This document shows positions 1 to 64,000 of a DNA stretch of 64,000 nucleotides, piece after piece. Under the pieces are notes generated by a model that had not been told where the DNA came from, made no database searches, and saw only the letters and a program-made list of their open reading frames with translations. Origin of the DNA: Reyranella sp. CPCC 100927 (GTDB lineage: Bacteria; Pseudomonadota; Alphaproteobacteria; Reyranellales; Reyranellaceae); contig NZ_VOHA01000019.1 in assembly GCF_007859315.1 (NCBI RefSeq), forward strand, positions 1 through 64,000. The letters are read 5' to 3'. Both the position numbers and the translations under genes were made by a program. Position 1 is the first letter of the stretch; every line of letters starts with the position of its first letter.

Positions 1-51
1 GAGAAAACTGTTACCCATGTGGTGAGCACAAACTGTTACCCATGTTGCGGC
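1..51. repeat. Short direct repeat at window edge
   Basis: The 14-mer ACTGTTACCCATGT occurs twice, at about 7-20 and 31-44, with different sequence between. Tandem short repeats of this look are seen at the ends of IS21-like insertion sequences, so this may be the tip of an element lying mostly outside the window. No transposase is visible here. Confidence 0.35.
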
Positions 52-93
52 TGAAGACCTTCGGCCACCTCCCCCACTGCGTGGGGGAGGGAA
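51..93. repeat. Palindromic repeat family A, half copy
   Basis: It contains CTTCGGCCACCTCCCCCACTG followed by its GTGGGGGAGG partner arm, as in the right half of full copies elsewhere (for example 3121-3248). It abuts the stop of the following minus-strand gene and could act as its terminator hairpin. Confidence 0.75.
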
Positions 94-1620
94 CTACATC
101 GGTTCGATGAATCGTTTGCGGGTGGTGCGTGGCGGCGGGGGTGGGACGGTGGCGAGCGTGTTCAGCAGGATCGCGCGGGTGTCGGCGGGGTCGATCACGT
201 CGTCGTAGAGGAAACGGGCGGCGGCCTCGGTGGCGGTGTTCTTGCGTTTCAGGTCGTCGGTCAGGTGCTTGTGCTGCTTCGCGCGCTCGGCCTCGTCGGC
301 GATGGCATCGAGCTCGCGGCGGTAGATGATGTTGACGGCGCCTTCCAGTCCCATGCCGCCGAACTCGGCGGTGGGCCACGCCAGCAGGATCGCGGGATCG
401 AGCGGTTGCGAGCCCATGATGTAGTAACCCAGCCCATAGGCCTTGCGCAGCACCACCGTCATCACCGGTACCGTGGCATTGGCGAGCGCCGCCAGTACCC
501 GCGCGCTGCGCCGTACCAGGCCGGTCTTCTCGACGTCGGGACCCACCATCAGGCCCGGCGTGTCGCACAGCAGCAGCATGGGGATGTCGAAGGCATCGCA
601 GATCTGGATGAAGCGCGCTGCCTTCTCCGACGCCGGGCTGTCGATGGCGCCGGCCAGGAACATCGGCTGGTTGGCCACCACGCCCACCGGCCGGCCGCCC
701 AGCCGGATGAACGACGTCACGACGGCGCGCCCGAACGACGGCTTCAGCTCCAGCACGCTGCCGACATCGGCCAAGCCCTCGATCACCTTGCGCACGTTGT
801 AGGCGCGCTTGGGGTTGTCGGGCACGATGTCGCGCAGCTTGGCGGCATCAGGCGCGTCGCCGGCCGGGCCGGGTCCGCCGAAATAGCCGAGATACTTCTT
901 TGCCGCCGCGATCGCTTCGGCTTCGTCCTCGACCAGCACGTCGATCACGCCCGAGGCGACATGCACCGAGGCCGGCCCGATTTCTTCCGGCGTCAGCTTC
1001 ACGCCCAGCGCCGCCTCGACCAGCGGCGGGCCGGCCATGCCCATGGCGGAATCCTTGGTGGCGATCAGCACGTCGCACATGCCGGCGAGGTTGGCGTGAC
1101 CGGCGAAGGCGCGGCCGGGCAGGATGCCGATGGTGGGCACCAGGCCCGAGAGACGCGCGAACACCACGAACGTGGGCGTCGAGCCGCGGCCTTCCACCTT
1201 CATGTCGTGCGGCCGCGCGCCGCCGCCGTCGAGCCAGCAGATCACCGGCAGGCGATGCTTCTCGGCATGCGCGAACATGCGACTGGACTTGGCGTGGTTG
1301 ATGGTGCTCTGCGTGCCGGCATAGACGGTGTAGTCGTAGAACAGCAGGTCGACCGAACGGCCGTCGATGCGGCCCGTGCCCATCACGATGCCGTCGGCGG
1401 CGCCGTCCATGCCCGCCACCGCCGGCCGCGCCAAGCCGCCATACTCGACGAACGACTCGGCATCGAGCAGCGCGGCGAGACTCTCGCGCGCCGTCCAGCG
1501 GCCGCGCTTGCGCTGCTGCGCCACCGCCGCGGGGCGCGCATCGTCGAGCCGCTCGGCACGCGCGCGCAGCGCCAGATCGAGGTCGGCACGCAGCGGCTTG
1601 CTCTCGGGATGATCAGGCAT
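94..1620 (-). CDS. Acyl-CoA carboxylase, carboxyltransferase (beta) subunit
   Basis: 508 residues with the two crotonase-like halves of biotin-dependent carboxyltransferases. The N-terminal half contains GRAFAGHANLAGMCDVLIA. The C-terminal half contains LLCDTPGLMVG, the family oxyanion/CoA region, and VVLRKAYGLGYYIMG. The family moves carboxyl from carboxybiotin to propionyl-, methylcrotonyl-, geranyl- or similar acyl-CoA; which substrate cannot be told here. No biotin carboxylase subunit lies beside it. The start is set by a GGAGCTGAC ribosome site inside the end of the upstream gene, only 1 nt away. It belongs to a minus-strand acyl-CoA operon with the DUF6285 and APH-like genes. Confidence 0.85.
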   Translation of the reverse strand: MPDHPESKPLRADLDLALRARAERLDDARPAAVAQQRKRGRWTARESLAALLDAESFVEYGGLARPAVAGMDGAADGIVMGTGRIDGRSVDLLFYDYTVYAGTQSTINHAKSSRMFAHAEKHRLPVICWLDGGGARPHDMKVEGRGSTPTFVVFARLSGLVPTIGILPGRAFAGHANLAGMCDVLIATKDSAMGMAGPPLVEAALGVKLTPEEIGPASVHVASGVIDVLVEDEAEAIAAAKKYLGYFGGPGPAGDAPDAAKLRDIVPDNPKRAYNVRKVIEGLADVGSVLELKPSFGRAVVTSFIRLGGRPVGVVANQPMFLAGAIDSPASEKAARFIQICDAFDIPMLLLCDTPGLMVGPDVEKTGLVRRSARVLAALANATVPVMTVVLRKAYGLGYYIMGSQPLDPAILLAWPTAEFGGMGLEGAVNIIYRRELDAIADEAERAKQHKHLTDDLKRKNTATEAAARFLYDDVIDPADTRAILLNTLATVPPPPPRTTRKRFIEPM

Positions 1621-1621
1621 G

Positions 1622-1990
1622 TCAGCTCCGTTGATGTGTCGGATCGAGGCGGTCCGGCCGCACGATCGTCATCTTGTCGACCACCTGCGACAGCACCAGC
1701 GCCATGGTGTCGGTCCAGCGATCGTCGAGCCGGCCGGCGCGGATGTCGGCGGCCAGCCGGCGGTTGAGGTCGGCGAGCGTGCCGTCGGTGCCGAGGAAGG
1801 CCGCGAGTCGCGCTTGTTCGGCGGCATCGAGCGTCGGCGCCAGGCGCGCCTCGCGTTCGCCGATCGCCAGCAGGTAGGACGCGAGCTGCATCTGGTAGCG
1901 CGAGGCGCCGTCGGGCGCCGCGCTGCTGGCGTCGAGGAACGCGCGTACGGTCGACAGGATGTCGTCCAGCGTCGGGCGGTCCTGGCTCAT
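1622..1990 (-). CDS. DUF6285 domain protein
   Basis: 122 residues, soluble, mostly helical, beginning with a conserved-looking LDDILSTVRAFL helix. This small family habitually sits next to APH-like phosphotransferases and acyl-CoA dehydrogenases, as here; its biochemical role is not established. AGGAAAACCCC precedes the ATG. It is tightly followed (1 nt) by the carboxyltransferase gene, which suggests co-translation. A helper or structural role with the APH-like kinase is inference only. Confidence 0.7.
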   Translation of the reverse strand: MSQDRPTLDDILSTVRAFLDASSAAPDGASRYQMQLASYLLAIGEREARLAPTLDAAEQARLAAFLGTDGTLADLNRRLAADIRAGRLDDRWTDTMALVLSQVVDKMTIVRPDRLDPTHQRS

Positions 1991-2004
1991 GGGGTTTTCC
2001 TGGG

Positions 2005-2103
2005 AGCGCGGGCGTCCCCGCCCGCATCGGCGCGGCAGCGCCGAGGATAAGCGCCCTCTGTGTGGTCGCTTCGTCGAATGCGGGCGGGACGCCCGCGCTC
2101 CCA
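2005..2103. repeat. Palindromic repeat family C
   Basis: The left arm TGGGAGCGCGGGCGTCCCCG and right arm CGGGACGCCCGCGCTCCCA face each other across about 60 nt. Other copies lie at 17894-18003 and 56821-56903. It sits between the APH-like and DUF6285 genes, inside the presumed operon. Confidence 0.8.
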
Positions 2104-2110
2104 GGGGAAC

Positions 2111-3106
2111 TCAATCATAGCGTCCGTCCATCGTCATCAGCAGGTCGTATTCGATCATGCTGGTGTTGCGGCCGCAGGCGGCGAAAGTCATCGAGCGGCG
2201 GCCGCCGAAGACGTGGCCATGCGCCTGCATCACGTTCAGGATCGCCCAGCGCACCAAGCCGAAGATCTCCCAGTAGCGCAGCGCCTCGACATCGATGCGC
2301 GTGCCGCCGGCCGCTTCATAGGCATCCAGCAGGTCGGCGCGCGCGCCGAAGCCGCCGACCGGCTGCGCGACGCGGCCGAAGCGCCAGGAGCGCGTGCACA
2401 GCCAGCCGAGATCCTCGGCGCCGGCACCGAGATGGCTGCACTCCCAGTCGAGCACCGCGGCGATGCCGCCCGCACCGACGATGAAGTTGCCGGTGCGCAG
2501 GTCGCCGTGCAGGAAGCGGCGCGGTCCCGATGGCGGCCGGTGCCGTTCGAGCCAGCGCAGGCCGAGTTCGATCGCGGGATGCGCTTCGTCGTAGCTGTCG
2601 AGCCGCGCGCGCTGCGCGGTGATGGGATCGTCGCTGTCGGCGTAGCGTTCGAGGAAGGCCACCTCGGCCGGGTCGATCGCATGCAGGGCGGCGAAGATGC
2701 GGCCGGCCTGCGCCGCCAGCCTGGGGCGGATGTCGGCGAAGGCGGCATCGCCCAGGATGCGGTTGGGCATGGTCTCGCCGGCAACGAAGGCGGTGACGAA
2801 GCCATGGCCGCAGCCGTCGGCGTTCTCGAACGCGAACACCGGCTCGGGCACCGGGATGGCGTGGGCGAAGGCGACCTGCAGCAGGCGGAACTGGTCGGAT
2901 GACGGCAGGAACGGGCTGTTGGGCGCGACGTAGGTCTCCTGGCGCGACGCCAGGCGCCGGCGCGCCGCGCCCTCGACGAGGTCGAACACCACCGTGCGGT
3001 TCGAACCGCCCAGGGTCGGCACGACGATGTTCTCCAGCCGTGCCGCGCCGCCGAAGCGGCGGCGCACGGCGTGGCGGATATCGTCGAAGGGGTCGGGTGC
3101 GTTCAA
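2111..3106 (-). CDS. Phosphotransferase family protein (APH/ACAD10-like)
   Basis: 331 residues with the aminoglycoside-phosphotransferase kinase fold. The catalytic loop HGDLRTGNFIV is near residue 200 and the metal-binding aspartate is in VLDWECSHLG near residue 218. An N-terminal GGSNRTVVFDLV strand region matches the ATP-binding lobe. Members beside acyl-CoA dehydrogenases are usually not drug-resistance enzymes; by analogy with ACAD10/11 they phosphorylate hydroxyacyl-CoAs on the way to enoyl-CoA. That role fits the neighbours but is inferred. Confidence 0.8.
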   Translation of the reverse strand: MNAPDPFDDIRHAVRRRFGGAARLENIVVPTLGGSNRTVVFDLVEGAARRRLASRQETYVAPNSPFLPSSDQFRLLQVAFAHAIPVPEPVFAFENADGCGHGFVTAFVAGETMPNRILGDAAFADIRPRLAAQAGRIFAALHAIDPAEVAFLERYADSDDPITAQRARLDSYDEAHPAIELGLRWLERHRPPSGPRRFLHGDLRTGNFIVGAGGIAAVLDWECSHLGAGAEDLGWLCTRSWRFGRVAQPVGGFGARADLLDAYEAAGGTRIDVEALRYWEIFGLVRWAILNVMQAHGHVFGGRRSMTFAACGRNTSMIEYDLLMTMDGRYD

Positions 3107-3118
3107 TGGCGGTTCCTT

Positions 3119-3248
3119 ACATCCTCCCCCAACGCAGTTGGGGGAGGTGGCCGAAGGCCGGAGGGGGATCCGACGTGGTTTTGGTAACTGAGACCACGTG
3201 GGATCCCTCCGCCCCTTCGGGGCACCTCCCCACTGCGTGGGGAGGAAA
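3119..3248. repeat. Palindromic repeat family A, full copy
   Basis: This is a compound inverted repeat of about 130 nt. It has an outer CCTCCCCCAACGCAGTTGGGG hairpin, then CGGAGGGGGATCC, a short centre with GGTAACTGAGACCACG, then the mirrored GGATCCCTCCGCCCC and a closing CCTCCCCACTGCGTGGGGAGG hairpin. It fills the gap between two minus-strand genes. Confidence 0.85.
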
Positions 3249-4250
3249 CTACAGCGGGTATCCCACGGGCTGGCCGTCTTCGAGGCGCTCGATGTACTCG
3301 GTCATGCCGTAGCCCACCGCGCCGTCCCAGGTGAAGCGGGTGAAGCCCTCGCCGATGCGCGACACCAGCACCGCATCGTCGACCTTGCGGCGGTTGCGCA
3401 GCGGCGCCAGCGACAGGATCTCGGCGTCGATCTGTGCCGCGCGCTTGGTCGTGCGCACGCCCAGCCGCACGCGCGCCGGATCCTGGCGCGCCGTCCAGTC
3501 GGTCAGCACGTCGAGGTCGGCGACTTCTTCGTACTGGCCGTCGACCAGCAGCACGCCGACGCGGCGCGCGTGGCCGCTGCGGTCGGCGATCTTCAGCAGC
3601 ATCAGCGCGCGGCCGTCGTCGAAGTTGGCGATGAACAGGCGATAGTAGTGGATCACCTGCCAGTAGCGCGGCCCCCAGGAGTGATCGCGCCAGCCGGCGC
3701 CGTCGATCGTCCACGACTGGTCGCCCACGGTGATCGCACCCTTCACCGTGGTGTGCTGGTTGAAGTGGCCGCGCGAGAAGTCGCGGCCGTACATGGTGGG
3801 CACATCCGCCGATGTCGGCTCGCCGCCATGCATCGGCGCGTGGCCCGTGTGCTCCCAGCGCACCGAGCCCGGCACTTTCGTGGCGCGCGCGAACATCGTC
3901 TCGGGCGTGCGCAGCACCTGGGGATCATCCAGCACCATCAGCTCGCCGTCGTAGCGCATGTCGACGCGGCGGAACGGATCGACGACGTCATAGCGCAGGC
4001 CGCCGGCATCGAAGCGGTCGTTGGCCGTGATCGGCGGTCGCGCGAACTGGCAGGCGATGCGGCCGTCGGGCAGGTAGAGGCATACCGAGAGCTCGGCGTA
4101 ACCCTCGTTGACGCGGTTGCCCAGGCGCATCCAGCCGCCGACGCGCTGCGCCGGATCGAAGGCGTTGGTGTAGACGCTCTCGTTGAAGTTCGCCGAGGTA
4201 TCGGGCTGATGCGAATACTCGTCCTTGGGCTCGAGGCGAAACGCGTCCAC
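3249..4250 (-). CDS. CrtC/AttH-like (DUF7064/7065-type) protein
   Basis: 333 residues from a GTG start preceded by GGGAGGATTTCCT. The frame stays open further upstream for a long way, but that part is non-coding repeat and antisense sequence. Features are an HQPDTSANFNESVYTNAF N-terminus, SVCLYLPDGRIACQF, DGAGWRDHSWGPR in the middle and GYGMTEYIERL at the end. This pattern recalls lipocalin-like hydroxyneurosporene-synthase/AttH relatives, which often travel with acyl-CoA and APH-like genes. The function of this subfamily is unknown; a lipid or terpenoid-binding or hydratase role is a guess. Confidence 0.65.
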   Translation of the reverse strand: MDAFRLEPKDEYSHQPDTSANFNESVYTNAFDPAQRVGGWMRLGNRVNEGYAELSVCLYLPDGRIACQFARPPITANDRFDAGGLRYDVVDPFRRVDMRYDGELMVLDDPQVLRTPETMFARATKVPGSVRWEHTGHAPMHGGEPTSADVPTMYGRDFSRGHFNQHTTVKGAITVGDQSWTIDGAGWRDHSWGPRYWQVIHYYRLFIANFDDGRALMLLKIADRSGHARRVGVLLVDGQYEEVADLDVLTDWTARQDPARVRLGVRTTKRAAQIDAEILSLAPLRNRRKVDDAVLVSRIGEGFTRFTWDGAVGYGMTEYIERLEDGQPVGYPL

Positions 4251-4336
4251 AGGAAATCCTCCCGACGATTGTTGTGACCATCTGTTGCGCCGACCGTAGC
4301 AGGCATTTTTCTGCATCACGAGGGTCGCACTTTCAT

Positions 4337-4498
4337 TCCTCCCCCAACGAAGTTGGGGGAGGTGCCCGTTTCGGTACTTCGACGCCGCTTGCGTCGAAGT
4401 ACCTGAGCCGGAGGGGGAGCTGTGGTGATCTTGGTAACGAAGACCACGTCGCATCCCCCTCCGCCCTTCGGGCACCTCCCCCACTGCGTGGGGGAGGG
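4337..4498. repeat. Family A repeat with a second palindrome inserted
   Basis: The outer hairpins match other family A copies, but the left half is interrupted by extra sequence containing a perfect 13-bp inverted repeat. Its arms are GGTACTTCGACGC (4373-4385) and GCGTCGAAGTACC (4391-4403), with loop CGCTT. Removing about 40 nt restores the normal family A layout. Confidence 0.8.
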
Positions 4499-4622
4499 AA
4501 TACGTTCGCAGTGCGGCATGACCGCATGCCGGAAGGAGGGTCCGCTGGTCACTAGGCACGACCGGCCATCTGGGCCATCGTAGGCGGTGGAAACGCTCCC
4601 CCGATCTGCGCAGGACAACACG

Positions 4623-5747
4623 ATGAATTTCGATTTCTCCGACGACCAGAAGATGCTGAAGGATCAGGTGCGCAAGTTCCTGACCGACAAGTGCCCGACA
4701 ACGGTGGTGCGCCGCGTGCTCAATGGCGACGAGACGCACGCCGCCGAGGTGTGGGCCGGCATGGCCGAGCTCGGCCTGATGGGCACCGCGATTCCCGAGG
4801 CCTATGGCGGCACCGGACTGGGGGCGCTGGAGCTGTGCGTGATCGCCGAGGAACTGGGCCGCGCCTGCGCGCCGGTGCCGTTCTCGTCGTCGGTCTATCT
4901 CGTCACCGAGGCGATCAAGCGCTGGGGCACGGAAGCGCAGAAGAAGGCGTGGCTGCCCAAGCTCGCCGACGGCTCGGCCATCGGTACGCTCGCCACGTCG
5001 GAAGGCCCGCAGCCGGTCTCGCCCAAGGCGGTGCGCGTGGCGTTCGCCGACGGCAAGGTCACCGGCACCAAGGTGCCGGTGGCGGACGGCGAGGCGGCCA
5101 CCGTGGCGGTGGTGCTGGTGAATAGCGGCGGCACCGGCGTGCGTGCGCTGTCGCTGGCGCTGGTCGATCTGGGCGGCGAGGGCGTGACCCGCACGCGCGT
5201 ATCGACCGTCGATCCGGCGCGCAAGCATGCCCAGATCGCGTTCGACGGCGCGGCGGCCGAACTGCTGGGCGGCAAGGGCAAGGGCTGGCAGAACCTGAAC
5301 GATCTCTATGACGGTGCTGCGGTGCTGTTCGCCTTCGAGCAGATCGGCGGCGCCGAGGCGGCGATGTGGATGGGCCGCGACTATGCCCTGCAGCGCCAGG
5401 CGTTCGGCCGCGTCATCGGCTCGTACCAGGCGATCAAGCACAAGCTGGCCGACATCTACGTGAAGACGGAGCTGGCGCGCTCGAACGCCTACTATGGCGC
5501 CATGATGTACGCCGAGGGCGGCGCCGACCTGCCGATCGCGGCGGCGGCGGCGCGCGTGGCGGCCACCGATGCGTACGACTTCGCCGCCAAGGAGAACATC
5601 CAGACCCATGGCGGCATCGGCTTCACCTGGGAGGCTGACACGCAGTTCCACTACCGCCGCTCGCGGCTCTTGGCGCTCGCCATCGGCGGCCCGACGGCGT
5701 GGAAGGACAAGCTGGTGACCCGGCTGGAACGCAAGAACGCGGCTTAA
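4623..5747 (+). CDS. Acyl-CoA dehydrogenase
   Basis: 374 residues, about the normal family length, starting MNFDFSDDQKML. It has the N-terminal helical domain, a middle beta domain (ATSEGPQPVS region) and a C-terminal helical domain with FGRVIGSYQAIKHKLAD and QTHGGIGFTWEADTQFHYRRSR. It should oxidise an acyl-CoA to the enoyl-CoA using FAD and pass electrons to ETF. It is followed after a family A repeat by a second dehydrogenase on the same strand; paired genes of this type often form heteromeric enzymes for branched, steroid or terpenoid acyl-CoAs, so the two may work together. The catalytic glutamate position is not assigned. Confidence 0.9.
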   Translation: MNFDFSDDQKMLKDQVRKFLTDKCPTTVVRRVLNGDETHAAEVWAGMAELGLMGTAIPEAYGGTGLGALELCVIAEELGRACAPVPFSSSVYLVTEAIKRWGTEAQKKAWLPKLADGSAIGTLATSEGPQPVSPKAVRVAFADGKVTGTKVPVADGEAATVAVVLVNSGGTGVRALSLALVDLGGEGVTRTRVSTVDPARKHAQIAFDGAAAELLGGKGKGWQNLNDLYDGAAVLFAFEQIGGAEAAMWMGRDYALQRQAFGRVIGSYQAIKHKLADIYVKTELARSNAYYGAMMYAEGGADLPIAAAAARVAATDAYDFAAKENIQTHGGIGFTWEADTQFHYRRSRLLALAIGGPTAWKDKLVTRLERKNAA

Positions 5748-5748
5748 T

Positions 5749-5876
5749 TTCCCTCCCCCACGACAGTGGGGGAGGTGGCCGAAGGCCGGAGGGGGACCTG
5801 TGGTGATCTCTGTAACTGAGACCACGTTGGGTCCCCTCCGCCCCTTCGGGGCACCTCCCCACTGCGTGGGGAGGAT
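5749..5876. repeat. Palindromic repeat family A, full copy
   Basis: The outer arms are CCTCCCCCACGACAGTGGGG and CTCCCCACTGCGTGGGGAGG around the typical TAACTGAGACCACG centre. It fills almost the whole gap between the two acyl-CoA dehydrogenase genes, so any co-transcript would carry a large hairpin here. Confidence 0.85.
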
Positions 5877-5897
5877 CATAAAAGAGGAACCCCATCC

Positions 5898-7121
5898 ATG
5901 GACTTCAACGATACCCCCGAAGAGGCCGCGTTCCGCCAGCAGGTGCGCACGTGGCTCGATGCCAACGCCACGCGCAAGAGCGAGGACAAGACCTCGATCC
6001 GCGCCCGCGTCGATGACGTGGAGCTCTTGAAGAAGGCCAAGGTCTGGCAGGACAAGAAGGCGCAGGCCGGCTACGCGCGCATCACCTGGCCCAAGGAGTA
6101 TGGCGGCCTGGACGGCACGCCGATCCAGCAGGTGATCTACAGCCAGGAGGAAGCGAACTACCTGGTGCCGCTGGGCTTCTTCGACATCGGGCTGGGCATG
6201 TGCATTCCCACCCTGATGGCCTATTGCGGGCCCGAGCACCTGCAGCGCTACGTGAAGCCGGCGCTGCATGGCGAGGAGGTGTGGTGCCAGCTGTTCTCCG
6301 AGCCGGCGGCTGGCTCCGACGTCGCCGGCATCCGCACGCGCGCCGAGCGCGACGGCGATGACTGGGTGATCAACGGCCAGAAGGTGTGGACCTCGGGCGC
6401 GCACTACAGCGACTACGGCATCATCATCACGCGCACCGATCCCAGCGTGCCCAAGCACCAGGGCCTCACCATGTTCTACCTGAGCATGAAGAGCCCCGGC
6501 GTCGAGGCGCGGCCGATCCGGCAGATCTCCGGCGCCGCCAACTTCAACGAGGTGTTCTTCACCAACGTGCGCATCCCCGACAGCCAGCGCGTGGGCAAGG
6601 TGGGCGACGGCTGGAAGGTGGCGCTGACCACGCTCATGAACGAGCGCCTGGCGGTGGGCACGCCGGCTGGCGGCGTCGACGTCGACGAGCTGCTGGAGCT
6701 GGCGCGCGACACCGAGCTGGAGGACGGCCCGGCGATCCGCAACGCCAGCGTGCGCAACAAGATCGCCGAGTGGTACGTGCAGTCCCAAGGGTTGAAGTAC
6801 ACCAAGTTCCGCACCTTGACCTCGCTGTCGAAGGGCCAGCAGCCGGGACCGGAATCCTCGATCGCCAAGATCGTGGCGGCGCCCAAGATGCAGGACCTCG
6901 GCGCGTTTGCGATGGAGCTGATGGGCCAGGCCGGCATCATGACCAAGGACGTGCCCGGTGCCGGCGCCTTTCAGCAGCAGTGGATCGGCGGCGCCGGCTT
7001 CCGCATCGCCGGCGGCACCGACGAGATCCTGCGCAACATCGTGGCCGAGCGCGTGCTGGGCCTGCCGCAGGACATCCGCGTCGACAAGGACATCCCCTTC
7101 AACCAGATGGGCAAGAAGTAA
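5898..7121 (+). CDS. Acyl-CoA dehydrogenase
   Basis: 407 residues. Typical landmarks are ITWPKEYGG near the N-terminus, QLFSEPAAGSDVAGI and INGQKVWTSGAHYSDYG in the FAD/substrate domain, and FRIAGGTDEILRNIVAERVLGLP at the C-terminus. The family uses FAD to make an alpha-beta double bond in acyl-CoA. It has the slightly longer form common in pairs with a shorter dehydrogenase such as the gene just upstream. AAAGAGGAACCCCATCC precedes the ATG. The substrate is not predictable from sequence alone. Confidence 0.9.
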   Translation: MDFNDTPEEAAFRQQVRTWLDANATRKSEDKTSIRARVDDVELLKKAKVWQDKKAQAGYARITWPKEYGGLDGTPIQQVIYSQEEANYLVPLGFFDIGLGMCIPTLMAYCGPEHLQRYVKPALHGEEVWCQLFSEPAAGSDVAGIRTRAERDGDDWVINGQKVWTSGAHYSDYGIIITRTDPSVPKHQGLTMFYLSMKSPGVEARPIRQISGAANFNEVFFTNVRIPDSQRVGKVGDGWKVALTTLMNERLAVGTPAGGVDVDELLELARDTELEDGPAIRNASVRNKIAEWYVQSQGLKYTKFRTLTSLSKGQQPGPESSIAKIVAAPKMQDLGAFAMELMGQAGIMTKDVPGAGAFQQQWIGGAGFRIAGGTDEILRNIVAERVLGLPQDIRVDKDIPFNQMGKK

Positions 7122-7122
7122 C

Positions 7123-7252
7123 GCCCTCCCCCATCGCAGATGGGGGAGGTGCCCGCAGGGCGGAGGGGGACCCGACGGAGTCTCAGTTACCAGGACCACG
7201 TCGGGTCCCCTCTGCCCCTTCGAGGCACCTCCCCACTGCGTGGGGAGGAACA
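7123..7252. repeat. Palindromic repeat family A, full copy
   Basis: CCTCCCCCATCGCAGATGGGG on the left and CTCCCCACTGCGTGGGGAGG on the right flank a CGGAGTCTCAGTTACC centre. It lies directly after the stop of the second acyl-CoA dehydrogenase and may terminate it. Confidence 0.85.
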
Positions 7253-7730
7253 CAATACGGGTAGCGGAAATTGCCGAAACCCCGTGTCGCGCGAGCGGTG
7301 ACAGAAGCGACAGAAACGCCTGATGGCTGCGATTCCAAGGCGTGAGCAGGTTTCCCTGACCTGACAGAAACGCGACAGAAAGCGACAGAAAGCCCCCCGG
7401 CGTTCCCTCTGCGAGACGCAGAAGGGGTTGCGGCAATTGCGGAAACCCGTGCAGCGGTTCTGTTGCGGTAGCGTTGGATCATCGAACATGTCTGCCACGA
7501 CAAAAGGCCTGCCGAATCGGGGATGCGGCAGCGGATCATTCTGTGTGCCTGTGACGGCGGCGACCGAAACGCCCGTTCAGCCCGGCGGCGGCTTTGCCCC
7601 CTGACGCGGGGCCCACGAAACGCCCGATGCCTCCGGCGGCGAGTAAGCGAACCTGTGGCCACTTACAGCGCAGGCTGCGGCGCCGACAAGAGTCCAAAAA
7701 TCGACATCGCAGAAATATTTTCGCGACGCC
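7253..7730. other. Intergenic stretch with iterated GACAGAAA words
   Basis: I see no convincing gene in these about 480 bases. The word GACAGAA recurs several times at about 7299-7392. Two similar blocks, CGGAAATTGCCGAAACCC near 7264 and CGGCAATTGCGGAAACCC near 7430, suggest an old internal duplication. AAACGCCCG also recurs near 7570 and 7620. Function is unknown. Confidence 0.5.
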
Positions 7731-7860
7731 TCCCTCCCCCAACGAAGTTGGGGGAGGTGCCCGAAGGGCGGAGGGGGAGCCGTGGTGATCTCGATAACGA
7801 AGACCTCGTCGGGTCCCCCTCCGGCCTTCGGCCACCTCCCCCACTGCGTGGGGGAGGGAT
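7731..7860. repeat. Palindromic repeat family A, full copy
   Basis: CCTCCCCCAACGAAGTTGGGG opens and CTCCCCCACTGCGTGGGGGAG closes the element, with CGATAACGAAGACC in the centre. It ends at the stop codon of the minus-strand CinA-like gene. Confidence 0.85.
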
Positions 7861-8340
7861 CTACGCCAGGCTCTGCTCCAGCAGCTCCAGCGCCGCGGCG
7901 GCGAACGCGCGCATGTTGCCGATGCGATCGGCCTGCCCGGTCTCGATGGTGATCGCCTTCTCCACCGGTCCCGCGATGGCGATGCACGCATGCCCCGCGG
8001 CATCGCCGTAGCGGTTGCCGCTGGGCCCGCTGGCGCCGGTCTCGGCCAGGCCCCAGGTGGCGTCCAGCCGCGCCCGGATGGTGCGCGCCATCAGCAGTGC
8101 ATAGGCCTCGGTGGCCGAGCGCAGGCCCTGGCGTGCCTCGGGCGGGATTGACAGCAGCACGTCGCCGCCGATCCGCGTGTAGACCACGGCGCCGCTGATG
8201 TAATAGGCCGACGCGCCCGGCACCGAAAGGAGCGCCGCCGACAGCAGCCCGCCGATCGAGGACTCCGAGACCGCAATCGTCTCGCCGCGCACCTTCAGTC
8301 GCGCACCGATCCGCTCGGCCTGGGGGAGGAGGGTTTGCAT
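7861..8340 (-). CDS. CinA-family nicotinamide-nucleotide amidohydrolase
   Basis: 159 residues corresponding to the stand-alone C-terminal CinA/PncC domain. ESSIGGLLSAAL near residues 26-37 matches the usual ES-TGG active-site segment, here with serine-isoleucine. ISGAVVYTR and AETGASGPSGNRYGDAAG carry the conserved glycine-rich loop. The family deamidates NMN to nicotinate mononucleotide in pyridine nucleotide recycling; some members have been recruited to other amide hydrolyses. It stands alone, flanked on both sides by family A repeats. Confidence 0.8.
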   Translation of the reverse strand: MQTLLPQAERIGARLKVRGETIAVSESSIGGLLSAALLSVPGASAYYISGAVVYTRIGGDVLLSIPPEARQGLRSATEAYALLMARTIRARLDATWGLAETGASGPSGNRYGDAAGHACIAIAGPVEKAITIETGQADRIGNMRAFAAAALELLEQSLA

Positions 8341-8360
8341 GGGAACTACTCCTGACAGCT

Positions 8361-8490
8361 TATCCTCCCCACGCAGTGGGGAGGTGCCCCGAAGGGGCGG
8401 AGGGGAGCCGACGTGGTCTCAGTTATCTATACCACGTGGGGGTCCCCCTCCGGCCTTCGGCCACCTCCCCCACAGCGTGGGGGAGGGATG
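8361..8490. repeat. Palindromic repeat family A, full copy
   Basis: CCTCCCCACGCAGTGGGGAGG opens and CTCCCCCACAGCGTGGGGGAG closes, with CTCAGTTATCTATACCACG in the centre. It separates the CinA-like and DOPA-dioxygenase-like genes. Confidence 0.85.
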
Positions 8491-8494
8491 AACG

Positions 8495-8857
8495 TCACGA
8501 CCCACCGCGCAGCGCATCGAGGTTCAGCGCAATATAGTCCCCCATCCACATCGCACGGTCGCGATGATCGGTGAGCGCATCACCGGTGTTGGGATGCGTG
8601 AACACCACCAGGTCGCCGCGGTTGAGCGCCAGCCACGACACGATCTCGGTAAAGCGCTCCGGCTTGAACGCGACCTGATAGCTCCAGCGCGGATGCGGCC
8701 CGACCGGCCGCTCGTGGAAGCGCCCCATCTCCATCGCGCAGTCGAAGCGCTTCAAGATTGCCTCGCGCAGCGCCCAGGCCGCGTCGCGGCTAGCGGCATC
8801 GAAGTAGACGTGCGAATGCCAGCTCTCGATGGTGCCAACGTCCGTGTGGTCGGTCAC
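8495..8857 (-). CDS. DOPA 4,5-dioxygenase family protein
   Basis: About 120 residues. SWHSHVYFDAASRDAAWALRE at the N-terminus, GPHPRWSYQVAF in the middle and VFTHPNTGDALTDHRDRAMWMG near the end are characteristic, and the conserved histidines are candidate metal ligands. Known fungal members cleave DOPA extradiolly; most bacterial relatives are uncharacterised. I prefer the GTG at 8857 because GGAGAGTCAC sits just upstream; an ATG at 8869 is the alternative. No pathway partner is adjacent. Confidence 0.75.
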   Translation of the reverse strand: MTDHTDVGTIESWHSHVYFDAASRDAAWALREAILKRFDCAMEMGRFHERPVGPHPRWSYQVAFKPERFTEIVSWLALNRGDLVVFTHPNTGDALTDHRDRAMWMGDYIALNLDALRGGS

Positions 8858-8915
8858 GTGACTCTCCATATCCGTCGTTGTACCGAGCGTACCGCCGACG
8901 CATGGAACAGGTCCA

Positions 8916-9230
8916 CTACGTCGATGCGCCGTCGCTTTTCACCACGAATGGCTGGTGCCTTGCGGCACCGGTCATCAAGTGCTTCAGCTCGGGCGGCTCC
9001 TGGAAAGTCGCCCCTTCGCGCCAGTTGTAGAGGTGCCAGTACACTTCCAGCAGCCTGCCGGTGGGAAGCGCACGATCAGCGAGCCATCGGCGGCGGCTCG
9101 ATCCGCTGCAGCGGTGAAACAGATACTCGCGTGCCGACGGCGCGCTGCCGCCCGAACCGCCAGACGATATTGCGCGGCTCCGAAGGAATCCTCAGCAGAT
9201 CGAGAAAAGTTCGATGAATTTGGTCGTCTG
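8916..9230 (-). pseudogene. Frameshifted remnant of a WYL-domain transcriptional regulator
   Basis: Reading the minus strand across three frames gives successive pieces of the WYL C-terminal pattern. EPRNIVWRFGRQRA then VSPLQRIEP lie in one frame, ADGSLIVRF in a second, and TGRLLEVYWHLYNWREGATF then QEPPELKHLM in a third, ending at a TAG at 8916-8918. Intact family members read approximately WRF..FHPTQ.IEP..DGSLIVRF..GLLEV..HLY.WG..VE...P.EL. The DNA-binding N-terminal half is absent, so two frameshifts plus truncation make this a dead gene. It abuts the start of the restriction-modification gene. Confidence 0.65.
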
Positions 9231-9259
9231 CGACTCACCATCTGTGGCAGAATCGACAA

Positions 9260-11914
9260 ATGGCGACACCTTTAGAACCTCTGACTCTCACTTGCCCCAT
9301 TCGGGGCTTGTTAAAGCCAAGGAAACGCAAAGGCTCAGATCTAAGCACGCTAGAAGAGCGTCACAGGATCGATGCAATCCGATACCTCCTATCACTCGGG
9401 TACGATCCTAAGAGGATCAAGATCGAAGCTGTCGTGGCCAAGTTTGGGCACGGCGGGAAGAATAGCTTTCGGTGTGATTTGGCAGTCCTCGACATTGACG
9501 CTGCTCTGATCGATATGTCGAGTGCAACCGCGGTTGCCGACGTGTTGAAGCACGCCGTCATTCTCGCGGAGATCAAGCGCGACGACAGCAATGCTGACTA
9601 CGTCCGGACAACTCAAGTTGAGCCGTTGCTGAGATTCGCAACGCGCATAGATACGATGGGGTTGTTTTGGGATGGCGTCACGCCGAGGGTATTCTGGAAA
9701 GAATACGATGGGCAGCAGACAACAATTCGCAGTGGCCCGCTCGCATTGCTGCCAAGACCTGGGAAGCTTATCAAGGCTAAGGCACTAACCTACGAAGATC
9801 TAAGGCCACCAGAGTCCCTCCTGGACGTTTTCTCTCGAGTTGAAGATGTCCTGCATGCTGCCTCTATTTCACTCGAAGAGCGCTATGAGGTGTTGCTTCA
9901 GCTCATACTCGCGAAAATTTACGATGAACATCAAGGAGAGGGATCGCCGAAAGATCCGCTCGCATTCCAAGATTTCGAAGCAGTCGGAACTTCGGACAAG
10001 CAGGCCTCACTTGACTTGAACGCCGCGCTTTCTTCCGCGGTTGGGTTTTACAGCGCCCACTTGCCGAAGGCCATTGACGACCGGTTTCGCGTCAAGAATG
10101 ACGCTCTCGCGAGGTGCGGAGAGATCATGGCCTCGCACCTGATGACCGCGGCGAACAAAGAAGTCATTCAAACCTTCTACATGAAGTTTGCGAAGGACCT
10201 CTATCGTTGGGACCTTGCGCAATACTTCACGCCACCCACGGTGACAGACTTCATTGTTGAAGTCTTAAATCCGGTAGCGGGCGAAGTTGTTAAGGACCCA
10301 GCGTGTGGAAGCGCTGACTTTCTTGTTGCTACCTTTCATCGGAGCCGTGCGAAGAAGATCAGGAACGCAGCGGATATGACCTTTGGTGCTGACAATGATG
10401 CTAAGGCTGTCCAGATCGCGGTCTTGAACATGCTACTGAATGGCGATGGCAAGACCAATATCAAAGAGGAAGACTCTCTTAGCGCAGTTGCAAAGAATCG
10501 CGAGCGGTCGATTCAGGACAAGCAGTTTCGGCCGCAACAATTCCACGCAATGGTTTGCAATCCACCGTTTGGACTCAAGATCGTCGAAAAGCGGCGATCT
10601 GTTCTGCAATGGTTTGATCTTGGTCATCTGTGGACTCGGGACAAGATCACCGGGGTCTATAAACAGCTAACAGACATCCTCGATCAGCAAGAAAAGGGTT
10701 TGTTGTTCGCAGAAGTGTGCGTTCGCGAAGCGCGCGCCGGTGGCCGGATAGCAATCATTCTTCCGAATGGATATCTCGGTAATAGGTCCGAACGCTACGT
10801 CGCCTTTCGCGAGTGGCTGCTGCGGCATTGTCGAGTTGTCTCCATTTGTGGTTTCCCAAGATTCACGTTCAAGACTTCCGGCGCCGATGTCAGCGCAAGC
10901 GTGGTGTACCTGGAGAAACGAGAGAAGCCGCTAGCCGACAGTTCGGCCGATACTGGTTACATGTTCAATGTCGAGTTGATTGAGAATGTTGGTTGGAGTG
11001 TAGGCGACAAGAATGCCCTGCCTCAATTTGTTCGCTCCGAGACTGATGGAAGCTTTTTTGTAGGTGAAGATGGCCGTAAGGTGATTCGTTCTGACTTTGA
11101 GGCCGTGCTCGCTGACCTTCGCAGCAGCCCTGCAGTCTCGCATTTTGGATGGCTGACTAGAGGGCTAAACTTGCCGCCCGCTGGTGGTACTCCACTTGGT
11201 TGGGCAAAAGCGATTTCTGTTGTAACGGGTGACCGACATAAAACTCTCGATCCCAAAAGACACTCACGCAAATATGCGGCTCTCATCGGAGACATCGCTA
11301 AGCAAGATCATGTACACCTGACAGATCTGTTCGACGTTCTGCCTCAAGGTAAATCATCCGATAGCAAGGTAGTAAATCGCGTTATTGATGCTGAGTACCA
11401 TTATGTTGATATCGACAACATTGGTGCAGGCGAGTATCGGACTTCGACAATGCGAGGTTGGCAGTTGCCTCAACGAGCCAAACATTTCGCCGAAGCGATG
11501 GAGGTGTACGTCGGCTCCATTTGGAGCAGTGTTTCCAAGTGGTGTCTCATCGGAGAAAATCCGTTGCCGAATACTGTTGTAACCAACGGATGCCATCGCT
11601 TGCGACTGAAGCCCGGCAAGAAGGAGCATCTTTTAGATGCCTGCGTTTTCTTCTGCTCTGAGGCTTACACCACCCAAATGAGGGCTCTTGCGCGTGGCTC
11701 GGATGGCCTCGCGGAAATTCATGAGGACGATCTACAGCTAGTCCTTGTCCCGCTAATCAAAGATCAGGATGCACGTGCTAAACTGCAGCCGTTCGTTGAG
11801 GGACTAGTGGCTGGGCAATCAACGCTGAAGGGAACTGTGACCAACCTCTTAGCGCAACGGGGCCTTAAGCTTCCGACTCCCGCCGCCCGTTCCCATCATT
11901 CCGTGCTAGTCTGA
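9260..11914 (+). CDS. One-piece restriction-modification protein (type IIG-like: PD-ExK nuclease, N6-adenine methylase, target-recognition domain)
   Basis: 884 residues. The N-terminus has a PD-(D/E)XK-like nuclease pattern: E56, D73 in FRCDLAVLD and E104-I-K106 in AVILAEIKRDD. The methylase core follows, with motif I DPACGSADFL from residue 346 (the usual second glycine is alanine) and catalytic NPPF at 434. The C-terminal third resembles HsdS target-recognition modules (YVDIDNIGAGEY, VYVGSIWSSVSKW). One chain could therefore recognise, methylate and cut DNA. No separate hsdS, hsdR or hsdM is adjacent. Base composition is visibly richer in A+T than its neighbours, indicating recent acquisition. 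An orphan regulatory methylase with a decayed nuclease is possible. Confidence 0.75.
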   Translation: MATPLEPLTLTCPIRGLLKPRKRKGSDLSTLEERHRIDAIRYLLSLGYDPKRIKIEAVVAKFGHGGKNSFRCDLAVLDIDAALIDMSSATAVADVLKHAVILAEIKRDDSNADYVRTTQVEPLLRFATRIDTMGLFWDGVTPRVFWKEYDGQQTTIRSGPLALLPRPGKLIKAKALTYEDLRPPESLLDVFSRVEDVLHAASISLEERYEVLLQLILAKIYDEHQGEGSPKDPLAFQDFEAVGTSDKQASLDLNAALSSAVGFYSAHLPKAIDDRFRVKNDALARCGEIMASHLMTAANKEVIQTFYMKFAKDLYRWDLAQYFTPPTVTDFIVEVLNPVAGEVVKDPACGSADFLVATFHRSRAKKIRNAADMTFGADNDAKAVQIAVLNMLLNGDGKTNIKEEDSLSAVAKNRERSIQDKQFRPQQFHAMVCNPPFGLKIVEKRRSVLQWFDLGHLWTRDKITGVYKQLTDILDQQEKGLLFAEVCVREARAGGRIAIILPNGYLGNRSERYVAFREWLLRHCRVVSICGFPRFTFKTSGADVSASVVYLEKREKPLADSSADTGYMFNVELIENVGWSVGDKNALPQFVRSETDGSFFVGEDGRKVIRSDFEAVLADLRSSPAVSHFGWLTRGLNLPPAGGTPLGWAKAISVVTGDRHKTLDPKRHSRKYAALIGDIAKQDHVHLTDLFDVLPQGKSSDSKVVNRVIDAEYHYVDIDNIGAGEYRTSTMRGWQLPQRAKHFAEAMEVYVGSIWSSVSKWCLIGENPLPNTVVTNGCHRLRLKPGKKEHLLDACVFFCSEAYTTQMRALARGSDGLAEIHEDDLQLVLVPLIKDQDARAKLQPFVEGLVAGQSTLKGTVTNLLAQRGLKLPTPAARSHHSVLV

Positions 11915-12014
11915 GTCTAAAGTCCAACTGCTTGCGGGGATTGCATGTGAGGCAGTCAGTTCACGGGCCATCTCGACATTCGCCTTCCTTCAAGTCGCGA
12001 GGCGGGTGGCCGGT

Positions 12015-12134
12015 GCGCCGTCCAGCGTGAAGCGCATCTCGTCGCGCACCATGCCGAGCTCGGGCTCGCCGGTGCGCACCAGGCCGCTGCGGCGCTGGCC
12101 CTCGGGCAGGCGGTCGAACTCTCTCTGAGGGTCG
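12015..12134 (-). pseudogene. Fragment of the 15158-15709 exported-protein gene
   Basis: About 120 bases align with 15324-15446, sharing blocks such as GTCGCGCACCATGCCGAGCT and GCTGCGGCGCTGGCCCTCG. The fragment has a few substitutions and one 3-nt deletion (GCGCACCAGG against GCGCACCACCAGG). No start or signal peptide remains. It marks an edge of the accessory island between the restriction gene and the MFS gene. Confidence 0.8.
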
Positions 12135-12196
12135 ACTGGCGCGGGCGCCAGCGGCAATGTGGCCCTGCTTTCATCCGTCGAGCGCCCGTGATCGCG

Positions 12197-13510
12197 TCAG
12201 GAGGGCGCGCCACCTGTCGGTGGGCGGGCCGTGGCGGGTTCCGCTGCCGCCCGTGACGCCAGCACGATGCAGACCGCGGCGGCTGCCATCAGAAGGCCGA
12301 TCACGATCAACGGAATTCCGTAGGCGCCGGTGAGGTCGTGGATGACGCCGACCGCCTGCGGCCCGACATAGCCCGAAATGTTGCCGAGCGAATTGATGAT
12401 GGCGATGCCGCCGGCCACGGCAGCGGTCCCCAGCCATTCGGTCGGCAGGTTCCAGAAGCAGGGCAGCGCCGAGGCGATGCCGAAGGCCGCCACGCAGAAG
12501 CTCGCGATCGCCGCCACGGGACTGACGGCGAGCGTGAGGCCGGCGCCCAGCAAGCCGATCGCGGCCAGCAGGCAGGGACCCGCCACGTGCCAGGTCCGCT
12601 CGCCCGTGCGGTCGGAGTTGCGCGACAGCACGACCATGCCGATGACACCGAACACGCCGGGAATGGCGCTGAGATAGGCGACGGTCAGGTCGCCATAGCC
12701 CATCGTCTTCATCATCAGCGGCATGAAGAAGCTGGTGCCGTAGACGCCGAACGCGATCAGGGTATAGCCCAGGATCAGCAGCAGCATGGCGGGGCTGACG
12801 ATGGCCTTGCCCAGGCCAAGCGTCTGGCTCTTGAGCTGCGCGCTCTCGGCGTCCAGGCGGGCGCGCAACCAGGCCTTCTGGTCGGGGCTCAGCCACGTCG
12901 CGTCCTGCGGCCGGTCGCGGATCACGCGCGGGCAGGCGATCGCCAGCAGGCAGGCGGGAATGCCTTCGATCAGGAACATCCATTGCCAGCCCGAGAGGCC
13001 ATGCCAGCCGTGCAGGCGCAGCAGGTTGCCCGAGATCGGGCCGCCGATCACGTTGGCGGCGGCGCCGAAGGCATAGAAGACGCCCATCGCCTTGCTGCGA
13101 TGGCCGGACGGGAACCAGCGGGTCATGAACCAGGCGACACCGGGAAAGAACCCCGCTTCGGCGATGCCGAGCAGGAAGCGCATGACCACGAAGCTGGTGG
13201 CGTCGGTGACGAAGGCGGTACCGGCCGAGCAGGCGCCCCAGACGAACATGATAATGGTGAGCCAGCGCCGCGCGCCGATGCGCATCAGGATCGCGTTGGC
13301 CGGGAACTGGAACAGCACGTAGCTCCAGAAGAAGGCGCCGGCCGCCAGGCCATAGGCCGTCGCCGCCAGGCCGAGCTCCTGGTTCATGGTCAGCGCCGCA
13401 ATCGAGACGTTGAAGCGATCGAGCGCGTTGATCAGGTAGCCGAGGCTGAGAAAGGGCAGCAATCGCCACGCGATCTTGCGCATGACGGTGTCTTCGATGT
13501 CCGCTGTCAT
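12197..13510 (-). CDS. MFS transporter, anion:cation symporter (ACS)-like
   Basis: 437 residues with about 12 hydrophobic segments. Family signs are ALDRFNVSIAALTM after the first helix, FLLGIAEAGFFPGVAWFMTRWFP between helices 4 and 5 and GWQWMFLIEGIPA. This subgroup imports organic anions such as tartrate, phthalate, hydroxyphenylacetate or sugar acids with protons. No catabolic partner is directly adjacent, so the substrate is unknown. The ATG is preceded by AGGAGGAAAGCCCC. Confidence 0.85.
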   Translation of the reverse strand: MTADIEDTVMRKIAWRLLPFLSLGYLINALDRFNVSIAALTMNQELGLAATAYGLAAGAFFWSYVLFQFPANAILMRIGARRWLTIIMFVWGACSAGTAFVTDATSFVVMRFLLGIAEAGFFPGVAWFMTRWFPSGHRSKAMGVFYAFGAAANVIGGPISGNLLRLHGWHGLSGWQWMFLIEGIPACLLAIACPRVIRDRPQDATWLSPDQKAWLRARLDAESAQLKSQTLGLGKAIVSPAMLLLILGYTLIAFGVYGTSFFMPLMMKTMGYGDLTVAYLSAIPGVFGVIGMVVLSRNSDRTGERTWHVAGPCLLAAIGLLGAGLTLAVSPVAAIASFCVAAFGIASALPCFWNLPTEWLGTAAVAGGIAIINSLGNISGYVGPQAVGVIHDLTGAYGIPLIVIGLLMAAAAVCIVLASRAAAEPATARPPTGGAPS

Positions 13511-13934
13511 GGGGCTTTCCTCCTGACGCCGTTACTCTCGAACAGCTGCCGGGAACAATGGTCCCGCGATGTCGGGCGGGCCATGTGCGCCCAAGAGGGA
13601 TGGTGACTTGCCGAAATTGCACGGCGGCGGTGGTGTATCGGCCGACTTTGTGTCGGCTTGCCGGGATTTCAGGACGACCGAACCGTGCCACCCGATCTCG
13701 GCGCACCGTCTGCCGAGACGCTCGCGGGCGGAATGATTTTGAGCCGCTCAGAGGGTCGGCAGAGCGATGTTTCGCCGCGCGAGAATCGTCGACACGTCGT
13801 CTCTCGAGATTGTAACCATAGGTAGTACAAGTATGAGAATATTCTATGATATAGGCCTATATGGGCTTTGCGGCATAGGCAGGGACACGCGGCCAATCCT
13901 GCTTGAAAAACCCATCATGATAGGTTAGGTGCGG
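13511..13934. other. Divergent intergenic region with palindromes
   Basis: No gene is seen. The right part (about 13800-13865) is markedly A+T-rich and holds GAATATTC (13837-13844) and the perfect palindrome ATATAGGCCTATAT (13849-13862). It probably carries promoters for the MFS gene on the left and the DUF4160-DUF2442 gene on the right. Confidence 0.5.
13849..13862. promoter_or_regulatory. Perfect 14-bp palindrome, candidate operator
   Basis: ATATAGGCCTATAT is its own reverse complement and lies 72 nt upstream of the fused DUF4160-DUF2442 gene, in an A+T-rich patch. If that gene is a toxin-antitoxin-like module, an autoregulatory operator would be expected about here. No binding data exist. 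Confidence 0.4.
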
Positions 13935-14630
13935 ATGCCGACGGTTCATCGGGCGTATGGGCTGCGCTTCGTTGTCTATGTGGACGACCATCCGCCGGCA
14001 CATGTCCACGTCGTGGGCGCAAGCGGCGAGGCGAAGATCGACCTGGGCGTAGAAGAAGGCCGGCCGTCCCTGCTGTGGGCCAGGGGGCTTGATCGAGCGA
14101 CCCTGCGCAGGGCGATGTTGGAGGTGATGGCCCAGCGCGATCTGCTGCTTGCAGCGTGGCAGCGCATCCACGGACCGGTGCCCGAGGAGAGACACGTGAT
14201 GAAGCGTGACTGGATCGATACGCAAATCGACGCGGCGATGAAGCGGGGCACCCGCAAATTCACTCGGGAGCCGCATGCCGTCAGTGCCCGCTATGACGCC
14301 CGCAGCGCCCGGGTCAAGGTGGAGCTCAGCAATGGTTGCACCTTCGCCTTTCCCGCCCGCGCCCTGCAGGGCTTGAGCGATGCCACGGACGGGCAGCTTG
14401 CGAAGATCGAGCTCTCGCCGCTCGGCGCCGGATTGCATTGGCCGTTGCTCGACGCCGACTTCACTGTCAGCGGGCTTCTGATGGGCATTTTCGGTACGCG
14501 AGCCTGGATGGCCAGGGAGATGGCCCGGCGGGCGGGCGCCACGTCCTCGCCGGCCAAGGCGGCGGCTGCGCGCCGCAATGGCCGAAAAGGGGGACGCCCG
14601 CGGAGGACACGGGGCGAGCGGGCGGCGTGA
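13935..14630 (+). CDS. Fused DUF4160-DUF2442 protein
   Basis: 231 residues. Residues 1 to about 80 match DUF4160 (MPTVHRAYGLRFVVYVDDHPP then AHVHVVG). Residues about 110-200 match DUF2442 (SARYDARSARVKVELSNG, LSDATDGQLAKIELSPLG, LLMGIFGTRAW). The end is the lysine/arginine-rich AAARRNGRKGGRPRR tail common to DUF2442 proteins. The two domains are normally separate neighbouring genes, often listed as toxin-antitoxin-like pairs; here they form one frame. An internal ATG at 14200 with GAGGAGAGACACGTG before it could still give the second protein alone. A GTG at 13929 is an alternative first start. Confidence 0.75.
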   Translation: MPTVHRAYGLRFVVYVDDHPPAHVHVVGASGEAKIDLGVEEGRPSLLWARGLDRATLRRAMLEVMAQRDLLLAAWQRIHGPVPEERHVMKRDWIDTQIDAAMKRGTRKFTREPHAVSARYDARSARVKVELSNGCTFAFPARALQGLSDATDGQLAKIELSPLGAGLHWPLLDADFTVSGLLMGIFGTRAWMAREMARRAGATSSPAKAAAARRNGRKGGRPRRTRGERAA

Positions 14631-14781
14631 GCCGGAGCGCCCTCGGTGTTCCGGTGATGGTTATCCTGGAAGATCGCGCGCTGCGCTCGTCCCAGCAATG
14701 TCGTGCGAACGGCTGTGGAAAGAACAGCGGACCTGAAGTTCTCGGCCTAGGGGCGAGAGGGACTGGCGGAGGGCAGGCTCG

Positions 14782-15117
14782 ATGGCCAGTGCAGATGCAT
14801 ATCTTGACGCCCGAGCGGAATTTGAGCGGCACAACGAGGACGTCAAGGCGCTCGCCAGCGTGCTTTCGCAAGTTGCGCGCGCCTTGGCGCAACGGCCCGG
14901 ACATTTCAGTTTCACCAATTGCTCAGTGATGTTGCCGCCGCCAGCCAGTACGTGGCCATTCGCGGTCGGTGTGGACGCGAACGACTGGCGATCACCACAA
15001 CAGATCCACGCGCTCCTGGCCAAATGGCACGAGGCGAGAAGCGCCATGATCAAGGCGTGGCAAGATCTTCCTGAGCACTGGCGGCGCGGCGTTCAGCCGC
15101 CGCCGACGGTCATGTGA
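14782..15117 (+). CDS. Hypothetical protein
   Basis: 111 residues with no family I recognise. The N-terminal half is a likely helix (AYLDARAEFERHNEDVKALASVLSQVARAL). The middle has HFSFTNCSVMLPPPASTWPFA and the end is rich in W, H and E (LLAKWHEARSAMIKAWQDLP). No signal peptide or membrane segment is visible. GGAGGGCAGGCTCG precedes the ATG. It lies within the accessory island and resembles the small unknown proteins common on phage or plasmid DNA. Confidence 0.55.
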   Translation: MASADAYLDARAEFERHNEDVKALASVLSQVARALAQRPGHFSFTNCSVMLPPPASTWPFAVGVDANDWRSPQQIHALLAKWHEARSAMIKAWQDLPEHWRRGVQPPPTVM

Positions 15118-15157
15118 GCCGTTCCTGGGCAAGTCGATCGGATGAAGAAAACCGGGT

Positions 15158-15709
15158 CTAGCTCTTCACCAGCGCAAACGACGCCATGAACCGCTCGATA
15201 TCGGGCGAGGTCTTGCTGTCGGCCGGGCCGACGTAGATCATCTGGTACAGGATGTTGGCCTTGAGCACGGCCAGGATGCTCATGATGGAGTCGCCCTTCT
15301 CGATGACGAGGCGGATGGCGGGGGCGCCGTCCAGCGTGAAGCGCTTTTCGTCGCGCACCATGCCGAGCTCGGGCTCGCCGGTGCGCACCACCAGGCCGCT
15401 GCGGCGCTGGCCCTCGCGCAGGCGGTCGAACTCCTTCTGCGGGTCGGTGGGCGCGGCGCCGGCGGGATAGACGACGTGGCTGGCCATGAAGCTGCGCTGC
15501 TCCACCACGACGGTGGCGCTGTGGTAGCTCGCCGTGCCGGCCGCGGTCTTGGTCTCCTGCGAGCGCGCCGCGGGCGTGCCGGGCATGTCGATGCGGTAGC
15601 CGGCGGCGTCGGGCTTGTATTCGTGCCACTGCTGGGCGGCGGCGGCCAGCGGCCAGGTCAGCGCGGCGAGGGCGATCATCAGGGCGCGGGTGAGGGGGCG
15701 GCGGAGCAT
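15158..15709 (-). CDS. Exported protein, paralog of the downstream gene
   Basis: 183 residues with a Sec signal peptide (LTRALMIALAALTWPLAAAAQ) and then a periplasmic domain beginning WHEYKPDAAGYRIDMPGTP. It shares this opening, a central -ERRLT/EKRFT--APA-RLV segment and the ending DIERFMASFALVKS with the gene at 15965-16486, so the two are tandem duplicates. The family is unknown to me. GGAGTCTCCCTG precedes the chosen ATG. A fragment of this gene also lies at 12015-12134. Confidence 0.75.
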   Translation of the reverse strand: MLRRPLTRALMIALAALTWPLAAAAQQWHEYKPDAAGYRIDMPGTPAARSQETKTAAGTASYHSATVVVEQRSFMASHVVYPAGAAPTDPQKEFDRLREGQRRSGLVVRTGEPELGMVRDEKRFTLDGAPAIRLVIEKGDSIMSILAVLKANILYQMIYVGPADSKTSPDIERFMASFALVKS

Positions 15710-15738
15710 CAGGGAGACTCCGATGGTGCGGTGCCGAT

Positions 15739-15870
15739 TGTCCTGGGCGTAGCGAAGGATCCGTCTGGCCGCCGGTTCGCACGGGTGGCAGTCGTGGCGC
15801 GCGGGGCGCCCTTTGGGGATCCCGTGCGGGTCGACGGTTTGACGGATCCTTCGCTTCGCTCTGGATGACA
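15739..15870. repeat. Palindromic repeat family D
   Basis: TGGGCGTAGCGAAGGATCCG on the left and CGGATCCTTCGCTTCGCTC on the right are near-mirror arms. The same element type occurs at 28253-28375, 45041-45145, 50400-50481, 51965-52051 and 60301-60366. Confidence 0.65.
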
Positions 15871-15902
15871 ATGCGGGGGGCGTCGGGGTTCTGGTGAGAG
15901 GG

Positions 15903-15961
15903 ACCGCGTGGGGTCCCCCTCCGCCCTTCGGGCACCTCCCCCACTGCGTGGGGGAGGGAAG
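15903..15961. repeat. Palindromic repeat family A, right half
   Basis: GGTCCCCCTCCGCCCTTCGG followed by the CTCCCCCACTGCGTGGGGGAG hairpin. Only the right half is present. It sits just after the stop of the exported-protein gene at 15965-16486 and could serve as its terminator. Confidence 0.75.
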
Positions 15962-15964
15962 AGG

Positions 15965-16486
15965 TTAGCTCTTCACGAGCTTGAACGAGGACATGAAGCG
16001 CTCGACGTCGGGGGGGAGGTCGCCGCCCTGGGGCTGGTGGTAGAGCGCCTGGTACATCATGTTGCCCTTCACCGCGATCAGCAGGTGGACGACCTGGCCG
16101 CTGCTCTCCAGCACCAGGCGGCGGGCCGGCGTGTCGCCGATGGTGAGGCGCTTCTCGCTCACCAGCTTGCCGTTCTTGAGCACGCCGTCGCGGGCGTTGT
16201 CGAGCGCCAGCTGCGGATCGGACGGCAGCGCGCCCGCCTGGTAGACGGCGTGGCTGGTGAGGTAGCCGCTCTTGCCCTGGGCGACGCGCGCCATGGTGAC
16301 GGTGGCGTTGCCGGCCGGCGTCGGCTGCTCGCGGCTCTTCACGTCGGGCGTGCCGGGCAGCTCGATGCGGTAGCCGGCGCCGGCGGGCTTGTACTCCTGC
16401 CAGGACTGGGCGTGGGCCGGGAGGACGGCACACACGGCGGCGAGCGCGATGATGAGCGCCGACAGGAGATGCGGGATGCGGGGCAT
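15965..16486 (-). CDS. Exported protein, paralog of the upstream gene
   Basis: 173 residues from the ATG that has GGAGCCCACC before it; an ATG four codons earlier is less well placed. The signal peptide LLSALIIALAAVCAVLPAHA is followed by QSWQEYKPAGAGYRIELPGTP. It ends DVERFMSSFKLVKS like its paralog at 15158-15709. The periplasmic domain is of unknown function. It lies downstream of a sigma-factor gene on the same strand, but repeats intervene, so shared transcription is uncertain. Confidence 0.75.
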   Translation of the reverse strand: MPRIPHLLSALIIALAAVCAVLPAHAQSWQEYKPAGAGYRIELPGTPDVKSREQPTPAGNATVTMARVAQGKSGYLTSHAVYQAGALPSDPQLALDNARDGVLKNGKLVSEKRLTIGDTPARRLVLESSGQVVHLLIAVKGNMMYQALYHQPQGGDLPPDVERFMSSFKLVKS

Positions 16487-16512
16487 GGTGGGCTCCATTG
16501 TTTTCCTGTTGC

Positions 16513-16645
16513 CTCCTCATACGGTGGGGAGGCGCACCGTCCTGCGACGGGCTCGGGATGAGGGCGGCGGCGTCTCTGTCGCTGAAACCACGTCAGGTCC
16601 CCCTCCGCCCTTCGGGCACCTCCCCCACTACGTGGGGGAGGGATC
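16513..16645. repeat. Palindromic repeat family A, diverged copy reaching into a gene
   Basis: The right half (GGTCCCCCTCCGCCCTTCGG, CTCCCCCACTACGTGGGGGAG) is typical and the left half has diverged. The closing hairpin at about 16619-16641 contains the sigma-factor stop codon, so the repeat supplies that protein's last residues. Confidence 0.75.
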
Positions 16646-17191
16646 GGACACCCGGCGCAGCTGGTCCCGCGCGCGCGAGAGGCGCGACATCACCGTGCCG
16701 ACGGGGATGTTCAGCACCGCGGCGACCTCGCTGTAGGCCATGCCGTCGACGGCGACCAGCAGCAGCACCTCGCGCTGCACCGGCGACAGGCGGCCGACGG
16801 CGGCCAGCGTCTGGTTGGCGGCCAGGGTGTCGAACTGCGGCGCCGGCCAGGCCGGCTCGGGCACCTCGTCGATCGGCGCCTCCGGCGGCCGCGACGCGGC
16901 GCGGCGGCGGTGGTTGGCGTGCAGGTTGTGCATGATGGTGAACAGCCAGGCGCGCAGGTTGCCCGACGGCCGCCACAGGCGGGCGCGCGACAGCGCCCGC
17001 TCGGCGCAGTCCTGCAACAGGTCGTCGGCCGCCGTGGCGTCGCCGGTCAGCATGCGCGCATAGCGGCGCAGCGCCGGCAGGTGCTGCGGCAGCTGGTCGG
17101 CCACCGCGAGCGCCGGCGGCTGGTCGGTGTTGGCCGCCGCCGGCATGTCGCCGCCCGTCGGCAGGCCGAACGATACGCGGCTCACGCTCAT
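16628..17191 (-). CDS. ECF-type RNA polymerase sigma factor
   Basis: 187 residues. Region 2 is visible in HLPALRRYARMLTGDATAAD, LLQDCAERAL and LRAWLFTIMHNLHANHRRR. Region 4 is LSPVQREVLLLVAVDGMAYSEVAAVLNIPVGTVMSRLSRARDQLRR, a complete helix-turn-helix. The final SPT and the stop come from a family A repeat. The start codon overlaps the stop of the upstream small membrane protein gene (ATGA), so the two are translationally coupled; the partner is a candidate anti-sigma factor or signal protein. Target promoters are unknown. Confidence 0.9.
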   Translation of the reverse strand: MSVSRVSFGLPTGGDMPAAANTDQPPALAVADQLPQHLPALRRYARMLTGDATAADDLLQDCAERALSRARLWRPSGNLRAWLFTIMHNLHANHRRRAASRPPEAPIDEVPEPAWPAPQFDTLAANQTLAAVGRLSPVQREVLLLVAVDGMAYSEVAAVLNIPVGTVMSRLSRARDQLRRVSDPSPT

Positions 17192-17520
17192 GGGATCACC
17201 CGCCGCGCCGGCGACGTGATGCAGGCGTCGCCGGCGCCGTCGCGGCCGCGCGTGCCGGTGCACAGCATCTGGAAGAGCAGGGTGCCGCTCAGCAGGACCA
17301 GGGCGCCCATGACCTGGTCGTCGCGGTCGAAGGCCTGGCGCCAGGCCGGCATGTCGATGGTGCGCGGATCGTCGGCGACGGCGTCGGCGGCCACCGGCAG
17401 GTCGACGCGCTGGCCCTCGCCCGGTGAATCGCGCATGACCCAGCGCTGCGCCCACGCGGCACCGACGCCGATGTTCACGCCCAGCGACAACAGCAACATG
17501 ACCCTCGCCCCGCGACTCAC
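17188..17520 (-). CDS. Small membrane protein coupled to the sigma factor (possible anti-sigma/sensor)
   Basis: 110 residues from a GTG with GGAGGGTTGTC before it. There is one N-terminal hydrophobic segment (VMLLLSLGVNIGVGAAWA), a polar middle rich in D and R (MPAWRQAFDRDDQ) and a second hydrophobic stretch (VMGALVLLSGTLLFQMLC). The stop overlaps the sigma-factor start by 4 nt. Position and topology fit a membrane regulator of the sigma factor, but there is no recognisable anti-sigma zinc motif, so this is inference from context. Confidence 0.55.
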   Translation of the reverse strand: MSRGARVMLLLSLGVNIGVGAAWAQRWVMRDSPGEGQRVDLPVAADAVADDPRTIDMPAWRQAFDRDDQVMGALVLLSGTLLFQMLCTGTRGRDGAGDACITSPARRVIP

Positions 17521-18062
17521 GACAACCCTCCTGCCTCGGCGTCTTCTGCCCGACGTCCCGTCGCTGCGTGGTGGCGCGCGGGATCGCCGTGGCGCGGCAC
17601 ATTGCCGAAAGGTGCGCGGGCCTCCCAATTTTCTCTTCTGATCGATTCGATAAGGGTTTCTTTGATTGTGAAGCACTTGGTGTGGAGCGCACTGCGCACC
17701 GTGTGAGCGCCGGGATTTTTCGCGCCGCATCGCGATATGCACACGCTTTTTCACGCGATCGCCGCCGCTGCTTCGTACAGGTGAAGGATGCCGTGCGCGC
17801 GGTGGCGCACCACGATGGTGGTAGCAGGGCGCAGGCGCGGGCGCCGCGCATAAGCCATGCGCCGCGGGGCGGGTGATCACATCTTTGTTAAGGCCTGGGA
17901 GCGCGGGCCTCCGGCCCGCATTTCATTCGCCGGTGCGTGCAGCCAAAGACAAGAGCGGGCGAGATCCTTCGGCAGGCTTAGGGCAGGCTGCCCGCGCTCC
18001 CAGGATCTCGCTGCGCTCGGGATGACAGTGCTTGGCGTGTGTGGCGGCTGGTACGCCCGGCG
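17521..18062. other. Intergenic region with repeat family C and D pieces
   Basis: No gene is supported. The left part (17620-17760) is A+T-richer and probably holds the promoter for the minus-strand sigma operon. The right part holds a family C repeat (17894-18003) and a half family D repeat (18001-18027, ATCTCGCTGCGCTCGGGATGA). Confidence 0.55.
17894..18003. repeat. Palindromic repeat family C
   Basis: CCTGGGAGCGCGGGCCTCCGG on the left and GCCCGCGCTCCCAGG on the right. It is followed at once by a half copy of family D. Confidence 0.75.
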
Positions 18063-18872
18063 CTAGGTCCGCCGGGCGGCAGTGCCGGCGTTGATGCCGC
18101 CGTCGATCACCAGCTCGGCGCCGGTCATGTAGCTGGACAGGTCCGAGGCCAGGAACAGCACGCCGTTGGCGATGTCCTGCGCCGTGCCGGCGCGGCCCAG
18201 CGGCGCGCCGACCCGGGCGAGCTCGTGCGGGTCGATGGGCGCGTTGCGGCCGCCGCCCATGGCATTGGCCGGGATCTTGCCCCAGATCGGCGTCACGATG
18301 ATGCCGGGGTGCACCGAGTTCACGCGGATGCCGTCGCCGGCGCCGGCGCATTCCATGGCGATCGACTTGGCGAACAAACGCACGGCGCCCTTGGTGGCGG
18401 AGTAACCGGCCAGGGTCGGCGAGCCGCGCAGGCCGGCCAGCGAGGAGATCATGATGATCGAGCCGCCGCGCTGGCCCCGCCGCATCGCCGGGATGCAGTG
18501 CTTCACCGACAGGAAGACGCCGTCGATGTTGATGGCGGTCTGCCGCCGCCAGTCGGCCATGGGCATGTCGACGATGGTCTGGGCCGAGACGCCGATGCCG
18601 GCGTTGGCCACCATGATGTCGAGCCGGCCGTAGCGCTGCTCGGTCTCGGCAATGATCTCGGGCCAGCGCGCCTCGTCGGTGACGTCCTGGTGCAGGAAGA
18701 CGGCCTCGCCGCCGGCCGCCTTGATGCGCGCGACCAGGTCGCGGCCGCCGGCCTCGTCGATGTCGGTGGCCACCACCCTGGCGCCCTCGCGCGCCAGGGT
18801 CTCGGCGCAGGCGGCACCGATGCCGGAGGCACCGCCGGTGACGATGGCGACGCGGTTGTCGAGCAATCCCAT
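18063..18872 (-). CDS. SDR-family oxidoreductase
   Basis: 269 residues, classical short-chain dehydrogenase. The cofactor motif TGGASGIG is at 12-19, D37 in ATDID favours NAD(H), NAG is at 90-92, the catalytic serine is around 143-144 and Y157-SAT-K161. The C-terminal LVIDGGINAG is typical. It interconverts an alcohol and a ketone; the substrate is unknown, though similar genes act on cyclic alcohols or steroid-like compounds. It stands alone between repeats. Confidence 0.9.
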   Translation of the reverse strand: MGLLDNRVAIVTGGASGIGAACAETLAREGARVVATDIDEAGGRDLVARIKAAGGEAVFLHQDVTDEARWPEIIAETEQRYGRLDIMVANAGIGVSAQTIVDMPMADWRRQTAINIDGVFLSVKHCIPAMRRGQRGGSIIMISSLAGLRGSPTLAGYSATKGAVRLFAKSIAMECAGAGDGIRVNSVHPGIIVTPIWGKIPANAMGGGRNAPIDPHELARVGAPLGRAGTAQDIANGVLFLASDLSSYMTGAELVIDGGINAGTAARRT

Positions 18873-18910
18873 ATGCGTCTCTCCCTAGAGAAATAAGAAG
18901 AAGAGGAAGA

Positions 18911-19135
18911 TTCACCACAGAGGCACAGAGGACACAGAGGAACACAGAGTAGGGCGATGGCGCACGTCGGGCGTGCGCAACGACTGTTCTCTGTGTCTCT
19001 TTTTCGTCTCCGCGACCGTCGCGCGGTTATCGAACTGTCCCACGTGCTTCTCTCTAGTAGGGCGATGGCGCACGCTGGTTGTTCGTAACGACTGTTCTCT
19101 GTGTTCCTCTGTGTTCTCTGTGCCTCTGTGGTGAA
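18911..19135. repeat. Large inverted repeat family E, copy 1
   Basis: It opens TTCACCACAGAGGCACAGAG and closes with the mirror GTGCCTCTGTGGTGAA. This copy is longer than the other two because the centre is duplicated: the segment AGTAGGGCGATGGCGCACG appears twice, at about 18947 and 19056. Copies 2 and 3 are at 21005-21125 and 24007-24120. No open frame or transposase is inside. Confidence 0.85.
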
Positions 19136-19164
19136 TCTTCTCTTCCTTTTCTTCTTCCACGACC

Positions 19165-20028
19165 TTAACCCACGCCGAGGAATTCTTTTGTCCACCGCGC
19201 ATAGTCGGCGTCGCGGGTGACGCGCTTCATCAGGTCTGCCGAGGCGATGTTGGCGAGCTTGCCGGGCGGCGTGCCGTCGCGCAGGGCCTTGAGCGTATCG
19301 TGCACGGCCTGTACCGCGGCCATGATCGGCTGGTGGCCCTGCAGGCTGATGCGCACCTTGTGGGCGGCGAGCCAGTCGCGGTCGGTGAGGTCGCCGGCGG
19401 CGCCGCCCAGGATCAGCGGGATCCCGATCGCGCCCGCCACGGCCTCGATCTGGGCTCGGCTCCTGGCGCCGACCAGGAACATCGCATCGACACCGGCGGC
19501 CTCGTAGGCACGGGCGCGCGCGATGGTGTCGTCGACCGAGGTGATGGCGAGCGCGCTGGTGCGGCCGACCACCACCAGGCCGGGATCCTGGCGGCCTGAT
19601 AGCGCCGCCTTCATCTTGCCGATGCCCTCGTCGATCGAGACCAGCGCCGGTTTGGCCGCGCCATGGGGCTGCGGCAGCACGGTGTCCTCGATGGTGAGCG
19701 CGGCGACGCCCGCGGTCTCCAGTTCCTCGACCGTGCGCTTGACGTTGAGCGCGTTGCCGTAGCCGTGGTCGGCATCGACCAGCAGCGGCAGGTTGCCGGC
19801 GCGGTTGATGCGCAGGGCCTGGGCCGCGAACTCCGACAGGGTGATCACGATCAGGTCGGGCGCGCCCAGCACGGTCAGCGACGCCGTCGAGCCCGCGAAC
19901 ATGCCGACCTCGAAGCCGATATCCTCGGCGATGCGCGCCGACAGCGGATCGAACACCGAGCCGGGATGCACGCAGCGATCGCCGGCAAGGACAGCACGAA
20001 AGCGCCGGCGACGGTCGGTCCAGTTCAT
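19165..20028 (-). CDS. PEP mutase/isocitrate lyase superfamily, oxaloacetate decarboxylase-like
   Basis: 287 residues forming a TIM-barrel lyase. GSTAS is at 46-50, metal-binding LLVDADHGYGNALNV is near 82-96 and GVAALTIEDTVLPQP is near 107-121. This DADHGYGN plus TIEDT-LP pattern matches the Pseudomonas PA4872-type oxaloacetate decarboxylase branch rather than isocitrate lyase (which has KKCGH) or PEP mutase. It should decarboxylate oxaloacetate to pyruvate with magnesium. It is monocistronic, with a partial family A repeat just upstream. Confidence 0.8.
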   Translation of the reverse strand: MNWTDRRRRFRAVLAGDRCVHPGSVFDPLSARIAEDIGFEVGMFAGSTASLTVLGAPDLIVITLSEFAAQALRINRAGNLPLLVDADHGYGNALNVKRTVEELETAGVAALTIEDTVLPQPHGAAKPALVSIDEGIGKMKAALSGRQDPGLVVVGRTSALAITSVDDTIARARAYEAAGVDAMFLVGARSRAQIEAVAGAIGIPLILGGAAGDLTDRDWLAAHKVRISLQGHQPIMAAVQAVHDTLKALRDGTPPGKLANIASADLMKRVTRDADYARWTKEFLGVG

Positions 20029-20033
20029 ACGAC

Positions 20034-20065
20034 GTCCTCCTCCCCAACCGCGTTGGGGGAGGGAG
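20034..20065. repeat. Palindromic repeat family A, partial
   Basis: CCTCCTCCCCAACCGCGTTGG then GGGAGGGAG. A single hairpin lies in the upstream region of the divergent PEP-mutase-like and hydrolase genes. Confidence 0.6.
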
Positions 20066-20181
20066 CTTATGTCATGACGTGCGCGCTGCGCACCTGTGCC
20101 GTGCTGCCATGCGGAAGGCGCGGCGTGACGGTGGTGGTGCAGGTCGTCTATCGTTTCCAAGGACAACAAAGGAAACCATCC

Positions 20182-20946
20182 ATGCCCAAGCTCGACCGTG
20201 ATGGCGTGCAGATCCACTACGAGGTTCATGGCGCCGGGCCGGCGATCCTGCTGAGCCACGGCTACAGCGCCACGTGCCGCATGTGGGACGGGCAGATCGC
20301 GGCGCTGAAGGATGATTACAAGGTCATCGTGTGGGACATGCGCGGGCACGGCGAGTCGGACTATCCCCGCGACCCCAAGGCCTATTCCGAGGCGCTGACC
20401 GTGGCCGACATGGCGGCGCTGCTGAAGGCGTGCGGCGAGAAGGCGGCGATCATCGGCGGCCTGTCGCTGGGCGGCTACATGTCGCTCGCCTTCAACGCCA
20501 CGCATCCCGACATGACGCGGGCGCTGATGCTGTTCGACACCGGGCCGGGCTTCAAGAGCGACGAGGCGCGGGCGCAGTGGAACGCCACCGCGCGCAAGCG
20601 GGCCGACGACCTCGAGGCGCGCGGGCTCGATGCGCTGGGCACCAGCGACGAGGTGCGGCTGGGCCAGCATCGCTCGGCCGACGGCCTGGCGGGCGCGGCG
20701 CGCGGCATGCTGGCGCAGGCCGACGACCGCGTGATCCGCTCGCTCGAGGGGATCAAGGTACCGACCCTGGTGCTGGTGGGCTCGGAGGACAAGAACTTCC
20801 TCGCCGCGACAGACTACATGGCGAAGAAAATTCCGCGCACGATGAAAGCCACGATCGACGGCGCCGGCCACGCCGCCAACCTGCACAAGCCGACCGCCTT
20901 CAACGCCGCGGTGACGACGTTCCTGGGTGGGCTGATCACCGCGTGA
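20182..20946 (+). CDS. Alpha/beta hydrolase
   Basis: 254 residues. The nucleophile elbow GGLSLGG has S95, the acid is D203 in VGSEDKNF and the histidine is H230 in DGAGHAANLH. The HG oxyanion motif (LSHGYSA) and WDMRGHGESD are typical of the esterase/lactonase/haloperoxidase-like group. AAAGGAAACCATCC precedes the ATG. The substrate is not predictable; a 3-oxoadipate enol-lactonase-like reaction is one possibility. Confidence 0.85.
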   Translation: MPKLDRDGVQIHYEVHGAGPAILLSHGYSATCRMWDGQIAALKDDYKVIVWDMRGHGESDYPRDPKAYSEALTVADMAALLKACGEKAAIIGGLSLGGYMSLAFNATHPDMTRALMLFDTGPGFKSDEARAQWNATARKRADDLEARGLDALGTSDEVRLGQHRSADGLAGAARGMLAQADDRVIRSLEGIKVPTLVLVGSEDKNFLAATDYMAKKIPRTMKATIDGAGHAANLHKPTAFNAAVTTFLGGLITA

Positions 20947-21287
20947 AGGTCCCGGCGGTGTGGGGTGCGTCAATCACACCGACGGACATGTGCGCAACGA
21001 AGAGTTCACCACAGAGGCACAGAGGACACAGAGAAGGCATAGAGATGAGAGGAATGGCGCGCCTTCGGCGCGCGCGAGGATCACTCTCTGTGTCTCCTCT
21101 GTGTTCTCTGTGCCTCTGTGGTAAATCTTTCTTCTCTCTCACCACGACAGCAACGCGCATGGCTGTGTTGCGCCCGGGCTGTTCTTCGACGGGGCGGACG
21201 CGCCTACGGTTTCGCTTCGGCAGGTGAACGCACGCACGTCATGACGATCGATCGCGGCGGGCCGGCCGGAGGAAACGGAGCGGCCCC
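20947..21287. other. Intergenic region holding repeat family E copy 2
   Basis: The gap between the hydrolase and MFS genes is largely the inverted repeat at 21005-21125. The rest shows no gene. A GGCCGGAGGAAACGGAGC ribosome site precedes the MFS ATG. Confidence 0.6.
21005..21125. repeat. Large inverted repeat family E, copy 2
   Basis: TTCACCACAGAGGCACAGAG on the left and GTTCTCTGTGCCTCTGTGGT on the right. The centre includes GGCGCGCCTTCGGCGCGC, a short GC palindrome. The same arms occur in copies 1 and 3. Confidence 0.85.
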
Positions 21288-22718
21288 ATGTTCGAGGTGC
21301 TGGACCGGCAGACGGCGCTGACCGCCAACCAGAAGAAGATCGTGTTCGCCGCCATCGTCGGCAGTGCGCTGGAATTCTTCGACTACTTCCTGATCGGCTT
21401 CGTGCTGGCCTTCATCATCGGGCCGTGGCAGCTCACCTACGGCATGTCGGCGGTGATCCTGCTGTCGTCGGGCGTCGGCGCCATGATCGGCGCCATGGTC
21501 TGGGGCTGGATGGCCGACCGCATCGGGCGGCGCAAGGTGTTCATCGCCACGGTGCTGAACTTCTCGCTGGCCACCGGGCTCTTGTACTTTACGCCGGAGA
21601 ACGGCTGGATCTACCTCACCATCATGCGCTTCTTCGTCGGCTTCGGCGTCGGCGGTCTCTATTGCGTCGACCTGCCGCTGGTGCAGGAGTTCGTGCCGTC
21701 GTCCAAGCGCGGCCTGGTGAGCGGGCTGGTGACCGTGTTCATCCCCATCGGGGTCGGCATCGGCGCGCTGATGGCGGGCTACCTGACGCCGATGATCGGC
21801 TGGCAGGGGCTGTTCGCCATCGGCGTGCTGCCGGCGTTCCTCACCCTGCTGGTGCGCATCTGGGTGCCGGAGTCGCCGCGCTGGCTGGCGCGCATGGGCC
21901 GCCATGACGAGGCCCGCACGTCGCTTGCCTGGGCGCTGCAGGTCGATCCCCAGAGCCTGCCGCTGCCGACGGCGCGCGATGTCGATGTGCGGCCCACCGT
22001 GTGGCTCGAGCTCTTCAAGCACCCGCGCAGCCTGGTGGTGTCGTGGCTGGGCAATCTCGGGGCGCAGACCGGCGTCTACGGCGTCACCCTGTGGGCGCCG
22101 ACCCTGTTCGTGGCGCTGCTCAAGATCCCGCCGGCCGAGGCGGCGAAGATGGTGTTCGTCATGACCGTGGGCGGCATGCTGGGCCGCATCGGCTTTTCGT
22201 ATTTCTCCGAGCGCCTCGGACGGCGGGTGTCGGGCGGCCTGCTGGGCTTCGGTGCCTGCGCGCTCCTGATCCTGGCCGGCATCTTCCACGACGCGTTCCT
22301 GGCCGGCATCTCGGTGTACTGGCTGCTGCTGATCGCCGCCACGTTCTTCGCCGACGGCGGCTTCGCGGTCGTCGGCCCCTACGCGGCCGAGGTGTGGCCG
22401 GCGCACCTGCGCACCTCGGGCATGGGCTCGGCCTACGGCTTCGGCGGCCTGGGCAAGATCATCGGCCCGCTGGGCCTGGCGCTGATCATCGGCGCCTCGG
22501 ACGTCTTGAAGCCGGGCGCGCCGGTGGCCAACATCGTGCCGGCGTTCATCTATCTCGGCAGCTGGTTCGCAATGGCGGGCGCGGTGTATCTTTTCCTCGG
22601 CATCGAGACCAAGGGCCGCTCGATCGAGGAGATCGACCGGTCGCTGGGTGATGATTCCTCCCCACGTAGTGGGGAGGTGCCCCGAAGGGGCGGAGGGGAG
22701 GCAACGTGGTCTTCGTAA
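21288..22718 (+). CDS. MFS transporter with repeat-derived C-terminal tail
   Basis: 476 residues with about 12 membrane segments. GWMADRIGRRKVFIATVL between helices 2 and 3 and VPESPRWLARMGRHDEAR after helix 6 place it in the sugar-porter/AAHS-like group of proton symporters. Normal family proteins end shortly after the GRSIEEI segment. Here the frame runs without a stop into a family A repeat, which encodes the last about 20 residues (SSPRSGEVPRRGGGEATWSS). The transported compound is unknown; the HsaA-like gene just downstream suggests an aromatic or steroid-like substrate. Confidence 0.85.
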   Translation: MFEVLDRQTALTANQKKIVFAAIVGSALEFFDYFLIGFVLAFIIGPWQLTYGMSAVILLSSGVGAMIGAMVWGWMADRIGRRKVFIATVLNFSLATGLLYFTPENGWIYLTIMRFFVGFGVGGLYCVDLPLVQEFVPSSKRGLVSGLVTVFIPIGVGIGALMAGYLTPMIGWQGLFAIGVLPAFLTLLVRIWVPESPRWLARMGRHDEARTSLAWALQVDPQSLPLPTARDVDVRPTVWLELFKHPRSLVVSWLGNLGAQTGVYGVTLWAPTLFVALLKIPPAEAAKMVFVMTVGGMLGRIGFSYFSERLGRRVSGGLLGFGACALLILAGIFHDAFLAGISVYWLLLIAATFFADGGFAVVGPYAAEVWPAHLRTSGMGSAYGFGGLGKIIGPLGLALIIGASDVLKPGAPVANIVPAFIYLGSWFAMAGAVYLFLGIETKGRSIEEIDRSLGDDSSPRSGEVPRRGGGEATWSS

Positions 22719-22786
22719 CCGAGACCACGTCGGGTCCCCCTCCGGCCTGCGGCCACCTCCCCCAACTGTGTTGGGGGAGGGAGAGT
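22656..22786. repeat. Palindromic repeat family A, overlapping a gene end
   Basis: CCTCCCCACGTAGTGGGGAGG opens and CTCCCCCAACTGTGTTGGGGGAG closes. The left half is translated as the tail of the MFS protein, whose stop is at 22716-22718. Confidence 0.85.
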
Positions 22787-22797
22787 AGGAGGGCGCG

Positions 22798-23988
22798 GTG
22801 ACACTCGACAGCCTGGAGCGGGCGGCGGCCGACTATGTGGCGCGGGCCGAGGCACTGGCGCCCAAGATTGAGGCGCTGGCCGACGACATCGAGCGCACGC
22901 GGCGCCTGCCGCCCGACCTCGTGGCCGACCTGCATGCCGCCGGCATGTTCCGCCTGCTGCTGCCGCAGTCGCAGAAGGGGGCCGAGATCGACCCGCTGAC
23001 GTTCTTCCGCGTCATCGAGACCATCGCCAAGGCCGATGCCAGCGTCGCCTGGTGCCTGGGCCAGGCGGCGGGCTGCGCCATGCACGCGGCCTATCTCGAC
23101 CCGCCGGTGGCGTGGAAGATCTTCGGCAGCGATCCGCAGGCGGTGTTGGCCTGGGGGCCGGGCCCGAAGGTGAAGGCCGTCGCCGTCGACGGCGGTTATC
23201 GCGTCACCGGCACCTGGAGCTTCGCCAGCGGCTGCCGGCATGCGACGTGGCTCGGCGCGCACTGCCCGATCTTCGAGGCCGACGGCACGCGCCGCCTGGA
23301 TGCCGACGGGCAGCCGGCCGAGCGCACCATGCTGGTGCCGGCCGACGCGGTGACGTGGACCGACATCTGGGACGTGATCGGCCTGCGCGGCACCGCCAGC
23401 GACGCCTTCAGCCTCGACGATCACTTCGTGCGCCACGACCACGCGGTGATCCGCGACTTCCAGCGCGAGTGCCGCGAGCCGGGGCCGCTCTACCGGCTGT
23501 CGGCGATGGCGATGTACGAACTGGCGTTTTCAGGCGTGGCGCTGGGCATCGCGCGCACCGCGCTCGACGCCTTCATCGACATGGCGCGCAACAAGGTGCC
23601 GCGCGGCATGAAGAGCCCGATCCGCGACAACGCCGTGGTACAATCCAACATGGCGCAGGCCGAGGTGCGGGTGCGCGCCGCGCGGCTCTACCTGCTGCAC
23701 GTCTACGAGGAGATCTGGAAAGCGGTGTCGGCGCCGGGTGGCACGTTCACGCTCGACCAGCGCATCACCGTGCGCATGGCCTCCACGCACGCCATCCACC
23801 AGGCCCGCGATGCGGTCGACGTCGTCTACAATGCCGCCGGCGCCTCGGCGATCTTCGCCGGCCACCCGATGGAGCGCCGCTTCCGCGACGTGCACACCGT
23901 GACGCAGCAGCTGCAGGGCCGCCTGTCGCACTTCGAGACCGTCGGCGCCTATATCCTGGGTGCCGATCCGGACCTGACGTTCGTTTGA
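22798..23988 (+). CDS. Acyl-CoA dehydrogenase-fold flavin monooxygenase (HsaA-like)
   Basis: 396 residues from a GTG start. The fold is that of acyl-CoA dehydrogenases, but details match the flavin-dependent hydroxylase branch: VTGTWSFASGCRHATWLGAH, then TWTDIWDVIGLRGTASDAFSL and a C-terminal VVYNAAGASAIFAGHPMERRFRD with HTVTQQLQG. Relatives such as HsaA or HpaB-type enzymes hydroxylate aromatic rings using reduced flavin from a partner reductase; no reductase is next to it. It could also be a true dehydrogenase. It is close behind the MFS gene on the same strand. Confidence 0.75.
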   Translation: MTLDSLERAAADYVARAEALAPKIEALADDIERTRRLPPDLVADLHAAGMFRLLLPQSQKGAEIDPLTFFRVIETIAKADASVAWCLGQAAGCAMHAAYLDPPVAWKIFGSDPQAVLAWGPGPKVKAVAVDGGYRVTGTWSFASGCRHATWLGAHCPIFEADGTRRLDADGQPAERTMLVPADAVTWTDIWDVIGLRGTASDAFSLDDHFVRHDHAVIRDFQRECREPGPLYRLSAMAMYELAFSGVALGIARTALDAFIDMARNKVPRGMKSPIRDNAVVQSNMAQAEVRVRAARLYLLHVYEEIWKAVSAPGGTFTLDQRITVRMASTHAIHQARDAVDVVYNAAGASAIFAGHPMERRFRDVHTVTQQLQGRLSHFETVGAYILGADPDLTFV

Positions 23989-24006
23989 AGAGGAAAGAGA
24001 AGAAGA

Positions 24007-24120
24007 TTCACCACAGAGGCACAGAGACACAGAGGAACACAGAGAAGAAGAAATCGCGCGCCTGTGGCGCGCAAACGTTTCCTCTGTGGTCTCTGTGTTT
24101 CTCTGTGTCTCTGTGGTGAA
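24007..24120. repeat. Large inverted repeat family E, copy 3
   Basis: TTCACCACAGAGGCACAGAG on the left and CTCTGTGTCTCTGTGGTGAA on the right, with GCGCGCCTGTGGCGCGC in the centre. It fills the gap between the HsaA-like and hydrolase genes. Confidence 0.85.
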
Positions 24121-24174
24121 ATCTGTCTTTTCGACGTCGGGAGGTATAAGCGTGGTGCAGGAAGAGGAGGGGTT

Positions 24175-26127
24175 ATGGTGCGTGTTCTTGCGGCGGCCGG
24201 CGTCGTGGGCAGCCTCCTCCTCTCGATGCCGGCGGCGGCCGTGATCACGTCGATCGAGATCGAGCGCACGGAACCGCTGGCGGGCGGCGCGGCGTTCGGT
24301 GCTGTCGGCGGCTATGTGCGGATGATCGGCGTTGCCCGCGGCGAGGTCGACCCCATCGATCCGGCCAACCGCGGCATCGCCAACATCGACAAGGCGCCGC
24401 GCAACGCGCGCGGCATGGTCGAGTACCGGACCGATATCGTGATCCTGCGCCCGGCCGATGCGGCCAAGGGCAACGGCCGCATCCTCTACGAGGTCAACAA
24501 CCGCGGCCGCAAGATGCTGTTCGGCACGTTGATGGACGCGCCGGCCGGCAACAACAACCCCGATACCCGCGCCGAGCTCGGCAACGCGCTGCCGCTGCGC
24601 CTGGGCTTCACCCTGGTGTGGTCGGGCTGGGATGCCGATGCACCGCGCGCCAATGGCGGGCTGGCGATGACCGTGCCGGTGGCCGGCGAGGACGGCAAGC
24701 CAATCGCGGCGATGATCCGCGACGAGCTGGTGTCGGGCACGCGCGGGGCGCCGGTCGACACGTTCCGCCTCTCGTATGCGGCGGCCAGCACAGACGCCGC
24801 GCAGGCGCAGCTCACCGTGCGCCGGCACCAGGCAGAGGCGCGCCGCGCCGTGCCCGCCGGTGGCTGGGCTTTCGTCGATGCGCGCACCATCCGGCTGCTG
24901 CCCGAAGGGACAAAGCCCGAGCCGGGCTCACTCTACGAGCTGCGCTACCGGGCGACCGGTGCCAAGGTGCTGGGGCTGGGCTTCGCCGCCACGCGCGACG
25001 TGGTGAGCTGGTTGCGCCACGATCCGGCGGCGCGCGCCATCACCGGCCGCGCGATGACGCACGCACTCGCCATCGGCATCTCGCAGTCCGGCCGCTACCT
25101 GCGCGACCACATCGCGCAAGGCTTCAACAGGGACGAGCGCGGCCGGCGCGTGTTCGACGGCGTGCTGGCGCACATCGCCGGCGTCGGGCGCGTGTTCCTG
25201 AACCAGCCCTTCGCGCAGCCGGCGCGCACCAACACGCAGCACGAGGATCACGACTATCCCGAGAACGCCTTCCCGTTTGCCTCGGCACCGCTCACCGATC
25301 CGATCACCCAGACCACGGGTGCGCTGCTGCGCAACGACGGGTTCGATCCGCTGCTGATCGAGACCAACACCTCGACCGAGTACTGGCAGAAGGGTGCCTC
25401 GCTGCTGCACACCGATCCGCGCGGGGAACGCGACGTGATGCTGCCCTCGGGCGTGCGCGTCTACCTGGTCGCCGGCACCCAGCACGGCGGCCGCGCCGGC
25501 ATGACCAGCGATCCGGGGCCGGCTGTCCATCCGCGCAACCCGCACAACCCGATGCCGGCGCTGCGCGCGCTGCTGGTGGCACTCGATGCGTGGGTGGTGC
25601 GCGGACGGCTGCCGCCGCCCAGCCGCGTGCCCACCATCGCCGGCGGCACCCTGGTGCCGCCGGCGGCGCTGGGTTTTCCGCCGCTGCCCGGCGTCGTGGT
25701 GGCGCGCACCGCCAACGCCGTGACGCCGCCGGGCGACTGGGTCGATCCGCAACCCGCCGGCGAGGCCTATGGCGTGTTGGTGCCCCAGGTCGATGCCGAC
25801 GGCAACGAGCTGGGCGGCATCCGGCTGCCCGATATCGCCGCGCCGCTGGGCACCTACACCGGCTGGAATTTCTACAAGGCGCCCTATCCCGAGGGCGCGC
25901 TGGCCGATCGCGACGGCAGCTTCATCGCATTCGCGGCGACCAAGGCCGAGCGCGACAAGCGCGGCGATCCGCGACCGGCGATCGCCGAACGCTATGCCGA
26001 CCACGCCGCCTATGAAGCGGCCGTGCGCAAGGTGGTGACCGCTTTGGTACGCGACCGCCTGCTGCTGGAGGAGGACGCCGCGGCCTACGTCGCCCGCGCC
26101 AAAGCGGAGACGCGGGTGGCGCCTTAG
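24175..26127 (+). CDS. Exported alpha/beta hydrolase-domain protein (PF20091-like)
   Basis: 650 residues. The signal peptide VRVLAAAGVVGSLLLSMPAAA is followed by a large single domain beginning ITSIEIERTEPLAGG. GISQSGRYLRDHIAQGFN holds the likely nucleophile serine; WSGWDAD and EVNNRGRKMLFG are family hallmarks; VAGTQHGGRAG supplies a candidate histidine. The family is widespread in bacteria that break down complex organics but has no settled substrate. GAAGAGGAGGGGTT precedes the ATG. The protein likely acts in the periplasm. Confidence 0.8.
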   Translation: MVRVLAAAGVVGSLLLSMPAAAVITSIEIERTEPLAGGAAFGAVGGYVRMIGVARGEVDPIDPANRGIANIDKAPRNARGMVEYRTDIVILRPADAAKGNGRILYEVNNRGRKMLFGTLMDAPAGNNNPDTRAELGNALPLRLGFTLVWSGWDADAPRANGGLAMTVPVAGEDGKPIAAMIRDELVSGTRGAPVDTFRLSYAAASTDAAQAQLTVRRHQAEARRAVPAGGWAFVDARTIRLLPEGTKPEPGSLYELRYRATGAKVLGLGFAATRDVVSWLRHDPAARAITGRAMTHALAIGISQSGRYLRDHIAQGFNRDERGRRVFDGVLAHIAGVGRVFLNQPFAQPARTNTQHEDHDYPENAFPFASAPLTDPITQTTGALLRNDGFDPLLIETNTSTEYWQKGASLLHTDPRGERDVMLPSGVRVYLVAGTQHGGRAGMTSDPGPAVHPRNPHNPMPALRALLVALDAWVVRGRLPPPSRVPTIAGGTLVPPAALGFPPLPGVVVARTANAVTPPGDWVDPQPAGEAYGVLVPQVDADGNELGGIRLPDIAAPLGTYTGWNFYKAPYPEGALADRDGSFIAFAATKAERDKRGDPRPAIAERYADHAAYEAAVRKVVTALVRDRLLLEEDAAAYVARAKAETRVAP

Positions 26128-26128
26128 T

Positions 26129-26236
26129 CTTTTTTGGGACCGCGCGCGTCCACGCGCGCATCAGCGGCAAAAGCGTTTGCTTTCGCCGCTGACGCTCAGG
26201 ACAGATGCGCGCGTGGACGCGCGCGGTCCAAAAAAA
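26129..26236. terminator. Bidirectional terminator-like inverted repeat (family F)
   Basis: Left arm TTTTTTGGGACCGCGCGCGT and right arm ACGCGCGCGGTCCAAAAAAA lie between two convergent genes, with a second inner stem (CAGCGGCAAAAGC against GCTTTCGCCGCTG). It has a GC stem and T-runs in both directions, as expected for a shared rho-independent terminator. A related element is at 42617-42726. Confidence 0.75.
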
Positions 26237-27085
26237 TCAGGCCGGGATCTGCGGGCCTACGGTGATGCGCTGCATGCGGCGGCGCTGGCCGTTGTAGTCA
26301 TTGATGGCGCTGTGCTGGGTGCAGCGGTTGTCCCATACCGTCAAGGTGCCGGGCTCCCACTGCACGCGGCAGGTGAACTCGGGGCGGATCTGGTGCTGCT
26401 GCAGCCACTCGATCAATGGCCGGCTCTCGTCCTCGGTCATGCCGTCGAAGCGGATGGTGTGGGCGCGGCTGACATAGAGCGCCTTGCGGCCGGTGTCGGG
26501 GCAGGTGCGCACGATGGGATGGATGGCCTCGTAGGTGTCGGCCTGCTCGGTGCCCTGGATCTTCATGCCGCCGATCACCTTGTGATGTGACGCGCGGCCG
26601 CCGGAGTGCTTCAGGCCGGCGCTGTTGACGCCCTTCAGGCGGCCCAGCATGTCCTTCATGGTGTCGGAGAGCGCGTCGTAGGCCGCCGCCGTGTTGCAGT
26701 AGAGCGTGTCGCCGCCCTTGGCCGGCGTCTCCAGCGCGTAGAGCACGGTGGCGAGCGGCGGCTGCGCCAGGTAGGTGGTGTCGGAGTGCCAGCCGCCGCC
26801 GAAATTGCGCGTCTCCTGCGGCTCCTTCACGATCTCGAAGATGTAGGGGTAGCCCTCCATCCCGGTGACGAAGGGATAGAAGTTGGGCTCGCCGAACCGG
26901 CGGCTGACGCTCATGATGTCGTCGGGCTGCAGTTGCTGGTCACGGATGGCGATCACCCGGAACTCCAGGAACGCCTGATGCACCTCGGACCAGGTCTGGT
27001 TGTCCATGCGCCGCACGTCGACGCCCCTGATCTCGGCGCCCAGCGACCCCGCCAGCGGCCGCACCTCGATCCTGTCGTAGCTCAT
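26237..27085 (-). CDS. TauD/TfdA-family Fe(II)/2-oxoglutarate dioxygenase
   Basis: 282 residues from the MSYDRIEVRP start; an ATG nine codons upstream is possible. The iron triad is H100 and D102 in GGGWHSDTTY plus H258 in NRCTQHSAIND, and the 2-oxoglutarate arginine lies in GQRRRMQRI about ten residues later. The LAGSLGAEIRGVD N-terminus is typical. The family hydroxylates taurine, phenoxyacetates, alkyl sulfates and similar small acids. It is divergent from the ketopantoate-reductase-like gene. No sulfonate transport genes are adjacent. Confidence 0.85.
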   Translation of the reverse strand: MSYDRIEVRPLAGSLGAEIRGVDVRRMDNQTWSEVHQAFLEFRVIAIRDQQLQPDDIMSVSRRFGEPNFYPFVTGMEGYPYIFEIVKEPQETRNFGGGWHSDTTYLAQPPLATVLYALETPAKGGDTLYCNTAAAYDALSDTMKDMLGRLKGVNSAGLKHSGGRASHHKVIGGMKIQGTEQADTYEAIHPIVRTCPDTGRKALYVSRAHTIRFDGMTEDESRPLIEWLQQHQIRPEFTCRVQWEPGTLTVWDNRCTQHSAINDYNGQRRRMQRITVGPQIPA

Positions 27086-27174
27086 CTGCCGTCTCCGCGT
27101 ATCTCGCGCCATCGCTTCCGTCTATGTTTGGCTGAAGTTCACGCGATCAGGAATAGCGGAGTCGGAGGGAAGCC

Positions 27175-28233
27175 ATGCGGAAACGGATAGCGGTGGTGGG
27201 CGCGGGCGCGCTGGGCGGCTATGTCGGCGGCTACCTGGCCCATCACGGGATGGACGTCACGCTGATCGACATGTGGCCGGAGAATATCGAGACCATCCGC
27301 AAAAGCGGCCTTGAGCTCGACGGCGTCACGCCCGAGGAGCGCTTCACCGTCACCAAGGCGCGCACCATGCACCTGACCGAGGTGCAGGACCTCAGCAAGC
27401 AGAAGCCGATCGACATCGCCTTCGTGGCGGTGAAGTCCTACGACACGGAATGGGCGACCATGATGATCCGCCCCTACCTGGCGCCGGACGGCTATGTCGT
27501 ATCGCTGCAGAACTGCCTCAACGAGGAGCGCATTGCCTCCGTCGTGGGCTGGGGCAAGACGGTCGGTACCATCGCCTCGCTGATCTCGGTCGACATGCAC
27601 GAGGCGGCCCGCATCCGCCGCACCATCGCCAAGGGCGGCGACAAGCATACGGTATTCCGCGTCGGCGAGGTGCATGGCCGCATCACCAAACGCATCGAGG
27701 AGCTGCGCGAGATGTTCGCGCTGATCGATAGCGCCAAGACGACGACCAACCTGTGGGGCGAGCGCTGGTCCAAGCTGTGCCAGAACGGCATGCGCAACGG
27801 CGTATCGGCCGCCACCGGGCTCAGCAGCGGTGATTGCGATCGCAACGATGCGATCCGCCGCTTCTCCATCAAGCTCGGCGGCGAGGCGGTGCGCGTGGGC
27901 CAGGCCTTGGGCTATCAGATCGAGAAGATCAGCAAGTTCGATCCCGAGCGGCTGGCGCTGGCGGCCGAGGGCGACAAGGCGGCGCTCGACGAGATCGAGA
28001 AGCTGATGGCGCCCGGCTCCAACGTGAACCCGCGCGCCGACATCCAGCGCCCATCGATGGCGCAGGACATCATCAAGGGCCGCCGCACCGAGATCGAGTT
28101 CATGAACGGCTATGTCGCCGAGCGCGGCCAGTATATCGGCGTGCCGGCGCCGTCGCACCGCACGCTCACCGACGTGGTCAAGAAGGTCGAGCGCGGCGAG
28201 CTCAAGCCCGGCCCGGCGACGTTGGGCGGGTAG
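27175..28233 (+). CDS. 2-dehydropantoate 2-reductase family protein
   Basis: 352 residues. The nucleotide motif VVGAGALGGYVGGYLAHHG has G9, G11 and G14. A lysine in FVAVKSYDT and the ERWSKLCQNGMRNGVSAATG helix fit the ketopantoate reductase fold, and the ending VGVPAPSHRTLTDVV-like segment carries the conserved C-terminal region. It is longer than housekeeping PanE (about 300), and a catabolic context is more likely than pantothenate synthesis. GGAGGGAAGCC precedes the ATG. Confidence 0.8.
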   Translation: MRKRIAVVGAGALGGYVGGYLAHHGMDVTLIDMWPENIETIRKSGLELDGVTPEERFTVTKARTMHLTEVQDLSKQKPIDIAFVAVKSYDTEWATMMIRPYLAPDGYVVSLQNCLNEERIASVVGWGKTVGTIASLISVDMHEAARIRRTIAKGGDKHTVFRVGEVHGRITKRIEELREMFALIDSAKTTTNLWGERWSKLCQNGMRNGVSAATGLSSGDCDRNDAIRRFSIKLGGEAVRVGQALGYQIEKISKFDPERLALAAEGDKAALDEIEKLMAPGSNVNPRADIQRPSMAQDIIKGRRTEIEFMNGYVAERGQYIGVPAPSHRTLTDVVKKVERGELKPGPATLGG

Positions 28234-28252
28234 ACCGGCTCACGCCGCCGCT

Positions 28253-28375
28253 GTCATCCTGAGCGCAGCGAAGGATCCTGCGGTGTTGGCATAGCCGCTG
28301 TCGGCAGTGATGATCGCCCGTGCCGACAGTTTTCGAACGACCCACCGCAAGGTCCTTCGCTGCGCTCAGGACGAC
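28253..28375. repeat. Palindromic repeat family D
   Basis: GTCATCCTGAGCGCAGCGAAG on the left faces CTTCGCTGCGCTCAGGACGAC on the right. It fills most of the gap between the reductase-like and cupin genes. Confidence 0.8.
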
Positions 28376-28444
28376 AAGAGGTAAAAAGAACGGCGTTCTA
28401 TTTTCTCCTCGGCGGCTGTAGGCTCCGCGCCGAGGAGACCCGCC

Positions 28445-28792
28445 ATGATACAGAACCTGACCCCCGCCGCGGCCGACTGGAATGCCATCCCCGGGATCGG
28501 CGAGCAGCAGCCGCGCGCGTTCGCCTATCGCCTGAAGGGCGACCGCGGCGATCGGCCCCATCGCATCGCCGCCTGGCGCGGCGAGCCGGGCACCTATCGC
28601 CGCGATGGCGGCATGCCGTGGTCCGAGACCTTCGTGGTCTACAAGGGCAAGGGCCGCATCACGGTGGGTGATGACGTGATCGACCTGTTTCCCGGCGCGA
28701 TCGTCGACCTGCCGGTCGGCAAGCCCTACGTGATGGAGATCGTCGAGACCGTCGAGAAGATGGCGGTCATCACGGAGGCGGAGAAGGCGTAG
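28445..28792 (+). CDS. Cupin-domain protein
   Basis: 115 residues forming one small beta barrel. PWSETFVVYKGKGRITVGDD corresponds to cupin motif 1, with the usual paired histidines not evident, and LFPGAIVDLPVGKPYVMEI to motif 2. With few histidine ligands visible it may be a binding protein rather than a metalloenzyme. Its last 23 nt overlap the end of the convergent epimerase gene. Confidence 0.75.
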   Translation: MIQNLTPAAADWNAIPGIGEQQPRAFAYRLKGDRGDRPHRIAAWRGEPGTYRRDGGMPWSETFVVYKGKGRITVGDDVIDLFPGAIVDLPVGKPYVMEIVETVEKMAVITEAEKA

Positions 28793-29744
28793 CCTCCCAC
28801 GGCCGGTGCCCGCGCTCCCAGGCGACGCAGGCGGCGAGCCCGGCGCGGATGTCGTAGCGTGGGGCGTAGCCCAGTTCGGCGCGGGCGCGCGTGATGTCGA
28901 GCGCCCCCTTGCGCACCACATCGATGCCGTCGGCCCAACTGTAGTTGCCGGGTCCGATCGAGAGCTGGGCGGCGGGCACAAGGTCCTTCACGATGGCGAC
29001 GATCTCGGCCAGCGACGGCGCCTGGCCGGTGGCGATGTGATAGACGTCGACGCCGTGCTGCGGCTTGTCGAGCACCTTGACGATGCCCTGCACGCAGTCG
29101 TCGATGTAGACGTGATCGACGCGGAAATCGCCGCCGCGCGGGATGTGCAGCGGCCGGCCGCTCACGGCGGCATCGATCAGGGTCTTGGGCACGCGCGGAC
29201 GGGACAGGCCGGGCCCGTAGACCCAGCAGGTGCGCACGTGGATGCACTCCAGCCCGCGGGCGGCGGCGATGTCGCGCGCCAGCCATTCGGCGGCGAGCTT
29301 GGAGATGCCGTAGGGCCCCACCGGCTCGCAGCGGTGCATCTCGTCGATGATCGGCACGGCGAAGGGGCCGTAGACCTCCTCGCTGCTGAGGTTGACCAGC
29401 CGGCGCACGCCGAACAGGCGCATCGATTCCAGCAGGTTCAGCGTGCCCTCGACATTGACGCGGAAAGTGCCGACCGGGTTGGCGAGCGCGTTCACGATGC
29501 CGACGACGGCGCCGCAATGCACGACCGCGTCGGGCCGGGTCTCCTGCAGCGCCGCGGCGATCTGCGGCCACTCGGTGAGATCGCCCTGGCGGAACGCGAT
29601 CTGCGGCAGGCGCGCCTGGGCGACAGCCAGCATCGGCGTCCGCGCCAGGTCGACGGCGGTCACCGCATCGCCGCGCGCCGCCAGCGCCGCAACGACATTG
29701 CTGCCGATAAATCCCGCACCGCCAGTGACCAGGTAGCGCGCCAT
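28770..29744 (-). CDS. NAD-dependent epimerase/dehydratase
   Basis: 324 residues, extended SDR. The Rossmann motif VTGGAGFIGSNVVAAL is at the N-terminus, VNLSSEEVYGPF supplies the serine region and CEPVGPYGISKLAAEW supplies the catalytic Y-GIS-K. Usual substrates are nucleotide sugars, but relatives act on other hydroxy compounds. It follows the TPP enzyme on the same strand by about 10 nt, so the two are likely co-transcribed. It overlaps the end of the cupin gene tail to tail. Confidence 0.85.
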   Translation of the reverse strand: MARYLVTGGAGFIGSNVVAALAARGDAVTAVDLARTPMLAVAQARLPQIAFRQGDLTEWPQIAAALQETRPDAVVHCGAVVGIVNALANPVGTFRVNVEGTLNLLESMRLFGVRRLVNLSSEEVYGPFAVPIIDEMHRCEPVGPYGISKLAAEWLARDIAAARGLECIHVRTCWVYGPGLSRPRVPKTLIDAAVSGRPLHIPRGGDFRVDHVYIDDCVQGIVKVLDKPQHGVDVYHIATGQAPSLAEIVAIVKDLVPAAQLSIGPGNYSWADGIDVVRKGALDITRARAELGYAPRYDIRAGLAACVAWERGHRPWEATPSPPP

Positions 29745-29753
29745 AGTTCTCCG

Positions 29754-31433
29754 CTATGTCGCGCCGTGGACGACGACGTCGAGCAGCACCGGGCCCGATG
29801 TGGTGGCAAGCGCCGCCTTCAGCGCCGCATCGAACTGGTCGGCTGTCTCGACTTTGTGCGCCGTCACGCCGTAGGCGCGTGCGAGGCCCGCGACATCGAT
29901 GGGCGGATCGCGGAAATCCATGCCGATGGGCGTATCGTTGCCGTGGAACGCCTTGAGCCGCTGCTTGAGGATGCGGTAGCCGCCGTTGTTGGCGATCACG
30001 AAGATCAGCGGCAGCTTGTAGTGCGCCGCGCTCCACAGCGCCTGCACGCAGTACATGGCGCTGCCGTCGCCGATCACGGCGGCGACGCGCCGCTGCGGAT
30101 GCGCCATCTGCACGCCGACCGAGGCGGCGATGCCCCAGCCGATGCCGCCGCTGACGTTGCCGAAGTAGCTGTAGCGGTCGCGGAACGGCCAGAAGGCCAG
30201 CAGGCTGCGCGACGAGGTCAGGCCCTCGTCGACCACGATGGCGTCGGCGGGCAGGCTCTCGCTCAGCCGCAGCATCAGCCAGTCGGGGTCGATCGGTTGG
30301 GCGCCCTGGCGCTGGCGCGCCGCGCTGGCCTTCTGGGCGCGTTGTGCCGACCAGTTGCGATCGGCGAGCGCGGCGAGCGAGGCCTTGGCGGCGGCCGCGC
30401 GCGCGGCACCACCCAGGCGCTCGAGCAGCGGGTTCAGCGCCGCCAGCGTTTCCTTCACGTCGGCGCGCAGCGCGATCTCGGCCGCGAAGTTCTTGCCCAT
30501 CTCCCAGTCGCGCAGGCCGATCTGGATCACCTTGGTGTCCGGCGGCAGCGGCTCGATCGCGCTGTAGACCGACATCTGCAGCAGCTCGGCGCCGACGCAG
30601 ATCACCAGGTCGTAGGGTTCGAGCACGCGGCGCACTTGCGCCTGGTCGCGGTTCAATGCGCCGAGGAAGGCGGGGTGCTCGGACAGGAAGTGGGCGCCGG
30701 TCTGCACCGACTGCTGCAGCACCGGTGCGCCCAGGATCTCGGCCAGCCGCGCCGCCTCGGGCAGCGCATCGGCGGTGACGATCTCGGTGCCGGCCATGAT
30801 CAGCGGGCGCTTGGCCGCCAGGATCCGCTTGGCGCAGGCTTCGAGCGCGGCGTCCGATGGCCGCGTCCGGGTGTCGACGTGCGTCACCTCGCCGAGGTCG
30901 AGCGCCGCCTCGTTGTTGAGGATGTCGCCGGGCAGCGAGATGAACACCGGGCCGGTGGGTGCCGTCAGCGCCACCTTGGCGGCGCGCCGCAGGATGCGCG
31001 GCAGGTCCTCGATACGGTTGACCTCGGTGGCCCATTTCACGACCGGCTGCGCGATGGGCACCAGCGGCGCATAGAGCAGGGGCTCGGTCAGCCCGTGGCC
31101 CTGTTCCTGCTGGCCGGCGGTGACGATCATCGGCGTGCCCGACACTTGCGCGGTGTAGATGGCGCCGATGGCGTTGCCCAGGCCGGGCGCGACATGGACG
31201 TTGCACGACACCAGCTCGCCCGAGGCGCGCGCGAAGCCGTCGGCCATGGCGATCACCACGGCCTCCTGCAGGCCCAGCACATAGCCGATGTCGCGCTGCT
31301 CGGTGAGCGCGTGCATGATCGGCAGCTCGGTGGTACCGGGATTGCCGAACATGCGCGTGACGCCTTCGTCCTTCATCAACGCCAGGAAGGCGCTGCGGCC
31401 GGTGATGGTGTTCGAAGTCCTGGCGTCAGGCAC
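29754..31433 (-). CDS. ThDP-dependent enzyme, benzoylformate decarboxylase-like
   Basis: 559 residues. The N-terminal Pyr domain has FGNPGTTELP and the activating glutamate in GLQEAVVIAMADGFARASG; SCNVHVAPGLGNAIGA holds the histidine that aligns with benzoylformate decarboxylase H70, and the serine at its S26 position is threonine here. The C-terminal PP domain has the ThDP motif IGDGSAMYCVQALW then IANNGG. These features point to 2-keto acid decarboxylation rather than acetolactate synthesis. It is downstream of an FMN alpha-hydroxy-acid oxidase gene on the same strand, a mandelate-type pairing. Confidence 0.8.
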   Translation of the reverse strand: MPDARTSNTITGRSAFLALMKDEGVTRMFGNPGTTELPIMHALTEQRDIGYVLGLQEAVVIAMADGFARASGELVSCNVHVAPGLGNAIGAIYTAQVSGTPMIVTAGQQEQGHGLTEPLLYAPLVPIAQPVVKWATEVNRIEDLPRILRRAAKVALTAPTGPVFISLPGDILNNEAALDLGEVTHVDTRTRPSDAALEACAKRILAAKRPLIMAGTEIVTADALPEAARLAEILGAPVLQQSVQTGAHFLSEHPAFLGALNRDQAQVRRVLEPYDLVICVGAELLQMSVYSAIEPLPPDTKVIQIGLRDWEMGKNFAAEIALRADVKETLAALNPLLERLGGAARAAAAKASLAALADRNWSAQRAQKASAARQRQGAQPIDPDWLMLRLSESLPADAIVVDEGLTSSRSLLAFWPFRDRYSYFGNVSGGIGWGIAASVGVQMAHPQRRVAAVIGDGSAMYCVQALWSAAHYKLPLIFVIANNGGYRILKQRLKAFHGNDTPIGMDFRDPPIDVAGLARAYGVTAHKVETADQFDAALKAALATTSGPVLLDVVVHGAT

Positions 31434-31448
31434 GGCGTTCCTCCGTTT

Positions 31449-31642
31449 TTAAACCCTCTCCGCCCACGCAGTGGGGGGAGAGGGAGGGGCCCATCGCGTC
31501 AGCGATGGGAGGGTGAGGTGGGTGTTCGAACAGCGTGATCGTTCGTCGGCGATCGCGTCTGGTTCCAGCACCCACCTCACCCTCCCACGCTGCGCGTGGG
31601 CCCCTCCCTCTCCCCCCGCTTTGCGGGCGGAGAGGGCATTCA
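31449..31642. repeat. Palindromic repeat family B
   Basis: CCCTCTCCGCCCACGCAGTGG on the left faces GCTTTGCGGGCGGAGAGGG on the right. Inner arms GGGAGGGTGAGGTGGGTGTT and CACCCACCTCACCCTCCCA surround a centre with GTGATCGTTCGTCGGCGATCG. This is the only copy of this type in the window, and it lies inside the presumed oxidase-decarboxylase operon. Confidence 0.8.
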
Positions 31643-32743
31643 TCAATAGCCCTCGCCCAGCAGCGGGAAGGCGCTGTGGACGTGCGGCGCCACAACCGGC
31701 GTCGCCGCATGCAGATAGGACGTGTCGACATCGGCCAGGCGCGTGACGCCGAGCAGGCCCAGGCAGCTGCGGATCTCGTTTTCCAGCAGCTCCAGCACGC
31801 GCACGATGCCGGCCTCGCCCGCCGCCGCCAGGCCGTAGCAGAACAGGCGGCCGATGCCGACGGCATCGGCGCCCATGGCGATCGCCTTCACCACGTCGCT
31901 GCCGCGGCTGAAGCCGCCGTCGACCACGACGCTGGCGCGGCCATTGACGGTGGCCAGCACCTCGGGCAGCACCTCCATGATGCCGCGGCCATGGTCGAGC
32001 TGGCGGCCACCGTGGTTGGACACGTAGATCACGTCGACGCCGTGCTGGCAGGCGATCTCGGCATCCTCGGCGGTGGCGATGCCCTTGAGCATCAGCGGGA
32101 TGCGGTGCGTCTTCTTGAAGTGCGCGATGTTCTTCCAGCTGAGCGCCGCCTGGTAGTTCGTGCCGCTCAGGTTCTCGCGCCACGGCTTCACGAAGCGCCG
32201 GGCGATGTCGCGCTCGCGGCGGCTGTAGACGGCGGTATCGACCGTGATGCAGAAGGCGTCGTAGCCGGAATCGACGGCACGCTTCACCCGCTCGTCGATC
32301 CAGGCGTCGTCGCCGCGCACGTAGAGCTGGAAGACCTTGCAGCCGCCGGCGGCCTTGCCCACCGACTCGATCTCCAGCGTGGTCACCGAGCTCAGCAGCA
32401 TCGCCGCGCCGAAGCGCTCGGCCGCCTTGGCCACGGTCACGCCGGCACCGGGGTCGAAGGATTCGAGCGATCCGATCGGGGCCAGCATGATGGGCAGGCG
32501 CAAGGGCTTGTCGAACAGCCGGCTGCTGGCATCGTAGGTCGAAACGTCACGCAGCACGCGCGGGCGGAAGGCGATGGAATCGAGGCTCTGGCGGTTGCGC
32601 TTCATGGTGGTTTCGGTCTCGGCGGCGCCCACCAGGTAGTCCCAGATGCGCGGCGGCAGCTTGCCGCGGGCGGCCGTCACGAACTCATGCAGGTTCTGGA
32701 ACTGGTCCTCCAGGCCGCTATCCATGCGCACACGCGTATCCAT
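31643..32743 (-). CDS. FMN-dependent alpha-hydroxy-acid oxidase/dehydrogenase
   Basis: 366 residues from the ATG with GGAAGGACGCCTGG before it. It is a TIM barrel with MLAPIGSLESF near 86-96, K220 in PLMLKGI, the catalytic H244 and R247 in SNHGGRQLDHG, and FMN-binding VVVDGGFSRGSD near 272-283. The family (glycolate, lactate, mandelate enzymes) oxidises 2-hydroxy acids to 2-keto acids. There is no obvious membrane-anchoring insert. With the adjacent decarboxylase it could convert an aryl or alkyl 2-hydroxy acid to an aldehyde. Confidence 0.85.
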   Translation of the reverse strand: MDTRVRMDSGLEDQFQNLHEFVTAARGKLPPRIWDYLVGAAETETTMKRNRQSLDSIAFRPRVLRDVSTYDASSRLFDKPLRLPIMLAPIGSLESFDPGAGVTVAKAAERFGAAMLLSSVTTLEIESVGKAAGGCKVFQLYVRGDDAWIDERVKRAVDSGYDAFCITVDTAVYSRRERDIARRFVKPWRENLSGTNYQAALSWKNIAHFKKTHRIPLMLKGIATAEDAEIACQHGVDVIYVSNHGGRQLDHGRGIMEVLPEVLATVNGRASVVVDGGFSRGSDVVKAIAMGADAVGIGRLFCYGLAAAGEAGIVRVLELLENEIRSCLGLLGVTRLADVDTSYLHAATPVVAPHVHSAFPLLGEGY

Positions 32744-32889
32744 CCAGGCGTCCTTCCATTGCCGCCGAGACCATAGCATGCCGGCGATCCCGGCCGACAA
32801 GCAGGGGGGTGTATGGCAGGTCCGCAGAATCCTGATATGGAAGGGCTGCCGCCGCCGGCGGCATCCGTGACTTTTGTGAGCCGCAGGCA

Positions 32890-33771
32890 ATGACAGCGAC
32901 CATCGATCCCGTCGGGCCAACCTCCCGCATCTATTTCTCGCAGCGCCTGCGCCTGCATTATGTCGACTGGGGCAACCCGGGGGCGCCGCCGCTGCTGCTG
33001 GTGCATGGCGGGCGCGACCATTGCCGCAACTGGGACTGGGTGGCGGCGGCGCTGCGCAAGGACTGGCACGTCATCGCGCCGGATCTGCGCGGGCACGGCG
33101 ACAGCCAATGGTCGCCCGACGGCAACTATTCGATGGCGGGCTACGTCTACGACCTGGCCCAACTGATCCACCAGCAGGCCCTGGCGCCGGTCACCATCGT
33201 GGCACATTCGCTGGGCGGCAACATCACCCTGCGCTATGCCGGCATCTACCCCGAGCAGGTGCGCAAGCTGGTGGCGATCGAGGGCCTGGGCCCGTCACCC
33301 AAGATGCTGGCCGAGCGCGGCAAACGGACCATCGACGAGCGCATGCGCACCTGGATCGACGAGCAGCGCGGCCTGTCGGGCCGCCTGCCGCGGCGTTACG
33401 CCTCGATCGAGGATGCCTTCAAGCGCATGCAGGAGGAGAACAAGCACCTGTCGCCTGAGCAGGCGCGTCACCTCACCCAGCATGGCGTGAACCAGAACGA
33501 GGACGGCACCTACAGCTGGAAGTTCGACAACTACGTGCGGGCGTGGGCGCCCTATGACATGACCAACGAGGATGTCGAGCATCTGTGGTCACGCATCACG
33601 TGCCCGAGCCTGCTGATCTACGGTAAGGAAAGCTGGGCGTCGAACCCGCAGGACGACGGCCGCATCCGGCATTTTGCCAATGCCAAGGTGGTCTCGTTCG
33701 AGGGCGCCGGTCACTGGGTGCACCACGACCGCCTCGACGGCTTCCTGACCGAACTGCGCGGGTTCCTCTGA
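32890..33771 (+). CDS. Alpha/beta hydrolase
   Basis: 293 residues. LLLVHGGRDHCRNWDW carries the oxyanion HG motif, VAHSLGG the nucleophile S107, and FEGAGHWVHHDRLDGF the histidine near 276. The cap region is polar and helical (AFKRMQEENKHLSPEQARHL). It resembles meta-cleavage product or epoxide-type hydrolases; the substrate is unknown. It is divergent from the hydroxy-acid oxidase gene and may share its control region. Confidence 0.85.
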   Translation: MTATIDPVGPTSRIYFSQRLRLHYVDWGNPGAPPLLLVHGGRDHCRNWDWVAAALRKDWHVIAPDLRGHGDSQWSPDGNYSMAGYVYDLAQLIHQQALAPVTIVAHSLGGNITLRYAGIYPEQVRKLVAIEGLGPSPKMLAERGKRTIDERMRTWIDEQRGLSGRLPRRYASIEDAFKRMQEENKHLSPEQARHLTQHGVNQNEDGTYSWKFDNYVRAWAPYDMTNEDVEHLWSRITCPSLLIYGKESWASNPQDDGRIRHFANAKVVSFEGAGHWVHHDRLDGFLTELRGFL

Positions 33772-33773
33772 GT

Positions 33774-33802
33774 AATTCCTCCCCCACGCAGTGGGGGAGG
33801 CA
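33774..33802. repeat. Palindromic repeat family A, single hairpin
   Basis: TTCCTCCCCCACGCAGTGG then GGGAGGCA lies between two convergent gene ends and could terminate both. Confidence 0.7.
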
Positions 33803-33805
33803 ACG

Positions 33806-35593
33806 TCACGCCGCCTGGGCCGGCTTCCAGCTCGGGTTCGATGCCGTGTCCTGATCGGGCTGCAGCACCGGCCGCCGCCGCGTGACCATGTACGCCTCGA
33901 TGATCTCGACCAGGCGATCGCGGGCCCATCGCCGCGTCAGGGTGTGGTCGGCGCCATCGATCATTTCGACGCCGACCCGCTTCTGGCCGGCAAGGCGCCG
34001 GCCCTCGATCCGCAGATTGTGCATCTCCAGTTCGACCAGGCCGGGATCGTCGACGCAGTAGACCAGCAGGCTGTCGGTGCCGAGCTGCGACATCAGCCGG
34101 AAGCCGCGTGCCACTTCGCCCTCAACGCCGAACAGCGCATGTGTCGCCTTGCCGATCTCCGACCGGGTCAGGTCAACGGTGCGGCGCAGAAGGGCTCGGA
34201 CGGTCGTCCACTCCTTGCGGCTACCCTTGAGAAGGCGGCGCAGCGCCTCGACCTTGCGGATCCCGCCGCGGAACTCACGGCCCAGATCACGCATCCGGGT
34301 CGAACTCACGCGCGTGGTCACCGCGAGGCTGTCGCCGTCCCGCCAGATGAAGCGTTGCAGGTTGATCATCACCTGGCCGATGACGCGGGTGTCCTGCAGG
34401 GCGGTGTAGAACGACACATAGGCGCCCGAGCACAGCCCGATCAGCACGCATTCGCGATGGCCCTGGGCCTCGAGGCAGTCCATGGCGGCGCGGACGTCGG
34501 CGCAGGCTGCCTTGTCGTACAGCTTGTTTTCCGGCCGGCCTTGCCATGCCTGGCTGTCGCCCAGTCCGGCGATATCGATGCGCATCGAGGTGATGCCGCG
34601 AGCCGCGAGCCGCCGGCCCATGCTGACCGCCATGCGGTTGGCACCGATCCGGCGATGATGGCCGGTGTTGATGAAGATCACCGCCGGCGCCGTGCGGTCG
34701 GCGTTCTCCGGCCGCGGCTCGCAGCAGATGCCGAAGAGGCGGGCTTCGTCACCGAAGAAGATCGGTGTCTCGGACGCCTGCGGCAATTCCAGGCGCGCGG
34801 TCTGTCGCGGCTCGTTCGCTGTCAGCGCCGCCGGCGCATCGGCCGTCAGCCAGGCCGTCAGCGTCGCAAACGATGCTTCCGGCGTGCGCTGGCCGAGATA
34901 CACCTCGCAGATGAACTCCTCGAAACCGTCGAACGGGACGACCTCGACCTCGGCCCCCAGGTTGCGCAAGGCCTGGGCCAGCGTCCGCTCGGGCGGTCCG
35001 TCGTTGGCCGGCATGAAGAGCACGCGCGGCGCCGGCAGGCGATCGATCTGGCGCAGGTCGACACCCTTCAGCGCCTCGACCGTCTCGGCACTCAGCACGA
35101 AGCCGCCGGCTTCGATGTCGTCCGGCGAGGGCGGCGGCGGCGCGTTGTCGGGCATCGGCGAGAAGGCGGCCAGCGCCTTCATCTCGCGCGTGTAGGCACG
35201 CCCTGAAATGGTCGGCACCAGCATGGCCAGCATGTCGACATCGCCGAGTTCCTTGGCCGCCAGGGCCGCCAGCGCGCCGCCCAGGCGCAGCCCGACAAGG
35301 GCCACCTCGGTGACGCCGACCTGCTGGCGCATCCAGTGCACGGCGTCACGGATGCTGTCGAGCCAGGCCCGCAGGCGTTGCGGGTCCTCGTCGCTGCCCA
35401 CGGAATCGCCGGTACCGTGGTAGTCGAAGCGCAAGGTCGGCAATCCGGCCGCGGCCAGCCGGTCAGCCAGGGCACCCCATGCGCGATGCACGGAGGTTTC
35501 TTCGTAACCATGCGGCGCACACAGCACCACCCCGCGGTTCCCCGCCGCGGGATGAAGCCAGCCGAAGCAACCGCCAAACACCACAGGCGTCAT
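33806..35593 (-). CDS. Tandem alpha/beta hydrolase-like protein with atypical nucleophile elbows
   Basis: 595 residues holding two consecutive hydrolase domains, about 1-255 and 275-580. Domain 1 has LRFDYHGTGDS and the elbow G101-L-R103-L-G105, so arginine stands where serine is expected. Domain 2 has MRIDIAGLGDS and elbow G386-L-C388-S-G390, with cysteine in place. Elbows of this look occur in exosortase-associated hydrolase relatives. The ATG overlaps the stop of the GH2 gene (ATGA) and AGGAGATCGTC precedes it, so the two are co-translated. Polysaccharide processing is a reasonable but unproved role. Confidence 0.75.
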   Translation of the reverse strand: MTPVVFGGCFGWLHPAAGNRGVVLCAPHGYEETSVHRAWGALADRLAAAGLPTLRFDYHGTGDSVGSDEDPQRLRAWLDSIRDAVHWMRQQVGVTEVALVGLRLGGALAALAAKELGDVDMLAMLVPTISGRAYTREMKALAAFSPMPDNAPPPPSPDDIEAGGFVLSAETVEALKGVDLRQIDRLPAPRVLFMPANDGPPERTLAQALRNLGAEVEVVPFDGFEEFICEVYLGQRTPEASFATLTAWLTADAPAALTANEPRQTARLELPQASETPIFFGDEARLFGICCEPRPENADRTAPAVIFINTGHHRRIGANRMAVSMGRRLAARGITSMRIDIAGLGDSQAWQGRPENKLYDKAACADVRAAMDCLEAQGHRECVLIGLCSGAYVSFYTALQDTRVIGQVMINLQRFIWRDGDSLAVTTRVSSTRMRDLGREFRGGIRKVEALRRLLKGSRKEWTTVRALLRRTVDLTRSEIGKATHALFGVEGEVARGFRLMSQLGTDSLLVYCVDDPGLVELEMHNLRIEGRRLAGQKRVGVEMIDGADHTLTRRWARDRLVEIIEAYMVTRRRPVLQPDQDTASNPSWKPAQAA

Positions 35594-38082
35594 GACGATC
35601 TCCTGAAACGCACGGGAGACAGGCCGTTCAACGCATGCACCTCGCCGTCGGGAACGGCACCCGACGACGCCTCGCGCGCGATCAGCTGCACCACCCGCTC
35701 GATCCCCGGGGCAAGGTGGAACCACTCGTCGTCGCCGCGAAACCCGTCATCTTCAATATGCACCGACTGGGCACAGCGCGCGCTGCGCAGCCGCAAAGCC
35801 CAGCCGCCGTCACTTTCCTCGAGCGTGGCCGACAGGTCCAGTGCGCTGCGCGCCGTGCCGCGGCCCTGCGGGAAGTGGAACGCATCGGCCAGGCGTACGC
35901 CGGCGCCATCGGTCAACGCCGCGATCGTCACATCGTGCGGCGGCGGCCCGAAGCGATAGGCGTAGGTGATGTCGAAGAAGGTGTCCGACAGCGTGGCGGC
36001 CGCGATCTCCTGTGCCGATCGCGGCGGCAGCGTGAGCGCACGTTCGGCGCGCAGCACCGGCACGGCACCGTCGCGCAGGCAGGTCATGGACAGCGTAGCG
36101 GCAACGGTGTCGGCGGTCTCGTTCAGTACGTGGATGGCCAGCCCGTTCACGCCTTCATCCGTGACGCTCACCTGCACCGGCCGGAACGCGCGCCTGAGCG
36201 CATGCCAGGCCGCCTTGGGCGCCCCCAGCGCATCGACGACACCCCAACCGGCCCCCGGCCACAGATCCTGGTACATCCACACCAGGCCGCCGGCGCATGT
36301 CGAGCGGCCGCGCCGCCATTCGGCATAGACCTCTTCCATCACCTCGCCCGTCACGGCGCGCGACAGGCGCAGATAGCGGTCGGCATCGCCATAGCGCAGC
36401 GCCAGCGGATCGACACCGTAGAGCAGGCGCAGATAATGGTCGCGCACATCCTCGAAATCCCACGATGCGCCGGCATCGCGCGGCACGCGCGCCTTCCACT
36501 TGGGATGATGCGGCGCCGCTTCGCCGCCATCGAGCACGCGCGCCACTGTCGCCGACTCGGGCACGTTGGCGAACGCCAGACACTCGCTGGCGAAGCGCAC
36601 GTCGGCGCGCCGCGCATCGTCGAGCGGCCGCAGGTAGGCGCCGACGCCATAGTAATGCGAGACGTTGCTGTTGGCCGCGAAGGGCAGCGCGCCGCCAACC
36701 GGCGAATTGGCGATATAGGGCACATCCGGCCGTACCGTGCGCACCGCCGTCGGCAGGATCTCGTCGAACAGCGGACCGCTCCAGGCGGCACGCGGCAGGC
36801 CCAGCATGGCCGCCTGCTGCGCCACCTCGCTGCCGCCGCACAGCACGGCCAGGGATGCATTGGCCTGCGTGCGATCCAGCAGTTGGTTTGCCTCGCGCGT
36901 GACGCTGTCGACAAAGACCGGATCGTTGGCCGGATAGTCGAGGTTGGCGAACATGAAATCCTGCCACACCAGCAGGCCCAGTTCGTCGCACAGCGCGAAG
37001 AAATCGTCGCTCTCGTACACCATGGTACCGCCGACGCGCACCATGTTCATGCCCGCATCGCGCATGCGCTGCAGCCACGGCGCACAGGCGGCGCGGCTGC
37101 CGGCCAACGACACCAGATCGGCGCTGCTCCAGCAGGCGCCGCGGCAGAAGACCCGCACACCGTTGACCATCAGGGCAAAGCCCTGGTCGTCGGGACCGTG
37201 GTCGACGGCCAGGGTGCGGAATCCGACGCGGCCCAGATCGATAGTGACGTCGCCGACCGAGGCGCGCACGGCATGGAGTGCCGGCGTTCCATGCGTATGA
37301 GGCCACCACAGCGCGACGTCGGCGATGCGCAGGTCGCCGCGCAGCGTCTGCATATCCTGCCAGACCAGAGGTGCGCGGACGTCGCCGACCTGCACGATGG
37401 CTTCCGGCTGACCGCGGCCGGTCCAGTCGATGGACAGTGTCAGGGCCAGCACGCCGGTGGTGTCGTCCACATGCGTGTGCAGGTCAGCCCGGCGCACGCG
37501 CAACGGCCCGGTCTGTTCCACGATTTCAATCGGCCGCCAGGGGCCGACGGCATGCACGGGCGGACACCAGCCAGGCATGTGTCCCAGCAGGGTGGTGCGG
37601 GCGAAGCGCAGCGTCGCCGGCTCGATCATGCGCGGACGCCAGCGGGCGCGGCCCTTCTTGCGGGCGAGCGCCGGATGCAGGGCCCGGAAGGCAATACAAA
37701 GCTCGTTCTCGCCACGCAGCGCGGCAGCCACGTCGTGATCGTGGAACATGTTGTCCGAACGCAGCACCAGCGCGCCGTTGAGCCAGACCTCGGCGAGAGT
37801 CGCCAGCCCCTGGAACCGGAGCGTTTGCGTCCCATCGGCGCGGAAACGCGTGCGATACCACACGTCGCGATCGTGCAATGCCGTTGGCGCGTCGAGGGTC
37901 CACAGGCCGGCGTCGCGCAGGGCTTGCGCGGCCGTGCCCGGTACGACGGCGGCCGACCAGCGGTGCGGCGCGTCCGATAACCCCGCCGGTTCCTGCACGT
38001 CACCGGGCGCCGTCACTGCCAGTTCCCAGCCTTCGCTGAGTGCAGCAACGCGTCGCCCCGAGACCGACAGGACCCGTGCCAT
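35590..38082 (-). CDS. Glycoside hydrolase family 2, beta-mannosidase-like
   Basis: 830 residues. The N-terminal jelly-roll domain (WYRTRFRADGTQTLRFQGL, EVWLNGALVLRSDNMF) is followed by an Ig-like domain and the TIM barrel. The acid/base glutamate is in CGGSEVAQQ near 418, where the usual sequence is GNNE, and the nucleophile is in FASECLAFANVPE near 499. The barrel opens with VRVFCRGACWSSADLV then MNMVRVGGTMVYE. No signal peptide is seen, so it is likely cytoplasmic. The family removes terminal mannosyl or related sugars. It is the first gene of a two-gene operon with the tandem hydrolase. Confidence 0.8.
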   Translation of the reverse strand: MARVLSVSGRRVAALSEGWELAVTAPGDVQEPAGLSDAPHRWSAAVVPGTAAQALRDAGLWTLDAPTALHDRDVWYRTRFRADGTQTLRFQGLATLAEVWLNGALVLRSDNMFHDHDVAAALRGENELCIAFRALHPALARKKGRARWRPRMIEPATLRFARTTLLGHMPGWCPPVHAVGPWRPIEIVEQTGPLRVRRADLHTHVDDTTGVLALTLSIDWTGRGQPEAIVQVGDVRAPLVWQDMQTLRGDLRIADVALWWPHTHGTPALHAVRASVGDVTIDLGRVGFRTLAVDHGPDDQGFALMVNGVRVFCRGACWSSADLVSLAGSRAACAPWLQRMRDAGMNMVRVGGTMVYESDDFFALCDELGLLVWQDFMFANLDYPANDPVFVDSVTREANQLLDRTQANASLAVLCGGSEVAQQAAMLGLPRAAWSGPLFDEILPTAVRTVRPDVPYIANSPVGGALPFAANSNVSHYYGVGAYLRPLDDARRADVRFASECLAFANVPESATVARVLDGGEAAPHHPKWKARVPRDAGASWDFEDVRDHYLRLLYGVDPLALRYGDADRYLRLSRAVTGEVMEEVYAEWRRGRSTCAGGLVWMYQDLWPGAGWGVVDALGAPKAAWHALRRAFRPVQVSVTDEGVNGLAIHVLNETADTVAATLSMTCLRDGAVPVLRAERALTLPPRSAQEIAAATLSDTFFDITYAYRFGPPPHDVTIAALTDGAGVRLADAFHFPQGRGTARSALDLSATLEESDGGWALRLRSARCAQSVHIEDDGFRGDDEWFHLAPGIERVVQLIAREASSGAVPDGEVHALNGLSPVRFRRSS

Positions 38083-38875
38083 GGAGTGTTCTCAGCCCGC
38101 TATGGAAGCGCCGGGAATCCGGCCAACCGTTGTCGGAAACTGAACAGGGATTGCACGCACGTCACCTCCAAGCAAAGGGTTTGCCATGCGATTTCGACTG
38201 TTCGTGGGCGCACAAACGTCCGCCTGTCGAGACGACGATCTGGTGCTGCGGCATGCGCCGACATGACCGATCGGTGATCCCGGCGTCGGTCGAAAACCGA
38301 CGCTCCGGCATGGCAAGCTGAGGCGTACTTGTGCAAATCCCCCGGAACGGCAGAAGGTGCTCGTCACCTTGCCGCAGCGAAACCGAACGCATTACCCTTT
38401 CCGACCAGATCCCCGGACCTTCGCGTGCCGACCCGGCACGCACCGATTGCCTTCAGAAGGGAGCCGAGACTCCATCCCCACAGAGTCTCCTTACCCGTTG
38501 TTTCTGAATGCAAATAAACTCCTACGTTAAGACTGCAAAAGAGTCAAAAAATCACAAGCATACTAGATTTTGTGGTTCGTTTGTGTGCTGCGCAATCGTC
38601 CGGTCGTTCGTATACTACTGATTCTATTCTCGAAACCCTGGTGGGGCACGGCTCTGTCTTCCGGGGCACGGGTCCTACCGCTAGATCTCCAAAAACGCCG
38701 ATCGTATACGGTGTGCGTACACGGCCAGTTTAAGAAGATCCGCTAAAACATGCTGGAACGGAGGGAAGTTTCACCGTTTCCGGGACCAAATAGAGCGCGG
38801 GCTCAGAAATGCCCTCAGAACCCTATTGACACAGTCATGCGTCAACATGACGCACTCCAAGTAGAGTGAGCGGAA
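38083..38875. other. Long intergenic region upstream of the GH2 operon
   Basis: No convincing gene is seen in about 790 bases. The part from 38500 to 38620 is notably A+T-rich for this genome and is a likely promoter area for the minus-strand GH2 gene, though far from its start. A perfect dyad lies at 38838-38854. Confidence 0.5.
38838..38854. promoter_or_regulatory. Perfect 7-bp dyad, operator or terminator-like
   Basis: TGCGTCA and TGACGCA are separated by ACA, 21 nt beyond the stop of the OpgC-SGNH gene. Without a T-run it is not a classic terminator; a protein-binding site is equally possible. A TTGACA box overlaps its left side at 38826-38831 on the plus strand, but no plus-strand gene follows. 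Confidence 0.4.
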
Positions 38876-40933
38876 TCACTCGTGGATGGTCATGCCGACA
38901 GCCTTCGCCAGCAGTTTGCCCATGCAGCGGTTGCCGAAATCGTTGAGGTGCAGGCCGTCCGTCACCATGAACTGGGCGTAGGGCATGTGTTCGCCGGTCA
39001 CCCAGTCACGCATGATCTGAAAGCGTTTGAAGACGCCGGCCTTTTGCTCGCGCGCGATGGTTTCCATGGCGCCGATGTAGTCATCCTCATTGGTCAGCGC
39101 GATGACGGCCGGCACGTATTGCGGCGTCATCAGCACGACATCGGCACCGGTTTTTTTCACCCGCTCGACACCCGTCGACAGCTTCAGCCTGAAGACATCC
39201 AGCGGCATGCCACGCAGGGCGGCGTTGGTGCCGGCCTGCCAGATCACCAGGTCGGGGTCGCGCGCGATCACGTCGCGTTCCAGCCGCTCCAGCATCTCGG
39301 TGACGTCCTGGCCGCCGATCCCCTTGTTGAACATGTTGAACTTCAGGCGCACGTCCTGGAACTGCCGCGCCAGCGTGATCTCCATCTGGCGGGGATACGT
39401 GTTGACGTCGGCCGTGGTGCCGTGGCCCTGGGTCGACGACGAGCCCAACGCCACGATCACCACTTTCTTGCGCTCGCGGACGGCGGCCTTCACCCGCGGC
39501 AACGACGTGCCGAGGTTCAGGTTCTCGGGTGCGACCGGACATTTTTCCGGGCCGGCCATCGCCGGCTCGGGCGCGGCGATCAACAGCAGGGACGCCAGCG
39601 CGGCGCCCAGCAGGGCACCACTGCGCCGCGCGGCACTGGCGGCCAGATCGATGACGTCGGGTTTGGCGGGCTGAAGCGGGCGAGGATCGGACACGTCGGT
39701 CTCAGGCGCGGCGTCAACGGACGCCGGGGCGGGGGGCAAGCGGCGGTTGGTGTCTGAACGCTTATCGGGACTCTTGTACCAATGTGCAAAATACCCTGCT
39801 CCCACCATGATGGCGAGTCCCGCGACGCTGACCGCGACGTCAAGCAGCATCGGCCGTGATACAGTCTCTGCATAGGTGCTGACCACGACGTAGCCAACGA
39901 AGGACAGGAAAGTCCCGAGGCAAAAAATAGCCAGGGAGTGTTCGCCACACCGCCGCAGGGGCTCGGCGTACCATTGCCGCAGGAAGGCCGCGCCCGGTGG
40001 CGTGATGCGGGCGACCAGGTAGGCGACCGCCAGGAAATGCATCAACCGCAGCGGGTCGAAGCTGGTCTTGTCGATCGGGTAGATCACCCGTCCGATCGCA
40101 TCCGGCAGCCAGGCTTCGAGCACGGGTATGTGCCAGCCCAGCGTGACGAACCCGGCCGCAAGCAAATAGGCGATCGCCAGGCCATCCAGCACAAGGTGCG
40201 CCGGGCGCAGGCGCTGGATGATGTCCCCGGTGCTGGCCAGTGCTGCGCCTGTATAGAAGACCAATTGCCAGGCCAGTGGATTGAAGAACCAGGTATTGCC
40301 CTCGGGATGGGCAGGCAGATTCCACTCCATGCGGCGCGCAACGACGTACACAGCGAGTGAAATTCCCAACGCGAGCCCGGGGCGGCGCATGACCAGGGGG
40401 AGCATCACCGGAAAACTCAACAGCAGCACGATGTAGAGCGGCAGGACGTCGAGATTGATCGGACGGAACTTGAGCAGGGCTGCCTGGACCAGGGTCTCGT
40501 AGGGCATTTGACCCAGGCCGGTCAGATTCATGTGCTCCAGAAATGTATCACCCTTGCTATGGCTGACCGCCGTCCACGCGACCGACGCCGCCAGCACGAC
40601 GAACAGCATCATGTGCGCCACATAGAGCTGCCACACCCGGCCCAGCACGCGGGCCGTGGCGCGCAGCCAACCGCCCTGGCGCATGATGCCGGCATAGGCG
40701 ATCACGGCGGTGTAGCCGGAGATGAAGACAAAGATTTCGGTGGCATCGCTGAAGCCGTAGTTCCGCACGGTCAGCCAGCTCACGACATTATCGGGAATGT
40801 GGTCGAGGAAGATGAACCACAGGGCCAGGCCGCGGAAGAAATCAAGCCGCAGGTCCCGTTCACGCCGGGCGCCACCCGCGGCGGTCGTATCGACCCGCGT
40901 CAGTGCCGCGATGAACTCCCGGATCCACGTCAA
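38876..40933 (-). CDS. OpgC-type membrane acyltransferase fused to an SGNH hydrolase domain
   Basis: 685 residues. I chose a TTG start with GAGGACCGC before it, because the open frame further upstream is non-coding. Residues about 25-370 form about ten membrane helices of the OpgC/acyltransferase group (LRLDFFRGLALWFIFLDHIP, SDATEIFVFISGYTAVIAYA). A proline-rich linker follows. After a hydrophobic segment (GALLGAALASLLLIAAPEPAMA) comes an SGNH/GDSL domain with block I VALGSSSTQGHG and block V DGLHLNDFG. OpgC proteins succinylate periplasmic glucans; a fused SGNH domain suggests extracytoplasmic transfer or removal of acyl groups on a polysaccharide. Confidence 0.75.
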   Translation of the reverse strand: MTWIREFIAALTRVDTTAAGGARRERDLRLDFFRGLALWFIFLDHIPDNVVSWLTVRNYGFSDATEIFVFISGYTAVIAYAGIMRQGGWLRATARVLGRVWQLYVAHMMLFVVLAASVAWTAVSHSKGDTFLEHMNLTGLGQMPYETLVQAALLKFRPINLDVLPLYIVLLLSFPVMLPLVMRRPGLALGISLAVYVVARRMEWNLPAHPEGNTWFFNPLAWQLVFYTGAALASTGDIIQRLRPAHLVLDGLAIAYLLAAGFVTLGWHIPVLEAWLPDAIGRVIYPIDKTSFDPLRLMHFLAVAYLVARITPPGAAFLRQWYAEPLRRCGEHSLAIFCLGTFLSFVGYVVVSTYAETVSRPMLLDVAVSVAGLAIMVGAGYFAHWYKSPDKRSDTNRRLPPAPASVDAAPETDVSDPRPLQPAKPDVIDLAASAARRSGALLGAALASLLLIAAPEPAMAGPEKCPVAPENLNLGTSLPRVKAAVRERKKVVIVALGSSSTQGHGTTADVNTYPRQMEITLARQFQDVRLKFNMFNKGIGGQDVTEMLERLERDVIARDPDLVIWQAGTNAALRGMPLDVFRLKLSTGVERVKKTGADVVLMTPQYVPAVIALTNEDDYIGAMETIAREQKAGVFKRFQIMRDWVTGEHMPYAQFMVTDGLHLNDFGNRCMGKLLAKAVGMTIHE

Positions 40934-41146
40934 GCGGTCCTCATGTCGACTGCCCTGACCATTGAACACAGCATATCGACGCCGGCCTGACGCGGCTACA
41001 GGTGCCGGCGTGTAACGCGCAGCGGCCCTGCACGATCGGCATCGCCCGTGGCGTTGTCGGCGCGGACCAGCGGCGATACGGTCCGTTGCCAGTTTGCGTT
41101 GCCTCTCTGTACTGCGCTGCAATTTCACGTGACCATGGAGGCGAGC

Positions 41147-42613
41147 ATGAGCCCTCGTCGCAGTGCGAGCGAGATTCGCGCCGGTCTCAAGCACCCCATC
41201 ATCGATGCCGACGGCCATTGGGTCGAATACACGCCGGTCTTCGCCGAGCGCATGCGCAAGGCCGCCGGCGACAAGGCGGCGGACGGGTTCCTGGCAACCC
41301 AGCGGCGGATATCCGATGCGCTCAGCGTGTCGGTTGCCGAGCGCAAGCGGCGCGGGTTGGCGATGGAAGGCTATTGGACCCGCCAGTCCACCAACACCCG
41401 TGACCGCGCCACGGCGATGATGCCGCGCCTGCTGTACGATCGGCTCGACGAGATCGGCATCGATTTCGGCATCATCTACCCAACGGCCGGGCTGGGCATC
41501 CCGCGCATTGCCGACGACGAAACGCGCCGTGCCGTGGTGCGCGGCTTCAACATCGTGACGGCCGAGTACTTCGCCAAATTGGGCGACCGGCTGACGCCGG
41601 CGGCGATCATCCCCATGCATTCGCCCGACGAGGCGATCGCCGAACTCGACTATGTCACCCGGCAACTCGGCGCCAAGGTCGGCATGTTCGGCGGCGGTTT
41701 TGCCCGCCCGCTGGCCGCGGCCGACGGTCTCGATCCGGCGCTGGGGCGCTTCACCGTGACCTACGAGATGCTGGCGCTCGACAGCGACCACAACTACGAC
41801 CCGGTCTGGCAGAAATGCCGCGAGCTGGGCATTGCGCCCACCTTCCATGTCGGCGGCCGCGGCTTTGGCCTGCGCAATTCGCCCAGCAACTTCACGTTCA
41901 ATCATATCGGCCACTTCGCTGAAGCGGGGCACGCCCTGGCCAAGGCGCTGTTCCTCGGCGGCGTGACGCGGCGTTTCCCCGACTTGCGCTTCGCGTTCCT
42001 CGAAGGCGGCGTCGGCTGGGGCTGTCAGTTGTTCGCCGACCTGATCGAGCATTGGGAGCGGCGCGGTCGCGAGGGCATCGCCTACATGGATCCCAAGAAG
42101 CTCGATCGCGCGCTGCTCAAGAGCCTCGTGGACCAGTACGGCTATGACGACATCGCCGCCGAACTGGCGCGGCGCGATGGCTGGCCCAGCCGCGAGGAGG
42201 ACGAACTGACGGGCGGCGTCGCCGTGCTGGACGACTACGCGGCGTGCGACATCACGCGCAAGGCGGACTGGATCGATCTCTACGCCACGCCGTACTACTT
42301 CGGCTGCGAAGCCGATGACCGCATGAACGTGACGGCGTTCGGGCGCGCCAACCCGTTCGGAGCGCGCATCAATGCGATCTTCAGCTCGGATATCGGGCAT
42401 TTCGACGTACCCGATATGTTGAGCCCCGTGCCCCATGCCTACGAACTGGTCGAGGACGATCTGATCACGTCAGACGATTTCCGCGACTTCACCTTCGCCA
42501 ACGCCGTGCGTTTGTGGGGCACGCAGAATCCGCGGTTCTTCGAGGGGACCGTGGTCGCCGACGCCGCTGCTGCCGTGCTGAAGACGACGCCAGCCCGCGC
42601 CGCGGCGGAGTAG
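41147..42613 (+). CDS. Amidohydrolase family protein
   Basis: 488 residues from an ATG preceded by GGAGGCGAGC. The metal motif is near the N-terminus in HPIIDADGHWVE, GIIYPTAGLGIPR follows, and AFLEGGVGWG and FSSDIGHFDVPDM supply the late barrel residues. This is the amidohydrolase-2/ACMSD-like group, which performs decarboxylations and C-C or C-O hydrolyses in aromatic breakdown. The family normally has about 350-450 residues, so an extra C-terminal part is present here. It is convergent with the DMT transporter, separated by a terminator-like repeat. Confidence 0.8.
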   Translation: MSPRRSASEIRAGLKHPIIDADGHWVEYTPVFAERMRKAAGDKAADGFLATQRRISDALSVSVAERKRRGLAMEGYWTRQSTNTRDRATAMMPRLLYDRLDEIGIDFGIIYPTAGLGIPRIADDETRRAVVRGFNIVTAEYFAKLGDRLTPAAIIPMHSPDEAIAELDYVTRQLGAKVGMFGGGFARPLAAADGLDPALGRFTVTYEMLALDSDHNYDPVWQKCRELGIAPTFHVGGRGFGLRNSPSNFTFNHIGHFAEAGHALAKALFLGGVTRRFPDLRFAFLEGGVGWGCQLFADLIEHWERRGREGIAYMDPKKLDRALLKSLVDQYGYDDIAAELARRDGWPSREEDELTGGVAVLDDYAACDITRKADWIDLYATPYYFGCEADDRMNVTAFGRANPFGARINAIFSSDIGHFDVPDMLSPVPHAYELVEDDLITSDDFRDFTFANAVRLWGTQNPRFFEGTVVADAAAAVLKTTPARAAAE

Positions 42614-42616
42614 TTT

Positions 42617-42726
42617 GGTTTGGACCACGGGCGTCCACGCGCGCAGGGGCGCGCCAGCGCCGACGATCTTTCGCTCTCCGCTTCGCGACGGGCGCGTGCG
42701 GGCGTGGACGCTCGCGGTCCGAAAAA
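42617..42726. terminator. Bidirectional terminator-like inverted repeat (family F)
   Basis: TTGGACCACGGGCGTCCACG on the left and CGTGGACGCTCGCGGTCCGA on the right lie between two convergent genes, with TTT and AAAAA flanks. It resembles the element at 26129-26236 in arms and in position. Confidence 0.65.
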
Positions 42727-43587
42727 CTACCGACCGTAGACGATCATCACGACCGCGACCACGGCGACCGCGAGACCGACGACTTGCACCGGCCGCAGGC
42801 GCTCGTGCAGCAGCAGGCGCGCCAGCAGGACGGTGCTGGCGGGGTAGAGCGAGGTCAGGGTTGCGACGATGGCCAGCGGCGCCGCGCGGCTGGACAGCAA
42901 GTAAAGCGCGTTGGCGGCGCTGTCGAAGGCGCCCGACAGAACAGCCCATCCCCACAACGCCGCTGCCGGCATCGGGGCCTGCCGCCAGCGCCGCACCATG
43001 GCCAGCGCCACGCCGGTGAAGATCGCCGCCGAGGTGATGCGCGCGGCGACCAGCGGCCACAACCCCGATCCGTCGCCGGTCTGCTTCATCGTGACGTAGA
43101 AGACGCCGATGCCGAGGCCGGCGGCGATCGACAGGCCCAGTGCCCGGCGGGCCGAGCCGGCGGCCATGCCGGTGCGATCCGCCTCGCGGCTGATCAGCGC
43201 CACGGCCAGGGCAGCCAGGGCGATGCCTGCCGTCGGCAGCCAGCCCGGCCAGTCGCCGCTGCCGTAGGCGAACAGGACCGGCAGCGACAACGCCGACAGC
43301 GCCGTGACCGGCGCCACCACGCTCATGCGTCCCGTGGCCAGTGCCTGGTAGAGCAGGGTGATGCCGATCGCCGTCGATATGCCGCTGGCCGCGCCCCAGA
43401 TCAGATCGGGCCGCAGTACGCCGGACGCCGGCAGCAGCGCGGCCAGCACCACCAACGTGACGAGGCCCGCGATCTGGCCGACGCCCACGATGAAAAGAAC
43501 AGAAGCGCGCCGTGCCGCCAGTCCACCGACGAAGTCGCCGGCGCCATAGATGGCAGCGGCGGCCAACGCGAGCAGAACGCCGAGCAT
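42727..43587 (-). CDS. DMT-superfamily (EamA) transporter
   Basis: 286 residues, ten hydrophobic segments in two EamA halves. The first half begins LLALAAAAIYGAGDFVGGLAARR and the second GLSIAAGLGIGVFYVTMKQTG. The signature ending TSLYPASTVLLARLLLHERLRPVQVVGLAVAVVAV is typical. The family exports amino acids, nucleosides or other metabolites; the substrate is unknown. No strong ribosome site precedes the ATG, and an earlier in-frame ATG is possible. Divergent from the hydrolase fusion gene. Confidence 0.85.
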   Translation of the reverse strand: MLGVLLALAAAAIYGAGDFVGGLAARRASVLFIVGVGQIAGLVTLVVLAALLPASGVLRPDLIWGAASGISTAIGITLLYQALATGRMSVVAPVTALSALSLPVLFAYGSGDWPGWLPTAGIALAALAVALISREADRTGMAAGSARRALGLSIAAGLGIGVFYVTMKQTGDGSGLWPLVAARITSAAIFTGVALAMVRRWRQAPMPAAALWGWAVLSGAFDSAANALYLLSSRAAPLAIVATLTSLYPASTVLLARLLLHERLRPVQVVGLAVAVVAVVMIVYGR

Positions 43588-43770
43588 GCGGCACCGTACA
43601 AGGCCCGCTCGACACATGCCATCGCCAGTGCTGGTGGACGTGTTCAGCGGATAGCGATCATGGATGTGATGGATTCGGCGCGGTCCTCGTTGAGGCGCAG
43701 GGGACGTGTTACGGACCGTGCGGCCACTGCCATAGCCTGCGGGCATGGTGGGCGATGAGGGAGGTGTTCC

Positions 43771-45024
43771 ATGTCTGCATATCCGGCCCGAACATCGGAG
43801 AACCTTGCCGCGCTGTGCGCCGCCGACGGGGAATTTCGTCTCGCTGCCCGTTTCTGGAACGGCGGCATGCGGCTGCGCCTGGGCGAGACACTCCTGGGCG
43901 TGACGCTCGCCAACGGCGCGCCGCGTGCCGGTGATCCCGGCCGGCAGGGGGCTGGCGTCATCGATCTCGCAGCGCCTCAAGAAGCATGGGACGCCCTGCT
44001 TGCGGCCACGCCACTGCGCTTCGTCAATGACATCGCGCCGCTGGTCATGGCAGGCCAGATGGCGCTGGAAGGCGATCCGGTCGTCTATGCGCAGTACTAT
44101 CCGGCCGTGATGCGCGCCATCGAACTCCTGCGGCCGCCAAGGTCGTCGGGAGCAGTGCCGCCGCCGGTCGCGGCGGGACGTTTCGACAGTCCGGTCGGGC
44201 GCTACGTGCACCTGCAGCTTGGCGGCGCGGACTACCGTGTCTATTTCGAGGAGGCGGGGGCGGGCATCCCGCTCCTGCTGCAGCACACGGCCGGCTGTCA
44301 TGGCGCGCAGTGGCGCCACCTGTTCGAGCGGCCCGAGATTACCGACCATTTCCGGCTGATCGCCTATGACCTGCCGTTCCATGGCAAGTCGCTGCCGCCC
44401 GTCGGCCCCCAATGGTGGGCCAGCGAGTACCGCCTGACGGCCGCGTTCTTGCGTACGATCCCGGTGACGCTTGCATCGGTGCTCAAGCTCGATCGTCCGG
44501 TGTTCATGGGGTGCTCGGTCGGTGGTCTTCTGGCGCTGGACCTGGCGCGGCATCATGCCGAGGTGTTCCGTGCGGTGATCTCGGTGGAGGGTGCGCTGAA
44601 GGTCGATGCCGACCTGGAAGCGCTGAGCGCGCTGTGGCATCCCCAGGTCAGCAACGAGTACAAGGCGCGCATGATGGACTCATTGATGAGTCCGACATCG
44701 CCCGAGGCCTACCGCAAGGAAACCAGCCACGTCTACGCCGCCGGATGGCCACCGGCGTTCCTCGGAGACCTGCATTACTATCTGGCCGACTACGACCTGC
44801 GTGCCGAAGCGGCGAACATCGACACCGGCCGAACCGCCGTGCACATCCTCAACGGCGAATACGACTGGAGCGGCTCGATCGAGCATGGCCAGGCCGCGCA
44901 TGCGGCGATCGCCGGCTCGACGTGGGCGGCGATGCCAGGCGTCGGCCATTTCCCGATGTCGGAAAACCCCGACGCCTTCGTGCGCCATCTGCTGCCGATC
45001 CTCGAAACCATCAAGAGCCGCTAG
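43771..45024 (+). CDS. SCP2-like domain fused to an alpha/beta hydrolase
   Basis: 417 residues. Residues about 10-115 look like a sterol-carrier-protein-2-type lipid-binding domain (FRLAARFWNGGMRLRLGETL, WDALLAATPLRFVND, MALEGD). Residues about 145-415 are a hydrolase with IPLLLQHTAGCHGAQWRHLF, elbow FMGCSVGGLLAL, acid D in LNGEYDWSG and histidine in GVGHFPMSENPD. Such a fusion suggests hydrolysis of a hydrophobic or CoA-linked substrate presented by the SCP2-like part. ATGAGGGAGGTGTTCC precedes the ATG. Confidence 0.75.
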   Translation: MSAYPARTSENLAALCAADGEFRLAARFWNGGMRLRLGETLLGVTLANGAPRAGDPGRQGAGVIDLAAPQEAWDALLAATPLRFVNDIAPLVMAGQMALEGDPVVYAQYYPAVMRAIELLRPPRSSGAVPPPVAAGRFDSPVGRYVHLQLGGADYRVYFEEAGAGIPLLLQHTAGCHGAQWRHLFERPEITDHFRLIAYDLPFHGKSLPPVGPQWWASEYRLTAAFLRTIPVTLASVLKLDRPVFMGCSVGGLLALDLARHHAEVFRAVISVEGALKVDADLEALSALWHPQVSNEYKARMMDSLMSPTSPEAYRKETSHVYAAGWPPAFLGDLHYYLADYDLRAEAANIDTGRTAVHILNGEYDWSGSIEHGQAAHAAIAGSTWAAMPGVGHFPMSENPDAFVRHLLPILETIKSR

Positions 45025-45040
45025 TCTAGCGTCAGGAATA

Positions 45041-45145
45041 ACTGTCATCCCGGGCGCCCCTTCGACAGGCTCAGGAGAGGGATCTTTTGATGCAGACGCA
45101 CGGTGCGCCACGTCTGGAAGATCCCTCGCTACGCTCGGGATGACA
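45041..45145. repeat. Palindromic repeat family D
   Basis: GTCATCCCGGGCGCCCCTTCG on the left and TCGCTACGCTCGGGATGACAG on the right, with inner GAGGGATCTTTTGATG and GAAGATCCCTC. It sits between the hydrolase fusion and the flavoprotein gene. Confidence 0.75.
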
Positions 45146-45231
45146 GTCGCGACTCACACGAGCGCACGGCCGCCCGATGTCCGGGCCGGCCGGTATGGCG
45201 CGAGCGCGCGACCTGTCGCATAGTCGATGGC

Positions 45232-46143
45232 ATGAGCCGCATGTGGGATGTCATCGTGATCGGCGCCGGTCCGGCCGGCCTCAGTGCAGCGTCTGTCGTG
45301 GCGCGCGCGGGGCTGGCGTGCATGTGCATCGATCGGCTCGGCCCCGGCGGCCAGCTGATCAATTTCGGGCCACTTCATGACACGCCGGACCTGCCGGCGG
45401 GCACCACCGGTCCAGACCTGGTTGCGAGCCTGTCGGACACCATGCTGGAGGCCGGCGCCGAGTTGGCCGTCGCCGAGGTTGGCGCGTTGCGGCGTGACGG
45501 CGAGGGCTGGGTGGTCGCGACGGACGATGGCGAGCATCGCGCCCGCGGCGTGATCATCGCCACCGGACTGACGCAAGGCGCGCTGGGTATCGACGGTGAG
45601 GCGGGCTTCGAGGGACGCGGTCTGTCGTTCTGCGCCGCCTGCGACGGGCCGCTCTACGCCGGGCAGGATGTGATCGTCGCCGGCACCGACCATTGGGCGA
45701 TGCAGGAGGCGATCGAGCTGGCGCAGGTTGCCGCGCGGGTGACGATGGTGCATTCCGGCGGCCCCGTGTTCGGCGCGCACGAGCGGGTGGCGACCGCGAC
45801 GGCGCTGGGCAACATCGACATGGTCGAGGGCCGCATCGTGGCGCTCGACGGCGAGGACGGGCTGCAATCCGTCACGATCGCGCGCGACAGTGGCCGCGAC
45901 GTCCTGCCGGCGCGGGCCGTCTTTGTCTACACGCAGCGGATTCCGGCGGTCAGCTTTGCACGTGGGTCGCTTGACCTCGACGGCATGGGCCACATCATGG
46001 CGGATGAAGACTTGCGGCTGCCGGGCCGCACGCTGTTCGCTGCGGGCGACGTGCGGGCCCGGGCGCCGCAGCGGATCGCCAGCGCGATCGCCGATGGCGA
46101 GCGTGCCGGGCATGCCGCGGTGGCGGAACTGAAGACCAGCTAG
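45232..46143 (+). CDS. Thioredoxin reductase-like flavoprotein
   Basis: 303 residues, close to the about 310 of thioredoxin reductase. FAD motif VIGAGPAGLSAAS is at the N-terminus, the redox pair C134-AA-C137 lies in SFCAACDGPLYAG, and FAAGDVRARAPQRIASAIADG closes the FAD site. The second nucleotide site is odd: where NADPH-binding enzymes have G-G-G-N/D-S-A, this reads AGTDHWAMQEA, so the reductant may differ. The start could be the ATG at 45232 or the one at 45241; no clear ribosome site decides. It ends 10 nt before the UGSC selenoprotein gene and is a natural electron donor for it. Confidence 0.8.
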   Translation: MSRMWDVIVIGAGPAGLSAASVVARAGLACMCIDRLGPGGQLINFGPLHDTPDLPAGTTGPDLVASLSDTMLEAGAELAVAEVGALRRDGEGWVVATDDGEHRARGVIIATGLTQGALGIDGEAGFEGRGLSFCAACDGPLYAGQDVIVAGTDHWAMQEAIELAQVAARVTMVHSGGPVFGAHERVATATALGNIDMVEGRIVALDGEDGLQSVTIARDSGRDVLPARAVFVYTQRIPAVSFARGSLDLDGMGHIMADEDLRLPGRTLFAAGDVRARAPQRIASAIADGERAGHAAVAELKTS

Positions 46144-46153
46144 GGAGGTGCGC

Positions 46154-46672
46154 ATGCGCATCGTCAATCCGACTTTCGGCGTATCGGCGAGCGGCGGCGA
46201 GACAGTCGCCGTCAAGCCGGTCGACTGGCGTGCCGATCCGATCGCGTTGTTCTCCAACTCCAAGCCCAATGCGCGCGAGCTGCTCGAAGGCATCCGCGCC
46301 CGGCTGGCCGATCTGCGCCCGGTCGACAACATCACGTTCGTGCACAAGAACAGCGCCAGCCAGGGCGCACCGGCCGAACTGATCGAGCAGGTCGCCGCCA
46401 ACTACAGGGGTGCGCTGCTGGCGATAGCCGATTGAGGCTCCTGCTCATCGTGGAGTTTCCACGACTTCGTTGAACTGCAAAAGCGTGGCGTGGCGGCCTA
46501 TGTGATCGCCACCGAGACGTTCCGGCCGCTGGTCCTGGCGCAGGCCAAGGCCCGCAAGATCGAGCCGAAACTGATTATTGTGAAGCACCCGATCGGCGGT
46601 CTCAATGCCGAGGAACTTGCCGAGCGGATCGCAACGGCGTCGAACGGGTTGATCGCGGCCATCGGTACATAA
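46154..46672 (+). CDS. UGSC-family selenoprotein (in-frame TGA read as selenocysteine)
   Basis: 172 residues if the TGA at 46433-46435 is read as selenocysteine (residue 94). The frame reads ALLAIAD-U-GSCSSWSFHD and then FVELQKRGVAAYVIATETF, continuing uninterrupted to a TAA at 46670-46672. The U-G-S-C motif followed by S-S-W-S-h-H-D is the hallmark of the UGSC (seleno)protein family, whose function is unsettled but thiol/selenol redox-like. GGGAGGTGCGC precedes the ATG. A perfect 17-nt hairpin starts 12 nt after the TGA. Immediately upstream is a CxxC thioredoxin reductase-like gene. Without Sec decoding the product would stop at 93 residues and lose the active motif. Confidence 0.85.
46436..46464 (+). 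promoter_or_regulatory. Candidate bacterial SECIS hairpin
   Basis: Directly after the TGA come 12 nt, then TCGTGGA-GTT-TCCACGA (46448-46464), a perfect 7-bp stem with a 3-nt loop, or a 6-bp stem with loop AGTTT. In E. coli fdhF the SelB-binding upper stem-loop is 17 nt long and begins about 11 nt after UGA, so size and spacing agree. A G-U in the loop is also present. It lies inside the coding sequence, as bacterial SECIS elements do. Confidence 0.7.
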
Positions 46673-46820
46673 CCTCCCCATCCAGTGGGGCAGGAGCCCG
46701 AAGGGGTGAAAGGAACCCGACGGAGTCTCAGTTACCCAGACCACGTCGTCTCCCACCGACGTTTCGACGCCAAACGTCGAAACGTCGTATCGGGGCACCT
46801 CCCCATCAGAGCTGGGGAAG
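46673..46820. repeat. Family A repeat with a second palindrome inserted
   Basis: A degenerate family A copy (CCTCCCCATCCAGTGGGG, AGTCTCAGTTACCCAGACCA, CGGGGCACCTCCCC) is interrupted in its right half by a perfect 13-bp inverted repeat. The arms are CGACGTTTCGACG (46757-46769) and CGTCGAAACGTCG (46775-46787), with loop CCAAA. The inserted stem shares its TTCGACG core with the one nested at 4373-4403. Confidence 0.75.
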
Positions 46821-46836
46821 AGACACAGGACCCATC

Positions 46837-47877
46837 ATGAAGGACACGCCGGAGACCGAGCTGATCGACATTCCCGATGTCGACGCCGAGGCATGGAACG
46901 AGCTGGCGCTCGAGCACGGCTGGGGCGACGGCATGCCGCTGGCGATCCCGACCCAGGCCGCGGTCGACAAGTTCGTTGCCGTCTGTCGTGGCGACAACGA
47001 ACCGTTCGCGCCCGTATCGCCCCGCCAAGTGGTGCCGACGCTGGGCAGCCTGGCGGCCAACGCCGTGATGGCCGGCTGCAAGCCGGACTATTTTCCGGTC
47101 GTGCTGGCAGCGCTGCGCGCGGTGCTGACACCCAACTACAACCTGCACGGCACGTTGGCCACGACGCATCCCTGCGCGCCGATGCTGTTGGTCAGCGGCC
47201 CGATCCGCCAGACGCTCGACATCAACTGCGGCAGTAACTGCTTCGGCCAGGGATGGCGCGCCAACGCCACGATCGGGCGGGCGCTGCAGCTGATCCTGCT
47301 CAATGTCGGCGGCGCCAAGCCCGGCCTGATGGATCGCGCCACCCACGGATCGCCAGCGAAATACGCCTATTGCTTCGGCGAGAACGAGGAGGAGAGCCCG
47401 TGGACGCCGTATCACGTGCGGCGCGGCTTCGCCGCCGGCGACAGCGTGGTGACGGCGATGGCGGGCGAAGCGCCGCACAACATCAACGACCACGGCAGCA
47501 CCTCGGGCGAAGGCATCATGACCACGATCGAGAACACGATCGCGCAGTCCGGTGCCAACACCATCTACGGCAAGGGGCCGTACGTCCTGGTGTTGGGACC
47601 CGAGCATGCCGAAACGCTGCATCGCGACGGCTGGACAATCGAGGGCATGCAGAACCGCCTGTTCGAGCGGGCCCGCGTGCATGTCTCGCGCGTCTCGAAG
47701 GAAAACCAGGAGAGCTACGCCGGCTCGGACCACGTGCCGGTCAACGATTACTACAAGATCGCGCCGACGCCGGATGACATTCACATCCTGGTGGCCGGTG
47801 GTGCCGGCAAGCATTCGGCGTGGATCCCGTCGTTCGGCGGCACCGCGGTGCCGTCCGTCCGCATCGCCGGCGGCTAG
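46837..47877 (+). CDS. Conserved-cysteine protein of unrecognised family, partner of the UGSC gene
   Basis: 346 residues, soluble, no signal peptide. I do not recognise the family. Visible marks are GWGDGMPLAIPTQAAVDKF, NLHGTLATTHPCAPMLLVSG, DINCGSNCFGQGWRANATIG with C131 and C135, and KYAYCFGENEEESPW with C179. C135 and C179 are conserved in the paralog at 50532-51488; C131 is not. The close link to a selenoprotein and a thioredoxin reductase-like gene suggests redox or thiol chemistry, by inference. AGGACCCATC precedes the ATG. Confidence 0.7.
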   Translation: MKDTPETELIDIPDVDAEAWNELALEHGWGDGMPLAIPTQAAVDKFVAVCRGDNEPFAPVSPRQVVPTLGSLAANAVMAGCKPDYFPVVLAALRAVLTPNYNLHGTLATTHPCAPMLLVSGPIRQTLDINCGSNCFGQGWRANATIGRALQLILLNVGGAKPGLMDRATHGSPAKYAYCFGENEEESPWTPYHVRRGFAAGDSVVTAMAGEAPHNINDHGSTSGEGIMTTIENTIAQSGANTIYGKGPYVLVLGPEHAETLHRDGWTIEGMQNRLFERARVHVSRVSKENQESYAGSDHVPVNDYYKIAPTPDDIHILVAGGAGKHSAWIPSFGGTAVPSVRIAGG

Positions 47878-47996
47878 TCGCGCACGCACGCAAACAGAGA
47901 CAGCGCCGGATGCGATTTGCCGCACCCGGCTGCGCTTGCACACGCTGTGGTCACCCGATAGATAGTGAGCAATTGATCAGTTATGAGGGTGCGACC

Positions 47997-50369
47997 GTGG
48001 TCGACAAGGTCCAATGGACGACGCCCGCACAGCGTTCGCAGGGTGCTGCACCCGACGGTAACTTGATCGCGCTGCCAGCGGGCAGCCGTATCGGCAAGTA
48101 TCAGATCGTATCGGTGCTGGGGCAGGGCGGCTTCGGGATCACGTATCGCGCCCGGGACACCGAGCTCGACCGCGATGTGGCGATCAAGGAGTACCTGCCG
48201 ACCAGTTTCGCCGCGCGCCAGTCCGATTCGATGGTGCTGCCGCATTCGACCCAGTTGGCCGACGATTTCCGCTGGGGCCGCGACCGGTTCCTGGCCGAGG
48301 CCAAGACATTGGCGCACCTGGAGCATGCGACGGGCATCGTCAACGTCTATGACTTCCTGCAAGCCAACGGCACGGCCTACATGGTCATGGCCCTGGTGCC
48401 GGGCGAGACTCTGGAAGCGCGGCTGCGTCGCGACGGGCGTTTGCCGCAACCGGTCATCGAGCGTTTGCTCTATCCGCTGCTCGACGGGTTGGAGCAAGTG
48501 CATCGGGCGGGCTTCCTCCATCGCGATATCAAGCCGGCTAATATCCTGATCGACGCGCAGGGCGCGCCGTCGCTGATCGACTTCGGCGCCTCGCGCATGG
48601 CCTTGCAGGATCGCACCCAGGCGATGACCGCGGTCTATACGCCGGGCTACGCCGCCTTCGAGCAGATGTCGGCTGCACCGCAAGGGCCGTGGACGGATAT
48701 CTACGCGCTGGCCGGCACGCTCTATCACTGCATCGCGGGCGTGCCGCCGCCGCCGGCGCTCGATCGCATGGTCACCGACCGGCTGGTACCGGCGGTCGAG
48801 GCCGGCCGCGGCAGCTATGCACCCGGCCTGCTGGCGGCGATCGATGCCGGTCTGGCTTTGAAGGCCGATGCCCGGCCGCAGTCGATCGTCCAGTGGCGCG
48901 CACTGTTCGCGGGCGCAGCGGCATCGCCTGCCGCGATGCCGACAGACCCCGCGACGCGGCGCATGGACCATGCGCCGGCGACGCCGCGGCGGCGGGCGTG
49001 GTTGTGGCCGGCCATCGCGGCTGTGGTGGTGCTGTGCCTGGCCGTCGGTGGCGGCGGCTATGTCGTGCTGCAAGACCGCGCTCGCGCCGAACGCGAGCGG
49101 GTCGAGCTGCATGAGAAGGCGTGGGCGCAGGCCAAGGCCGCCAACACCGCCGCTGCCTACCAGGATTATATGAATCGGTATCCGACAGGCAGTCATGCCG
49201 CGGAGGCACGCCAGGCGATCGCCACGCTGGAGCAACAAAACAAAGGCGAGGAGGATGCCTGGGCGCAAGCGCGCGGTATCAACACCGACGCCGGCTATCG
49301 CGCCTACCTCGACCGCTATCCCGCTGGCCGCTTTGCCGCTGACGCGCGCCGCGAGGTCGAGCGCATCGAGGCCGAGGCGTGGGCCCAGGCCACGAACGCC
49401 AACACGGATGGCGGCTATCAAGAATACCTCCGCCGGTATCCGGCGGGACGCTTTGTCGTCGATGCGCGCAGCGCCGCGGAGCGCATCAGCCGCCTGCGGA
49501 CGCAGCAGCCGTTCCGCGACTGCGATCACTGTCCCCAGATGCTGGCGGTGCCGCGCGGCAGCTTCGTGATGGGAACGACGCCGGGCGAGGAAGACCGGGT
49601 GGAGGCGCCCTCGGATAGCCGTGGGGCGAGCCTGCCGCAGCACCCGGTGACGATCGGCAGGGACTTCGCGCTCGGCCGGTATCCCGTGACGCGCGGCGAG
49701 TTTGCCGCATTCGTGGCGGCAACCGGCTATGATGCCGGCGCGTCCTGCATCATCGTGACCAACGGCGGTGGCTATGCCGATACACAGGGAAGAAACTGGC
49801 GCAACCCGGGATTCCCGCAGACCGACCAGCACCCGGTGGTGTGTGTGTCGTGGAACGATGCGCGTGCCTACGTCGAGTGGCTGCGCAAGACGACCGGCAA
49901 GGACTACCGGCTGCCGTCGGAAGCGGAATGGGAATACGCGGCACGCGCTGGGACGACAACGGCGCGCTACTGGGGCGATTTCGCGGCCGACGCCTGCCGC
50001 TATGAAAACGTGTCGGACAAGAGTTTCGTCGACGGCCTGCGCATCACCAAGGACCGCAACAACTATTTCCAGTGTTCGGACGGCTACGTCTACACGTCGC
50101 CCGTCGGGTCGTTCGCGGCCAATCCCTGGGGTTTCTACGACATGCTGGGCAACGTGCTTCAGGCACAGTCGGACTGCCATCATGCCAGCTACAACGGGGC
50201 GCCGACGGATGGCCGCTCGTGGGACGACGGCGGCGACTGTTCCAAGCACGTCGTGCGCGGCGGCAACTGGGCCGAGGCCGCGTGGTTTGCGCGGACGGCG
50301 GCCCGCCGCGCCGGCCCGGCCGGCGTGCGTGTCAACTACGCAGGCTTCCGCGTGGCGCGCGGCAACTAG
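47997..50369 (+). CDS. Membrane Ser/Thr protein kinase fused to an FGE-sulfatase-like domain
   Basis: 790 residues from a GTG with GAGGGTGCGACC before it; an ATG at 47910 is the alternative. The kinase domain is at about 33-300: LGQGGFGITYRA, K64 in VAIKEY, HRDIKPANIL with HRD 175-177, and DFG 195-197. One membrane helix (WPAIAAVVVLCLAVGGGGYVV) is near 337-358. Three 37-residue repeats follow (AWAQAKAANTAAAYQDYMNRY and two like it). The C-terminal FGE-like domain starts MLAVPRGSFVMGT and includes RLPSEAEWEYAARAGTTT and NPWGFYDMLGNV. The active-site cysteines of true FGE are missing (VVRGGNWAEAAWFARTAAR), so this part is probably a sensor. Confidence 0.85.
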   Translation: MVDKVQWTTPAQRSQGAAPDGNLIALPAGSRIGKYQIVSVLGQGGFGITYRARDTELDRDVAIKEYLPTSFAARQSDSMVLPHSTQLADDFRWGRDRFLAEAKTLAHLEHATGIVNVYDFLQANGTAYMVMALVPGETLEARLRRDGRLPQPVIERLLYPLLDGLEQVHRAGFLHRDIKPANILIDAQGAPSLIDFGASRMALQDRTQAMTAVYTPGYAAFEQMSAAPQGPWTDIYALAGTLYHCIAGVPPPPALDRMVTDRLVPAVEAGRGSYAPGLLAAIDAGLALKADARPQSIVQWRALFAGAAASPAAMPTDPATRRMDHAPATPRRRAWLWPAIAAVVVLCLAVGGGGYVVLQDRARAERERVELHEKAWAQAKAANTAAAYQDYMNRYPTGSHAAEARQAIATLEQQNKGEEDAWAQARGINTDAGYRAYLDRYPAGRFAADARREVERIEAEAWAQATNANTDGGYQEYLRRYPAGRFVVDARSAAERISRLRTQQPFRDCDHCPQMLAVPRGSFVMGTTPGEEDRVEAPSDSRGASLPQHPVTIGRDFALGRYPVTRGEFAAFVAATGYDAGASCIIVTNGGGYADTQGRNWRNPGFPQTDQHPVVCVSWNDARAYVEWLRKTTGKDYRLPSEAEWEYAARAGTTTARYWGDFAADACRYENVSDKSFVDGLRITKDRNNYFQCSDGYVYTSPVGSFAANPWGFYDMLGNVLQAQSDCHHASYNGAPTDGRSWDDGGDCSKHVVRGGNWAEAAWFARTAARRAGPAGVRVNYAGFRVARGN

Positions 50370-50399
50370 CGCGCCTCTCGTTCGAATAGTCCGACCAGA

Positions 50400-50481
50400 C
50401 GGTCATCCCGAGCGCAGCGAGGGATCTCCCGCGAACGGAGACTCCTTTACCCCGGAGATCCCTCGCTGCGCTCGGGATGAC
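50400..50481. repeat. Palindromic repeat family D
   Basis: GTCATCCCGAGCGCAGCGAGG and CCTCGCTGCGCTCGGGATGAC are perfect mirror arms with inner GGGATCTCC and GGAGATCCC. It separates the kinase from the next gene. Confidence 0.85.
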
Positions 50482-50531
50482 TTCCACCAGGCCGAGATGC
50501 GCTCGTGTCGGTCTTGTGCCGAGTGCTCGCC

Positions 50532-51488
50532 ATGACGGATGACGCGCTGCTGCTGTTTGACGAGTCGACGTCGTGGGAGACGGCGCAGGCGACGCTGGAC
50601 GAGCAGGGTCTCGGCGACGGTTTGCCGCTGGTGATGCCGACGCAGCGCCGGCTCGAAGCCATGCTGGCCGGCATCGACCAGCCTGGCCGCAGTCGCGGTC
50701 CGATGCCGCCGCTGTTCGGCGAGCTCACGCCGGCAGCCGTTGCCTACAACTGTGTGCTGGCCGGCGCGCGACCGGGCGATCTGCCGGCGGTGCTGACCGC
50801 GGCCATGGCCTGCCTGGAAGCCGACTTCAACCTGCTGGGCATTCTCACCACAACCGGCACCACGGCGGTGGCGATGCTGGTGCACGGGCCGATGGCGCGG
50901 ACCCTGGGCATCAATGGCGGCACCAATTGCCTGGGGCCAGGCGTGCGCGCCAACGCCACCATCGGTCGGGCGCTGGCGCTGGTCCTGCGCAATATCGGCG
51001 GTGCGCGGCCGCAGGTCGGCGACATGGCGACCATGGGCCAGCCGGGCAAGTACACGTTCTGCTTCGCCGAGAACGACGAGGCGATCTTTCCGCCGCTGCC
51101 GCTACGCCGTGGCATGGGCGCCGACGCGGTGAGCGTGCTCGGCGTATCGGGAACGGCGGAAATCCTGCCGGCGGGTGACGGCGACACGCCCGAAGCGATC
51201 CTGCGGTCAGTCGCCACGGCGATGGCCGTGGCCGCATCGGTCGCTGCGCGCAAGCCCGCGCGCGGCGAGCAGGTGCTGCTGCTGCCGCCGGAACTCGCGC
51301 GCTTCCTCGTCCAGCACGGCTGGGACCTCGCCCGCGTGCAACGTCATCTGTTCGATGCGCACGCGGTGGCGGCCGCGCCCGGGGCGATCCATGTGATCGT
51401 GACCGGCGGTCCCGGCGTCAAGATGACTCATCTGCCGCTGTGGGCCGGCGGCACCCGCGTGGTGACGCGGCCGATTGGCATCGATTGA
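50532..51488 (+). CDS. Paralog of the 46837-47877 conserved-cysteine protein
   Basis: 318 residues. It shares with the earlier gene GDGLPLVMPTQRRLEAML, FNLLGILTTTGTTAVAMLVHG, NGGTNCLGPGVRANATIGRAL then NIGGARP, and KYTFCFAENDEAIFPPLPLRRG. C133 and C177 match the earlier protein's C135 and C179; the extra cysteine four residues before the first is glycine here. The family is unknown to me. The ATG lacks a clear ribosome site, and a GTG at 50505 is possible. It is followed after 10 nt by an acetyltransferase gene, probably in the same transcript. Confidence 0.7.
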   Translation: MTDDALLLFDESTSWETAQATLDEQGLGDGLPLVMPTQRRLEAMLAGIDQPGRSRGPMPPLFGELTPAAVAYNCVLAGARPGDLPAVLTAAMACLEADFNLLGILTTTGTTAVAMLVHGPMARTLGINGGTNCLGPGVRANATIGRALALVLRNIGGARPQVGDMATMGQPGKYTFCFAENDEAIFPPLPLRRGMGADAVSVLGVSGTAEILPAGDGDTPEAILRSVATAMAVAASVAARKPARGEQVLLLPPELARFLVQHGWDLARVQRHLFDAHAVAAAPGAIHVIVTGGPGVKMTHLPLWAGGTRVVTRPIGID

Positions 51489-51498
51489 GCGGTGTGTC

Positions 51499-51957
51499 AT
51501 GACCACGGGCACTACGCTGACGCTGCAGCCGGTGACACAAGATGATGTCGAGCCGTTGCTGGCCATGGCACGCGCGTTTCACGCCGAGGATGGCCACGCG
51601 TTGAGCGATGCCGGTGCGCGGGCCGTGCACGTGGTCTGCGCCGGCGATCCGATGGCCCTGGCGTGGTTCCTGTGCGCCGACGGCGCGCGTGTCGGCTATG
51701 CGGTGCTGACCTTCGGTTTCAGCATCGAGCATGGCGGTCGCGACGGCTTCATCGACGACCTCTATTTGGTGCCGGCGGTACGCGGCCGTGGGCTCGGCGC
51801 CGCAGCGATGGCGATGCTGGAGCGGATCGCCGCCGAACGCGGTGTGCGGGCGCTGCATCTGGAGGTGGCGCGCGACAATGCGCGCGCCGAGGCGCTCTAT
51901 CGCAGCCGCGGTTACGGCATCACCGAACGCAAGCTGATGAGCAAGAGGTTGTCCTAG
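51499..51957 (+). CDS. GNAT-family N-acetyltransferase
   Basis: 152 residues. TLTLQPVTQDDVEPLLAMARAFH opens the fold, the acetyl-CoA site is YLVPAVRGRGLGAAAMAML and the C-terminal LEVARDNARAEALYRSRGY is typical of the family. It transfers an acetyl group to an amine of unknown identity. It lies 10 nt behind the conserved-cysteine paralog. Confidence 0.85.
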   Translation: MTTGTTLTLQPVTQDDVEPLLAMARAFHAEDGHALSDAGARAVHVVCAGDPMALAWFLCADGARVGYAVLTFGFSIEHGGRDGFIDDLYLVPAVRGRGLGAAAMAMLERIAAERGVRALHLEVARDNARAEALYRSRGYGITERKLMSKRLS

Positions 51958-51964
51958 ACACAGC

Positions 51965-52051
51965 CGTCATCCCGAGCGGCGCGAGGGATCTTCTGCAAGT
52001 GACGCACGGTGCGCCCGCATCGAAAGATCCCGCGCTACGCTCGGGATGACA
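51965..52051. repeat. Palindromic repeat family D
   Basis: GTCATCCCGAGCGGCGCGAGG and CCGCGCTACGCTCGGGATGAC are near-mirror arms. It lies between convergent genes together with a family C half hairpin (GCCCGCGCTCCCAGG) near 52079-52092. Confidence 0.8.
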
Positions 52052-52095
52052 GTCCCGGGTCGCAGCCGAGCCCAGGCCCGCGCTCCCAGGGGGTG

Positions 52096-52749
52096 CTACT
52101 GCCCTCTGATCTCGGCGAGGGCGCGGCGCAGGATGGCGGCGACGCGGCGCTGCTCGTCCAATGGTGCGTGGCGCTTCTCGCGCAGCAGGCCACGCAGTTC
52201 GTGGCGGGCACCGCGCAGTTCCGAGGCCGTGCCGCGCGGATCGTCCTCGACATCCTCGCCGGCGAAGGCGCGGCGCACACGTTCCATGCGGCTGCCGATG
52301 TGCGCGAGCTGGCCCAGCAGCGCGTCGACCACACCGCGATTCTCCTCGAGATAGGCGCGGCCGCTGTCGGTGATGCTGTAGCGCTTGCGCGTGCCCTCGG
52401 CTTCGGCTGTCGCGTGGCCGAGCTCTTCGAGATAGGTCAGCGCCGGGTACACCATGCCGGGACTCGGGCTGTAGAAGCCGGATGACCGTTCTTCCAGCGC
52501 CTTGATGATTTCGTAGCCATGGCGCGGCTGCTCGGCCAGCAGGTTCAGAATGAGCAGCTGCAGGTCGCCGGCGCCCAGCTTGCGGCTCATGCCGAAGCGG
52601 CGGCCGCCGGGGCCGCCGTCTTCGCCGAAGCCCTCGGCGAACATCCGAAAGCCCCGCCCGTGACGGTGACGGCCGATGAAACTGCGCATGTTGTCGGTCC
52701 AGGACCGCTCGAACGGGCTGCCGTGACCGCAATCCCGATGATGACGCAT
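52096..52749 (-). CDS. PadR-family transcriptional regulator, YqjI-like
   Basis: 217 residues from the ATG with AAAGGATAAACCAC before it. The first 45 residues are rich in His, Arg and Gly (MRHHRDCGHGSPF, GRHRHGRGF), as in the nickel-responsive regulator YqjI. The PadR winged helix follows: LQLLILNLLAEQPRHGYEI, FYSPSPGMVYPALTYLEELGH, GTRKRYSITDSGRAYL. A C-terminal coiled segment serves dimerisation. A near-perfect operator lies just upstream (52772-52789), so self-control is likely. A metal-sensing role is inferred from the His-rich head. Confidence 0.85.
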   Translation of the reverse strand: MRHHRDCGHGSPFERSWTDNMRSFIGRHRHGRGFRMFAEGFGEDGGPGGRRFGMSRKLGAGDLQLLILNLLAEQPRHGYEIIKALEERSSGFYSPSPGMVYPALTYLEELGHATAEAEGTRKRYSITDSGRAYLEENRGVVDALLGQLAHIGSRMERVRRAFAGEDVEDDPRGTASELRGARHELRGLLREKRHAPLDEQRRVAAILRRALAEIRGQ

Positions 52750-52771
52750 GTGGTTTATCCTTTCGTAGAAC

Positions 52772-52789
52772 ATATATCGTAAGATATAT
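52772..52789. promoter_or_regulatory. Inverted-repeat operator for the PadR regulator
   Basis: ATATATC-GTAA-GATATAT is a perfect 7-bp inverted repeat placed 23 nt upstream of the PadR start codon, in an otherwise GC-rich region. Its position overlaps where the promoter should be, fitting autorepression. Confidence 0.65.
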
Positions 52790-52897
52790 CTTCTGACACG
52801 AAAGTCAAGCCCGGTGAAAACGAAAGCGGCTCCCGGCGCGCCTCATGAGCGCACCGGGAGCCGCGGTTCGTCGGCCGGCGTCAGCGTGCGATCTTGC

Positions 52898-53953
52898 TCA
52901 GGTGGCGACGACGCGCAGGTGATGATGATCGCGCCGCGCGAGCGCGGTGTAGACGTGCACGTAGTCCTCGGCCATGCGCCGCGCGGTGAAGCGCCGTTCG
53001 AACTGGCGGCGAATAGCGGTGCGCGACAGCTTGGGCAGGCGCTGCACGGCGGCAACGGCGCCCACTTCATCCTCAACGATGAAGCCGGTCACGCCTTCGT
53101 CGATGATCTCCGGCACCGAGCCGCGGTTGAAGCCGATCACCGGTGCGCCGCACGCCATCGCTTCGATCATCACCAGTCCGAACGGCTCGGGCCAGTCGAT
53201 CGGCACCAGCAAGGCGATGGCGCCGCTGAGGAATTCCGATTTCTGCGAGTCGCTGATCTCGCCGATGAAGTCGACATGCGGCTGGGCCAACAGCGGCTCG
53301 ATCTCCTTCTTGAAGTACGACGTGTCGGCCTTGTCGACCTTGGCCGCAATCTTGAGCGGCAAGCCGCAAAGCTGCGCGATGCGGATGGCGCGATCGACGC
53401 ACTTCTCCGGTGCGATGCGTCCGAGGAACGCCAGGTATGACGGCTTCACGGGCTGCGGCATCAGCAGTTTTTCCGGTAAGCCGTGTTGCACGGTCTTGAT
53501 CCATCCCGCCTGCGGCAGTGGTCGTCGCTGGGCGTCGGAGATCGAAATGACCGGGACCGACGAGAAGGCACTGAACACCGGCTGCTGCTCGGGAAGATCG
53601 AGGCGGCCATGCAGCGTGGTCACGAACGGCGTGCGCTGACGCGTGAACAGCGAGAATGGAAAATAGTCGAGATGGAAATGCAGCAGATCAAATTCATGCG
53701 CGCGCTGGCGCACGCGTTCCAGCAGCAGCATATGCAGCGACATGGGGTCGCGCACACTGGGATCCAGCCGCAGTGCGCGCGGCCACACGGCATCGAGTTC
53801 CGCCGCGGTCTCAGAATCGCCACTGGCAAACAGCGTTACGTCGTGGCCCAACGCCACCAGCTCTTCTGTCAGAAAAGAGACGACTCGTTCCGTACCGCCA
53901 TAAAGCTTGGGCGGAATGGCTTCGGTGAGCGGAGCGATCTGGGCAATGCGCAT
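52898..53953 (-). CDS. Glycosyltransferase family 4
   Basis: 351 residues, GT-B fold. MRIAQIAPLTEAIPPKLYGG then TERVVSFLTEELVALGHDVTLFASGDS is the N-terminal domain. The donor site includes FLGRIAPEKCVDRAIRIA and the E-x7-E motif in PEPFGLVMIEAMACGAPVIGF. It transfers a sugar from a nucleotide donor; the acceptor is unknown. AGAAGGTGCTATCAC precedes the ATG. It is divergent from the ABC exporter gene, and the two may act on the same product, but this is only positional. Confidence 0.85.
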   Translation of the reverse strand: MRIAQIAPLTEAIPPKLYGGTERVVSFLTEELVALGHDVTLFASGDSETAAELDAVWPRALRLDPSVRDPMSLHMLLLERVRQRAHEFDLLHFHLDYFPFSLFTRQRTPFVTTLHGRLDLPEQQPVFSAFSSVPVISISDAQRRPLPQAGWIKTVQHGLPEKLLMPQPVKPSYLAFLGRIAPEKCVDRAIRIAQLCGLPLKIAAKVDKADTSYFKKEIEPLLAQPHVDFIGEISDSQKSEFLSGAIALLVPIDWPEPFGLVMIEAMACGAPVIGFNRGSVPEIIDEGVTGFIVEDEVGAVAAVQRLPKLSRTAIRRQFERRFTARRMAEDYVHVYTALARRDHHHLRVVAT

Positions 53954-54151
53954 GTGATAGCACCTTCTGGAAAAAAGGTTCAGTGTTGTGACTGACAAGT
54001 GCGTTGATTATCGTGCTTATGAGCGCCGGACTTGGCGCCAGACTCTGGATGCGTCTCTACCGGTAGCAACTTCAGTCGCCGGCCCGCGTCACTGCTTACA
54101 TCGAAACGCCACACGGTAACGCCAACCGATCTACGCAGGAGATTGAGGCAA

Positions 54152-55987
54152 ATGCAAGATCGCGGCCGAAACGAAGCCTCACATGTTTTTTCTACCAGCG
54201 ATGAAGGAACCATCGGCACAAGTAATGCGTTGACGGCCTACGCCTTCAAACCGCTGGCGTTCATCTTGCGGTATGTGCGCCACCGCGCGCCATCGCATAC
54301 GATCGTCATCCTCTCGGTTCTTGTCGCCGTTGGCTGCGCCATCTCATCGCAATACGCCATCAAGCATCTCATCGACGTGCTGTCATCGACACCCGATGCC
54401 AACGATCCTGTGTGGACGGCGTTCATGCTGCTCACCGGCTTGATCGCCGCCGACAATCTATCGTGGCGCGTGGGTGGTTGGGCCGCCAGCCACGCATTTG
54501 TCACGGTGACCGGCGATTTGCGACGTGATCTCTTTCGTCATCTCACCGGGCATGCGCACGGTTACTTTGTCGATCGCCTGCCCGGCATGTTGGCGAGCCG
54601 CATCACCGCGACCGCGAATGCCGTGTACACGACGGAAACCATGTTCACCTGGAACGTCATGCCGCCGGCCGTCGCGACCATGGGCTCGATCGCGTTGCTG
54701 AGTGCGGTCGATCCCACTCTGGCCGGAACGTTGGTGGTCATTGCCGGTATCATCGTGCTGGTGATGTTCAAGCTGGCCAGTCGGGGCCAGAAGCTGCATC
54801 ACACGTTCGCGAGCAAGGCGGCGCTGGTCGACGGCGAACTGGTCGATATCATCGGCAACATCGGCGTCGTGCGTGCCTTCGGTGCCACCATGCGCGAACG
54901 TCAGCGTTTTGCAACGACGGTCCACGACGAGATGGACGCGCGCCAGCGCAGCCTGCGTTATCTCGAGAAGCTGCGGCTGCTGCATGCGGCGATGACCGCG
55001 GCATTGACGGCCGGCGTTCTGGGATGGGCATTGCTCCTGTGGCAACGCGGCGCCGTCACGACGGGCGACGTGGTACTGGTCTGCGCGCTGGGTTTCACCA
55101 TCCTGCACGCGTCGCGGGATCTGGCCGTGGCCCTGGTCGAGATCACGCAGCACGTGGCCCGGCTGGGCGAGGCGCTCTCGACGCTGCTGCTGCCGCACGA
55201 GATGCGCGAGCATCCCGATGCGACATCGCTGTCGGTGCGCGGCGGTCGGGTCGAGTTCGACGGCGTCGACTTCAGCTACCCCGGCAGCCGCCCGGTATTG
55301 CGCAACTTCCGCCTGCAGGTTGCACCGGGTCAGCGCGTCGGCCTGGTCGGCCGGTCGGGCTCGGGCAAGTCGACGGTACTGGCCCTGATGCAGCGCTTCT
55401 ATGACGTACAGCACGGCTGCATTCGCATCGGCGACCAGGACGTGCGGCAACTCGCGCAGCAGAGCCTGGGCGATGCGATCGCGCTGGTGCCGCAGGACAT
55501 CTCGCTGTTCCATCGTTCGATCCTCGAAAATATCCGCTACGGCCGGCCGGATGCGACCGAGGCCGAGGTCGAGGCGGCTGCCGAGGCGGCGGGCTGCAAG
55601 GGCTTCATCGCCGCGCTGCCGCAGGGTTTCGCGACCATCGCCGGCGATCGCGGCGTGAAGCTGTCGGGCGGCCAGCGCCAGCGCATCGCGATCGCCCGCG
55701 CCTTCCTGAAGGATGCGCCGATCCTGTTGCTCGACGAGGCGACGTCGGCGCTGGACAGCGAATCCGAACAGGCGATCCACGAGGCGCTGGCGCGCCTGAT
55801 GCGCGATCGCACGGTGATCGCCATTGCGCATCGGCTGTCGACCCTGCGCGACTTCGATCGCATCGTGGTGATGGACGCCGGCCGCATCGTGCAGGACGGC
55901 ACGCCGTCCGATCTGGCACGCCGCGCGGGTCCGTTCCGTGACCTGCTGCAGCGCCAGATGGCCCAGGCCGAACGCGTCGCGGCCTGA
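54152..55987 (+). CDS. ABC exporter, fused membrane and ATPase domains
   Basis: 611 residues, a half transporter of the MsbA/lipid A-like type. Six membrane segments run from about 40 to 330. The ATPase has Walker A GRSGSGKST near 399, signature LSGGQRQRIAIARAFL, Walker B ILLLDEATSALD and the H-loop IAIAHRLST. It should act as a homodimer exporting a lipid, peptide or sugar-linked compound. A GAGGCAA ribosome site precedes the ATG; the frame is open further upstream without a better start. Confidence 0.9.
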   Translation: MQDRGRNEASHVFSTSDEGTIGTSNALTAYAFKPLAFILRYVRHRAPSHTIVILSVLVAVGCAISSQYAIKHLIDVLSSTPDANDPVWTAFMLLTGLIAADNLSWRVGGWAASHAFVTVTGDLRRDLFRHLTGHAHGYFVDRLPGMLASRITATANAVYTTETMFTWNVMPPAVATMGSIALLSAVDPTLAGTLVVIAGIIVLVMFKLASRGQKLHHTFASKAALVDGELVDIIGNIGVVRAFGATMRERQRFATTVHDEMDARQRSLRYLEKLRLLHAAMTAALTAGVLGWALLLWQRGAVTTGDVVLVCALGFTILHASRDLAVALVEITQHVARLGEALSTLLLPHEMREHPDATSLSVRGGRVEFDGVDFSYPGSRPVLRNFRLQVAPGQRVGLVGRSGSGKSTVLALMQRFYDVQHGCIRIGDQDVRQLAQQSLGDAIALVPQDISLFHRSILENIRYGRPDATEAEVEAAAEAAGCKGFIAALPQGFATIAGDRGVKLSGGQRQRIAIARAFLKDAPILLLDEATSALDSESEQAIHEALARLMRDRTVIAIAHRLSTLRDFDRIVVMDAGRIVQDGTPSDLARRAGPFRDLLQRQMAQAERVAA

Positions 55988-56059
55988 GCGCCTCTTTCCG
56001 AACTGGGTTGCGCGCCTCTATCCTGTCGGGACATTGATGTCTCCCGACGGGGTGCTGCC

Positions 56060-56761
56060 ATGACAAAGCAGAAGCTCGTTCTCGTGCCCGGCCTGCTGTG
56101 CGACGAGGATCTCTGGCACGATCAGCTTTCGGCGCTGGCGCCGCACGCCGATGTGGCGATCACCATGGAGCAGACGCGGTACCCGACGGTCAGCGCCATC
56201 GCGGCGGCGATCCTGGCCGCCGCGCCGCCGCAGTTCGCGCTCGCCGGCCTGTCGATGGGCGGCATGATCGCGATGGAGATCATGCGCCAGGCACCGCAGC
56301 GGGTGATGCGACTGGCGCTGCTCGATACCAGCGCGCGCGGCATCGTCGACGAAGAGCACGCCATTCGCGCCGGCCGCATCGCCCTGGTGCGGGCCGGGCA
56401 TGTCGACATCATGCTGGGGCTGCAGCTGTCGCGCTTCGTGCCGATGACGCGGCTGGGCGATGCGATCCTGATCGATCGGGCGCTGAAGATGATGCGCCGT
56501 GTCGGCGCCGCCACCTATATCCGCCAGGAGCAGGCCGTGATGACGCGCAGCGACAGTCGCCCGGGACTGGCGGCGATCCAGTGTCCGACACTGGTGTTGT
56601 GTGGCCGGCAGGACGCCGCAACGCCGCTGGTCCTGTCAGAAGAAATCGCGGCGGCGATTCCATCGGCGCGGCTGGCGGTGGTCGAAGATTGCGGTCATCT
56701 GTCGACGATGGAGCAGCCCGATGTGGTCAACCGTGCGTTGCTGGATTGGCTGGCGATGTAA
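56060..56761 (+). CDS. Alpha/beta hydrolase
   Basis: 233 residues. The elbow is FALAGLSMGGMIAMEIM, the acid is in LVLCGRQDAATPL and the histidine in VVEDCGHLSTMEQP. This is the compact RsbQ/esterase-like form with a short cap (TRLGDAILIDRALKMM). The substrate is unknown. CGACGGGGTGCTGCC precedes the ATG. It stands alone between the ABC exporter and repeats. Confidence 0.85.
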   Translation: MTKQKLVLVPGLLCDEDLWHDQLSALAPHADVAITMEQTRYPTVSAIAAAILAAAPPQFALAGLSMGGMIAMEIMRQAPQRVMRLALLDTSARGIVDEEHAIRAGRIALVRAGHVDIMLGLQLSRFVPMTRLGDAILIDRALKMMRRVGAATYIRQEQAVMTRSDSRPGLAAIQCPTLVLCGRQDAATPLVLSEEIAAAIPSARLAVVEDCGHLSTMEQPDVVNRALLDWLAM

Positions 56762-56820
56762 CGGAAAGCCCTTTCGCCCGCTGCGCGGCTGTCGGATTCA
56801 CACATCGTTATCGGGGGTTT

Positions 56821-56903
56821 CTGGGAGCGCGGGCGTCCCGCCCGCTCATGTCAGGCGAAAGCCTGGCTTTCGCCTTGATGCGGGCGGGACGCCCGCGCTC
56901 CCA
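56821..56903. repeat. Palindromic repeat family C
   Basis: CTGGGAGCGCGGGCGTCCCG and CGGGACGCCCGCGCTCCCAG are perfect mirror arms, with GGCGAAAGCCTGGCTTTCGCC in the centre forming its own hairpin. It lies between convergent genes. Confidence 0.85.
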
Positions 56904-56931
56904 GGGGCTCGCTTCGCTCGCGATGAAGAGG

Positions 56932-58131
56932 CTAACCGACCACGCCCTTAGCGCGCAGTGCGGCGATCGCGGTGTCGTCGCAGCCGGCGAGATCGCGCAG
57001 GACCCGGTCGCTGTCCTCGCCCAGCAGCGGCGGCGGTTCGTCGGTGCCCACCGGTGTATCCGACAACCGGTAGACCGACCCCAGGACGCGGAAGTCGCCG
57101 ACATCCGGGTGATGCATCGTGCGCACCATGCCGCGGGCGGCGACCTCTTCCGACTCCAACGCCTCGGCCAGATCGCGCACCGGCCCGACCGGCAGGTGGC
57201 GCAGGCGCCGGGCCCAGTTCTCCTTGGTGTCGGTCGCCAGCACGGCATTCATCAACGCAAACAGCGCCGGCCGGTTCTGGGTGCGGCTGGCCGTGGTGGC
57301 AAAGCGCGGGTCGTCAATCCATTCGGGGCGGCCGATCGAACGGCACATCTCGGCGAACAGCTTCTGGTTCGCCACCGCCATGTAGAGCAGCCCGTTGCTG
57401 GTCGGGAAGGCATTGGTCGGCGTCGACGTCATGTGTGCATTGCCCGAGCGCGGCGGTTGCGTGCCCGAACTGAGATAATAGAGGCCGGCGTTGCCCAGAG
57501 CCGCGATGGCGACGTCGAACAGCGCCAGATCGATGTGCTGACCTCTGCCGGTGTCGCGCCGCGCATAGAGCGCGGCCAGGATCGCGCTGGTGGCGTGAAC
57601 CGCGGTCAGCGTGTCGATGATCGACAACGCATGGCGCATCGGCGGGCCGTCGGGATCGCCGGTCAGCGCCATCATGCCCGACTCGGCCTGCAGGACCGGA
57701 TCGAAGCCCGGCCGGTCGGCCATCGGCCCGGTCTGGCCATAGGCCGAGACCGAGAGATAGACCAGGCGCGGATGACGCTCCTTCAATGAGGCGTAGTCGA
57801 GACCGAAGCGCTTCATCACGCCGGGACGGAAGTTCTCGACCAGCACGTCGCAATCGGGCAGCAGGCGCGCGATGATCTCCTGGCCTTCCCGGGTGCCGAT
57901 ATCGAGCGCAACGCTCTTCTTGCCGCGATTGAAGGCCAGGAAGAAATGCGTCTGCGACCCGACCTTGGGGCCGGCCAGGCGGCGGCCGTCGTCGCCACCA
58001 TCGGGGTCCTCGATCTTGATCACCTCGGCACCCATATCTGCCAACGACTGGGTGCAGGCGGGGCCGGCGATGACACGGGAGAAATCGAGTACGCGAATGC
58101 CGTCGAGCGGCGGACGACCGGAGGCAGTCAT
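56932..58131 (-). CDS. CaiB/BaiF CoA-transferase (class III)
   Basis: 399 residues. GIRVLDFSRVIAGPACTQSLADMGAEVIKIE opens the fold. The catalytic aspartate lies in ESGMMALTGDPDGPPMRHAL, and YASLKERHPRLVYLSVSAYGQTGP and ALFDVAIAALGNAG are standard. The enzyme moves CoA between carboxylic acids, often oxalate, formate, carnitine or aromatic acids. It is divergent from a GbsR/MarR-like regulator that may control it. Confidence 0.9.
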   Translation of the reverse strand: MTASGRPPLDGIRVLDFSRVIAGPACTQSLADMGAEVIKIEDPDGGDDGRRLAGPKVGSQTHFFLAFNRGKKSVALDIGTREGQEIIARLLPDCDVLVENFRPGVMKRFGLDYASLKERHPRLVYLSVSAYGQTGPMADRPGFDPVLQAESGMMALTGDPDGPPMRHALSIIDTLTAVHATSAILAALYARRDTGRGQHIDLALFDVAIAALGNAGLYYLSSGTQPPRSGNAHMTSTPTNAFPTSNGLLYMAVANQKLFAEMCRSIGRPEWIDDPRFATTASRTQNRPALFALMNAVLATDTKENWARRLRHLPVGPVRDLAEALESEEVAARGMVRTMHHPDVGDFRVLGSVYRLSDTPVGTDEPPPLLGEDSDRVLRDLAGCDDTAIAALRAKGVVG

Positions 58132-58230
58132 GACAGATCCTGTTCCAACGCAAAACCGCGGCGAGGCTGGCACGGTGGGCACAGTACTGTCCACGCCGTG
58201 CGCGCCATGGCTGCCGCGCGGGTGGATGAG

Positions 58231-58764
58231 ATGAGCCTGTTGCCGGCCATGCACGACTTCGTCACGTTCTTCGGCGAACTCGGTCCGCGGTGGGGATTGG
58301 AAGCCGACCCCTGCCGTGTCCATGCCTACCTCTATCTGGTCGAGCGGCCCGCCAGCGAGAGCGACATCGCCGGTGCGCTCGATCTTGACGGCGCTGCCGT
58401 GACGGCGGCGCTCGCCTACCTCGTTCGCTGGCGCATGGTTCAGTCCGTGGGCGCCTCGCTGTGGCAGGTCGGCGGTGATCCCTGGGACATGCTGATGTCG
58501 GCGCTGGAGGCGCGGCGACAGGAGGAAATCGCGCCGGCGCTGGCGACCCTGCGCGGCTGCCGTGACGCGGCGCTGCGCGACAAGCTCGATCCATCGGTGC
58601 GTCGCCGGATTGGTGCCGTTCTCGACCTCGCCGAGGACCTCGCCGCGATCGACACCCAGGCGCGGCGATTGTCGCCGCAGTTCCTGCGGCAGATGGTCGG
58701 CCTGTCCGGCCGCGCCGCCCGCTTCATGGATCGGACGTTCGGCAGTCGACGCGACAAGCGATGA
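58231..58764 (+). CDS. GbsR/MarR-type transcriptional regulator
   Basis: 177 residues with a winged-helix core: FFGELGPRWGLEADPCRVHAYLYL, then SESDIAGALDLDGAAVTAALAYLVRWRMVQSV. The C-terminal half is helical (AALRDKLDPSVRRRIGAVLDLAEDLAAI) and likely dimerises. The GPRWGLE opening is typical of GbsR-like proteins. ATG at 58231 or 58207 are both possible. Its divergence from the CoA-transferase gene suggests that gene as a target. Confidence 0.8.
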   Translation: MSLLPAMHDFVTFFGELGPRWGLEADPCRVHAYLYLVERPASESDIAGALDLDGAAVTAALAYLVRWRMVQSVGASLWQVGGDPWDMLMSALEARRQEEIAPALATLRGCRDAALRDKLDPSVRRRIGAVLDLAEDLAAIDTQARRLSPQFLRQMVGLSGRAARFMDRTFGSRRDKR

Positions 58765-58767
58765 TGT

Positions 58768-59535
58768 TCAGTGGACGGGCGTGCGCCAGCGCAAGGCGTA
58801 GCGTTCGACGCTCGACAGCAGGGCGGCGCTGACCAGGCCGATCAGGCCCAGCAGGATGACGCCGGCGAACAGATCAGGCGCGCGAAAGGCGCGGGCCGAC
58901 AACAGGATCCACAGCCCGAGGCCCTCGCGGCTGGCCAGCATCTCGCCGACGACGGCTAGGATCAGCGCCACGGTCAGGCCCAGCCGCAGGCCGGCGAAGA
59001 TGTCGGGCAGCGCGTTGGGCAGGGCGATCTTGGCGATCACCTCCCAGCGCGACAGGCCGAGCGCCCGGCTGACCTCGTAGAGGCGCGGCTCGACGGCGGC
59101 AAAGCCGTGCACGGTCGCCAGCAGCATCGGCCACAGGGCGCCGAAGCCGATCACCACCAGCACCATGCCTTCCGACAGGCCGAGGAAGGCGATTGCCACC
59201 GGCACGATGGCCGAGGCCGGCAGCGGCCGCAGGAACTCGAGCGTGGGACCGAGATAGGCGCGCGCCGCGGGCGAGATGCCGATCAGCGCGCCGAGCCCGA
59301 TGCCCAGCAGCGACGCCAGCAGCCAGCCCCAGACCATGCGCCCGACCGTACCCAGCACTTTGTCGAGCAGTTCGCCGCTGGCGAAGCCGCGCTCGAGCGC
59401 CGCCCAGGCCTTGTCGGGTCCGGGCAGGAACACCGGCGACACCAGCCGGGCGTCGGCCGCCAGCTGCCACAGCAGCACGATGCCGAGCCCGACCAGGACG
59501 CTGGCCGCCAGCCACAGTGCGCGGCGCCAGATCAT
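58768..59535 (-). CDS. ABC transporter permease (NitT/TauT type)
   Basis: 255 residues, six membrane helices. The EAA-like cytoplasmic loop is EVSRALGLSRWEVIAKIALPNALPDIFAGLRLGL. Last gene of a four-gene importer run: binding protein, ATPase, permease, permease. Its ATG overlaps the preceding stop by 4 nt. These systems import nitrate, sulfonates, pyrimidine precursors or aromatic acids. Confidence 0.9.
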   Translation of the reverse strand: MIWRRALWLAASVLVGLGIVLLWQLAADARLVSPVFLPGPDKAWAALERGFASGELLDKVLGTVGRMVWGWLLASLLGIGLGALIGISPAARAYLGPTLEFLRPLPASAIVPVAIAFLGLSEGMVLVVIGFGALWPMLLATVHGFAAVEPRLYEVSRALGLSRWEVIAKIALPNALPDIFAGLRLGLTVALILAVVGEMLASREGLGLWILLSARAFRAPDLFAGVILLGLIGLVSAALLSSVERYALRWRTPVH

Positions 59536-60290
59536 GGTGCGGCCTCGACCGCGGCGGCGGGCCCGAACAGGCGCGCCTGCGCCCACAGCAGGGCCGCGTT
59601 CAGTCCCCAGCCGACCAGGCCCACCCACAGCAGCAGCGCGAACATCAGCGCCGGCCGCAGCGATTGCTGCGCATCCATCAGCGCGTAGCCCAGCCCCAGG
59701 GTGTTGCCGGTGATCTCGACCGTGACGGCCACGATCAGCGCGATGCCGACGGCCAGGCGAAAGGCGACGAACAGGCGCGGCAGCGCGGCGGGCAGCACGA
59801 TCTTGGCGACGCGTCGGCCCAGGCCGAAGCCCAGCGCCCGGCTCACCTCCAGCAGGCGCGGCTCGATGCCGGCAATGGCGGCGCGCGTCAGGATCAGGAT
59901 CGGCCAGAAGGTGGCGAACGCGACGATGGCGATCTCCATGCGATAGCCGAAGCCGAAGATCAGCAGCACGATCGGGATCAGCGCCACCGACGGGATCGGC
60001 CGGAACGCTTCGACCGAGACCGCCGCCAGCCGGCTGGCGGTGCGGAACAGCCCCAGCAGGATGCCGAAGGCGAGGCCCAGGCTGGTGCCGATCGCCAGCC
60101 CGGCAAACGCGGCGATCAAGGTTTGGCCTGTGGCGTGCAGCATGGTGCCGTCGATCAGCGCCGCGGCGCCGGCAGTCGCGATCTCGCTGGGCCGCGCCAG
60201 GCTGTCGCTCTGCAAGCCGGTGGCGCGCGCCGCCACCTCGGCGGCGATCACGATGCCGGCCGGCACGACGAGGCCGCGCCATCCGCTCAT
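59532..60290 (-). CDS. ABC transporter permease (NitT/TauT type)
   Basis: 252 residues, six membrane helices. The coupling loop is EVSRALGFGLGRRVAKIVLPAALPRLFVAFRLAV. Overlaps the downstream permease by 4 nt (ATGA). Two distinct permeases imply a heterodimeric membrane unit, less usual for this class, which mostly uses one. Confidence 0.9.
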   Translation of the reverse strand: MSGWRGLVVPAGIVIAAEVAARATGLQSDSLARPSEIATAGAAALIDGTMLHATGQTLIAAFAGLAIGTSLGLAFGILLGLFRTASRLAAVSVEAFRPIPSVALIPIVLLIFGFGYRMEIAIVAFATFWPILILTRAAIAGIEPRLLEVSRALGFGLGRRVAKIVLPAALPRLFVAFRLAVGIALIVAVTVEITGNTLGLGYALMDAQQSLRPALMFALLLWVGLVGWGLNAALLWAQARLFGPAAAVEAAP

Positions 60291-60300
60291 GTCGTTTCCT

Positions 60301-60366
60301 CGTCATCCCGAGCGGGGCGAGGGATCTTCGGCGAGCGACGCGCGGTGCGCTGCGCTCGGGATGACA
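60301..60366. repeat. Palindromic repeat family D, short copy
   Basis: GTCATCCCGAGCGGGGCGAGG and GGTGCGCTGCGCTCGGGATGAC form the outer arms. It sits inside the importer operon between the ATPase and first permease genes. Confidence 0.75.
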
Positions 60367-60372
60367 TCGCCA

Positions 60373-61185
60373 TCACGCCTCGGACTCCTTGATGAAGTCG
60401 AACAGGGTGCGGCGCAGGCGCAGGAAGTCGGGATGCTCGCGCGTGGTGAGCTGATCGCGCGGCCGCGACAGGCGGACATCGAACATGTCGGCGACGCGGC
60501 CGGGGTTGGGCCGCAGCGCCACCACGCGGTCGCCGAGATAGATCGCCTCCTCCAGGTCGTGGGTGACGAAGAACACCGTGGCGCCCGAGCTCGCGGCCAG
60601 CGCCAGCACCTCGTCCTGCAGCGCCTGGCGCGTCATGGCGTCGAGCGCGCCGAACGGTTCGTCCATCAGCAGCACGGACGGCGCCTGCGCCAGGCAGCGC
60701 GCGATCTGCAGCCGCTGCTGCATGCCGCCCGAGAGCTGGCCGGGAAACTTGTCGGCATGGTTCGACAAGCCGACCGTGGCGAGCAGGGCGGCGATGCGGG
60801 CCGGACGCTCGGCGCGCGGCATGCCGATCGCTTCCAGCGCGAGGCTGACATTGCCGGCAGCGGTGCGCCAGGGCAGCAGGGCCTTGCCATAGTCCTGGAA
60901 GACGATGGCGATATCCTGGCGCGGCCCGGAGACCGGCTTGCCGTCGTACAGCACTTGTCCACCGCTCGGCAGGTAGAGGCCGGCGATGAGGCGCAGCAGG
61001 GTGGTCTTGCCGCAGCCCGACGGACCCACGACGCAGACGAATTCGCCACGCCCGATATCGAGCGAAATGGGATCGAGGATCCGCCGGCCGGCCAGGGTGA
61101 GCTCGACGGCGCGGAAGCGGATCAGCGGCTCGCGCGCCGCCGGCGGGGCGAGGCTTGCTGGCGCGGTGGCCGCCCGCGCCGTCAT
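60373..61185 (-). CDS. ABC transporter ATP-binding protein (NitT/TauT type)
   Basis: 270 residues. Walker A GPSGCGKTT, Q-loop VFQDYGKALLPWRT, signature LSGGMQQRLQIARCLA, Walker B VLLMDEPFGALD and H-loop FVTHDLEEA are all intact. The ATG overlaps the binding-protein stop by 4 nt, so the two are translationally coupled. Confidence 0.92.
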   Translation of the reverse strand: MTARAATAPASLAPPAAREPLIRFRAVELTLAGRRILDPISLDIGRGEFVCVVGPSGCGKTTLLRLIAGLYLPSGGQVLYDGKPVSGPRQDIAIVFQDYGKALLPWRTAAGNVSLALEAIGMPRAERPARIAALLATVGLSNHADKFPGQLSGGMQQRLQIARCLAQAPSVLLMDEPFGALDAMTRQALQDEVLALAASSGATVFFVTHDLEEAIYLGDRVVALRPNPGRVADMFDVRLSRPRDQLTTREHPDFLRLRRTLFDFIKESEA

Positions 61186-62114
61186 TTCACCAACAGCTTG
61201 CCGGCGTCGGGGCCGGTCTTGAACATGTCCTGGCCCCGCATGACGTCGACCCACCATTTCAGCTGGTCCACGGTCAGGTTGGCATCGGGCTTGGAGATCA
61301 GCACCGTCTTCAGCACTTCGGGCGGCAGCTTGATGTGCTTGCCCATGTGCTCGCGGGTCTTGTCGGGATTGGCGGCGACGAACGCCGAGCCCTCGGCAAT
61401 CGCCTCACGGAAGGCCGTCACGACAGCGGCGTTCTTCTGCGCCCACTCGCGCGTGGCCGCATACAGGATCTGCGGCTTGTCCTCGGGCAGATCGACCATG
61501 TAATGGAACGCCACGGTGCCGGTGCCGGCCGCGACCATGCGGCTCATGAAGGGATCGGCGGTGACCACGGCATCGACCGTGCCGCCCTTCAGCACGTCGT
61601 TCATGGTGGGGAAGGAGACCTCGACGAAGGTCACCTTGCGCGGATCGACGCCCTTCTCGATCAGCCACTGCCGGAACAGCACATGCAGGAAGGCGCCGAG
61701 GCCGGGTGCACCCACCTTCTTGCCGACGAAGTCCTGCGGCGTCTTGATCTCGACGCCGGTGCGCGCCACCACGCCGCCGCCCTTGGCGTTCTCGCGCGCC
61801 GAGACGCTGGCACCCGAGACCGCGACCAGGTCGAGGCCGCCGTCGACCGCCTGCAGGAAGACCGAGGGTGTCGGGCCGCCGAACTGGATCGAGTTCGACA
61901 TCAGGGCGGCGGGGATGTTGGAGTTGATCGCGATCAGGACCAGGTCGGCGTCCAGCCCGCGCTTCTTGAAGAAGCCTTCCTCCTTGGCCACGAACGCCGA
62001 GGCGAAATCGGTGACCGCCGTGTAGCCGATCGCGATCTTGGTCTGTGCCGCCGCACTAGTGGCGAGCGCGACCGACAGCGCGGCGGCGGCGATCCCCTTG
62101 AACAACATGCGCAT
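61182..62114 (-). CDS. ABC transporter substrate-binding protein (NitT/TauT type)
   Basis: 310 residues. Signal peptide MLFKGIAAAALSVALATSAAA, then KIAIGYTAVTDFASAFVAKEEGFFKKRGLDADL, the usual start of the NMT1/ThiY-like fold. IQFGGPTPSVFLQAVDGG lines the binding cleft. AAGAGGAACGCACCC precedes the ATG. First gene of the importer; its 5' end overlaps the end of the GntR gene by 59 nt. Ligand unknown. Confidence 0.9.
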   Translation of the reverse strand: MRMLFKGIAAAALSVALATSAAAQTKIAIGYTAVTDFASAFVAKEEGFFKKRGLDADLVLIAINSNIPAALMSNSIQFGGPTPSVFLQAVDGGLDLVAVSGASVSARENAKGGGVVARTGVEIKTPQDFVGKKVGAPGLGAFLHVLFRQWLIEKGVDPRKVTFVEVSFPTMNDVLKGGTVDAVVTADPFMSRMVAAGTGTVAFHYMVDLPEDKPQILYAATREWAQKNAAVVTAFREAIAEGSAFVAANPDKTREHMGKHIKLPPEVLKTVLISKPDANLTVDQLKWWVDVMRGQDMFKTGPDAGKLLVK

Positions 62115-62823
62115 GGGTGCGTTCCTCTTTGGCCTTGTTGGTTGGCGGATAGACGATGGCCAGCGTCGATGCCAGATGGTCGGCGAGTTTCGCGGTGGCG
62201 CGCGTGCTGTCACGCGCCAGGGTGAGGTCGGCCAGGATCTGGTGCTCGTCGTCCAACTGGCCCGGCCTTTCGAACCGGGTCATCATCACCCGGCGATAGC
62301 GGTAGGCCTGATCGTAGAGCGCGCTGTGCAGGTCCAGCAATCGCTGCGAGCCGCAGGCGGCGATCAACGCCGTGTGGAAGGCCTTGTGCACGGCGTCGAA
62401 GTCGGCAACGCCCTCGCGAAACCGACCCGTACCGCGCGCCGTGAACTTCCGCATGCGGTGCAGGCTGGCGACGATGCCGGCTTCCCACAGATCATCGCCG
62501 CGCGCCATCGACAGCCGCAAGGCCTCGACCTCGATCAGGGTGCGCGTGCGGGTGATGTCCTCGAGATCGGCCCGGCTGACGCTGGCGACGCGAAAGCCGC
62601 GCTGGCCGATCGCCTGCACCAGGCCCTGCGAGGCCAACCGCGACAGGCCTTCGCGAATGGGCGTCGTGCCGATGTCCAGTCGCGCCGCCAAGGCCTGGAT
62701 GCGCAACTTGGAGTCGGGCGCCAGGGTGCCCGACAGGATGTCGCGCTGCAGGATCGCCGTCACCCGTTCGGTGAGCGTCTCGGCGGTGGGAGGCGATTCG
62801 GTCAGCGGCACCAGGGCAGCCAT
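62056..62823 (-). CDS. GntR-family (FCD) transcriptional regulator
   Basis: 255 residues. N-terminal winged helix with ILSGTLAPDSKLRIQALAARL, DIGTTPIREGLSRLASQGLV; C-terminal FCD ligand domain with DFDAVHKAFHTALIAACGS and the late histidine in LADHLAS. The last 19 residues are read from sequence that also encodes the start of the binding protein. As first gene of the run it likely controls the importer and perhaps the divergent fumarylacetoacetase-family gene, in response to a small acid. Confidence 0.88.
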   Translation of the reverse strand: MAALVPLTESPPTAETLTERVTAILQRDILSGTLAPDSKLRIQALAARLDIGTTPIREGLSRLASQGLVQAIGQRGFRVASVSRADLEDITRTRTLIEVEALRLSMARGDDLWEAGIVASLHRMRKFTARGTGRFREGVADFDAVHKAFHTALIAACGSQRLLDLHSALYDQAYRYRRVMMTRFERPGQLDDEHQILADLTLARDSTRATAKLADHLASTLAIVYPPTNKAKEERTHAHVVQGDRRRRAVGRARH

Positions 62824-62918
62824 GGCGCGACTGTGTCATGCGGTGGCAGGCATCGCAAATGGAATATCGACAGAATATTTTTTTATATATATTTTGAGAC
62901 AGTGATCAGGAGGGAACG
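62824..62918. promoter_or_regulatory. A+T-rich divergent control region
   Basis: Between the GntR gene and the FAH-family gene lies GAATATTTTTTTATATATAT and then TTTTGAGACAGTGATC, by far the most A+T-rich stretch nearby. It should hold both promoters and the GntR operator. AGGAGGGAACG precedes the plus-strand ATG. Confidence 0.6.
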
Positions 62919-63893
62919 ATGAAGCTGGCGACATACCGCCATGGCACTGACGTGAAACTGGGCGCCGTGCACCAGGACGACCGGCGGATTCTCGATCTGG
63001 CTGCCGCCGCCGGCCACGGCGCGGTGCCGCATTTCGCCTCGATGCTGGCGCTGATCGATGCCGGTCCGGCAGCGCTCGATACGGCGCGCACGCTTCTGGA
63101 GCGCCACGCCGATGATGCCGATCTGAACCATGACGTCGGCGCCGTGAAGCTGCTGTCGCCGGTGCCGCGACCGCGGCAGATTCGCGACTTCTCGGTGTTC
63201 CCCGGCCATATCCGCCAGGCGCCGGCCGGCATGCAGCGCCTGCTGGCGCGCCAGCGTGGCGACAACGCGGCCGCTGCGGCGGTGCGGCCGGCCGACGACG
63301 TGCCGCCGGTCTATCGCGCGCAGCCGATCTACTACAAGGCCAACCGCTTCTCGGTGATCGGCACCGATGAGACCGTACGCTGGCCGCGCTACAGCCAGGT
63401 GATGGATTTCGAGCTGGAGTTCGGCGTCTTCCTCGGCACCGGCGGTACCGACATCGCCAAGGGCCAGGCGCGCCGGCACATCTTCGGCTTTGCGATCTTC
63501 AACGACTTCTCGGCACGCGATGCGCAGTTCACCGAGATGCAGGGCATGCTGGGGCCGTGCAAGGGCAAGGATTTCGACACCGGCAATGCCATCGGCCCCT
63601 GGCTGGTGACGGCCGACGAGATCACCGATCCCTATGCGCTCACCATGTCGGTGCGCGTCAACGGCGAGACCTGGGCCAGCGGCACCTCGGCCGAGATGCT
63701 GCACGGCTTCGAGGACATGATCGCCTTCGTGTCGCGCGACGAGACGCTGCATGCCGGCGAATTCTTCGGCTCCGGCACGATGGGCAACGGCTGCGGGCTG
63801 GAGCTCGATCGCTTCCTCAAGCACGGCGATGTCGTCGAACTCGACGTCGAACGCATCGGCGTGCTGCGCAACACCGTCGTGCGCCAGGATTGA
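62919..63893 (+). CDS. Fumarylacetoacetate hydrolase family protein
   Basis: 324 residues. The C-terminal FAH domain carries PPVYRAQPIYYKANRFSVIG, the metal glutamates in DFELEFGVFLG, SARDAQFTEMQGMLGPCKGK and GNAIGPWLVT, and SAEMLHGFEDMIAFVSRDETL. The family hydrolyses or decarboxylates acylpyruvates and hydrates 2-keto-pentenoates in aromatic breakdown. The size fits the FAA hydrolase branch with a longer N-terminal part. Divergent from the GntR/importer operon, so the importer may feed this pathway. Confidence 0.88.
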   Translation: MKLATYRHGTDVKLGAVHQDDRRILDLAAAAGHGAVPHFASMLALIDAGPAALDTARTLLERHADDADLNHDVGAVKLLSPVPRPRQIRDFSVFPGHIRQAPAGMQRLLARQRGDNAAAAAVRPADDVPPVYRAQPIYYKANRFSVIGTDETVRWPRYSQVMDFELEFGVFLGTGGTDIAKGQARRHIFGFAIFNDFSARDAQFTEMQGMLGPCKGKDFDTGNAIGPWLVTADEITDPYALTMSVRVNGETWASGTSAEMLHGFEDMIAFVSRDETLHAGEFFGSGTMGNGCGLELDRFLKHGDVVELDVERIGVLRNTVVRQD

Positions 63894-63969
63894 CGGTCAT
63901 CCGTGCCGCGCGCCACCATCACGCAACACACCGTCTGAACGCCCTCCGCACCCATCGAAGGATACCGCC

Positions 63970-64000
63970 ATGCCGCGCCGTTTCGTCGACCTGTCGATCT
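63970..64000 (+). CDS. Cyclase/kynurenine formamidase-like protein, 5' end only
   Basis: The window ends after MPRRFVDLSI. An opening of R-F-V-D-L-S-I is common in the cyclase (metal-dependent amidohydrolase) family, which often sits beside fumarylacetoacetase-like genes. GAAGGATACCGCC precedes the ATG, 76 nt after the upstream stop. Ten residues cannot prove the family. Confidence 0.45.
   Translation, partial: MPRRFVDLSI

Follow-up and report, generated by a model that had tools for sequence, protein, structure and literature searches.

UGSC proteins form an already established selenoprotein family, which accounted for 8.2% of the selenoprotein genes in a later survey (PMC9402790) and was found in the GOS survey fused to a conserved domain termed 'Unknown_1' (PMC2398784). 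UGSC-motif selenoproteins have also been described from three genomes whose tRNA-Sec has the anticodon CUA. These accounts in the UGSC selenoprotein literature give the family no function, in agreement with the original prediction for this locus, which had called the function unsettled. For D-proline reductase, a mechanism has been proposed in which the substrate, bound by PrdA, is attacked by Sec of PrdB and then released by a Cys of the same subunit, which leaves an Se-S bond; the flavoprotein PrdC gives electrons (PMC3091704). The Sec of PrdB is residue 152 of 242, and that of GrdB, another selenoprotein B, is residue 350 of 436 (PMC3091704).

Analysis of a 64,000-nucleotide stretch of the Reyranella sp. 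CPCC 100927 genome (the window) revealed a new member of the UGSC family together with several neighboring genes (Table 1). These operon partners were absent from the original prediction and proved to be the more informative part of the locus.

Table 1. Features of the UGSC locus; coordinates are those of the window.
Feature	Coordinates	Strand	Basis or remark
Thioredoxin-reductase (TrxR)-like FAD protein with CxxC (FCAACDG)	45103..46143	+	TIGR01292 190 bits, cut-off 343
UGSC-family gene, predicted selenoprotein of 172 residues with Sec94	46154..46672	+	PF24696 114.6 bits
TGA codon, predicted to be read as selenocysteine	46433..46435	+	Homologs have TGA or a Cys codon at the same site
Predicted bacterial SECIS hairpin (TCGTGGA, GTT loop, TCCACGA)	46448..46464	+	7 bp; loop 19 nt past the TGA
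Partner A, 346 aa	46837..47877	+	No Pfam/NCBIfam match; conserved C81, C179, R148, E182
ORF with protein kinase and FGE-sulfatase domains	47820..50369	+	Between A and B
Partner B, 327 aa, paralog of A	50505..51488	+	Directly 3' of A in relatives

The UGSC reading frame is intact on both sides of its TGA. Translation from the ATG at 46154, which has GGGAGG 5' of it at 46143-46148, through the TGA at codon 94 to the TAA at 46670-46672 gave a product including IADUGSCSSWSFHD when TGA was read as U, and the frame contained no in-frame stop other than that TGA. The Pfam UGSC model, PF24696, matched residues 3-168 of the product and so spans the TGA (E-value 6.8e-33), with a score above the Pfam gathering score of 25 bits, bearing out the readthrough frame that had been proposed for this gene. 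The protein also carries the UGSC motif, which has Sec or Cys at its first position. In comparisons with five relatives, all of which have TGA at this site, dN/dS 3' of the TGA was 0.10, 0.10, 0.11, 0.12 and 0.16; the codons past the TGA are under purifying selection.

The NCBIfam equivalog model NF041046, 'UGSC family (seleno)protein', gave the window protein 105.3 bits against a cut-off of 125, and for this reason the gene was filed under the Pfam family and not under the equivalog. Four of nine relatives also scored below the cut-off, namely the proteins of Vineibacter terrae (103.6), L064 (112.6), the own-genome copy L026 (103.7) and the distant paralog L121 (55), and the other five (L139, L115, L101, L096 and the own-genome copy L025) scored 126.9-163.2. 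The clade of the window gene receives low scores from NCBI's model, and naming through NF041046 alone would miss the gene because of its score. The expectation that automated gene callers would split or miss the gene was borne out only to this extent.

The genome (9.08 Mb in 81 contigs) encodes selA (567 bits), selB (446 bits) and selD (271 bits), with selA and selB on the same contig, and a tRNA-Sec with anticodon tca (72.9 bits), all over their curated cut-offs; the Sec-decoding genes expected for a bacterial selenoprotein are therefore present. The same genome carries three UGSC copies with one TGA each, and UGSC was present in all 75 genomes searched of the same family, again with one TGA each among the matches listed. 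When public genomes were scanned with partner A as query and the best 80 loci were used, 76 of these loci contained a UGSC gene. Over all UGSC matches with the motif, at partner-A loci and other loci, the site codon was TGA in 111 of 115 and Cys in the remaining four, two of them haloarchaeal and the others from a Sphingomonadales MAG and a Binatia MAG. Four of 249 evenly drawn Pseudomonadota genomes contained UGSC. Two of these had selA over the cut-off, a tRNA-Sec by ARAGORN and TGA at the site; the two without selA had Cys at the UGSC motif, and their tRNA-Sec candidate, taking the best one only, was a tRNA-Ser by ARAGORN. One of these two Cys-type genes has a TGA farther downstream and looks broken. 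The original prediction had tied its own rejection to a lack of Sec-decoding genes in this genome and of homologs with Sec or Cys aligned at residue 94; both were found, and the gene passed.

The sequence just past the TGA fits a bacterial SECIS element. The published bSECIS model has a loop of 3-9 nt with G in the first two loop positions, a stem of 4-16 bp and a distance of 16-37 nt from the UGA (PMC13188914), and the window hairpin, which starts 12 nt after the TGA, falls within these constraints in its 3-nt loop, its stem and its distance. The codon seven places after Sec (U+7) was NGT in all 99 distinct Sec genes, three distant paralogs apart (0/3 with NGT), and in none of the four Cys genes (TGC, TGC, AGC and ACG). 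Where U+7 encodes Ser, the codon was AGT in 85 of 85 cases, whereas at other positions of these genes AGT made up 50 of 968 Ser codons (binomial p 4e-110, with no correction for relatedness). The stem covaries as well: at U+8 codons for Val or Leu, the third base was C after TGG (40/40) and G after TGC or GGC (24/24), so that the third bases of U+6 and U+8 formed 40 G-C and 24 C-G combinations without exception in 64 rows, and since these third-base changes are synonymous the stem stays paired. G and U were confirmed at the same two places past the UGA of E. coli fdhF, where we take them to be the loop bases. Folding z scores averaged -1.09 over 103 Sec genes and -0.25 in the control; the window hairpin taken singly was not more stable than its synonymous shuffles (z +1.3).

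Taken with the machinery, the site codons of the homologs and the purifying selection, the predicted SECIS hairpin supports the selenoprotein reading of the original prediction, and we regard it as very nearly certain that SelB and tRNA-Sec, with this intragenic hairpin, insert Sec at the UGA of codon 94, making the locus a genuine UGSC-family selenoprotein gene. That a stop codon interrupts the frame is what a pseudogene or a sequencing error with TGA as a plain stop would also produce, but relatives from several phyla have TGA at the same codon, and Sec machinery, SECIS and selection are all present, leaving this explanation a negligible probability.

The Sec genes fall into two forms that differ at U+6: of the 99 distinct genes, 67 have W there, 30 have C and 2 have G. 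In the UGSCxxW form, the partner gene lies downstream (66 of 68 Sec genes and all four Cys genes), and in the UGSCxxC form it lies upstream (34 of 36). The stretch D-U-G-S-C-S-S-W-S-F-H-D, earlier put forward as the family motif, is indeed present in the window protein but represents only one of these forms, UGSCxxW, so that Cys97 is the sole Cys left close to Sec in this copy.

The gene neighborhoods place UGSC in a module with the TrxR-like flavoprotein and the paralogous proteins A and B. In 75 of the 80 loci UGSC and A share a strand and lie no more than 576 bp apart, with UGSC upstream in 67 and downstream in 8, and the four Pseudomonadota genomes with UGSC were the same four that contained A. 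The remaining five loci comprise L141, with a divergent copy 1.6 kb off; L070 and L094, where A lies at a contig edge; and L127 and L140, which are partner-A homologs on Chloroflexi-type contigs with no UGSC in the sequence stretch covered. A and B were adjacent, with no kinase ORF between them, in 10 of the best 80 loci and in one more relative, which suggests that the kinase/FGE-sulfatase ORF, whose ORF start overlaps A (the true start is not set), is probably not part of the module. Homology of the TrxR-like ORF begins at about 45232. Besides the 80 loci, the comparison of neighborhoods took in the window and the two further UGSC regions of its genome, 83 stretches in all. In all 12 stretches that have the TrxR-like gene, including those of Actinomycetospora and Neobacillus, it lies directly 5' of UGSC, and one further relative has TrxR-like, UGSC, A and B in a row. 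The gene was not found in the other 71 stretches, some of which end at contig edges, including that of V. terrae and the other two regions of the same genome.

Neither A nor B matched Pfam or NCBIfam (threshold 0.001 for A), and a Pfam search of 56 members of the partner-A family at E-values up to 10 gave only scattered matches, the best at 0.019. Vineibacter is placed near Reyranella, and the partner A of V. terrae is 90% identical to that of the window. No description of a UGSC-A-B-flavoprotein module was found in the openly accessible papers on UGSC selenoproteins.

Recurring neighbors across the 80 loci were TctC (30), CoA-transferase III (17), enoyl-CoA hydratase (14) and MmgE/PrpD (11), each named from one cluster representative and counted without a genome-wide control; these genes point to catabolism of small carboxylates. 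They also bear on whether Sec in a genuine UGSC selenoprotein might bind a metal, a metalloid or a selenium or sulfur species that A and B process. Such a role would have precedent in SaoB, SaoC and UXX-star, whose Sec is thought to bind metals (PMC13188914), but among the 20 neighbor-cluster representatives scanned, which include the four named families, none was a metal-resistance protein, and we consider metal binding improbable.

The predicted structure of UGSC bears on its fold and on a second alternative. The model, built with 60 sequences (pLDDT 91.5, pTM 0.85), has five strands with a helix after each (DSSP order E-H-E-H-E-H-E-H-E-H), with Sec94 just before the third helix. N35, K37, K65, D93, F123 and H145, which are conserved in more than 90% of members, follow strands in the model. 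Fold searches with the model revealed nothing more specific than a common alpha/beta arrangement. A thioredoxin-like fold had been supposed for UGSC in the GOS paper (PMC2398784), and thioredoxin-fold selenoproteins likewise place UxxC at the start of a helix; the secondary-structure order of the model differs from theirs, in that the strand-strand hairpin of the thioredoxin fold does not occur, and the 24 NCBIfam families matched by 60 UGSC proteins at E-values up to 0.1 include no thioredoxin-fold family. The predicted structure thus argues against the earlier guess. The same evidence weighs on the possibility that UGSC, as a genuine selenoprotein, is a general reducer of thiol-disulfides or peroxides in which UxxC would form the redox pair, the TrxR-like protein would act as reductase and A and B would be clients or sensors. 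The UxxC motif, the TrxR-like neighbor and the supposed fold would all suit such a role; the secondary-structure order and the family matches do not, and the close pairing with A and the conserved Lys, His and Asn suggest a specific substrate. A general reducer is a serious candidate, though less likely than not.

Comparison with NCBIfam at E-values up to 0.1 suggested instead a link to selenoprotein B. The GrdB model TIGR01917 was matched by 23 of the 60 UGSC proteins (best 2.1e-6), GrdF by 9, PrdB by 8 (best 1.8e-5), the general selenoprotein B model TIGR01918 by 8 and GrdH by 5; UGSC itself and these families apart, no family was matched by more than two of the 60. The 23 weak GrdB matches stayed far below the GrdB cut-off, none of the curated cut-offs of GrdB, GrdF, GrdH or PrdB was approached, and the window protein matched UGSC only. 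In Pfam, the 60 proteins matched 12 families at E-values up to 0.1, and the GrdB family PF07355 was not one of them. Reckoned from the ends of the matches in five relatives, matches that are weak, depend on the motif and are lacking in the window copy, Sec falls at positions 341-347 of 431 in the GrdB model, 345-350 of 435 in GrdF and 142-149 of 238 in PrdB, close to the Sec positions known for GrdB and PrdB. Of three proteins with GrdB/PrdB matches, two lost them when four motif residues were masked, and the third kept a PrdB match at 0.085; one more masked UGSC protein had no such match even when unmasked. Similarly, hhalign against the PrdB-like proteins of relatives scored 26.8 unmasked, compared with 20.2 for the best of 100 shuffles, and 21.6 with the motif masked, when the best of 80 shuffles was higher (27.0). 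No PrdA or GrdE match was found by Pfam in A, B or the 56 members of their family. From these comparisons, a distant kinship between UGSC and GrdB/PrdB, as opposed to membership, seems probable.

Several variant homologs were also seen. At L141:5987-6436, a UGSC homolog reading GEGGN, in which Sec and Cys are both missing from the site, adjoins a partner paralog. A distant UGSC subfamily has the motif AUGSC or AUGAC (L121:1566-2012, L084:16497-16952, L122:11547-12053 and L072:4926-5360), and for the three of its members scanned PrdB was the best NCBIfam match after UGSC itself. Separately, L143 and L150-L156 contain short PrdB-like selenoproteins with VPVUPAC and an in-frame TGA that match only the C-terminal part of PF07355.

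We propose that UGSC provides the Sec subunit in a small reductase system working like PrdB/GrdB, with A/B, UGSC and the TrxR-like protein as candidates for the roles of PrdA, PrdB and PrdC. In this scheme, A together with B would offer the binding site for a small and probably anionic substrate, as the conserved Lys and His near Sec suggest. Sec94, close to N35, K37, K65, D93, F123 and H145, would then attack the substrate, and Cys97 would resolve the resulting adduct by forming an Se-S bond, which the flavoprotein from the gene just upstream would reduce again with NAD(P)H. The UGSC homologs L120 and L130 read HUGSS, with Sec kept and Ser in place of the next Cys, which weakens the role given to Cys97. 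That UGSC is a selenoprotein is near certain. Its chemistry is offered as a hypothesis, and we hold the mechanism as a whole tentatively, as a possibility with somewhat less than even prospects.

A broader reading would make the module a so far undescribed Sec-dependent reductase, distantly related to D-proline and glycine reductase but occurring beyond the strict anaerobes, in which a new substrate-binding family replaces the pyruvoyl subunit and which serves small-carboxylate catabolism in environmental bacteria; this reading is rather speculative. To our knowledge, the PrdB/GrdB enzymes known so far are confined to strict anaerobes, and Reyranella-like bacteria are not strict anaerobes, so that Sec-based reductive cleavage, if this proposal is true, would not be limited to that group. 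The partner family, the flavoprotein gene and the possible PrdB/GrdB link turn UGSC into a testable enzyme system.

Among described systems, the UGSC/Unknown_1 fusion of the GOS survey resembles the module in joining UGSC to another conserved domain (PMC2398784). Relatives of the window protein resemble PrdB, GrdB, GrdF and GrdH through weak, motif-dependent profile matches that put their UxxC near the corresponding model position; UGSC differs from PrdB/GrdB in being one short domain and in having a partner A without a Pfam match. By analogy, the arrangement shared with PrdB/GrdB may be an operon that combines the selenoprotein with a partner that possibly binds the substrate and a flavoprotein that supplies electrons.
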